Source of the DNA: Candidatus Schekmanbacteria bacterium
GTDB lineage: Bacteria; SZUA-182
Direction of reading: 5' to 3'
Assembly (NCBI GenBank): GCA_016235675.1
Contig: JACRJN010000130.1
Coordinates: 1-34,157 of the forward strand
Length of the DNA stretch: 34,157 nt
Under the pieces are notes generated by a model, which searched no databases, had not been told where the DNA came from, and saw only the letters and a list, made by a program, of their open reading frames with translations. A program made the position numbers and the translations under genes. Positions 1 through 34,157 of the stretch are shown piece after piece (positions within the stretch are counted from its first letter, which is position 1; each line of letters starts with the position of its first letter).

Positions 1-19
1 AAATAATATAGCACGTTTA

Positions 20-104
20 ATGTCATTGCGAGGCAGCCTTACCGCCGAAGCAATCTCAGACGCTACAATAAAATCGAGATTGCTTCGCTCCGCTCGCAAT
101 GACA
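20..104. repeat. Palindromic repeat, TCATTGCGAG family (copy 1)
   Basis: The segment begins GTCATTGCGAGG and ends CTCGCAATGAC, so its ends are inverted repeats. Inside, AAGCAATCTC pairs with GAGATTGCTT. The same family recurs at 12949-13025, 26268-26401 and 28096-28212. I see no gene in positions 1-193. Confidence 0.8.
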
Positions 105-193
105 GGTTCTGTACATCATTATTTATGGAACACTCTACTAGTTTGTTAAGGGACTTTTTTTATTTGATTGAGATTAGCGGAATACCAATTTAC

Positions 194-2122
194 CTATACA
201 CATACATTTACCGGACGCGCTAAAAAGCGGCTGATTTCATGACATTCATTTATCAGATCGCAGTCCGGCAAGCTTTCCAGAAAGACTTTGCCGTAATCCC
301 GCGTACTGATCCGCTTATCCAAAATCGCCAGCACACCTTTGTCAGTCTGACGGCGTATCAGTCGTCCGAATCCCTGGCGCAATAGAATAGCGGCATGGGG
401 AATTTGATAATCTTTAAACGGATTGCCGCCGTTTTTGGCGATATACTCCAATCTGGCTTCCATCAGCGGTTCCGATGGTACGGCGAACGGCAGTTTCACG
501 ATGATCAAACAACTTAGCGCCTCCCCCGGCACATCCACCCCCTGCCAAAAGCTGCTGGTCGCTAACAGCACTGATTGTACATCTTCCTGAAAGCGCTTTA
601 ATAACAAACTCTTAGGCTGTTCCCCCTGGCAAAGCAGATTAAATGGCACCTTGTTCTGCAAATCCCGGTAGACCGAGCGCAAGTGTTGAAAACTAGTGAA
701 AAGGATCAAGGCGCTGCCCTGACTTTTATCCAAAATTTGCATGATTTCCGGAACAATGGCGGAAATAAATTGCCCCTGATCGGGGTTAGGCAAGTGTTTG
801 GGCAAGTACATCACCACCTGCTTTTTATAATTGAAATGCTCCGGCACGATCAATTCCCGCGGGGCATAAAGTCCCAATTGCTTTTTGCAGAATTCAAAAT
901 TTTTCTGAGTGGTCAAGGTAGCGGAAGTGAAGATAACCGTTTCCACCTTTTGGTACAGTCTCTCTTCCAGTTTGGCGGCAATATCTAAGGGGGTGGCGTG
1001 TAAAAAGCAGCCTCTATGCCGCTTTTCCCCCCAGCAGACCTGACTGCTTTGCGGGTCTGCGGCGACCGCGAAAATCTGATTGATTTTTTCCGCCAAATCC
1101 TTACAGCGCCTGACATAGGCCGATAACTCATCGGAGGGCTTTTCCCAGGCTTCCAGATTGACAGCCAGCAGTTGCAGACAGTTAACCAGGTTTGCGGCGG
1201 AATTTTTGCATTCTTCCTGTAAACTGGTCTTAAAGCGAAACTTCTCGGCCTGATCGGAAAAGTGCCGGAAAAAGTTTTGATTGTGCTGCTCCAGCCGCTC
1301 AAGGTCGGTAAAGAGCTTGCCGTCATCACTGCGGGATTGGGTCAGCCATCTTCCCAGGTCACGCGCCAGTTCTTCTATCTGGTAATTGCTGATTTCGATG
1401 CCGAAGTAAATCGTGGCGATTTGCTCCACCTGATGGGCTTCATCGAAAATTACCGCATGATAATTAGGAATAACGCTGCCGAAGGGCGAGCCGTATTTTA
1501 ATGACAGATCGGCAAAAAACAGATGGTGATTGACGATAATCAAATCAGACTGCATAGCGGTTTGTTTCATGCGGGTGATAAAACAATTGTCGAAAAAGGG
1601 ACATTTCTGGTTATAGCATAACTCGCTTTTGGAGCACACCTCCGGCCAAAAGGGGGAAGAATCGGGCAGGTTGTCCAGTTCAGAGCGATCGCCGGTCTTG
1701 GTTTTGGTAAGCCATTCCTCGATAAGGCTTAAGAATTTTGCCCCCTCGTGGATGGAGAAAAATATTTGCTGCGAAAAGGCCGCCCAACGGCGTCTGCAAA
1801 GGTAATTGTTGCGTCCCTTCATGTAACAGACTTTAAATTCCTGGGCTAAGTATTTTTGCAGGAAGGGAATATCTTTATGATAAAGCTGCTCCTGCAAATT
1901 CTTGGTGCCGGTGGATACAACCACCTTCTGACCGCTTAAAATGGCCGGGATCAGATAAGCATGAGTCTTGCCAGTCCCCGTTCCGGCCTCGACCAGCAGT
2001 TGCCCGCCCTGGTGTAAAACCTGGGCGATAGTCTCTGCCATCTGGATTTGTCCGGGGCGATATTCGTAGTTATCCAGATGTTTAGCTAAGATTCCGTTGC
2101 TGCCGAGTATTTTTTTGATCAT
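194..2122 (-). CDS. dinG: DinG-type ATP-dependent DNA helicase (XPD-like, superfamily 2)
   Basis: This 642-residue protein is a superfamily 2 helicase of the DinG/XPD/YoaA group, which unwinds DNA 5' to 3' and helps resolve damaged DNA or R-loops. Walker A is AGTGTGKT at residues 46-53. A DEAH box (FDEAHQVEQ) lies near residue 230. Cys109 plus a cluster of cysteines around 165-185 (spacing resembling CSKSELC, QKC, DNC) match the 4Fe-4S insertion of the family. The C-terminal part carries the helicase motifs SATL, SFWQGVDVPG and RQGFGRLIRR. The length is typical for DinG proteins without an exonuclease domain. The start at MIKKIL has only a distant GGAG upstream. The gene is transcribed away from ruvB, and the shared intergenic region is full of repeats. 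Confidence 0.93.
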   Translation of the reverse strand: MIKKILGSNGILAKHLDNYEYRPGQIQMAETIAQVLHQGGQLLVEAGTGTGKTHAYLIPAILSGQKVVVSTGTKNLQEQLYHKDIPFLQKYLAQEFKVCYMKGRNNYLCRRRWAAFSQQIFFSIHEGAKFLSLIEEWLTKTKTGDRSELDNLPDSSPFWPEVCSKSELCYNQKCPFFDNCFITRMKQTAMQSDLIIVNHHLFFADLSLKYGSPFGSVIPNYHAVIFDEAHQVEQIATIYFGIEISNYQIEELARDLGRWLTQSRSDDGKLFTDLERLEQHNQNFFRHFSDQAEKFRFKTSLQEECKNSAANLVNCLQLLAVNLEAWEKPSDELSAYVRRCKDLAEKINQIFAVAADPQSSQVCWGEKRHRGCFLHATPLDIAAKLEERLYQKVETVIFTSATLTTQKNFEFCKKQLGLYAPRELIVPEHFNYKKQVVMYLPKHLPNPDQGQFISAIVPEIMQILDKSQGSALILFTSFQHLRSVYRDLQNKVPFNLLCQGEQPKSLLLKRFQEDVQSVLLATSSFWQGVDVPGEALSCLIIVKLPFAVPSEPLMEARLEYIAKNGGNPFKDYQIPHAAILLRQGFGRLIRRQTDKGVLAILDKRISTRDYGKVFLESLPDCDLINECHEISRFLARPVNVCV

Positions 2123-2127
2123 GATTT

Positions 2128-2178
2128 TAGCAGGCTCCAGGGGCTTCAGGCTCTGGGCTTCAGGCTTAAGACGTAGCT
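2128..2178. repeat. GGGCTTCAGG-type repeat fragment
   Basis: Two tandem copies of a GGGCTTCAGGCT-like unit occur just upstream of the dinG start. The same words form a long inverted repeat at 19404-19505. This copy appears to be only half of that element. Confidence 0.6.
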
Positions 2179-2184
2179 TAAGAC

Positions 2185-2259
2185 GTAGCGTTGGGGTTTA
2201 TCCCCAACAGCAGACGCAGGAACCCTGCATCGGATGCGGGGGATGAACCCCCGCGCTAC
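2185..2259. repeat. 75-bp GTAGCG...CGCTAC palindromic element
   Basis: The element starts with GTAGCG and ends with CGCTAC. It contains two hairpins: TTGGGG-tttat-CCCCAA, and GCGGGGG-atgaa-CCCCCGC. An inverted copy of the same 75-bp length lies at 10703-10777. The GTAG head and CTAC tail are typical of REP pairs. Confidence 0.85.
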
Positions 2260-2271
2260 AAACTGAATTTC

Positions 2272-2323
2272 GTAGTCCCAGCCCTTCGGGGCTGAATTTC
2301 CAGGGCTGAAGCCCTGGCACTAC
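2272..2323. repeat. REP/BIME-like element (GTAG...CTAC), 52 bp
   Basis: GTAG is followed by the hairpin AGCCCTTCGGGGCT, a short linker, the hairpin CCAGGGCtgaaGCCCTGG and then CACTAC. The same design occurs at 10967-11018, 14634-14686, 21848-21899 and 29998-30049. It is built as two convergent REP units. Confidence 0.85.
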
Positions 2324-2413
2324 AACTACGGCGGCCAATAAATTATAAAGGCTAATGCGTAATATACTGTAACCTTTACAGATAAGTCAAGGGACTAAAA
2401 TACAATTAAAGGA

Positions 2414-2442
2414 TTGGCAGATTAGCAGAAAGATGCTAGTAT
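2414..2442 (+). promoter_or_regulatory. Sigma-70-like promoter for ruvB
   Basis: TTGGCA at 2414-2419 and TAGTAT at 2437-2442 are separated by exactly 17 bp. This predicts transcription starting near 2449 and an untranslated leader of about 19 nt before ruvB. It is probably the promoter of the ruvB-mnt-hepn-waaA run. Confidence 0.6.
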
Positions 2443-2467
2443 TGTATTTATTTATCCGGGTAATAAA

Positions 2468-3487
2468 ATGCGTAACGACTTATTGGAAACTGAAATCAAA
2501 AAAGAAGAGCTAACCTACGAAACCAGCATCCGCCCCCGCTGCTTTGAGGATTATGTCGGGCAGCAGCAGGTAAAGGATAATTTAAAGGTCTTTATCCAGG
2601 CGGCAAGCGAGCGAAAGGAATCCTTGGATCATGTTCTTTTTTGTGGCCCGCCGGGATTGGGCAAGACCACCCTGGCGCATATCATCTCCGCCGAGATGCG
2701 GGCTAATTTGCGCATCACCTCCGGCCCGGCGATCGAGCGCGCCGGGGATTTGGCCGCCATCCTTACCAATTTGCAGGAACACGACATACTTTTTATCGAT
2801 GAAATCCACCGCCTGAATAATGCGGTGGAAGAAATCTTATATCCGGCAATGGAGGATTTCCAGCTAGACATTATAATCGGACAAGGCCCCAGTGCCCGTT
2901 CCATCAGACTGGATTTGCCGCATTTTACCTTGATCGGGGCCACAACCCGCAGCGGCTTGCTGACATCTCCCTTGCGCGATCGCTTCGGGTTCATCAGCCG
3001 GTTGGATTTTTATACCCCGGAGGAATTACAGTTGATTGTAAAGCGCGCCGCCGGGATTCTGCAAATAGAGATCGAGGCTGCCGGGGCATTGGAGATTGCC
3101 GCCCGTTCCCGTGGCACCCCGCGCATCGCCAATCGGATACTGCGCCGGGTGCGGGATTTCGCCCAGGTCAGGGGCAACGGGGTGATTACGCAAGCCATTG
3201 CCGATCAATCTTTAAAGCGTCTGGAAATCGACGAGTGCGGTTTTGATAAGGTCGACCGCCTGCTTTTGCTGGCTATCATCGAAAAATTTCAAGGCGGCCC
3301 GGTCGGCCTGGAAACTTTGGCCGCGATCACCAATGAGGAAAAAGACACCCTCGAAGACGTTTACGAACCGTATCTGTTGCAACAGGGATATTTACAGCGC
3401 ACCCCCCGCGGCCGGATAGCTACCAAATCGGCTTACGAACATTTCGGGCTGCCCTATCTGCAAAACCGTCAGGGGACGTTGTGGTAA
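2468..3487 (+). CDS. ruvB: Holliday junction branch migration ATPase RuvB
   Basis: RuvB is the AAA+ hexameric motor that drives branch migration of Holliday junctions together with RuvA. The protein has 339 residues, the normal family length. Walker A is GPPGLGKT at residues 60-67, Walker B is LFIDEIHRL near 107, sensor 1 is GATTRSG, and the conserved LRDRFG segment follows. The C-terminal winged-helix domain ends in the usual RTPRGR...YEHFG pattern. The start is supported by the usual short leader before the [12 protein letters not shown] motif and by a promoter just upstream, although the ribosome-binding site is weak. ruvA and ruvC are not adjacent. The next gene starts 6 nt downstream. 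Confidence 0.97.
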
Positions 3488-3493
3488 AAATTT

Positions 3494-3811
3494 ATGAGTC
3501 CACAGGATTTAGCGATTGCCCAAACCTTTAAGCGCCTTATTCTTCAAAAAGTTAAGATCGGCCGCGTCTTGGTTTTTGGTTCCCGCTCCAGGGGCGATGC
3601 CACAGAAGAATCCGATCTGGATTTACTGGTGGAAATAGAAGAAAAAAAACCGGGAATGCGTAAATGGATCAGCGAATGCGCCTGGGAAGCGGGTTTTGCC
3701 GCGGGGGTTGTAATCGCTCCGGTTGTTTACACCAAAGATGAGTTGACAAACCATCCAGGCCGTTTTTCCTGTTTTGTACAAAAGGTACTGAAAGAAGGAA
3801 TCAGCGTTTAA
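3494..3811 (+). CDS. MNT-type minimal nucleotidyltransferase (MntA-like antitoxin candidate)
   Basis: This small protein (105 residues) has the DNA polymerase beta-like minimal nucleotidyltransferase fold. The signature is visible as G29-S30 followed by D41-x-D43 (GSRSRGDATEESDLDLLVE), the metal-binding and nucleotide-binding residues of the MNT/MntA family. Family knowledge: MNT proteins are encoded next to HEPN partners, and in characterised MntA-HepT pairs the MNT protein AMPylates the toxin. Here the stop codon overlaps the start of a HEPN gene by one base (TAATG), so the two are translationally coupled. The pair sits between ruvB and waaA in one transcription unit. That it works as a toxin-antitoxin pair is inference from this arrangement. 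Confidence 0.85.
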   Translation: MSPQDLAIAQTFKRLILQKVKIGRVLVFGSRSRGDATEESDLDLLVEIEEKKPGMRKWISECAWEAGFAAGVVIAPVVYTKDELTNHPGRFSCFVQKVLKEGISV

Positions 3812-4218
3812 TGTCTTCTGATAATAAGTTCCCTATTATTTATCGTTTACAACAAGCACAAGAGGCTCTTAATGACGCTCAACTTTTGTTTGACCATAAC
3901 GGGACGGCAAGAGCAATAATAAATCGTTGTTATTACGCTATTTTTTATGCAGTTCAAGCGCTTTTGGAAATTAAAGGATTAAGTACCTCCAAACACTCCG
4001 GAGCAATTGCGTTGTTTGATAAAGAATTTGTAAAGACAGGCAAATTTAAACCGATATTTTCCAAGGATGTTCATATGGCTTTCGAAATGCGGCAGGAGTG
4101 GGATTACAAAATTATTGCTAAACTGGATGAAATTAATGAGCAGGAATTACTTAAAACAGCGCAAAAATTTGTAGCCCGTAGTGAAGAATATCTACGAATA
4201 CAAGGTTATACCATTTAA
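3811..4218 (+). CDS. HEPN-domain protein (UPF0332-like), partner of the MNT protein
   Basis: This 135-residue, mostly helical protein fits the UPF0332 branch of the HEPN superfamily. It has the segments NRCYYAIFYAVQALL and SKHSGAIALF, a KTGKF stretch and RQEWDY. Canonical HEPN ribonucleases carry an R-x4-6-H motif; at the matching place here I read RQEWDYKI with no histidine, so RNase activity is doubtful or uses other residues. The start overlaps the MNT stop by one base. waaA begins directly after the stop codon, with no gap. The gene looks more AT-rich than its neighbours, which fits a transferred two-gene module. It could be a toxin, or a substrate-binding partner of the nucleotidyltransferase. 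Confidence 0.82.
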   Translation: MSSDNKFPIIYRLQQAQEALNDAQLLFDHNGTARAIINRCYYAIFYAVQALLEIKGLSTSKHSGAIALFDKEFVKTGKFKPIFSKDVHMAFEMRQEWDYKIIAKLDEINEQELLKTAQKFVARSEEYLRIQGYTI

Positions 4219-5535
4219 ATGTATCTTCTTTACCAGCTAGCCCTGGCAGGGCTTTTTTTATCAATTTTACCTGCGGCCTTATGGGCAAGCTACAAAACCG
4301 GGAAATACCGGCGCAGCTTTAGTCAGCGTTTAGGGAAACTGTCTGAGGAATTGCGGGCGAAATTAAATCGGGGACAATGGATTTGGGTACATGCGGTGTC
4401 GATGGGAGAGACGGCGGCGGTTGCGCCTCTAATCGAGGCCATCAAGCAGCGCTATCCCCAATATCAAATCCTGCTTACCACTGTCACGGAAACCGGGCAG
4501 GAGATGGCGCACAAGAATTTGCCCCAAATCGACGCCCATTTATTTTTCCCGCTCGATTTCGATTCTGCCCTGAACCGGATTTTTGCCCAAGTCAGCCCCA
4601 AATTAGTAATCTTGGCGGAAACGGAAATCTGGCCGAATTTTTTGCACCATCTGAAAAAGCGCAACATTCCTGTTCTACTGGTTAACGGACGCATTTCGCA
4701 AAAATCTTTTCAGCATTATAAATTGGCTAAGTTTTTCATGCGCCGGGTATTGGGAGATATTCGGCATTTCAGTATGCAAACCAAAGAAGACGCCGAACGC
4801 ATCATTCAAATAGGGGCCGCCCCCGAAGCCGTCAGCATCAGCGGTAATCTTAAATTCGATCAGCGTCAAAGTTTGCTTAGCGCCGGGGAACGGAAAAATC
4901 TGCGCGACAGGCTGAAAATTCCCCCGGCGGCGTTGGTTTGGGTAGTGGGCAGCACTCATCCGGGGGAGGAAGAAATAATTTTGCCTTCTTTCAAAGAGTT
5001 AAAGCAAAAACATTCCGATTTGATTATGATTTTGGTTCCACGGCACCCTGAACGCTGGAAACCGGTAGAAGATTTGCTCACCAAGGCCGGTATCGGTTTT
5101 GTACGCAAAACCAACCTGGTAAAAGAAGCCGGCTTGCAACCCGTTGTTTTATTAGACACCATTGGGGAATTGGCCGCGATTTATAGCCTGGCCAGCGTGG
5201 TTTTTATGGGAGGCACCCTGGTACCCATCGGCGGTCATAATATTCTGGAAGCGGCTCTTTATTCCAAAGCGATCGTTTTCGGCCCTTATATGAACAACTT
5301 TGCAGAAATTGCGCGCCTGTTTACAGAAAAAAATGCCGCCCTGCAAGTAAAAAACGTTCAGGAATTAAATCAGGTAATGGACGAATTGTTAGCGGATGCA
5401 CATCTTCGCTCACGCCTGGGGCAGGCGGCGGTTAAAGTCATAGAGGAAAATCAGGGAGCGACCGAACGAAGTTTGGCGTCGATAGGGAAATATTTAAGCC
5501 AGAATACAGAAGTCAGGAGTCAGAAATCAGAATAA
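4219..5535 (+). CDS. waaA: 3-deoxy-D-manno-octulosonic acid (Kdo) transferase
   Basis: WaaA (KdtA, GT30) adds Kdo from CMP-Kdo to lipid A precursor at the inner membrane. The protein has 438 residues. An N-terminal membrane anchor (about residues 1-24) is followed by the GT-B N-domain with the SMGET motif that carries the catalytic Glu, then ILAETEIWPN and VNGRIS. The C-domain has GSTHPGEEE, VPRHPERW and GGTLVPIGGHN, which is diagnostic. It shows that the organism makes Kdo-containing LPS. The start codon follows the HEPN stop immediately. The last ten residues or so (from NTEVRSQKSE) are encoded by a repeat that begins at 5501, so the C-terminal tail is probably not native. Confidence 0.95.
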   Translation: MYLLYQLALAGLFLSILPAALWASYKTGKYRRSFSQRLGKLSEELRAKLNRGQWIWVHAVSMGETAAVAPLIEAIKQRYPQYQILLTTVTETGQEMAHKNLPQIDAHLFFPLDFDSALNRIFAQVSPKLVILAETEIWPNFLHHLKKRNIPVLLVNGRISQKSFQHYKLAKFFMRRVLGDIRHFSMQTKEDAERIIQIGAAPEAVSISGNLKFDQRQSLLSAGERKNLRDRLKIPPAALVWVVGSTHPGEEEIILPSFKELKQKHSDLIMILVPRHPERWKPVEDLLTKAGIGFVRKTNLVKEAGLQPVVLLDTIGELAAIYSLASVVFMGGTLVPIGGHNILEAALYSKAIVFGPYMNNFAEIARLFTEKNAALQVKNVQELNQVMDELLADAHLRSRLGQAAVKVIEENQGATERSLASIGKYLSQNTEVRSQKSE

Positions 5536-5567
5536 ATACAAATTATTCTATCTTCTTCCTGTATTCT
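5501..5567. repeat. AGAATACAG inverted repeat overlapping the waaA 3' end
   Basis: AGAATACAG at 5501-5509 is matched by CTGTATTCT at 5559-5567. Between them lie tandem CAG(G/A)A words. The left arm provides the final codons and the stop of waaA. Confidence 0.6.
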
Positions 5568-5588
5568 ATTTATTTTTGGGTCAATCAT

Positions 5589-6299
5589 ATGCACATCTAC
5601 GACATCTCAGTAGCGTTTTCTGCCAACACGCCGGTGTACGAAGGCGATCCGCCGATAGCTGTCTTGCCGAAATCCAGTATCGCAAACGGCGATTCGGCCA
5701 ATGTCTCTCTGCTTAATTTCGGTTCGCACAGCGCCACACATATCGATGCCCCTTATCATTTCAACCTGCAAGGTAAAACTGTAGATCAAATACCATTGGA
5801 AAATTTTATCGGCCCGGCGCAAGTAATAGAAATAGCCGGTTCAGTAAAAGAAATAGCGGCTCAAACCCTTGAGAATCAAGTTTCCGCCGACACTGCACGC
5901 TTATTGTTGAAAACCTCCAATTCCCGGCTTTGGCAGCACCACCCTCCGGATTTCGTCAGGGATTTTGTTCACCTCTCCCCGGAAGCGGCCTTATGGCTGG
6001 TAAAACGCAGAATAAAATTGATCGGTATCGATTATCTCTCCATCGAGCGCTTCCGCTCCCCCGACCATTTCGTCCACCATACGCTCTTAAACCATCAAAT
6101 TGTGATTGTGGAAGGGCTGAACTTGAGCCATGTCCCGGCCGGCCATTATTTTTTAGTGTGTCCCCCTTTAAAAATCCAAGGCGGCGACGGTGCACCGGTA
6201 AGAGCGGTTTTATTAGATGAGCTTGCACCTGAAAATGTAGCGCAGGGCTTTAGCCCTGCAACCTCAGTAGCAGACCTAAAGGTCTGCGCTACATTTTAA
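5589..6299 (+). CDS. Cyclase-family (KynB-like) metal-dependent hydrolase
   Basis: This 236-residue protein belongs to the putative cyclase / arylformamidase family (PF04199). The metal-binding signature HSATHIDAP is present with H47, H51 and D53; FVHHTLLNH and VEGLNLSHV, the second histidine and glutamate segments of the family, follow. Members hydrolyse amides such as N-formylkynurenine, but no kynurenine gene is nearby, so the substrate is unknown. The last 20 residues, from VAQGFSPATS to the stop, are encoded by a GTAG-headed palindromic repeat at 6237-6292. The native protein probably ended near LLDELAPEN. The gene starts 53 nt after waaA and may be co-transcribed with it. Confidence 0.85.
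   Translation: MHIYDISVAFSANTPVYEGDPPIAVLPKSSIANGDSANVSLLNFGSHSATHIDAPYHFNLQGKTVDQIPLENFIGPAQVIEIAGSVKEIAAQTLENQVSADTARLLLKTSNSRLWQHHPPDFVRDFVHLSPEAALWLVKRRIKLIGIDYLSIERFRSPDHFVHHTLLNHQIVIVEGLNLSHVPAGHYFLVCPPLKIQGGDGAPVRAVLLDELAPENVAQGFSPATSVADLKVCATF
6237..6292. repeat. GTAG...CTAC palindromic element inside the cyclase gene 3' end
   Basis: GTAGCG is followed by the hairpin CAGGGCtttaGCCCTG, then GCAGACCtaaaGGTCTGC and GCTAC. The element lies wholly within the reading frame and the stop codon follows 5 nt after it. It is read through as coding sequence. Confidence 0.85.
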
Positions 6300-6425
6300 T
6301 ACAGCTTGGTGTCCGAAGGGACATGGATGTCTCTTTTTAATTGAGTCAAGCATAAAATTTGCACCTCAATTGTTTGGATTAGCTTGTCTGTTACCTAAAC
6401 GGTAAAAAATTCCCGAATAACAAAC

Positions 6426-6431
6426 TATAAT
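6426..6431 (+). promoter_or_regulatory. Possible -10 box of the ankyrin gene
   Basis: A perfect TATAAT lies 44 nt before the start codon of the ankyrin gene. I cannot find a convincing -35 box at 16-18 bp, so this is a weak call. A GGGAG ribosome-binding site at 6462-6466 is 9 nt before the ATG. Confidence 0.35.
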
Positions 6432-6475
6432 CACCATCCCAAAACGTCGGCTGAATTTATTGGGAGAAACTTTGC

Positions 6476-7906
6476 ATGTATCGTAAAATAATATTTCCCG
6501 CCTGGCTTTGTCTGCTGATCTTTTGCGGTTGCACCAAGGCAATGTTTTACGATTTCCTGGATGCCGCCAAGAGTAATGACACCGCGGTGTTGCGTGCTTT
6601 GTTGGTTAGCAGTGAGGATTTAAACGCCAAAGATGCTTATGGCTATACCCCCTTGCATTGGGCGGTCATTTATGACCAGCCTGCTACGGTTAAGGCGCTG
6701 GTAAACAAGGGAGCGAATATCGAGGTGCGGGATGAATACAACAACACGCCCCTGATGTTGGCCGCCGCGGAAGGACAAGAAGCAGTAATTCAGGTCTTAT
6801 TGGAAAAAGCGGCCAATATCGACGCCAAAAACAGAGCCGGGATTACCCCGTTGATGATGGCCGCCGCCAGGGGACAGGTGGAAACGGTCAAGACATTATT
6901 GAAAGAAAATCCCTACATGTCTGCCAAATCCAAGGAAGGGATGACCGCCGTAGCCTTTGCGTTACTCAGCGGAAACGATTTAATCGTCAGTTTAGTCAGA
7001 CGGGCCAGGGCTGCCGACCCGGTTTGCCTGCAAGTCATGAACAGCGAAGCCTTTACTAAAGGTAAAGAAGGTGATAATGCCGCGACAGCATCTATACTGA
7101 ATCGTTATGTGGATATAAACGCTCAGGATATTTATGGGCATACTGGATTAATGTGGGCGGCGGCCTTGGGACAGGAAGATTATGTAGACTCTCTGCTAAA
7201 AAAGGGAGCCGATATAAATTTAAAAAGCAACGAAGGGCTGACCGCCTTAATGTTTGCTCATATAAACAAAAATGACCTGATCGTAAAAATGTTGAAAGCC
7301 GCCGGAGCGCATGAGCCGTCCTGGGCTGAATCCTTTAAACTGGAGTTTACCGATTCGGCGGATAAAAACCAAAAAACAGTCGAAGCACAAGAAGCGGAGG
7401 ACCCGATCAGGGCCGATGACCAGTATTTAATCGGGTCTTTGTTTAATGCCGCCCGTGACGGGCATTTGGATATACTTGAAAACTTGCTGGAAACCGGCCT
7501 GCCGCTGAACGCGCGTAATGAATCCGGACAAACCCTTCTCATGGTCGCCGCTCAAAACGGACACCCCCCGATGGTAAGTTTTTTACTAAAAAAGGGTGCA
7601 AGGATTCACTTAAAGGACAATAACCAAAAAACCGTTTTATTCTTAGCCACGGAACGGGGGCAAACGGAGATTGTTAAACTTTTAATCGATCACGGAGCCA
7701 ATATCACGAATACCGATCAAAACGGCAAAACTTGCTTGCTCATCGCCGCGGAGAGAGGTTATCGGGAGATTGTAAATATCCTGCTGGACAAAGGGGCTGA
7801 TCTTAAATTCAAAGACAGCCGGGGACAGACCGCCATGAGATTAGCCGCACAAAATAACCATCTGGCTGTGCTGGAATCGTTAAAGCTGGCCGGAGCGCGG
7901 CGGTAA
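6476..7906 (+). CDS. Exported ankyrin-repeat protein (probable lipoprotein)
   Basis: This 476-residue protein consists almost entirely of ankyrin repeats. The N-terminus is a signal peptide: basic MYRK, a hydrophobic run to about residue 17, then IFCGCTK. The last cysteine (C19) could be lipidated, although the -3 residue is Phe, so ordinary cleavage is also possible. I count about eleven repeats with the TPLHWA / TPLMLAA / GADINLKS pattern, split by a charged linker around residues 285-320 (EAQEAEDPIRADDQ). Ankyrin repeats bind proteins; periplasmic or surface members are often partners of enzymes or inhibitors, but the partner here is unknown. A 149-bp repeat begins on the first base after the stop codon. 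Confidence 0.88.
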   Translation: MYRKIIFPAWLCLLIFCGCTKAMFYDFLDAAKSNDTAVLRALLVSSEDLNAKDAYGYTPLHWAVIYDQPATVKALVNKGANIEVRDEYNNTPLMLAAAEGQEAVIQVLLEKAANIDAKNRAGITPLMMAAARGQVETVKTLLKENPYMSAKSKEGMTAVAFALLSGNDLIVSLVRRARAADPVCLQVMNSEAFTKGKEGDNAATASILNRYVDINAQDIYGHTGLMWAAALGQEDYVDSLLKKGADINLKSNEGLTALMFAHINKNDLIVKMLKAAGAHEPSWAESFKLEFTDSADKNQKTVEAQEAEDPIRADDQYLIGSLFNAARDGHLDILENLLETGLPLNARNESGQTLLMVAAQNGHPPMVSFLLKKGARIHLKDNNQKTVLFLATERGQTEIVKLLIDHGANITNTDQNGKTCLLIAAERGYREIVNILLDKGADLKFKDSRGQTAMRLAAQNNHLAVLESLKLAGARR

Positions 7907-8055
7907 GGGACTTGGAATTTTCAAATATACCGTTTCTGGATCGTAATAATCACCCCCACCCCGTCCCTCCCCCATCAAGGGGGAGGGGGATAAATTCCCT
8001 CCCCCCTTGCGGGGGAGGGTTAGGGTGGGGGGTATATTAATATTTTCTAAGTCCC
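7907..8055. mobile_element. MITE-like 149-bp element (copy 1)
   Basis: The element starts GGGACTTGG and ends AAGTCCC, giving 7-bp terminal inverted repeats. Inside is a long C-rich/G-rich palindrome (CCCCCACCCC against GGGGTGGGGG arms and CCCCCATCAAGGGGG). TAA flanks it on both sides, a possible 3-bp target duplication. It abuts the stop codon of the ankyrin gene and lies between two convergent genes, where it could also act as a bidirectional terminator. A near-identical copy is at 18963-19112. Confidence 0.88.
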
Positions 8056-8060
8056 TAAAC

Positions 8061-8900
8061 TCATTCCGTTCGACCGGTAGTTTTTTTCCCGTTAAAAAAC
8101 CGGGCGACATGCGGTGATTGCAGAATCTTTTCGATATTGTAATCCGGCTTGCCGTCGGAGAGCATTTGGTAGGATAGATTTAGCGGATTCCCGGCACGTT
8201 CGATATTCAGACCGACGTTGGGGGAGTTGCGTAATTTCTTATAAGCGGATAGTGCGCTTTTCACATCGACGATCTTTTCCTCATTTACCCCTTTGATTAT
8301 ATCCCCTTCCTGGACGCCCAATTCCTTGAACAGGCTTCCCGGCTTGAATTTATTGACTTTCAGCCCCTGTATCCCCAGGTCATCCGTATAATAAAGACCG
8401 ATGTCGGCTTCGCTCAATATATCTTCAATTTTCTGATTGTTTTTCAGCATGACATTCGGTTTTATCAGCCACTCGTTCTGGGCTACCTGCTGATAACCCT
8501 GGGTGGTGAGATTTTTCCGCTGCGCCGGATTGTCCAGGCTGCCGGTTATTTTGATATTTTTTTTCACCCCGTTTTTTTCGATGATAATCCGGTCTTTGAG
8601 AATCTGCACCAATTTGCTGCCGTAAGGAATAATGGATTGTACCGGATAGGTTGACTGCCGGGCGCTCAATAAATCCTCGATAACCGCTTTATTCAGATGA
8701 TGATTATGCCCAAAAAAGGTGGTTCCGGCTAACCGGATATAGCCCCAAAAGGGATTGGCGGTTAACGAGGGATTTTGTTTCGCAGGAAGTTTATTGGCGG
8801 AATCCGGAATTGAAAGAGATTGCTCATTGGCCCAAGAGGACAGGCAAAGCAGCAAATTTATCAGGAAGAAAATACTCAACCAAAACCGTTTGTTAGCCAT
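8061..8900 (-). CDS. GspC-like type II secretion protein with PDZ domain
   Basis: This 279-residue protein has a single N-terminal hydrophobic segment (about residues 6-24) followed by a periplasmic region. Residues about 52-100 (VIEDLLSARQSTYPV, SIIPYGSKLVQILKDRIIIEK) match the homology region of GspC, and residues about 175-245 (LKVNKFKPGSLFKELG, VQEGDIIKGVN, LNIERAGNPL) form a PDZ domain. GspC links the inner-membrane platform of the type II secretion system to the secretin GspD. No other secretion gene is in the window, so this is either an orphan or a relocated component. A general PDZ protein is the alternative. It converges on the ankyrin gene. Confidence 0.7.
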   Translation of the reverse strand: MANKRFWLSIFFLINLLLCLSSWANEQSLSIPDSANKLPAKQNPSLTANPFWGYIRLAGTTFFGHNHHLNKAVIEDLLSARQSTYPVQSIIPYGSKLVQILKDRIIIEKNGVKKNIKITGSLDNPAQRKNLTTQGYQQVAQNEWLIKPNVMLKNNQKIEDILSEADIGLYYTDDLGIQGLKVNKFKPGSLFKELGVQEGDIIKGVNEEKIVDVKSALSAYKKLRNSPNVGLNIERAGNPLNLSYQMLSDGKPDYNIEKILQSPHVARFFNGKKTTGRTE

Positions 8901-9061
8901 ACTTCAATCTCACTCAAATTTTAGTATTCATGTATCCTGGTGTTCCGAAAGGACACCAAAAAACATGAAAGTGTGACCACGCGAAACAAGTGTTTCGCCT
9001 GTTATTGTATCCCGTCTTGGTAGCACAGGCATCTTGCCTGTGCTAACTCCTTATTTTTTAG
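8901..9061. repeat. Cluster of small palindromes upstream of the gspC-like gene
   Basis: Three short inverted repeats occur in a row: GGTGTTCCgaaaGGACACC at about 8939-8957, GCGAAACaagtGTTTCGC at 8981-8998, and TAGCACAGGCatctt followed by GCCTGTGCTA near 9021-9045. The third family also occurs at 17262-17282 and 17415-17442. I see no gene between 8901 and 9330. Confidence 0.7.
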
Positions 9062-9245
9062 AGAGTGTTCACCTAAAGATAGATATTTATATATTTAAAA
9101 ACGTAGTCCCGTGGCTTTAGCCGCGTATTTTCAGCCCCTTAGGGCTGCAAAAAAAGGTGTGTTCGTATGGAACGCGCCGAAAGTATTGCGAGTCATAATC
9201 GCAGGGCTAACGCCCTGAAGTTCAGCCCTGAAGGGCTGGGACTAC
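9062..9245. repeat. Composite palindromic element, subtype 2 (copy 1)
   Basis: A leader AGAGTGTTCACCTAAAG with an AT-rich tract (9062-9102) precedes a GTAGTCCC...GGGACTAC element (9103-9245) that contains several hairpins, including AGCCCTGAAGGGCT near its right end. The first 140 bp recur almost unchanged at 34017-34157. It is a diverged relative of the 160-bp elements at 10792-10951 and 14456-14614. Confidence 0.85.
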
Positions 9246-9291
9246 GAACTACGAACTTGTCAAGGGAATATTATGTTGGTTTCGTTCCTTC

Positions 9292-9323
9292 AATGTTTCG
9301 GCGTGAGGACACACCGAAACATC
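9292..9323. repeat. ATGTTTCGG...CCGAAACAT inverted repeat
   Basis: ATGTTTCGGCGTG is paired with CACCGAAACAT around a short GAGGACA loop. It lies just past the 3' end of the response-regulator gene and could serve as a terminator, although there is no clean T-run. A second copy is at about 13119-13148. Confidence 0.55.
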
Positions 9324-9330
9324 AAACGCC

Positions 9331-10683
9331 TTATTTTTTATTGATCTTATATTTAGACAGGTAATAACTGAAGATTCGGGGACTTAACCCCAATAGTCCG
9401 GCGGCTTCGGTTTTTTTGCCATCGCATTTTTTCAGGGTGTTGATTATCAATTCTTTTTCGTAAGACATTATTTTTTTTCTGAAATCACCCCCGGCGCTGT
9501 TTTCCTGAGGCGCTGCCAACACGCCGGGTAAATTAGCGGGGCCGATAAAATCCTCCGGCTCCAAAAGCACCGCCCGTTCCACATAATTTTTTAATTCCCG
9601 GATATTTCCCGGCCAGTTATAATTTAAAATCAACCGCAACCCTTCCGGTGAAACCCCTTTAACGTTTTTATGGTTTTCTTGATTGGCTTTTTCGATAAAA
9701 TAATTGATTAATAAAGGAATATCTTCTTTCCGGTCTCTTAAAGGGGGCAGGGTTATGTTGAACACATTCAGGCGGTAGTACAGGTCGATACGAAAAGTCC
9801 CCTGCTCGACCGATTTTTGTAAATTCACATTAGTGGCCGCCAGGATGCGGATGTCTACCTTGATGGTCTCATTCGACCCCACCCGCTCAAGCTCTTTTTC
9901 CTGGAGCAGCCGCAGAATTTTACCTTGCAATTCCAGGGGCAGGGAGCTGATTTCATCCAGAAACAAAGTCCCGCTGTCGGCCATTTCCACCCGTCCCTGT
10001 CTTTTATTGATGGCGCTGGTGAACGCCCCTTTCTCGTGTCCGAATAATTCACTTTCCAACACATCCGCGGGCAGGGAGGCGCAATCTATTTTAATAAAGG
10101 GCTTATCGCAGCGCGGGCTTAGCTGATGCAGCGCCCTGGCCACCATTTCCTTGCCGGTACCGGTTTCCCCGCAGATAAGCACCGTCGCCATGGTCGGCGC
10201 GGCCACCTGCATCAAATGGAAAACCTGCTCCATCGGTTTGCTCTTGCTGACTATGCCGGATAAGCCGGCCAGATTGCTTAATTGCTCCCGCAGGATTTGG
10301 TTTTCCCGCTTCAAGGCATTATTCTCGGCAATCCGTTTGATTAAAAGCTTGACCTCCTCATTATTGCAAGGCTTGATCAGATAATCGTAAGCCCCCGATT
10401 TGATCGCCAAAACCGCGGTTTCTATGGTCGAATAGGCGGTTATCATGATAATTTCGCTCGGATGGGCTTTTCCCTTGAGCAATTTCAATAAATCCAGCCC
10501 GCCCATCCCCGGCAAAACCATGTCCAGCAGAATAATATCTATTTGATTTTTTTGGATGACATCCAGAGCCTTTTCCGCCGAATAGGACGTAAGCACTTCA
10601 TAGCCGTCCAGGGAGATGATTTCCGCCAGTGAGTCACGGATGGAAAGCTCATCGTCTACGATCAGTATCCGGGGTTTTACCAT
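9331..10683 (-). CDS. NtrC-family sigma-54-dependent response regulator
   Basis: This is a transcription activator of 450 residues from the chosen start MVKPRIL. Residues 1-120 form a receiver domain with D10-D11, phospho-acceptor D54 and the conserved Lys in the LIKP segment. An AAA+ domain follows, with Walker A GETGTGKE at 172-179 and a sigma-54 contact loop reading GAFTSA at 219-224 instead of the usual GAFTGA. The C-terminus is a Fis-type helix-turn-helix (KKTEAAGLLGLSPRIFSYYL). An 18-codon longer reading frame exists, but it is made of repeat sequence, and AGAGGA at 10690-10695 sits 6 nt before the chosen ATG. The histidine kinase upstream is the likely partner. A sigma-54-like promoter at 13441 is a candidate target. 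Confidence 0.93.
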   Translation of the reverse strand: MVKPRILIVDDELSIRDSLAEIISLDGYEVLTSYSAEKALDVIQKNQIDIILLDMVLPGMGGLDLLKLLKGKAHPSEIIMITAYSTIETAVLAIKSGAYDYLIKPCNNEEVKLLIKRIAENNALKRENQILREQLSNLAGLSGIVSKSKPMEQVFHLMQVAAPTMATVLICGETGTGKEMVARALHQLSPRCDKPFIKIDCASLPADVLESELFGHEKGAFTSAINKRQGRVEMADSGTLFLDEISSLPLELQGKILRLLQEKELERVGSNETIKVDIRILAATNVNLQKSVEQGTFRIDLYYRLNVFNITLPPLRDRKEDIPLLINYFIEKANQENHKNVKGVSPEGLRLILNYNWPGNIRELKNYVERAVLLEPEDFIGPANLPGVLAAPQENSAGGDFRKKIMSYEKELIINTLKKCDGKKTEAAGLLGLSPRIFSYYLSKYKINKK

Positions 10684-10689
10684 CGGTAA

Positions 10690-10695
10690 TCCTCT
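10690..10695 (-). promoter_or_regulatory. Ribosome-binding site deciding the response-regulator start
   Basis: AGAGGA on the minus strand ends 6 nt before the ATG at 10683. It supports this start over the longer reading frame beginning at 10737. Confidence 0.75.
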
Positions 10696-10702
10696 GTTAT
10701 TT

Positions 10703-10777
10703 GTAGCGCGGGGGTTTAGCCCCCGCATCCGATACAAAGTTCCTGCGTCTGCTGTTGGGGATAAACCCCAACGCTAC
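10703..10777. repeat. 75-bp GTAGCG...CGCTAC element (inverted copy)
   Basis: This is the reverse complement of the element at 2185-2259, with the same length and the same two hairpins (GCGGGGG/CCCCCGC and TTGGGG/CCCCAA). It lies between the kinase and regulator genes. Confidence 0.85.
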
Positions 10778-10791
10778 TACTCTTTAATTCC

Positions 10792-10951
10792 GTAGTCCCA
10801 GCCCTTTAGGGCTGATTGTCATGGCATAAAGCCATGCAATACCGGCTCACAAACAGTTAAATCTTCTCAGCCATAATTTAAGCCTTTCCGGACGAACATG
10901 CCTTTAGTCTCAGCCTAAGCTGAAAATGCGTGGCTAAAGCCACGGGACTAC
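10792..10951. repeat. Composite 160-bp palindromic element (inverted copy)
   Basis: The termini are GTAGTCCC and GGGACTAC. It contains hairpins AGCCCTttaGGGCT, CATGGCataaaGCCATG, CAGCCTAAGCTG and CGTGGCtaaaGCCACG. Its reverse complement aligns along nearly its full length with 14456-14614, including the non-palindromic middle (for example GCTGAGAAGATTTAAC). Confidence 0.85.
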
Positions 10952-10966
10952 ATTTTCTTGAATTCC

Positions 10967-11018
10967 GTAGTCCCAGCCCTTCAGGGCTGATCTTCCGGGG
11001 CTAAAGCCCCGGCACTAC
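10967..11018. repeat. REP/BIME-like element (GTAG...CTAC), 52 bp
   Basis: It has the same design as 2272-2323: GTAG, hairpin AGCCCTtcAGGGCT, hairpin CCGGGGCtaaaGCCCCGG, CACTAC. It ends 4 nt before the stop codon of the histidine kinase gene. Confidence 0.85.
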
Positions 11019-11022
11019 GGGG

Positions 11023-12888
11023 CTACTTAGCAGAAGGCCGGACATGCCGAACGGGAAGCTGGATAATAAAAGTCGTCCCCTGGCCCTGGACGCTCTGTAC
11101 TTTGATCGTGCCGTTATGGTTATTGACTATTTTTTCGCAAACCGTCAACCCCAACCCCATGCCCTCTTCCGGTTTTTTGGTGGTGAAAAAGGGGGTAAAG
11201 ATTTTTTCCATGTCGGCATCCGCGATTCCCGGCCCTTCATCCCGGAAGCTTAACTCTAGCATATCCGCCTGGACGGGCGCAATCCCTATCGTGAAATTCC
11301 CGTTCCATTGCATGGCTTGAACCGCGTTATGAATTATATTGATAAAAACCTGCTGCAATAATTGGGGATCGGCCTCGATTTCAAGCGGGTTGTTTTGATA
11401 ATTTTTTATAACCTGAATGTCTTTACCGGCTATCATGTAATCCATCAGAAACAGAGAATGATTGAGCAACTCCACCAGATTTATTTTGCTGAAATTGGGT
11501 TTGCTTGTGCCGGAAAGTCCCCGCAATTGTTTTAAAATGGCGCTGACATAATAAAGACCGCTTCGGATAGCGTTCACATATTTAAACAAACTGCGGTCTT
11601 GCTCCATTTTGGTCATCAGAATGTCCGCATAATTGAGCATTCCGTAAAGGGGGTTATTGATTTCGTGAATGATTTCAGCGGACAAACGCCCCAAAGAGAC
11701 CAGTTTCTCGTTTTCAATCAAGGCGTTTTGGGCTTTTTGCAAACTTTGGGTGCGTTCGATAACCTGGTCTTCCAAATCATCCTTGGCTTTGCTTAAGTCT
11801 TTGTTCCATTTAAATATTATCAATATGATAATGAAACATCCGACCAAATAGGAGGTGGTAATCAGGGCGGTAAGCCAGGTCTGCTGATAAAACTGGGTGG
11901 TGATCAGATTATGGATCATTTCGAAGGAAAATCCTGACGTGGATACCAGTTTCTTTAAGCGAAAAGAGGTCCTGATGTTGATTTGATTCTGGATGCGCAC
12001 CACCATCCAAATCATCAGACAGGGCGGCAGGGTAATGACGGTGATGGAGCCGATGTGATTTTGGGCAATCTCCTTGGTTCCCATAAAATAGGCTACCGTC
12101 CCCAAAACGATGAAGAAAATAGTCCAAAATGAAGCGGTGTGAATCAAGTCTACCAATTTGAAATTGGACGGATCGTTCTGTTCAATAAAAAATAAGATAA
12201 ATAATGAGATACCTAAGCCTACCATGCACAGGATAACCGAATTTTGCTCGATTAAAATATCCTTCCGGTCAACCGGGGTGGCGGACAATAAAAAGCGATT
12301 TCTGGAAGGGAAAACTTTATATATCAAATAAGTAAGCATGACAATCAATATTACCTGGACATAAAAATCTTGCGATACGCCCTGAAACATCAGCTCGAAC
12401 AAGCGCCCTTTATAAATATAATTCACCCAAAATTCAAACAACCCCTCCCGGTAATAAATCAAGCCCTCGTGTTTAAATACCAGTTCGTTTAAAGTTTCCG
12501 CTATGCCCAATTCAATGAGGCCGCTTACGGCAAAACACAAAATAAAAACCACCCAATGTTTTATTCTCTTCTCCGGAGAGCATTTCCCCCAAATCCTGGC
12601 CGCCCCCATGCGGATAGTGTATCCCCAATACAACCCTAAAATGACGTACAACAGCAGATAATAAAAATAGGTTTTTTCTATCAAAAACCCTTGCAGCATA
12701 ACGACGACCAGACCGGTAAAAGAAGCAATCCAGGGGTCGTAAATGGCGGAGATAAAAAAGATTCCGGTTAATTCTAAGGGAAGTTTGATATTTAAGTGAA
12801 TTCTGATCAGGGAAAGGCAAAAGCTGCTTAGTGAAATTACCATCCAATAGAGGGTTTTATTTCTATCTATGCGGAAAAAGGACTTCAT
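11023..12888 (-). CDS. Membrane histidine kinase with N-terminal multi-span sensor
   Basis: This sensor kinase has 621 residues. The N-terminal half holds roughly eight to ten hydrophobic segments with an extracytoplasmic-looking stretch near residues 130-170 (NELVFKHEGLIYYREG), ending in a helix near residue 355. A coiled coil (KDDLEDQVIERTQSLQKAQNALIENEKL) leads to the H-box, with His408 in IIHEINNPLYG. The N-box is INIIHNAVQAM, the G1 box DEGPGI and the G2 box GMGLGLT, so the catalytic domain is complete. The membrane part is of a type I do not recognise; the ligand is unknown. The cognate regulator lies downstream, separated by about 340 bp of three back-to-back repeats. Confidence 0.92.
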   Translation of the reverse strand: MKSFFRIDRNKTLYWMVISLSSFCLSLIRIHLNIKLPLELTGIFFISAIYDPWIASFTGLVVVMLQGFLIEKTYFYYLLLYVILGLYWGYTIRMGAARIWGKCSPEKRIKHWVVFILCFAVSGLIELGIAETLNELVFKHEGLIYYREGLFEFWVNYIYKGRLFELMFQGVSQDFYVQVILIVMLTYLIYKVFPSRNRFLLSATPVDRKDILIEQNSVILCMVGLGISLFILFFIEQNDPSNFKLVDLIHTASFWTIFFIVLGTVAYFMGTKEIAQNHIGSITVITLPPCLMIWMVVRIQNQINIRTSFRLKKLVSTSGFSFEMIHNLITTQFYQQTWLTALITTSYLVGCFIIILIIFKWNKDLSKAKDDLEDQVIERTQSLQKAQNALIENEKLVSLGRLSAEIIHEINNPLYGMLNYADILMTKMEQDRSLFKYVNAIRSGLYYVSAILKQLRGLSGTSKPNFSKINLVELLNHSLFLMDYMIAGKDIQVIKNYQNNPLEIEADPQLLQQVFINIIHNAVQAMQWNGNFTIGIAPVQADMLELSFRDEGPGIADADMEKIFTPFFTTKKPEEGMGLGLTVCEKIVNNHNGTIKVQSVQGQGTTFIIQLPVRHVRPSAK

Positions 12889-12948
12889 GCAACAACACCA
12901 TGGAGCTAGTACGCGATTTTATAAATAACTGAGATTATTTTTTTAAGC

Positions 12949-13025
12949 GTCATTGCAAGCGGAGCGAAGCAATCTCTACCCGTGCGTCTGAGATTGCTTC
13001 GGCGATAAGGCTGCCTCGCAATGAC
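12949..13025. repeat. Palindromic repeat, TCATTGC family (inverted copy)
   Basis: It begins GTCATTGCAAGCGGAG and ends CCTCGCAATGAC, and is in the opposite orientation to the copy at 20-104. GAAGCAATCTC and GAGATTGCTTC form the inner stem. Confidence 0.8.
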
Positions 13026-13037
13026 AGAATAAACTCA

Positions 13038-13082
13038 GTAGGGTGGGCTGTGCCCACCAATGGTGGGCACAGCCCACCCTAC
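13038..13082. repeat. 45-bp near-perfect palindrome (GTAGGGTGGGC...)
   Basis: The arms GTAGGGTGGGCTGTGCCCAC and GTGGGCACAGCCCACCCTAC are fully complementary. The element has a GTAG head and a CTAC tail like the REP-type repeats. Confidence 0.85.
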
Positions 13083-13086
13083 AAAT

Positions 13087-13148
13087 CTCCCTCTCCCAAA
13101 GGGAGAGGGAATTGATTGATGTTTCGGCGTATCCTCACACCGAAACAC
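13087..13148. repeat. Two small palindromes
   Basis: CTCCCTCTCCCaaaGGGAGAGGGA at about 13087-13111 is followed by a TGTTTCGG...CCGAAACA inverted repeat at about 13119-13148. The second is a copy of the element at 9292-9323. Confidence 0.65.
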
Positions 13149-13149
13149 A

Positions 13150-13440
13150 CAATTTTTTCAGCCTTCATTTTTTCAATTCTAAGCTATAGTTTGTAAAAAA
13201 GCAAGCCAATTGGTTAATATATCCAATTATAATAATTAGTTACAAAATTCAGTGTACTTACATAAATTGTAAATACACAATATTTATTCGTATTTATAAA
13301 TAGATAACCCTGCAATCGTTCAAAATTTTTTACAAAATTTGTATTGGGGAAAAAATTTATTACCTGGCGACAATTTGGCTTGTTAGTATAACTCATTGTA
13401 AACAAATACTAATAAAAATTTTTATGCGCATAATCATTTT
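13150..13440. promoter_or_regulatory. AT-rich regulatory region upstream of the SDR gene
   Basis: This stretch of about 290 bp is much more AT-rich than its surroundings and has no credible gene. It contains a dyad at 13252-13278 (GTGTACTTAC, 7-bp spacer, GTAAATACAC; 9 of 10 pairs), a TACAAAaTTTGTA palindrome at 13331-13343, and a CAAGCCAATTG / CAATTTGGCTTG inverted pair at about 13202 and 13373. These are candidate binding sites for an enhancer-type activator or for DNA bending. Confidence 0.45.
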
Positions 13441-13456
13441 GGGCATTGCTATTGCA
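13441..13456 (+). promoter_or_regulatory. Sigma-54-like promoter
   Basis: The sequence GGGCATTGCTATTGCA fits the -24/-12 consensus, with GG and GC separated by exactly 10 bp and with GGCA and TTGCA conserved. Transcription would start near 13466, giving an untranslated leader of about 63 nt before the SDR gene. A dyad lies about 165-190 bp upstream, a usual distance for an NtrC-type activator site. The adjacent two-component system encodes such an activator. The match is by eye only. Confidence 0.5.
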
Positions 13457-13528
13457 AAATCTGCTGGTCTGTTATTTCTTTTTAATTTTTCTCATAGTGA
13501 TGACGGTTGATGACGGAAAGGAAACCTC

Positions 13529-14407
13529 ATGATATTGATTATCGGTGGTACCGGATTTGTTGGAAAGCATTTAGTGGAACGGCTGCGGGATACGGGGAAA
13601 AAGATTCGCTGCCTGGTCAGATCGGATAAGGCTGACTATTTATCGGCATCCGGTATTGAAACAGTTAAGGGAGACATACTCGATCCGGCCAGTCTTGATA
13701 AGGCGATGATAGGGTGCGATGCGGTGATTCATCTGGCGGGCATTTGGCGGGCGGATATGAAAACCTATAAGGCCGTACATATTCAGGGCACTGCCAATGC
13801 GGTGAACGCGGCGCGTAAGGCCGGGGTAAAGCGCTTTATTTATATCAGCGCCATGGGGGTCAGCCTGGGGATTCGCACCGGGTTTTATCTGACCAAGGGT
13901 GAGTCGGAAAACGCGGTCAAAAAATCCGGTCTGGATTATACCATTTTCCGTCCGGCGGTGATCATCGGCAAGGGTGATGAATTCACTACCGCCCTGGTGG
14001 CCATGATTAAACAAGCTCCGGTAATCCCTGTTATCGGCAGCGGTCAGGTCAAACTTCAACCGCTGTGGGTGAATGATTTGGTGGACTGCCTGATTAAGGC
14101 TTTGGACCGACCGCAAACCATCGGGCAAACCTATGATATTGCAGGACCGGATGTGCTTACTTATAACCAGATACTGGATGAGCTTATGCAGGTATTGGAA
14201 CTTCCCCGGCGTAAAGTCTTTTTGCCGATGTTTATGGTATCGCCGGCCATTTGTATGGCGGAAATATTTATCCGCAATTTGCCGATAACCCATGATCAGC
14301 TCAAAATCATGAGCGTGGACAATGTCCGGGATATATCCAAAACGGTGAAGGATTTTGACTTAAAGCAGACCGGGTTTAAGACCGGCATTAAGAATTATCT
14401 GGGGTAA
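13529..14407 (+). CDS. Atypical/extended SDR, NAD(P)-binding sugar-epimerase-like (NDUFA9-like)
   Basis: This 292-residue Rossmann-fold protein has the nucleotide-binding motif GGTGFVG at residues 6-12. It continues with CDAVIHLAG, RFIYISAMG and FRPAVIIG, the pattern of extended or atypical SDRs such as NDUFA9-like proteins. At the usual YxxxK catalytic site it reads FYLTK, so the catalytic Tyr position appears to be Phe and classical epimerase activity is uncertain. AAAGGA at 13517-13522 lies 6 nt before the ATG and supports this start. A sigma-54-like promoter lies upstream. The UbiA gene follows after 299 bp of repeats. The substrate is unknown; a role in lipid or quinone metabolism is a guess from context. 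Confidence 0.8.
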   Translation: MILIIGGTGFVGKHLVERLRDTGKKIRCLVRSDKADYLSASGIETVKGDILDPASLDKAMIGCDAVIHLAGIWRADMKTYKAVHIQGTANAVNAARKAGVKRFIYISAMGVSLGIRTGFYLTKGESENAVKKSGLDYTIFRPAVIIGKGDEFTTALVAMIKQAPVIPVIGSGQVKLQPLWVNDLVDCLIKALDRPQTIGQTYDIAGPDVLTYNQILDELMQVLELPRRKVFLPMFMVSPAICMAEIFIRNLPITHDQLKIMSVDNVRDISKTVKDFDLKQTGFKTGIKNYLG

Positions 14408-14455
14408 GCGCGAGTGAACTTAGGTAGCGTCGGGCTTTAGGGGCGGCTACAGAAT

Positions 14456-14614
14456 GTAGTCCCGTGGCTTTAGCCACGCATTTTCAGCCTTAGGCTGAGA
14501 CTAAAGGTATGTTCATTTGAAATGCCTGAATTATAGCTGAGAAGATTTAACCGTTTGTGGGTCATTACTGCATGGCTTATGCCATGAAGATCAGCCCTGA
14601 AGGGCTGGGACTAC
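14456..14614. repeat. Composite 159-bp palindromic element (direct copy)
   Basis: It begins GTAGTCCCGTGGCtttaGCCACG and ends AGCCCTgaAGGGCTGGGACTAC, with further hairpins between (CAGCCTTAGGCTG and GCATGGCttatGCCATG). It is an inverted copy of 10792-10951. Together with 14634-14686 it fills the 299-bp gap between the SDR and UbiA genes, where I see no gene. A partial GTAGCG...GGCTAC repeat is at about 14423-14450. Confidence 0.85.
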
Positions 14615-14633
14615 GATATTATAAGGCGTAGTC

Positions 14634-14686
14634 GTAGTGCCAGGGCTTTAGCCCTGGAAATTCAGCCCTGAAGGGCTTTAGACTAC
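14634..14686. repeat. REP/BIME-like element (GTAG...CTAC), 53 bp
   Basis: GTAGTGCCAGGGCtttaGCCCTGG is followed by AGCCCTgaAGGGCTttaGACTAC. It is in the opposite orientation to the copies at 2272 and 10967. Confidence 0.82.
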
Positions 14687-14706
14687 GGGATTCAGGATTT
14701 TCCCTG

Positions 14707-15630
14707 ATGCAAACAAAAACAAAAAAGTCTCCCTATTTCTACGCAACTAAGATATTCCGCAAAATTTACATTTTTTTGGAAATGATTAAATATCAGCATT
14801 CGCTGCACGTGCTGCCCTTTGTCTATCTGGGGGCGGTTTTGGCCAAAAAATCCTTTCCCGGCTGGAATAAGCTGGGCTGGATCACCTTGGGGATGGTTTG
14901 CGCCAGAGCTACCGCGATGGCGCTTAACCGTTATATCGACCGGGAAATCGATGCCAGAAACCCCCGCACGGCAATCCGTGCCATACCAAGCGGGATGATG
15001 ACGGCTAACGAATGCCTGATATGTTGCGGGATTACCACAATCCTCGGTATTTGGGCGGCGTTACACCTGCCTTCGGTCATCTGGCTGTTGACTCCCTTTA
15101 TCCTGGGGCTGTTTATTTTCTACCCCTTTACCAAACGCTTTACCTGGACTTGTCATTTATGGCTGGGGTTTTCGTTGGGATTAGCCCCCCTGGGAGGCTG
15201 GCTGGCTGTAACCGGAGAAATATCCATGGCGGCGGTTTTCCTGCTGCTGGCGGTATTTTGTCTGATAGTCGGCTCAGACATTATTTACACCATGCAGGAT
15301 TATGACGTCGATCGCAGTCAGGGGCTATTCTCCATCCCGGCCAGATTCGGTTTAGACCAGGCGGTCCGTTTAGCCAAATGGGGACATAACCTGTGCTTTA
15401 TTTTTCTGGTTTTGGCCGGTATCAGCCTGAATCTGAATAACTTATTTTATGCCGGAGTGCTATTGGCCGCATTTTTTACTTTTCGTCATAACCGGAAAAT
15501 TACTGCGATTGCCGCCAATCAAGCCTTTGCCTTAATAAACGCCTTTGTAAGCCTGGTCATACTGGCCTTTACTTTAGCCAGTTTATGGATAAATACCAAT
15601 TCACTGTCAAACGTTAAATTATTAATCTAA
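14707..15630 (+). CDS. UbiA-family polyprenyltransferase (MqnP-like)
   Basis: This is an integral-membrane aromatic prenyltransferase of 307 residues that would attach a polyprenyl chain to an aromatic acid. The first Asp-rich motif is N74-x3-D78-x3-D82 (NRYIDREID), followed by NPRTAIRAIPSG; the second is D198-Y-D-V-D202. The N-terminal IFLEMIKYQHSLHVLPF segment and the run of about eight hydrophobic helices match the 4-hydroxybenzoate/MqnP-type enzymes of the ubiquinone and futalosine-menaquinone pathways. No other quinone gene is in the window. The first 20 residues are longer than usual; AGGA 9 nt upstream supports this start. The radical SAM gene begins 13 nt after the stop. Confidence 0.88.
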   Translation: MQTKTKKSPYFYATKIFRKIYIFLEMIKYQHSLHVLPFVYLGAVLAKKSFPGWNKLGWITLGMVCARATAMALNRYIDREIDARNPRTAIRAIPSGMMTANECLICCGITTILGIWAALHLPSVIWLLTPFILGLFIFYPFTKRFTWTCHLWLGFSLGLAPLGGWLAVTGEISMAAVFLLLAVFCLIVGSDIIYTMQDYDVDRSQGLFSIPARFGLDQAVRLAKWGHNLCFIFLVLAGISLNLNNLFYAGVLLAAFFTFRHNRKITAIAANQAFALINAFVSLVILAFTLASLWINTNSLSNVKLLI

Positions 15631-15643
15631 ACGGGGTAACCAT

Positions 15644-17170
15644 ATGTATACTCAAACCAATGAAAGAGATTTCCTGTTTTCGGTTTATACCGAAAGCGAG
15701 CGCCATGTTCCGGCGTTAAGGCAATGGGCTGAAAAGGGTGTATATCGCAACCCCCTGGATAACTCATTGATGATAAATTATCCGCCTATCACCGTTGCGC
15801 CTCCGATCAATCCCGCTGATTATGCCACTTTCGAGCAGGCTCTGTCCAGTTGCCCGGACTGCGGAATAAGTCTCTATGTCCATATCCCGGTTTGCACCAG
15901 AAAATGCACCTACTGCAACTATTATTCGCTGGTCGGCCAGAAAGTTTCTGATAACTATATCGACTTATTGGAAAAAGAACTGGCGATATACAAAAGTATC
16001 TTAGGAGCAAAACCGGTTACCATCCGTTCCATATATTTAGGCGGCGGAACTCCCAGTTTGTTGAGCACAAAACAGGTGGAAAGAATTTTGGGATTTATCA
16101 ACAAATCCTTCCAGGTGCAGGATGGCGCCGAAATCAGCATGGAGTTTCATCCCGAACTGGTCAACCAGGAGAAAGCGGCACAATACCTGCAGACGATTTC
16201 CGCCTTAGGCGTCAATCGTGTAAGCACCGGGATTCAATCCCTGGACGACGGGGTGCTCAGGGCCATTAACCGCGGGCACACCAAGACGGAGGCCATGGCC
16301 TTCATGGACTTGATTACCCAGCAAAATTTTCAAAAGGTGAATTTCGATATAATTTACGGCGGGCTGCCCTTCCAGTCCCTTAAATCGGTATATGAGACGC
16401 TCAAACACCTGCTGACCTTTAAACCGACCAGTATTACCAAGCACTTCTGCGAGATAAAAAAGGAATCGGTAGATTTCTGCCGTTACAAAAGCAGTACCCC
16501 GCTCTACCCAAGCTGGACGGAGAATATCCACACTCAAACCCTGATCGACATGTTTCTGACCGAGAACGGGTATCAGAAAGAGTTGCTCCATATGTACACC
16601 AGCGTTCATTCCCTGTTTTCCCATCAGAAACAAAAATGGAGCCAGCGGGAAACTATTCTTATGTGTTTAGGGCCGGGAACTTACGGCTGGATTTTCCACA
16701 ATAACACCCCTAAAAACTTGGTGTTGTACAAGAGCTTTTCCCTGAAGGATTATGAAAACATGGTGCTGAACAACATCATCCCGATCGAGCGGCTGGCCAC
16801 CCTGGAAAAAGACGAAACCAGCCGGCGGCATATCCAATACGCTTTAAATTATGGCTACATCGACAAGACCTATCTGCAAGCGCTCATCGACGGGGCGGAA
16901 ACCGGCACCGGAAAGGAGATAAACCTGCTGATCAATAAACTGGAAGATAACCAGTTTCTTAACCAGACTCAAGGTTGTTATAAGATCAGCGCATTAGGGG
17001 AATATCTGTCGGATGAGATTAAAGCCTTGTTCGCAAGCGAAGATGCGCTTGACCGGCGGCCTGGGGACGATATTCACGCCGCACATCACTGGTATCCCAA
17101 CACGGATTTAATCAGACGCTTTAAACATATTATTTTACATGACGGTAATTATAATTCATTAACCTTGTAA
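15644..17170 (+). CDS. HemN/HemW-like radical SAM protein
   Basis: This 508-residue protein belongs to the coproporphyrinogen III oxidase-like radical SAM family. The 4Fe-4S motif is C84-x3-C88-x2-C91 in VHIPVCTRKCTYCNYY, followed by YLGGGTPSLL and a TGIQSLDDGVL segment, both typical of HemN/HemW. The middle and C-terminal regions (residues about 300-500) do not fit classic HemN closely. The family includes haem biosynthetic oxidases, haem chaperones and methyltransferases, so the reaction cannot be assigned. GGGG lies 7 nt before the ATG. The gene is tightly linked to the UbiA gene and is probably co-transcribed, which suggests a shared pathway. Confidence 0.8.
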   Translation: MYTQTNERDFLFSVYTESERHVPALRQWAEKGVYRNPLDNSLMINYPPITVAPPINPADYATFEQALSSCPDCGISLYVHIPVCTRKCTYCNYYSLVGQKVSDNYIDLLEKELAIYKSILGAKPVTIRSIYLGGGTPSLLSTKQVERILGFINKSFQVQDGAEISMEFHPELVNQEKAAQYLQTISALGVNRVSTGIQSLDDGVLRAINRGHTKTEAMAFMDLITQQNFQKVNFDIIYGGLPFQSLKSVYETLKHLLTFKPTSITKHFCEIKKESVDFCRYKSSTPLYPSWTENIHTQTLIDMFLTENGYQKELLHMYTSVHSLFSHQKQKWSQRETILMCLGPGTYGWIFHNNTPKNLVLYKSFSLKDYENMVLNNIIPIERLATLEKDETSRRHIQYALNYGYIDKTYLQALIDGAETGTGKEINLLINKLEDNQFLNQTQGCYKISALGEYLSDEIKALFASEDALDRRPGDDIHAAHHWYPNTDLIRRFKHIILHDGNYNSLTL

Positions 17171-17193
17171 ATAAAATTGTGCTGGCCTCTTTT

Positions 17194-17250
17194 TGTCATT
17201 CCCGCAGAAAACGGTGCAATGGCTGGATTCCCGGTTTCACGGGAATGACA
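17194..17250. repeat. TGTCATTCCCG...CGGGAATGACA inverted repeat (copy 1)
   Basis: TGTCATTCCCG and CGTGAAACC/GGGAATGACA ends pair across the segment. A second copy occurs at 17331-17404. No gene is recognised between 17171 and about 17491. Confidence 0.7.
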
Positions 17251-17260
17251 TTTTGAGGAT

Positions 17261-17447
17261 TGGTAGCACAGGCATCTTGCCTGTGTCATGTCATATCATT
17301 TTCTAGTTGATATGGCAAACTGTCATTCCCGAACGCCTTAATCGGGAATCTGGTTTTTCAAGCAGTTAAAACCGGATTCCCGATAACACCATTCGGGAAT
17401 GACAACTAGAAAACGATAGCACAGGCTGGAAGCCTGTGCTACCGGAG
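17261..17447. repeat. Nested repeat: TCATTCCCG element inside a TAGCACAGGC element
   Basis: The outer arms are TAGCACAGGC...GCCTGTG (about 17262-17285) and TAGCACAGGCtggaaGCCTGTGCTA (about 17415-17442). Inside are TTTTCTAGTTG and CAACTAGAAAA arms (about 17300 and 17402), and inside those a second TGTCATTCCCG...CGGGAATGACA element (17331-17404). Confidence 0.6.
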
Positions 17448-17491
17448 ATTGAGAACAAGCCGAAAGAAATTAAATTTCTACATCAGGATGA

Positions 17492-17656
17492 AAAATTCTG
17501 TTTAACTTTAGTAACTATAAAAGACGAAACGCTTTTCCGGCCATAACCGACCCAATCAAGCAAACCCTGCAAACCAAGTTCTCCGACCGGGTTAGTTTCG
17601 CTAGCCTGGAGTGTCTGCTCTACAGTCACGATCTGGGAACGCCTCCACCCGCGCTT
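17492..17656 (+). other. In-frame coding extension upstream of the oxidase start, without a start codon
   Basis: The reading frame of the FAD oxidase stays open back to a TGA at 17489-17491. The last part of this stretch translates to FSDRVSFASLECLLYSHD and LGTPPPALVP, which resembles the N-terminus of glycolate-oxidase-type proteins. No ATG, GTG or TTG lies in frame; only ATT, CTG and ATA are available. Either a rare start codon is used or the true start has been lost. Confidence 0.55.
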
Positions 17657-19405
17657 GTGCCGTTAATCAGCCGGCGTATTGCCGAAGGAATCGTCCAGCC
17701 TTGCGATGAGCCGGAATTGATCTGGCTGCTTAAGTTTGCCGATCAACATAAAATCCCGCTTACCCCCAGAGGAAAGGGAACCTCCGGTTACGGCGGAGCT
17801 GTTCCCAGATACGGCGGTCTGGTGGTGGATTTTACCCGGATGAACAAGCTGTTGAGTATCGACGCAGCCAAATGTACCGTGACTGTTGAACCGGGAATGG
17901 TCTGGCTGGATTTGGAGGCCAAACTGGCTGATTATGGGCTGTCCCTGAGGCTTTATCCCGGCAGCGCCCCGTCGTCTACCGTTGCCGGATGGCTGGCTCA
18001 GGGGGGAAGCGGTTTCGGAAGTTACAGTTATGGCTGGTTTGGCGACAATGTCGTCAGCGCCAGGGTGGTTTTGCCGGATGGTGAGGCGGTTAGTTATACT
18101 GCGGATGCCTTGGATTTAGTAAAGGATGCCGGGGGCCTAACCGGTTTTATCAGCGCCATTACCATTAAAGTCAAGCCCGCCGGGAAAATGCACATCTTAA
18201 CCGCCGCGCTAAAAACGGAATCCCAGCTTAGCGGGCTGCTGAACGCGATCGTTCAAAAGGGGCTTGATCTCTGGTCTGTAAGCTTTGTTAACCCTTACCG
18301 GGAACAGCTACAAAACAAGCTGCGTGAACCGCCAACCCCGGCAGCGGATTCTTACCTGATTATTTTTGTTTATCCCGATGGGAAAACCGCTACCACAAGC
18401 GAGTTGGAAGCCCTGGTCGGCACTTATCATGGCCGGGTTTTGGAACCGGAATTTTCCGAACGGCTCTGGCAGGAACGCTTCCACTCGCTTCAAATCAAAA
18501 AGCTTGCCCCCTCGCTGATTTCCACCAAAGTAGCCATTCCCCTGGCTTCTTTGGAAACAGCCCTGGGGAATTGCCGTAAATTAAAGCCTTCCCTCGCCAT
18601 AGAGGGTGTAATTTTGCGCGAAAAAACCGGCCTGTTCCAGGCGGTTTTATTGGGATTTATCCTGCATGACGAGCGGAAAGTCAGCTATAATCTGGTTTAC
18701 AGCCTGTCTTTAAGCTTTATTAAGCTGGCCGAAAAAATCGGCGGCAGACCTTGCTCCATCGGGATTTATTTTAAGTATCAGGCCGCAAAAATCCTGGGGG
18801 AGTCCCGTTTACAGCGGATTATCGGGCATAAACAACAGACCGATCCGCATAATATTCTGAACCCAGGCAAGATTATCGGACAGGACATGCTTTATTATCT
18901 GATGACCTTGACCTGGAAAGCCGAACCCATCGTGCGCTGGCTGGCCAATCGTGTTCCTCGGAGGGACTCGGAATTTTCAAATATACCGTTTCTGGATCGT
19001 GATAATCACCCCCACCCCGTCCCTCCCCCATCAAGGGGGAGGGGGATAAATTCCCTCCCCCCTTGCGGGGGAGGGTTAGGGTGGGGGGATAGGTTAATAT
19101 CTTCTAAGTCCCTGAGAAACACACGATCTGAACCTGCGGGGAACGGGACTAAAGTCCCTGCTCCTAAAAACTCTCGCAAAACCTGGAACGCATTTTGCTG
19201 CGACCAGTGCGGATTCTGCCTGAAAGGCTGTCCGCAATTTCAGGGATGGGAATCCCGCTCCCCCAAAGGCTACTGGTACCTCCAACGTCTGCTTATTCAG
19301 AATCGGTATAACCCGTCTGAAATTAACCTGCCGCCGTTGTCCTGCCTCAACTGCAACCGCTGCCTGACTATTTGCCCCCAGGCGCTGTTGCCTTATCCCT
19401 GTTAG
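17657..19405 (+). CDS. FAD-linked oxidase with C-terminal 4Fe-4S pair (GlcD/GlpC-like), possibly decaying
   Basis: Read from GTG this protein has 582 residues. Residues about 10-200 form a FAD-binding type 4 (PCMH) domain (LTPRGKGTSGYGGAV, TVEPGMVW, PSSTVAGWLAQGGSGFGSY); residues up to about 420 fit the FAD-oxidase C domain, ending in HNILNPGKI. Two 4Fe-4S motifs follow: C515/C518/C521/C525 and C563/C566/C569/C573. Such proteins oxidise 2-hydroxy acids such as glycolate or D-lactate. Three oddities are visible. Homology continues upstream without a start codon. Residues about 436-486 are encoded by a mobile repeat. The protein stops just after the second cluster, at a further repeat, without the CCG domains usual in fused proteins. 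It may be a pseudogene. Confidence 0.78.
   Translation: MPLISRRIAEGIVQPCDEPELIWLLKFADQHKIPLTPRGKGTSGYGGAVPRYGGLVVDFTRMNKLLSIDAAKCTVTVEPGMVWLDLEAKLADYGLSLRLYPGSAPSSTVAGWLAQGGSGFGSYSYGWFGDNVVSARVVLPDGEAVSYTADALDLVKDAGGLTGFISAITIKVKPAGKMHILTAALKTESQLSGLLNAIVQKGLDLWSVSFVNPYREQLQNKLREPPTPAADSYLIIFVYPDGKTATTSELEALVGTYHGRVLEPEFSERLWQERFHSLQIKKLAPSLISTKVAIPLASLETALGNCRKLKPSLAIEGVILREKTGLFQAVLLGFILHDERKVSYNLVYSLSLSFIKLAEKIGGRPCSIGIYFKYQAAKILGESRLQRIIGHKQQTDPHNILNPGKIIGQDMLYYLMTLTWKAEPIVRWLANRVPRRDSEFSNIPFLDRDNHPHPVPPPSRGRGINSLPPCGGGLGWGDRLISSKSLRNTRSEPAGNGTKVPAPKNSRKTWNAFCCDQCGFCLKGCPQFQGWESRSPKGYWYLQRLLIQNRYNPSEINLPPLSCLNCNRCLTICPQALLPYPC
18963..19112. mobile_element. MITE-like 150-bp element (copy 2), in frame inside a gene
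   Basis: It is nearly identical to 7907-8055, with GGGACT and AGTCCC ends. At 150 bp it is a multiple of three, and in the oxidase frame it has no stop codon. It encodes a low-complexity stretch (HPHPVPPPSRGRG, LPPCGGGLGWG) between the flavin domain and the iron-sulfur domain. Confidence 0.9.
19145..19158. repeat. GGGACTAAAGTCCC palindrome in the oxidase linker
   Basis: This is a perfect 14-bp palindrome 32 bp after the 150-bp element. It suggests that the repeat-derived linker of the oxidase extends further, to about residue 505. Confidence 0.55.
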
Positions 19406-19505
19406 GCTTCAGGCTTCGGGCTCTGGGCTTCAGGCTAATTCAAATACCCTCCAGGGGAGGTCTCTTTCTATTCCTGAAGCCCGAAGCCCAGAGCCTGAAA
19501 CCTGA
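19404..19505. repeat. GGCTTCAGG long inverted repeat
   Basis: AGGCTTCAGGCTTCGGGCT and GGGCTTCAGG on the left pair with CCTGAAGCCCGAAGCCC and AGAGCCTGAAACCT on the right. The left end overlaps the TAG stop of the oxidase gene. A half copy is at 2128-2178. Confidence 0.75.
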
Positions 19506-19533
19506 TTTAACTAATTGACCAATCAGAGAATTT

Positions 19534-21783
19534 ATGCCAAAATGGGGAACTATGGAAAAACAAATTCTGGTTCAGGTAGCCTTCAATTTCCCCGGCGAGC
19601 AGGATTTTAGCTATATTCTCCCCCCGGAGTTGGCCGGAATCGCCCAAATCGGGCAGAGAGTATCAGTCCCTTTCGCCAACCGCCGTCTGATCGGCTATCT
19701 GTCGGCCATACACACGCCTAAGCCTGAGAATGATATTCAACTAAAATCCGTGATGGAAATTTTAGACCCGGAACCGCTGCTGGACGCACATTCCTTACAG
19801 CTTGCCAAATGGATCGGGGAGTATTATTGCTGCCCCTGGGGGATGGTGCTGGAAAGCTTTCTTCCGCCCGGTTTGAAGGGCAAGACCATTTTGAGGCCCA
19901 AACAGCAGAAATACTATCAATTAGCGCTAACCCGAATTGAAGCTGAAAGCCGATGTCTGGAATTACGCGCTCCCCGGCAAGTTCAATTAATCAGGTTGTT
20001 ATTAGAAAGGGATACCCCGGTCAGCGCAGAGGAATTACGGGATCAGGGTGAATTCTCCCCTTCCGCCCTGCAAGGATTACTGGAGAAAAAGATCATCGAG
20101 GTGTTCGAGCGGGAAAAATTGCCGCAAGTCTATTATGGCCGGGATGCAGCCTCCAAAACCAGGCCGTCTCCGACCGCCAGTCAGCAAAAAGCCCTGGAGC
20201 GGATCAGGGAGGGGCTGGAACAAAATAAATTCGTTTGTCTGTTGCTGCACGGGGTGACCGGCAGCGGCAAGACCGAGGTCTATTTACAGGCGGTGGAGCA
20301 GGTTTTGCAAAGGGGGAAGCAGGCGTTGATTCTGGTGCCGGAGATCGCCCTCACCCCGCAGTTGGTGGAACGTTTCCGCTCCCGGTTCGGGGAGCGCATC
20401 GGCTTGCTGCACAGTCAGATGAATAAGCGCGAGCGTCTTTGGGAGTGGCAGAGATTGAGGCAGGGGATTGCTGCGGTCGGCATCGGGGTAAGGTCGGCGA
20501 TCTTAGCCCCTCTGCCTTATCTGGGGCTGATTGTGGTGGATGAGGAACACGAAACCAGTTTTAAGCAGGACAAAATGCCGCGCTATCACGCCAGGGATGT
20601 GGCGGTCATGCGCGCCAAGATGCTCAATATCCCGGTGATTATCGGCAGCGCCACTCCGTCGCTGGAAAGTTACTACAACACCCAGAACGGCAAGGCCGGA
20701 TTGATTCATATGCCTGAGCGCATCCAGGGGAGTTCCCTTCCGGAAGTGATTGCGCTGGATTTGCGCGGCCAAAAAGGGGTGGAGCCGCCTTTGTTTGCCC
20801 CTCAGCTAAAGGATGCGCTAAACGACCGTCTGCAAAAGGGCGAGCAGAGTCTGCTTTTTTTAAACCGCCGCGGCCATTACTCATTCGCTCTGTGCAAGGA
20901 ATGCGGCCAGTGCGTTAAATGCCCGCAGTGCAGTGTATCTTTGACGTATCATTCCCACGGACATGTGCAGCGCTGTCATTATTGCGATTATATCGCCGAG
21001 CCGCTGACTGAGTGCCCGCAGTGCAAAGGGGCTTTGCTCAGCTACGCCGGTCTGGGCACGCAGCGGCTGGAAAAAGAGGTGCAGGCGCTTTTCCCGCAGG
21101 CGCGTGTTATGCGGATGGATCGGGACAGCACGCGGGGCAAAAACGCTCATTGGGACTTTTTTGCCGCCCTGAAAAATAAAGAGGTGGATATTATCCTGGG
21201 TACGCAGATGATCGCCAAAGGCCTGGATTTTCCCGGCATCACCCTGGTGGGGGTGATCGCCGCCGACCTGATTTTGAACTTTCCGGATTTCCGCGCCGCC
21301 GAGCATACCTTTCAGTTATTGACCCAGGTAGTGGGAAGAGCCGGGCGGGGTGAAAGTGCGGGGCTGGCGATTATTCAAACCTTCCTGCCCGATCATTACA
21401 GCATCCAGGCGGCCTGCCGCCATGATTATCAGGGTTTCTATCAGAGCGAAATGCACTACCGGCGGGATTTGGGCTATCCGCCTTTTTACCGGCTGACTAA
21501 TTTGTTGTTGCGCAGCAAAGACCAGGATTTGCCGGGACGCACCGCCAGGCAACTGGTCAATTACCTTAGCCGGGCAAAGATTGAGGGCTTGCGGGTTTTG
21601 GGCGCCAATCAGGCGCCGCTGTCCATGTTGCGGGGTGAATATCGCTGGCAGGTCTTGATCAAAGCACCTTCCACCGCCGTGATCCGCCAAGGGGTGAATA
21701 AGGCGCTGGAATTCTGGCGCAAGGAGCAGCTACCCTCCAGATTGAGGCTGGATATTGATGTGGATGCGATTAGTTTATTGTAA
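19534..21783 (+). CDS. priA: Primosomal replication restart helicase PriA
   Basis: PriA recognises stalled or repaired forks and reloads the replisome. The protein has 749 residues. The N-terminal 3'-end-binding domain covers about residues 1-100, Walker A is GVTGSGKT at 240-247 and the DEEH box is at 336-339. A zinc-binding region follows, with CKECGQCVKCPQC and CHYCDYIAEPLTECPQC. The helicase C domain contains GTQMIAKGLDFP and QVVGRAGRG. The length and domain order are typical. The start is ambiguous: MPKWGTMEKQ has two possible Met codons, and MEKQILV at 19552 is preceded closely by GGGGA. No clear promoter is visible because the upstream gap is a repeat. Confidence 0.96.
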   Translation: MPKWGTMEKQILVQVAFNFPGEQDFSYILPPELAGIAQIGQRVSVPFANRRLIGYLSAIHTPKPENDIQLKSVMEILDPEPLLDAHSLQLAKWIGEYYCCPWGMVLESFLPPGLKGKTILRPKQQKYYQLALTRIEAESRCLELRAPRQVQLIRLLLERDTPVSAEELRDQGEFSPSALQGLLEKKIIEVFEREKLPQVYYGRDAASKTRPSPTASQQKALERIREGLEQNKFVCLLLHGVTGSGKTEVYLQAVEQVLQRGKQALILVPEIALTPQLVERFRSRFGERIGLLHSQMNKRERLWEWQRLRQGIAAVGIGVRSAILAPLPYLGLIVVDEEHETSFKQDKMPRYHARDVAVMRAKMLNIPVIIGSATPSLESYYNTQNGKAGLIHMPERIQGSSLPEVIALDLRGQKGVEPPLFAPQLKDALNDRLQKGEQSLLFLNRRGHYSFALCKECGQCVKCPQCSVSLTYHSHGHVQRCHYCDYIAEPLTECPQCKGALLSYAGLGTQRLEKEVQALFPQARVMRMDRDSTRGKNAHWDFFAALKNKEVDIILGTQMIAKGLDFPGITLVGVIAADLILNFPDFRAAEHTFQLLTQVVGRAGRGESAGLAIIQTFLPDHYSIQAACRHDYQGFYQSEMHYRRDLGYPPFYRLTNLLLRSKDQDLPGRTARQLVNYLSRAKIEGLRVLGANQAPLSMLRGEYRWQVLIKAPSTAVIRQGVNKALEFWRKEQLPSRLRLDIDVDAISLL

Positions 21784-21847
21784 AACTTTAGATGGCGTAG
21801 AAACAGGGAGACCTTTTTGTTTGCGTTGGGAAAAAATCTTAAATTTC

Positions 21848-21899
21848 GTAGTTCCAGCCCTTCAGGGCTGAATTTCCAGGGCTAAAGCCCTGGCACTAC
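21848..21899. repeat. REP/BIME-like element (GTAG...CTAC), 52 bp
   Basis: GTAG, hairpin AGCCCTtcAGGGCT, hairpin CCAGGGCtaaaGCCCTGG, CACTAC. It lies between the convergent 3' ends of priA and the radical SAM gene, where it could limit read-through. Confidence 0.85.
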
Positions 21900-21934
21900 G
21901 GCTACGGCGGGGGAATTCGATTCGGCTTGGGGAT

Positions 21935-23323
21935 TTAGCTTTGGCGAAACCCTCTAAAATTGCTGTCTTTTCCCAAATATAATTTTTGGGCTTGGTTAAG
22001 AACGGCGGCGGATTTATTCGCGAAATAATTTTTAATCAATCTGGTATTAGCCTCCAATAAACCCTTATGAAATTCTTCATTGTCCATATCGGTGAAATTG
22101 ATTGCCAATAAGTCTGAATTCAAATGTTTATTTTCGTAAAAGTCTTCACAATCCGCAAGCAAGCCTTGTTCGATGGCATAGTAATAGAGCGGAGAACCGG
22201 GGTAGGGCGTTACCGGACGGATAGTGCGCAATTGCGATCCGTCGTCATATTTCAATAGAAATTCCACGCCCTTATTTAACGTTTTTTTATTTTCACCGAT
22301 ATTGCCGAAGATGATATTAAATCCGGGGCTGATGCCTGCTTCTAAGGTTGCCGTAATGCCTTCCATTATTTGTTTTGTGGTTAAAGCTTTTTTCATGTTT
22401 TTTAATATCTGATCATCCATGGCCTCGATGCCGTAATTAATAAAAACACACCCGGCCTTTTTCATCAATCTTAACATTTCCGGTTTGGCAAAGTTTAATC
22501 GGCCATTACAATCCCACTTGATATTTAAATCGGCTTTAAGGAAATCTTCACATAACGCTGTCGTTCTGGCGATTGACGACATCAAAAGCTCATCGGAAAA
22601 AGCGATAAAGGTTATTCCGTAATCGGCTTTTAAAAATTTGATTTCTTCAATTATGGCTTCATTGCTTCTCGGTCTGAATCCTTCATCCAGCCGGTAGCAG
22701 AAGTTACAATGGAAAAGACAGCCTCTGCCGGATAACAGAGGCATGACAAAATCCCTGTTGGTGGTATGGGGCATTCTTAAGAGCCGATAATAATTTATCG
22801 GGAATAATTCGTAGGCCGGAAACGGGATGGTATTTATGTCTTCTATTAACGGTTGTCTCTCGTTAATGACGATTTTATTGTTATCCTTAAAGGCAATACC
22901 TTTAACTGAAGTTAAAGCTTCATGATTTTCCAGGGCTTTTAATAAATTAAGCATGGTTATTTCTCCCTCGCCGATAACCGCGACATCTGCTTTAGTTTTC
23001 TTTAAAAAGTACTCCGGTTCGGGGGAGGGGCCGTGTCCTCCGATTATATAAAACGGTCTTTGATGGGACTTGTTAATCGCCTCGGAAAGTTTTAGTAATT
23101 TTCTATATTGATAATATCCTGCGATAACGCTAATTCCGATCATGTCGAATTTATTTTTATTTAAGTATTGGGTTAAATGTGCGTCGGGATAATGATGCTG
23201 ATCCTGGTTATATATTTCCACAGCATAACCGGCCTTTACCAGAACGGCTGCAATATATCCTAATCCCTGCGGGAACCAGGAAATATATGAATCATTATCA
23301 TAAACCACCAGTAAAACTCTCAT
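21935..23323 (-). CDS. B12-binding radical SAM protein
   Basis: This 462-residue protein has an N-terminal cobalamin-binding-like Rossmann domain (residues about 1-140, GLGYIAAVL...DMIGISVIAGYY, IIGGHGPSPEPE) and a radical SAM domain with C202-x3-C206-x2-C209 (GCLFHCNFCY). Family members (BchE/HpnP type) perform methylations, cyclisations and other C-C bond chemistry, but the DxHxxG cobalamin-ligand motif is not evident. It is the last gene of the glycan run, 45 nt after the flippase gene, so it may modify a sugar or lipid intermediate of that pathway. The exact substrate cannot be read from the sequence. Confidence 0.87.
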   Translation of the reverse strand: MRVLLVVYDNDSYISWFPQGLGYIAAVLVKAGYAVEIYNQDQHHYPDAHLTQYLNKNKFDMIGISVIAGYYQYRKLLKLSEAINKSHQRPFYIIGGHGPSPEPEYFLKKTKADVAVIGEGEITMLNLLKALENHEALTSVKGIAFKDNNKIVINERQPLIEDINTIPFPAYELFPINYYRLLRMPHTTNRDFVMPLLSGRGCLFHCNFCYRLDEGFRPRSNEAIIEEIKFLKADYGITFIAFSDELLMSSIARTTALCEDFLKADLNIKWDCNGRLNFAKPEMLRLMKKAGCVFINYGIEAMDDQILKNMKKALTTKQIMEGITATLEAGISPGFNIIFGNIGENKKTLNKGVEFLLKYDDGSQLRTIRPVTPYPGSPLYYYAIEQGLLADCEDFYENKHLNSDLLAINFTDMDNEEFHKGLLEANTRLIKNYFANKSAAVLNQAQKLYLGKDSNFRGFRQS

Positions 23324-23368
23324 GCCGGTAAATCCCTTATCCTTACCTTTCTGATTAAAAAAAATTTT

Positions 23369-24874
23369 TTACGAGAATAATTTCATAAAATCCTGCAATA
23401 GAAATCTGTCGGATTTTTGTATCCCATATTTGATAAATAAGAAAAAGTAAAAGCATCCCCAAAGAGTTAACAGGCAGATTATAGTCGTTAAATTGGTAGT
23501 TAAGAATCTGCTTAAATAATAAAAAGCCAAGGCCGGAACTAGGGAAAGCATTAAAGGTTTAAAAGAAAAATTACGCAAAAAATCCCTAAAAGATACCTGG
23601 AAATACTTTAATTCAACACACTGTAATTGAAAAAAAAGATTAAATAGGCTTGATATTAATGTTCCCATAACCACTCCCGCTAAACCGATTAAATTTACAA
23701 GTATTAAACTACATATTAAATTAATTACCGTAGTAATAGCATTATATTTCAAAAAGTATTTATAGTCCCCTAAACCGATCATCATGTTACCGCCGAATAA
23801 TGTTATAATATTTAGCATAAATATTATACAAAATAATCTGGTGAGCAGTATCGAATCAAAAAATTTATCTCCTACCCAAACTAATATTATCGGTTTGGCC
23901 AAGGCAATTAATAAAAACGCCAGCGGAAAAGTAATTAGCACAATATAATAAGTACCTTTAAGGAATAGTTCTTTTAACTTTTCTGTCCCGTATAACGTTT
24001 TAATTTTAGCTGCAACAGGCAATACGGTTGAGGTTAAATAACCTGCCGAAAGAGATAGTATCTTACATAACCTGTTTCCCACATCATAAATGGCTACGGC
24101 GGTAGGATTCAAGAAAAAGGCCAAAACCCAGGTGTCTATTTTATAAGAAAAAAAAGCAAATAATTTCCCTAAAAAAAGCGGGATTGAAAAATTTTTAACT
24201 TCATTAAAAATTTGTCTGTCAAAATGAAACAATCTTATCTTCATTTTAAATGGGACATTACTATAAGTAAAAATAGTCATTAAAATAAAAACAGTAAAAG
24301 CCAATATTAAATAAACGTAGCCCAAGCCTACCAGTCCGTATCCTGCCGACAATAAAATTACTGTTAGTATAACATTCAAAACAGTGCGAAATATCAGGAT
24401 GATATTTATGATTTTGAATTGGAGGGTTCCCATTAGAATTCTTCTGAAGACTTCATTTATTGTATCGAATATTAAAGATGTTACGCATAAATAAGCCACA
24501 TATTTTGCATTGTCCGCCAGGTCTAATGAAATATTAAAAAACGTGACAAAAGAATATCTTATAAAAATAACCAATAAGCAGAAAATTAAAAGATTTAAAG
24601 CCAATGAAACTGTGAAAACTGTACTGATTGCGTTATTGATATGTTTTTCACCTGTCGTATCTTTATATTCAGCTATAACTTTTGAGATATAAGCCCCTGT
24701 TCCTAATTCAAACAAATGTGTTTGAGTCAGGAGAGAAGTGGCTAAAATAAATACACCATAGCTTTCTCTTCCCATCTTTCTTATAATGAAAGTAGTGAGA
24801 AAAAATCCTGCAATATTACTAAATACATCGGAAAAACCGTTCAGAAAAGTATCTTTAACTATTTTTGATTTCAT
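23369..24874 (-). CDS. Wzx-type polysaccharide/oligosaccharide flippase
   Basis: This 501-residue protein is almost wholly hydrophobic, with about twelve to fourteen membrane helices. It has the features of the MATE/MOP polysaccharide transporter family: an N-terminal NIAGFFLTTFIIRKMGRESYGVFILA segment, and charged residues at the helix ends. Such proteins flip undecaprenyl-linked oligosaccharides across the inner membrane. It begins 13 nt after the surface-carbohydrate gene and is clearly in the same operon, so it probably exports the glycan that carries the nonulosonic acid made by the upstream genes. A Wzy polymerase is not in the window. The composition is AT-rich compared with the housekeeping genes. 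Confidence 0.87.
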   Translation of the reverse strand: MKSKIVKDTFLNGFSDVFSNIAGFFLTTFIIRKMGRESYGVFILATSLLTQTHLFELGTGAYISKVIAEYKDTTGEKHINNAISTVFTVSLALNLLIFCLLVIFIRYSFVTFFNISLDLADNAKYVAYLCVTSLIFDTINEVFRRILMGTLQFKIINIILIFRTVLNVILTVILLSAGYGLVGLGYVYLILAFTVFILMTIFTYSNVPFKMKIRLFHFDRQIFNEVKNFSIPLFLGKLFAFFSYKIDTWVLAFFLNPTAVAIYDVGNRLCKILSLSAGYLTSTVLPVAAKIKTLYGTEKLKELFLKGTYYIVLITFPLAFLLIALAKPIILVWVGDKFFDSILLTRLFCIIFMLNIITLFGGNMMIGLGDYKYFLKYNAITTVINLICSLILVNLIGLAGVVMGTLISSLFNLFFQLQCVELKYFQVSFRDFLRNFSFKPLMLSLVPALAFYYLSRFLTTNLTTIICLLTLWGCFYFFLFIKYGIQKSDRFLLQDFMKLFS

Positions 24875-24887
24875 AAAGTTTAAATTA

Positions 24888-26234
24888 TCATGCCTTGCCT
24901 AAACAGGATTTAATTTTTTGATCCCAATAATCTACATCCTTTTGGGTAATATATTTGTCATAATGTCCCATGAAATTAGTTTTAGTATTTGGATCGGATT
25001 CAAATTTCAATGGTTTAGAAGGATAAATAGATTTTTTTACTTTACCCAATATCTTATGAATTAAAAATGGATGCAAAAATTTTATTTTTGGTTTAATATT
25101 AATATTATCGATGAATTTATTAATTATTTCCGCGCACCTTTGTGTGGAACGTCCATCAAGCTTATAGCACCAATCCTGGATAAATTTCTCACGACACTCA
25201 AGGATTTCCGGCTTTATTTCATTTCCTTGCAGATAGTAATTAGTCATGTCGATTAATTCGCGATACGTTCTGACAATATTACTTCCCTTGCCTTGCGCCT
25301 CAGAATAATAATATTCAGCAGGATTTAAATTAAAGGTAATGGTGGGTTTATTTAAAAACCAGGCTTCTACCCCGGTTGTACAGGTTCTCCCGATATAAAC
25401 ATCTGTAAAATTAAGCAGATCCCAGATATATTCCTGGTAGATCAAACGCACATTGGGATGTTTAATTCCTGATACCAGGTTTCGGTAAAATTCTATATCC
25501 TCGGCTGGATGTGGTTTAAGCAGGATGTTAACATTTCTATATTCAGAACAAAATAATTTAAAATTTTCTACGAATATGTTTCTGCTTTCTAAATCTTTTT
25601 GGGCATACTTTAAAGGATTTTCTCCGACATCATCCCCCTTTTCATTAATTTTTGTATCCTTTAAATAAAAATCCCTCCGTTCTTCGTTAGCTAAAAAAAT
25701 TGACCGGGTATAATTTGTAATAAACAATATTGTTTTCAGTTTAATATTTATATTGTATTTATTCGCAAAATCTTCTTTTTTTATCATGCACTTGGATGCA
25801 GGTTCGCGGTAAAAATCAAATCTGGTACAACCGCAGACAAAGAGCTTATCTTCAGGCATTACCTTATACTTCAACATAAAATCTTTCATGGTATCCGACC
25901 ATAAAAAATGAAAATCAGCCAGGCTATAATCAGCATATTTACCGGCTAGAAGATCGGGACGTATTGCCGGCATGCCTTCGGTGGGTAAAATCCCGATAAT
26001 AATGCCCAGGTCCTTAAGATATTTGACGTAGTCATGCAATGCCGGGCTAAGCAAATGTATAAATAAAACCATGTCGGGCAATAAGTTGGAGGGAATAATT
26101 TTTGCTGCTTGTCCCTTTTCGATTAGCCATACGGAGTGGCCATAATTATTTTCAAGAAGATACTTAAGATAAGCATATCCGGGTAAATCTCTCCATTTAT
26201 GGTCTACCAGGATCGCTATTTTACCTTTTTTCAT
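24888..26234 (-). CDS. Surface carbohydrate biosynthesis protein, GT-B-like
   Basis: This 448-residue protein resembles the family annotated as surface carbohydrate biosynthesis proteins, distantly related to CDP-glycerol glycerophosphotransferases and capsule GT-B enzymes. Visible motifs are LLKPHPAEDIEFY, the donor-site-like segment GRTCTTGVEAWFLNKPTITFNL, and an N-terminal Rossmann half with ILPTEGMPA. It has no membrane segment. It is the only glycosyltransferase-like gene near the CMP-sugar pathway, so it is a candidate for the enzyme that uses the CMP-nonulosonate; this is inference. AGAGGA lies about 12 nt before the start, a long spacing. The gene is separated from legF by a 134-bp repeat. 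Confidence 0.72.
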   Translation of the reverse strand: MKKGKIAILVDHKWRDLPGYAYLKYLLENNYGHSVWLIEKGQAAKIIPSNLLPDMVLFIHLLSPALHDYVKYLKDLGIIIGILPTEGMPAIRPDLLAGKYADYSLADFHFLWSDTMKDFMLKYKVMPEDKLFVCGCTRFDFYREPASKCMIKKEDFANKYNINIKLKTILFITNYTRSIFLANEERRDFYLKDTKINEKGDDVGENPLKYAQKDLESRNIFVENFKLFCSEYRNVNILLKPHPAEDIEFYRNLVSGIKHPNVRLIYQEYIWDLLNFTDVYIGRTCTTGVEAWFLNKPTITFNLNPAEYYYSEAQGKGSNIVRTYRELIDMTNYYLQGNEIKPEILECREKFIQDWCYKLDGRSTQRCAEIINKFIDNINIKPKIKFLHPFLIHKILGKVKKSIYPSKPLKFESDPNTKTNFMGHYDKYITQKDVDYWDQKIKSCLGKA

Positions 26235-26267
26235 TATTTTTTTATTTCCTCTGATGATAATTCTTTG

Positions 26268-26401
26268 GTAGCGTTCTCAATAAGAGACCTAAAGCGTCAT
26301 TGCGAGGCAGCCTTATCGCCGAAGCAATCTCATCCGCACGCATGGAGATTGCGTAGCTTTTGCTCGCAATGACGCTTCGGGTCTCTGTATTTCTACGCTA
26401 C
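26268..26401. repeat. 134-bp GTAGCG...CGCTAC nested repeat at the legF 3' end
   Basis: Outer arms GGTAGCG and CGCTACC, then AGAGACC and GGTCTCT, then AAGCGTCATTGCGAG and CTCGCAATGACGCTT are nested inverted repeats. The right end lies inside legF and supplies its last two codons and stop. A shorter copy with the same flanks is at 28096-28212. Confidence 0.87.
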
Positions 26402-27109
26402 CAATCCCTTTAACAGCATCTCCGCAATTTTAAAATCCATCAGGTCGTCTATATCTACCGAACGCTCCCGCGGCATTACGTATACACGGCTTTTTTCCAG
26501 GAATACGCTCTTTTGGGCTTTCAAAATATCTTTCCACCAAACATAAATGGAGGCATTCATATCGTAAACCTTCGGGGCGGATTGCCTGGTGGTAAAATCC
26601 CCTTTTTTTACTAAGCTAACCGACCCGTCTTTGGTTACCTCTACCATATTAAAATATGGGTTGCGATACGCTGCCGCGACCGAAAAAACGTTATCGGCGT
26701 TTTCCCGTACCAAAAGTTCGATACAATTATCAATATCTTCAACAGTTCTGAGCGGCGTAGTCACATGCAGCAACACTAATATATCGAAAAGATAATTAGC
26801 GCTTTCCCCCAGCCAATCTATAACATGCAACAAAACATCGATGGTGCTGCTGTTATCCGCAGCCAGATTTGCCGGCCTTATAAAGGGTACTTCCGCGCCA
26901 TATTGTCTGGCAATGTCCGCAATCTTCAAATCGTCTGTAGAAACTATTACCCTGTCAATATATTCAGACGATTTTGCCTGTTCGACAGAATAGGCGATTA
27001 AGGGCTTATCTTTTAGCTTCCGGATGTTCTTTCCCGGCAAGCCTTTGGAGCCGCCCCTGGCTGGAATGATGCAGACTATTTTATGACTTTGATACATATC
27101 GATCTTCAA
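26393..27109 (-). CDS. legF: CMP-nonulosonic acid (legionaminate/sialate) cytidylyltransferase
   Basis: This enzyme activates a nine-carbon acidic sugar with CTP. The protein has 238 residues and shows the NeuA/LegF signature IPARGGSKGLPGKN at 15-28, VIVSTDD, FIRPANLAADNSST and the C-terminal SVDIDDLMDF, typical of single-domain bacterial forms (PtmB in Campylobacter). It overlaps the end of the Gfo/Idh gene by 29 nt from this start, or by 17 nt if MYQSHKI is used. Legionaminate is preferred to sialate because PtmE- and PtmA-like genes are present. The last two residues (VA) and the TAG stop come from the repeat at 26268-26401. Confidence 0.9.
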   Translation of the reverse strand: MKIDMYQSHKIVCIIPARGGSKGLPGKNIRKLKDKPLIAYSVEQAKSSEYIDRVIVSTDDLKIADIARQYGAEVPFIRPANLAADNSSTIDVLLHVIDWLGESANYLFDILVLLHVTTPLRTVEDIDNCIELLVRENADNVFSVAAAYRNPYFNMVEVTKDGSVSLVKKGDFTTRQSAPKVYDMNASIYVWWKDILKAQKSVFLEKSRVYVMPRERSVDIDDLMDFKIAEMLLKGLVA

Positions 27110-28055
27110 GCAGTTTCAGGGTATTAACCCCGTCATTCAATGTAATAAAGGGTTCAGCTTCCCCCTTCAGGTACTTAATAAAATAACTTAACTCATCAAC
27201 ATAAGTTTGCTCGACATTAAACATATTTGCATCACTTACAAGTAACTCCTTACCATCTTTACCTGTTATTTTAATATTCTTTTTCACCAAATCAGCTAAA
27301 ATAGTTCCTTCGCTACCCTCCACCCGAATTTCCCTTTTCTTAATGGATTGCAAATAATCCATATGAACATTGCAAATAAACCCGTTATCATATTTATAGA
27401 TACCTTCAAACAGGTCTTCGGAATCAATTTCCAGTTTACTGACTTTACTTCTCACCACTTTCCAGTTATGAGGATTGCCGAAAAGATAGCGCATGTAATC
27501 AACTTCATGGGACAGGTCTAAAGCTACTCCTCCCCCCCTTGACTTGCTGGCGCTATAAGATTTCCGGTAATCTGTATCGGGTCGCCATAAAGGCAGGTAT
27601 TGCCCCACCTCTATCCTGGCAAAATATAAATCCCCGACAATCTTCTGGGATAGCTTGGTTTTTATATATTCTATAGCCCCCAAAAACCTCAAATTATAGC
27701 CGATAAAAGTTTTTAATTTCTTTCTTCTTACTGTTTCTTCCAGCAGTTCAATTTTATCGAGGTTATGGGAAAGAGGCTTTTCGATAAATAAGTTAATCCC
27801 CTTTTCAGCCAGAAAAATTGCCGTATCCATATGTTTATATGTTTCATTGGCAACAATCGCAAAATCAACATTTATTGAATTAATTAATGGGTGAGCCAAA
27901 GAATCTACAAACTCTGCTTTCCTATTAACATCCGGGATTCCAATCTGTGCCGAACTTGTTGTAAATATTAAGATTTTACTAATATTATCCAGCTTCAGAA
28001 GATTATAAACATGTCCTTTACCGATAGAACCATATCCAACAACCAATACCTGCAA
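27081..28055 (-). CDS. Gfo/Idh/MocA-family oxidoreductase (PtmF-like)
   Basis: This NAD(P)-dependent sugar oxidoreductase has 324 residues. The Rossmann motif is G7-x-G9-x2-G12 (VVGYGSIGKGH), and the EKPLS motif with the catalytic lysine is near residue 94. The C-terminal sheet domain contains GGGVALDLSHEVDYM, typical of the family. It sits directly before legF, as ptmF does before ptmB in Campylobacter as I recall it, so a role in supplying the amino-sugar precursor for legionaminate is plausible but inferred. A GGAGG-like site (AGGAGGGGG) lies a few bases upstream of the start. It is separated from the methyltransferase gene by a 117-bp repeat. Confidence 0.85.
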   Translation of the reverse strand: MQVLVVGYGSIGKGHVYNLLKLDNISKILIFTTSSAQIGIPDVNRKAEFVDSLAHPLINSINVDFAIVANETYKHMDTAIFLAEKGINLFIEKPLSHNLDKIELLEETVRRKKLKTFIGYNLRFLGAIEYIKTKLSQKIVGDLYFARIEVGQYLPLWRPDTDYRKSYSASKSRGGGVALDLSHEVDYMRYLFGNPHNWKVVRSKVSKLEIDSEDLFEGIYKYDNGFICNVHMDYLQSIKKREIRVEGSEGTILADLVKKNIKITGKDGKELLVSDANMFNVEQTYVDELSYFIKYLKGEAEPFITLNDGVNTLKLLEDRYVSKS

Positions 28056-28095
28056 GAATCCCCCTCCTAATATTTAATCGAGCTATAAAAATTTG

Positions 28096-28212
28096 GTAGC
28101 GTTCTCAATAAGAGACCCAAAGCGTCACTGCGAGGCAGCCTTATCGCCGAAGCAATCTCAGACGCACGCATAGCTCGCAATGACGCTTCAGGTCTCTGTA
28201 TTTCTACGCTGC
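28096..28212. repeat. 117-bp GTAGCG...CGCTGC nested repeat at the methyltransferase 3' end
   Basis: It has the same outer flanks and inner TCA(T/C)TGCGAG family core as 26268-26401, with part of the inner arm missing. Its right end encodes the last seven residues and the stop of the methyltransferase gene. Confidence 0.87.
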
Positions 28213-29189
28213 CAAAAATTTATCAGCGTTTTATAAATCTTAAACCCCAACTTATGCCCAAACAAAAGAAATAATAAAAACATGGCAAAGCGGCCTATGT
28301 TTGTAAACTGATAGAAAAAATGTTCCCTTTTAAATCTATGATGGCTTTGCAGTACTCTCCGGTAATCATCTTTGGCATTTAATGCTTCGGGAGGAATTTT
28401 ATCACTTTTAATCGCTAATACCGCTAACTTTTTCTCTTCGTCTATCGTTAAGGGTAAAAAACCGGCCTGGGCAAAAAGCCTGGTAATTGTTGGAGCGGAA
28501 AAATGAAATAGATGTTCTTTCAGATACCAATCATACCAAAAAGGCAACCACGTGGAATGTGAGTGCATGTTTGGAACCCAAAAAAATATCAATCCATTTG
28601 GTTTTAATAATTTATTTACCATGCACATAAATTCCAACGGATTAAAAATATGCTCAAGTACTGCAAATGAAACTATTAAATCATATGATTCAACAGCTTT
28701 GTGCTCAAATTCTTCAAGAGTTGATACATATATAGGAACTTTTACCTTAGTTTTAGAGAATGCCGCGATATCCGAATCCGGTTCGACTCCAGAGATAGCC
28801 AGGTTTGGGAAGGTTTCTTTCCATGCAGATAAAAATGCTCCGCAATAAGAACCAATTTCGAGCACTCTAAAACTTTTGCTACTTATAATATCAGGAGCGT
28901 ATTTTATTAAGTCAGCCTTTAGATTCTTGGCAACATTCATACATTGTTGTATAGAATCATCAAATCTTTTTTCATAATTTCTATCTTGATTTTCATCTAT
29001 AAATGTTCCATTTTTGTAGTAGGACAAAACCTCTTCATACCTTGGCCTTGGGGATATTTGAGCCAGACCGCATCCTTTACACACTTTATTGAGCAGGTGA
29101 ATGTTATATCTGCCTTTATCAGAAAGCAGTTCCATCTCAGAGCTATGGCATAAATAGCATTGATTGTCCACCCGTGTTGGCTCTACCAT
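28188..29189 (-). CDS. Class I SAM-dependent methyltransferase with N-terminal zinc ribbon
   Basis: This 333-residue protein starts with a zinc-ribbon pattern, C11-x2-C14 and C37-x2-C40. It continues with a class I methyltransferase domain: [11 protein letters not shown] (SAM site), SGVEPDSD, and [17 protein letters not shown]-terminal helical part follows. This architecture is common in surface-polysaccharide clusters, as sugar C- or O-methyltransferases. The ATG overlaps the stop of the PtmA-like gene (ATGGTAG), showing translational coupling. The final seven residues QRRNTET and the TGA stop are encoded by the repeat at 28096-28212, so the native C-terminus has been replaced or extended. 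The substrate is unknown. Confidence 0.85.
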
Positions 29190-29944
29190 GCCGTCCAGCC
29201 CCCGTCGATAACGATACTTTGTCCCGTTATATATGAGGAGGCTTCGGAGGCCAGGAAGATTACCGCTCCCGCTATTTCTTCAGGCATCCCCATCCTTCCT
29301 AAGGGGGTTTTGGCGGAATATTTCTTTACGAAAGCCTCCGGCTGATGATCGAAAATGCCGCCCGGCGCTATGGTATTGGCTCTTACATTGTACTTGGCGT
29401 AATAGGTAGCGATATATTTGGTCAAAGTGATGATGCCCCCCTTGATCGCGGAATAGGCGGCGGGCATAGTCATTTCCGTGCCTTCGTAGACTGAAAAATC
29501 CGGGGCGTTGATCCCGTAGATCGAGGCCAGATTTATGATTGAGCCGTTATTCTGCTTTCTCATTTGCTCGGCCGCGATACGGGAAGAGAGGAAGTAGCCT
29601 CCCAGGTGCATATCCATATTGGTCTTCCAGGATTCAAACGGTATCTTCTCAAATTTTAATCCCCAATCGGATGTTCTGGGATAAGCGCTGTTTACCAAGA
29701 TGTCTAACCGATGCTCTTTTTGGATTATTTGTTCGACGGCTTCTTTGATAGAATTCTCGGAGGTAATGTCTAGATAAACATAGTTTGCATCAGTGAGTTC
29801 TTCAGCCTTAACCTTATCGGTATCGCCGATATAGACTTTAGCGCCGAAATCATTTAGGGCTTTAACAATTTCTTTGCCGATCAACCCGCATCCGCCGGTA
29901 ACCAGGGCGACTTTTTGCTTACATGAAAAAATATTGCTGTACAT
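29183..29944 (-). CDS. Short-chain dehydrogenase, PtmA-like
   Basis: This classical SDR has 253 residues. The cofactor motif TGGCGLIG is at 16-23, then VNSAYPR, the catalytic Tyr164-x3-Lys168 (YSAIKGG) and a C-terminal [15 protein letters not shown]. It resembles PtmA of the Campylobacter flagellin-modification locus, which works with PtmE and PtmF in making the GDP-linked glucosamine precursor of legionaminic acid (established for the pathway as a whole; the individual step is less certain). The downstream methyltransferase gene overlaps its stop codon. A BIME element lies between it and the PtmE-like gene. Confidence 0.85.
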
Positions 29945-29997
29945 TTAAGCCTTTTTTGGGGGGTGTGGTTTACAAAAAAATAGAATCCCTGGATTCC

Positions 29998-30049
29998 GTA
30001 GTCCCAGCCCTTCAGGGCTGATCTTCCAGGGCTAAAGCCCTGGCACTAC
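29998..30049. repeat. REP/BIME-like element (GTAG...CTAC), 52 bp
   Basis: GTAG, hairpin AGCCCTtcAGGGCT, hairpin CCAGGGCtaaaGCCCTGG, CACTAC. It occupies the gap between the PtmE-like and PtmA-like genes of one operon. Confidence 0.85.
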
Positions 30050-30102
30050 GGCTACGGCAGGAAAATATTTTCATGTTTCTTTGTGTCCCGAAAGACCGCT
30101 TT

Positions 30103-31161
30103 TTACCAAGCGAATTTATCGACAACCTTGCGATATTCTTCCCATTCGCCTATATCGATATAATCATTTTCATTCACCGGATAGGTTATTACCTGTTTTC
30201 CCTGCTCTATCAGTAGTTTTATCAAATCCGTCATATCGAAACGGGTTTTTTCGGGGATATATTGCAGTACATCGCTATTTAAGATATAGGCTCCGGTGTT
30301 TATGGTAAAGGTATACTCCGGTTTTTCTATGATATTTGTGACTTTGCCCCCTTGGATGAAATTTACTACCCCATAGGGTATTTTATAGTGTTTTATCGAC
30401 GATAAGATAGTAAGCACCGCCTGACTTTCTGCATGAATTTTTAACACTTCGCTATAGTTGGCTTTTACAATTACATCACAATTGGATAGGATGAACGTTC
30501 CTTTTATACTGTTTTCAAAAAGCTTTAGACTTCCGGCGGTGCCGTAATAATCGTCTTCCCTGGCGTATTTTATCTCATAATCCTTTTCCAGGCCGTTAAA
30601 ATAAGACTCGATCAATTCCGCCTTATAATTAAGCGTAAGAAAATAATCTTCGATGCCGAATTTTCTGAATTCGCTTATTATCAATTCGATAATTGGTTTG
30701 TCGCCGATAGGGATCAAGGGCTTGGGTAAAATCTTAGTGAACGGGTCTAGTCGTACTCCCTTGCCTCCGGCCATAATCACTACAGGAATATTTAATTTGC
30801 TTATAGGCTTAAAATCCTGCTTTGAGAAAAATTTATCCCAAATTAATAAATCTATTATAATTTTATTTTCATCTACCACGGGGAGTATGGCTATTTTTTT
30901 CTCTAAAAATATTTTTTTGATTATTTCCGGTGTACAAGCGCTATTTAACACGCAAACCGGATTTCTATTATAAATTTCCCGGATGTTTCCCTCCAAGCCG
31001 CCGCCTTTTAAAATATGCCGCCTGATGTCGCCGTCGCTGATGGCTCCCAACAGTTTATTCTCGGCGTCTACTATAAATAGGGCTTTTCCCGCGGTCTTGT
31101 CCAGTTTTTTTAAGGTGTCTTTTATAGTTTCCAGTTCGTGTATAAAGAAATCGCGTTCCAT
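30103..31161 (-). CDS. ptmE: CBS-domain sugar-1-phosphate nucleotidyltransferase (PtmE-like)
   Basis: This 352-residue protein joins a tandem CBS pair (residues 1 to about 115, GAISDGDIRRHIL and AILPVVDENKII) to a nucleotidyltransferase domain with GGKGVRLDPFT beginning at residue 132 and LPKPLIPIGDKPI after it. This fusion is characteristic of PtmE, the glucosamine-1-phosphate guanylyltransferase of the Campylobacter legionaminic acid pathway, and of its relatives. It therefore points to a GDP-sugar route and to legionaminate rather than sialate. The gene begins 3 nt after the legG stop, so the two are coupled. Confidence 0.87.
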   Translation of the reverse strand: MERDFFIHELETIKDTLKKLDKTAGKALFIVDAENKLLGAISDGDIRRHILKGGGLEGNIREIYNRNPVCVLNSACTPEIIKKIFLEKKIAILPVVDENKIIIDLLIWDKFFSKQDFKPISKLNIPVVIMAGGKGVRLDPFTKILPKPLIPIGDKPIIELIISEFRKFGIEDYFLTLNYKAELIESYFNGLEKDYEIKYAREDDYYGTAGSLKLFENSIKGTFILSNCDVIVKANYSEVLKIHAESQAVLTILSSIKHYKIPYGVVNFIQGGKVTNIIEKPEYTFTINTGAYILNSDVLQYIPEKTRFDMTDLIKLLIEQGKQVITYPVNENDYIDIGEWEEYRKVVDKFAW

Positions 31162-31164
31162 GTG

Positions 31165-32322
31165 CTATCCAATATCGTAGAATTTTTTCATTAGTATGCG
31201 ACTAACATCGTATTGTTTTAAAACGCTTATAATTTTGCCGGCGGAATTGCCGTCCCCGTGCGGATTTTCTGTCTTTTCTAATATTTTCTGAAAATCAGGT
31301 GAATATAGCTTATTGAAAGCCTCTTTTATACTATCTTTTTCCGGTTCGCAATCGATAATACTTGCCGCCTTGATTCTTCCCCTTTGCCGATTCCCGATAT
31401 TTATAGTCCCGATTTTAAAGCTCGGCGCTTCGATGATCCCGCTGGAGGAGTTCCCCACTATAGCATCCGCAAATTGCATTGCGGATAAATATTTAAGCTG
31501 TCCCATAGAGGCAACTGCAATTGAACAGAGAGAATGTGAGGCTACATAATCATCAATCAGCTTGTTGATGATTCGCCCAAAGGTATCGGCATTGGCTTTG
31601 GTAAAAATCAGATTAGTATCTGCCAAATTATCTAATATATCAAGAAGATTTTGGAACTGCCCGCCGGAAGTGTTATTTTCCAAGGTAACGGGATGATAGG
31701 TGCACAAAAGATTGTGTTGGTTGAATTTGAATTTTAATTCATTCTCTAACTCTGATTTATCCAAGAGCTTCAGGTTTTTTATATTATCTAATCCCAGCGC
31801 TCCCACATTGAAAACCCGGTCGGGCTGTTCACCTAATTGAATTACCCTTTTGCGGTAGTCTTCAGTGGCGGTAAAATGCAGATGGCTCATCTTGGTGATG
31901 GAATGCCGCAGGGCATCATCGAATGCCCCTTCGGTTATTTCCCCGCCGTGGATGTGGGCAACCGGGATGCGGCTGATGAGTGAGGCGGCAACAGCGCTGA
32001 AGATTTCGAAACGATCTCCTAAGGTTACTATTATATGAGGCGCCAAGCGTTCATAAACTTCCGCAAAGCTTATCAGTCCAAGCCCCATTGACTTGGAAAT
32101 CCCGGTCGGGGTGTCGGAACTCAGGAGCATTTCCACCTTTGCATCTATATTAAAACCGTCTTTAATTATCTCCTGATAGGTAAGACCGAACTCCGGCGAT
32201 AAGTGCATTCCGGTTGCTATTAATTGCAATTGCAAATCAGCCTCTTTTTTTATTTCCGCCAGTAATGGCTTTAATAGACCGTATTCCGCCCTGGAGCCGG
32301 TGATTACACAGATTTTTCTCAT
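31165..32322 (-). CDS. legG: Hydrolysing nucleotide-sugar 2-epimerase (LegG/NeuC-like)
   Basis: This 385-residue GT-B-fold enzyme hydrolyses a nucleotide-linked amino sugar with inversion at C2, releasing the free sugar for the synthase. Visible motifs are GSRAEYGLLKPLL near residue 8, LGDRFEIFSAVAA, HIHGGEITEGAFDDALRH, CTYHPVTLENN and VGNSSSGIIEAPSF, all typical of the NeuC/LegG family. Its ATG overlaps the stop of legI (ATGA), and ptmE follows after 3 nt. Sequence alone cannot separate NeuC from LegG; the neighbouring PtmE-, PtmA- and PtmF-like genes favour LegG. Confidence 0.9.
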   Translation of the reverse strand: MRKICVITGSRAEYGLLKPLLAEIKKEADLQLQLIATGMHLSPEFGLTYQEIIKDGFNIDAKVEMLLSSDTPTGISKSMGLGLISFAEVYERLAPHIIVTLGDRFEIFSAVAASLISRIPVAHIHGGEITEGAFDDALRHSITKMSHLHFTATEDYRKRVIQLGEQPDRVFNVGALGLDNIKNLKLLDKSELENELKFKFNQHNLLCTYHPVTLENNTSGGQFQNLLDILDNLADTNLIFTKANADTFGRIINKLIDDYVASHSLCSIAVASMGQLKYLSAMQFADAIVGNSSSGIIEAPSFKIGTINIGNRQRGRIKAASIIDCEPEKDSIKEAFNKLYSPDFQKILEKTENPHGDGNSAGKIISVLKQYDVSRILMKKFYDIG

Positions 32323-33320
32323 AGTTCGATGGCCTCGTCGGTTTTAAAATCTCTTTTGGCGGTCTGATTCAAGACTGAATTCCATTTCATCGGACTTAAA
32401 CCGGTACCGGGTCGTTTGGTTCCGATATTATTTTCGCTGAACTTCTCCCCACGTTTAATGTCTCTTATCGCCACAATACTTTTCCGGGCAATGGGGATAT
32501 TCTTGAGTTCCGAGGGTGAAGGCTTTTTTACCCCGTCGCCTAAAGCTTTCTCTATATTTCTAATGGCGCTCACCATAGCCTTTAATTCAACTGGTTCCAA
32601 AGAGGCTTTATGGTCAGGTCCTTCCATATTCCTATCGAGAGTGAAATGTTTTTCGATAACAACCGCTCCCAGCGCCGCCGCGGCGATAGATATTTCTATG
32701 CCCGGCGTATGGTCGGAATAACCCCCATTAACCCCAAAAGCCTCCCGGATGGTATTCATGGCCAGTAGATTTACATCCTCCACGGGGGTCGGATATTCGG
32801 TATTGCAATGCAGGATGGTGATGTTATCCTTAGCGGTTCCGCTCTCAGTCAGCACATTAAGCGCGGCTTTAATCTCGCTTAAATCCGCCATCCCGGTAGA
32901 CAGGATTATTTTTTTCTGCAACCCGCCGATTTTTTTCAAATAGGGGAAATCGGTTATTTCGCCTGAGGGGATTTTGAATATTTCCAACCCCAAGTTGTTT
33001 AGTAAATCTATGCTTTCCAGGTCAAACGGCGTGGATAAAAAAGCTATATTCTTTTCCCGGCAAAGCTTTAAAAGCTCTTTGTGGGCGTTAATATCCAACT
33101 CCAGTTTCTTTAGCATCTCATATTGGAATTCATTCCTTTGAGAGTTTTTTTTCTGATAGTCGGCTTTGGAAGCGGTTTTACTTACCAATTGGTCCGTTTT
33201 GAAGGTTTGAAATTTTATGGCATCGGCACCGGTTTGGGCTGCAACCCTTATCATTTCTTTGGCTATAGCGAGATCGCCGTTATGGTTGACACCGGCCTCA
33301 GCAATAATAAATATCTTCAT
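32319..33320 (-). CDS. legI: N-acylneuraminate/legionaminate synthase (LegI/NeuB)
   Basis: This enzyme condenses a six-carbon amino sugar with phosphoenolpyruvate to form a nonulosonic acid. The protein has 333 residues. The TIM-barrel part shows AEAGVNHNGD, ADAIKFQTFK, FLSTPFD, PSGEITDFP, LSTGMADL, LHCNTEYPTP and GYSDHTPG, all diagnostic of NeuB. The C-terminal antifreeze-like SAF domain covers about residues 275-333 (ARKSIVAIRDIKRGE, GTGLSPM). The start overlaps the stop of the acetyltransferase gene (ATGA), and the stop overlaps the start of legG in the same way, so three genes are coupled. Confidence 0.95.
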   Translation of the reverse strand: MKIFIIAEAGVNHNGDLAIAKEMIRVAAQTGADAIKFQTFKTDQLVSKTASKADYQKKNSQRNEFQYEMLKKLELDINAHKELLKLCREKNIAFLSTPFDLESIDLLNNLGLEIFKIPSGEITDFPYLKKIGGLQKKIILSTGMADLSEIKAALNVLTESGTAKDNITILHCNTEYPTPVEDVNLLAMNTIREAFGVNGGYSDHTPGIEISIAAAALGAVVIEKHFTLDRNMEGPDHKASLEPVELKAMVSAIRNIEKALGDGVKKPSPSELKNIPIARKSIVAIRDIKRGEKFSENNIGTKRPGTGLSPMKWNSVLNQTAKRDFKTDEAIEL

Positions 33321-33952
33321 TTGGCGGGCACTCCCATAACGATAGCCTTATCCGGCACATCATTGATCACCAAAGCCCCCGCCGCGACTAGCGAATCTTT
33401 GCCTATTTTCAATCCCTGAAGAATGGTCGCCCCCGCCCCGATAAAGGCATTTTCCCCGATAGAAACCCCGCCGGAAATAGTCACTCCCGGAGCGATAAAG
33501 GCATTGTTTTCTATCCGGCAGTCGTGATCTATGATGGCTCCCGTGTTGATTATCACATTTTCCCCCAGGAAAACATTGGGTTGAATAATAGCCCCGGCCA
33601 TGACCTGTACGCCTTCGGACAAAATAATATTGCTTTCCGACAAAATCGCCTTGGGGTGAATTAAGGGAGGGATTGAGAACCCCAGTTGCTTAACCGCTTG
33701 ATACAATGCGTTTCTTTTGGAGTTATCCTTTACGCTGCCTACGCCGATAACCGCCTGTCTGACGCCTTGAGTATATAAATCGGGAAGCAAATCATCATTG
33801 CCCAAAACCGGAATGTTTAAAAAATTTTCTGTTTGCCGAGAATCTAATATCCCCAGAATATTGAAATGTCCTGATGAGAGGATAAGATCAATCAGAACGC
33901 GGGCGTGACCGCCCCCTCCCAGAATAATGATGTTGTTTTGGTTTTGTGTCAT
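33317..33952 (-). CDS. NeuD/PglD-type sugar O/N-acetyltransferase
   Basis: This 211-residue protein has an N-terminal nucleotide-sugar-binding domain (IIILGGGGHARVLIDLI) and a C-terminal left-handed beta-helix with hexapeptide repeats (IIQPNVFLGENVIINTGAIIDHDC, VSIGENAFIGAGATILQG) ending in VMGVPAK. The family comprises PglD, which N-acetylates UDP-4-amino sugars, and NeuD, which acetylates sialic acid. As no other acetyltransferase is in the locus, it may perform the LegH step on the 4-amino precursor; O-acetylation of the final sugar is the alternative. It is the first gene of the visible operon and is coupled to legI by an ATGA overlap. No promoter is recognised upstream, where a repeat begins. 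Confidence 0.87.
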   Translation of the reverse strand: MTQNQNNIIILGGGGHARVLIDLILSSGHFNILGILDSRQTENFLNIPVLGNDDLLPDLYTQGVRQAVIGVGSVKDNSKRNALYQAVKQLGFSIPPLIHPKAILSESNIILSEGVQVMAGAIIQPNVFLGENVIINTGAIIDHDCRIENNAFIAPGVTISGGVSIGENAFIGAGATILQGLKIGKDSLVAAGALVINDVPDKAIVMGVPAK

Positions 33953-34016
33953 GTTATGGGAAACACCCGGCTATTTGGAGTAGGGATTTCAATCCCGTCC
34001 GGACGTACGTATATAT

Positions 34017-34157
34017 AGAGTGTTCACCTAAAGATAGATATTTATATATTTAAAAAACGTAGTCCCGTGGCTTCAGCCACGTATTTTCAGCCCCTTAGGG
34101 CTGCAAAAAAAGGTGTGTTCGTATGGAACGCGCCGAAAGTATTGAGAGTCATAATTG
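34017..34157. repeat. Composite palindromic element, subtype 2 (copy 2), cut by the window end
   Basis: It repeats 9062-9202 almost base for base, starting AGAGTGTTCACCTAAAG and continuing through GTAGTCCCGTGGC. I see only a few differences, including a compensatory-looking pair change in the first hairpin (GGCtttaGCCGC against GGCttcaGCCAC). The right half lies beyond the window. Confidence 0.85.

Follow-up and report, generated by a model that had tools for sequence, protein, structure and literature searches.

A MITE with a REP-like core lies in frame within an FAD/4Fe-4S oxidase gene of a Candidatus Schekmanbacteria genome

Background

In-frame palindromic insertions are best known from the RPEs of Rickettsia (PMC10969869; PMC3733652), and intragenic REPs have been reported in several bacteria (PMC3733652). 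The latter include the GTAG/CGTC families (e.g., in Opitutus terrae and Thauera), in which bare REPs or REP clusters, often as opposed pairs of palindromes, carry a GTAG/CGTC tag and lie in frame (PMC3733652). Among MITEs, the enterobacterial RU/ERIC elements (Delihas 2007) are 103-168 bp long, contain open frames and are fused in annotated genes (PMC2759123). The Coxiella element QMITE2 is a MITE containing a REP that is itself a target of IS1111; it has 7-11-bp direct repeats and is located mostly in 3' UTRs (PMC5896051).

The window analysed in this study, i.e., the whole stretch of 34,157 nucleotides from positions 1 to 34,157 of contig JACRJN010000130.1 of a Candidatus Schekmanbacteria draft genome (GCA_016235675.1), carries a palindromic repeat within a gene encoding an FAD-binding oxidase with a 4Fe-4S dicluster. 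The family of this repeat resembles the RPEs in consisting of palindromic mobile repeats of about 100-150 bp that lie in frame in unrelated genes and have one usable frame (PMC10969869; PMC3733652), but it differs from them in its clear transposon ends, its 3-bp TNA duplications and its exchangeable core, and there is no sign of a Rickettsia host. The core itself is like the intragenic REPs, whereas here the palindrome pair is enclosed within a shell of terminal inverted repeats (TIRs) and no tag was recognised. The RU/ERIC elements are different in sequence, and exchange of a palindromic core is not described for them in the accessible part of their account (PMC2759123). In contrast to QMITE2, the duplications are 3 bp long, several alternative cores exist, and a second MITE with an 11-bp duplication is nested in hairpin loops. 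The preliminary description of this DNA had drawn a parallel with the Rickettsia RPEs, which stands; its view that such insertions are uncommon elsewhere was too strong, since in-frame REPs and MITEs are described from several other bacteria (PMC3733652, PMC2759123, PMC10969869).

The family combines traits of all three classes: those of MITEs (terminal inverted repeats, a target duplication, a length below about 500 bp, many copies, and no transposase ORF within the 147-150-bp element), those of RPEs (in-frame location in four unrelated genes, counting the shell family, and a long palindrome of about 100-150 bp) and those of REPs/BIMEs (short palindromes in opposed pairs that are also found alone). 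As far as could be tested, the element therefore represents a MITE family that behaves like the RPEs, with TIRs, target-site duplications and a REP-like core, and is not an RPE by descent.

Results and discussion

Anatomy and genomic distribution of the element

The window contains two copies of the element (Table 1), which are 96% identical. The intragenic copy has a core of two opposed palindromes of ~40 bp each and is predicted to form a single long hairpin (-91.8 kcal/mol, z = -5.4, with 0 of 200 shuffles equally stable). Because inverted ends are combined with target duplications, the element is considered mobile, in agreement with the preliminary description, which had called it a mobile palindromic element; and because its ends, 3-bp duplications and opposed palindromes make up such an anatomy, it is classified as a MITE with a REP-pair-like core. 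No GTAG or CGTC tag was seen by eye at the ends of the core-1 palindromes, which are therefore referred to as REP-like only. Screening the element against Rfam with a permissive threshold yielded nothing but hairpin look-alikes, chiefly from miRNA families and with scores well under the gathering cut-offs. The second copy sits exactly on the stop codon of the ankyrin-repeat gene, where TAA (7904-7906) is both the stop codon and the target duplication; the duplication thus restores the stop of that gene.

Table 1. Positions of features in the window and of related elements and genes in the host genome and in the class relative G005
Feature	Position	Strand	Remarks
MITE copy (shell A, core 1), in frame within the oxidase gene	18963..19112	+	150 bp; direct repeat with 7907-8055
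Left target-site duplication copy, GGA	18960..18962	+	one mismatch to TGA
Right target-site duplication copy, TGA	19113..19115	+	
Left terminal inverted repeat, GGGACTCGGAA	18963..18973	+	family consensus GGGACTTGGAA
Right terminal inverted repeat	19102..19112	-	GGGACTTAGAA on minus strand
First REP-like core palindrome (CCCCCACCCCGTCCCTCCCCCATCAAGGGGGAGGG)	19004..19043	+	also alone elsewhere, in the host genome and other genomes (query 42-81)
Second REP-like core palindrome	19048..19088	-	opposed orientation; query 86-126 matches
Second MITE copy in the window	7907..8055	+	149 bp; directly 3' of the TAA stop of ankyrin-repeat ORF 6476-7906
FAD-binding oxidase with 4Fe-4S dicluster	17657..19405	+	582 aa from GTG; open frame starts at 17495; upstream codons covered by homology
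FAD_binding_4 domain (PF01565)	17684..18091	+	E = 5e-39; residues 10-145
4Fe-4S dicluster domain (PF13534)	19199..19387	+	after the insert; E = 9e-6; residues 515-577
In-frame element in NTP_transf_5 nucleotidyltransferase gene	C118:7124-7276		153 bp; TAA/TAA; protein of 445 aa
In-frame element in gene for a low-complexity protein	C108:18826-18978		153 bp; TTA/TTA; protein of 1546 aa
In-frame element in TrmN6-like methyltransferase gene	C35:1528-1683		156 bp; TAA/TAA; near the N-terminus; protein of 295 aa
Shell-A core 1			CCCTCCCCC palindromes; core of the window copy
Shell-A core 2			GTCATTGCGAG...CTCGCAATGAC; mostly 135-156 bp
Shell-A core 3			GGCTTCAGGCTT...AAGCCTGAAGCC; 135-192 bp
Shell-A core 4			GGGGCTTTAGCCCC; 140-148 bp
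Shell-A core 5	C172:7115-7799 (L092 1416-2100)		685 bp; holds a complete gene for a REP-associated tyrosine transposase, flanked by CACAGGC palindromes
Second-shell insertions	C99:55395-55700, C190:3115-3680, C86:1265-1631, C70:48-330		L022, L019, L018, L020
Endonuclease-like ORF with CCCTCCCCC palindrome	L025-L030		ends of contigs C132, C104, C59, C151, C149
Oxidase orthologue in G005	L060:1096-2994	-	ATG-started

The 2.98-Mb, 190-contig draft assembly was searched with the element, giving 64 BLAST matches, about 20 of them long, well beyond what chance would produce. At least 13 near-full-length core-1 copies are present in addition to fragments, and solitary core-1 palindromes are found both here and in genomes belonging to other classes. 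The 13 aligned copies (eight of 149 bp, three of 150 bp, and one each of 148 and 147 bp) have the GGGACTTrGAA ends in common, some with end mutations, and the 3-bp target duplication, mostly TAA/TTA, is exact in 10 of the 13 when end mutations are allowed for. A census of the shell was compiled from pattern hits and the genome stretches read around them, with the 17-mer end matching 61 sites compared to 4 for a reversed control pattern. Identical 3-bp duplications flank 23 of the 28 delimited shell elements, a set preselected for at most one mismatch in the target duplication. No autonomous partner, i.e., a DDE transposase bounded by the ends of the element, was found in the stretches read of the draft. 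Additionally, 3 of 30 elements lie exactly on a stop codon as compared with 1.1% of TAA/TTA sites (p = 0.0045), a pattern that was noticed after the fact and gives only a hint of a preference for stop codons.

Insertion between the domains of the oxidase

The oxidase frame extends from stop to stop over 637 codons (17495-19405) and stays open through the insert, which encodes residues 436-486 of the 582-aa reading and lies about 27 residues before the first of the eight cluster cysteines. The preliminary description had reported a repeat free of stops within this gene, copied at 7907-8055 and placed between two domains; these statements are confirmed, with the Pfam matches to the FAD and 4Fe-4S domains flanking the insert. 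Its size of 150 bp is correct for the element but not for the net insertion, which amounts to 153 bp (150 bp plus the 3-bp target duplication), or 51 residues. The proposal that residues 436-486 are a unique insertion is likewise supported by the length of the linker, measured from the PGK motif to the first cluster cysteine: 52-54 residues in seven homologues (from Syntrophaceae/Deltaproteobacteria, KSB1 and Spirochaetaceae) vs. 109 in the window protein. The nearest relatives found are uncultured bacteria, and the alignment to the class relative G005 breaks at the insert.

The probable history of the locus is that a 150-bp variant of the MITE transposed into codons of the FAD/4Fe-4S linker, keeping the frame and adding 51 residues to the protein. 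A transposase supplied in trans would recognise the GGGACTTrGAA ends and make a 3-bp staggered cut, mostly at TNA; the 150-bp variant would have jumped into the codons of this linker, taken here as flexible. A trans-acting transposase, translation of the oxidase and neutrality of the insert are elements of this account that we infer.

The same arrangement could have been produced by the assembly if two loci holding the repeat had been misjoined at it, and the 190-contig state of the draft, the repetitive nature of the element and the mismatch in its target duplication (GGA/TGA) would be compatible with such an error. An artefact is nevertheless extremely unlikely, given that the two flanks align, in the right order, to a single orthologous ORF, that the linker without its 51-residue insert would measure 58 residues against the expected 52-54, and that three further genes display the same pattern with perfect duplications.

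The start of the oxidase gene raises a different alternative. No ATG, GTG or TTG is in frame for the conserved first 54 residues in the upstream region (17488-17660), and the ATG at 17488 is out of the oxidase frame and closed after five codons. This may reflect an unusual start codon, a sequencing error or a decaying gene, and translation of the oxidase is uncertain because the conserved N-terminus lacks a canonical in-frame start. If the oxidase were a decaying pseudogene, disuse of the gene would account for tolerance of the insertion and the open frame would be incidental; the protein's lack of the CCG and C-terminal regions present in the 1030-aa Syntrophaceae homologues could be read in the same way. 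Decay is, however, unlikely to be the explanation: the 637 codons are open through the insert, the FAD region and the eight cluster cysteines are kept, and the three other insert-bearing genes have normal-looking frames. The short form without CCG is also shared with the ATG-started G005 orthologue and is thus not recent damage.

In the AlphaFold model of the oxidase, confidence is low in the linker and across the 4Fe-4S domain (pLDDT < 50 for 485-605), and the model therefore speaks neither for nor against a disordered loop.

In the G005 orthologue, the linker is 85 residues long and contains a different repeat (CHSEAKSLRIS...FVKND), which is present in about 40 copies in the G005 genome. Two in-frame inserts of the CATTCTGAG type occur in this orthologue, one in the linker that also bears the insert of the window protein and the other in another loop. 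The same linker has therefore been enlarged in two lineages by unrelated repeats. This independent enlargement indicates that the site is repeatedly extended and could be taken to mean that the peptide was domesticated, with the insertion being kept because the linker has acquired a function. Such a role is very unlikely, as recurrence at the linker is also what simple tolerance predicts and the peptide is of low complexity; the copies of the element are, moreover, nearly identical and hence young. A tolerated transposition remains the preferred reading for the oxidase.

Frame compatibility and further insertions

The window element contains no stop in the oxidase frame and has a length divisible by three. 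Since 150 + 3 gives 153 bp and the variant is open in that orientation and phase, the oxidase frame is intact and lengthened by 51 residues. The 149-bp consensus has no open frame on the strand read in the oxidase and just one on the opposite strand; only the 150-bp variant fits the oxidase, because in this phase the consensus would run into a TAA stop and cause a frameshift (149 + 3 = 152). A compensating mutation as the origin of the additional base in the window copy is made less likely by two other copies of 150 bp (on contigs C127 and C30), one of which is open in the same frame as the window copy. The compatible length thus existed in the family and need not stem from a repair after insertion.

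Across the genome, four of the 28 delimited shell elements, including the one in the window oxidase, are located inside ORFs of at least 290 aa, and all four are in frame; the scan covered ORFs spanning the elements, and the other 24 may include copies that disrupt genes. All four have one orientation and phase (RDLE...SKSL), and the frame stays open in each gene when the element and one duplication are removed in silico. The further in-frame copies for which the preliminary description had proposed a search thus exist in at least three more genes as far as the shell is concerned, but none of the three contains the window core: among the four genes, only the oxidase carries core 1, and the other elements are shell A with a different core. 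Their target duplications are perfect.

At the nucleotidyltransferase gene, alignments to the relatives G007 and G003 continue on either side of the site, with no more than 12 and 6 nt in place of the 51-residue insert, and the Pfam match to NTP_transf_5 extends from profile positions 2-218 with the insert to 2-248 of 249 without it. For the methyltransferase, the homologue alignment begins at about residue 57-66, just past the insert. For the 1546-aa protein, the open frame and the perfect duplication are the whole of the evidence.

These locations suggest how such copies might be retained. Insertions into needed coding sequence would be lost unless the length is divisible by three, the orientation and phase are open and the position is tolerant (a domain linker, an N-terminus or a low-complexity region), and the visible copies would be the survivors. 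Of the six frames, the copies within genes keep +2 open and at most one more. Intergenic core-2 copies also have compatible lengths and the same frame open; being recent copies of each other, they provide no proof of selection for coding.

One shell with several cores

The shared arms of shell A (left GGGACTTGGAAATTTCAATTATACCGTTT; right GGGACTTAGAAAATATTAAAGTACC on the minus strand), which vary slightly, surround at least five cores (Table 1). The transposase of core 5 scores 76 bits against NF047646, just below the cut-off of 80. RAYT genes are present on contigs C172, C67 and C185, and CACAGGC palindromes flank those of C172 and C67; among the genes inspected, no CCCTCCCCC palindrome adjoins a RAYT gene. 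The GTCATTGCGAG core is found not only in shell-A elements but also in a third shell (TTGGTAGCG...CGCTACCAA) at 26265-26404 and 28093-28215, so that cores are common to unrelated ends.

Several other arrangements of these repeats were observed. A GGCTTCAGGCTTCGGGCTCTGGGC inverted repeat lies directly 3' of the oxidase stop (19406-19510), and the same palindrome serves as the core in other shell-A elements. The CCCTCCCCC palindrome adjoins a repeated endonuclease-like ORF (DUF559-like by eye) at many contig ends. A second MITE shell (CATARGCGCTAACTTAAG...CTTAAGTTAGCGCYTATG), which has REP-like pairs of its own, has entered copies of the first element at their hairpin loops, duplicating 11 bp of the loop in three of the four cases (CCCGCAAGGGG, CCCACAAGGGG and CCCCTTGCGGG) and a rearrangement in the fourth (C70). 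Its hairpin-tip target recalls elements of the IS4/IS231 type.

A broader reading can be offered tentatively, namely that shell A is a modular transposon platform that takes up various REP-like palindromes and uses them interchangeably as its core; at least five such cores were seen, of which one includes a whole RAYT gene. Its frame-compatible versions (150 + 3, 153 + 3 and 156 + 3 bp), in which one frame is open over the full length, may repeatedly add segments of 51-53 residues and so constitute a recurring source of new protein segments.

Conclusions

The new features are a family with an exchangeable core and the in-frame entry of one shell into four genes; the convergence seen in the G005 orthologue is notable as well. 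Protein-invading palindromes have mostly been regarded as a peculiarity of Rickettsia and of a small number of genomes rich in REPs. With one shell of an uncultured bacterium in the same frame in at least four unrelated genes and an unrelated repeat in the same linker of a relative's orthologue, it becomes testable which protein positions tolerate such additions and whether selection acts on the element itself for a compatible frame. Additionally, the exchange of cores inside fixed ends bears on the relation of REP-type repeats to MITEs.
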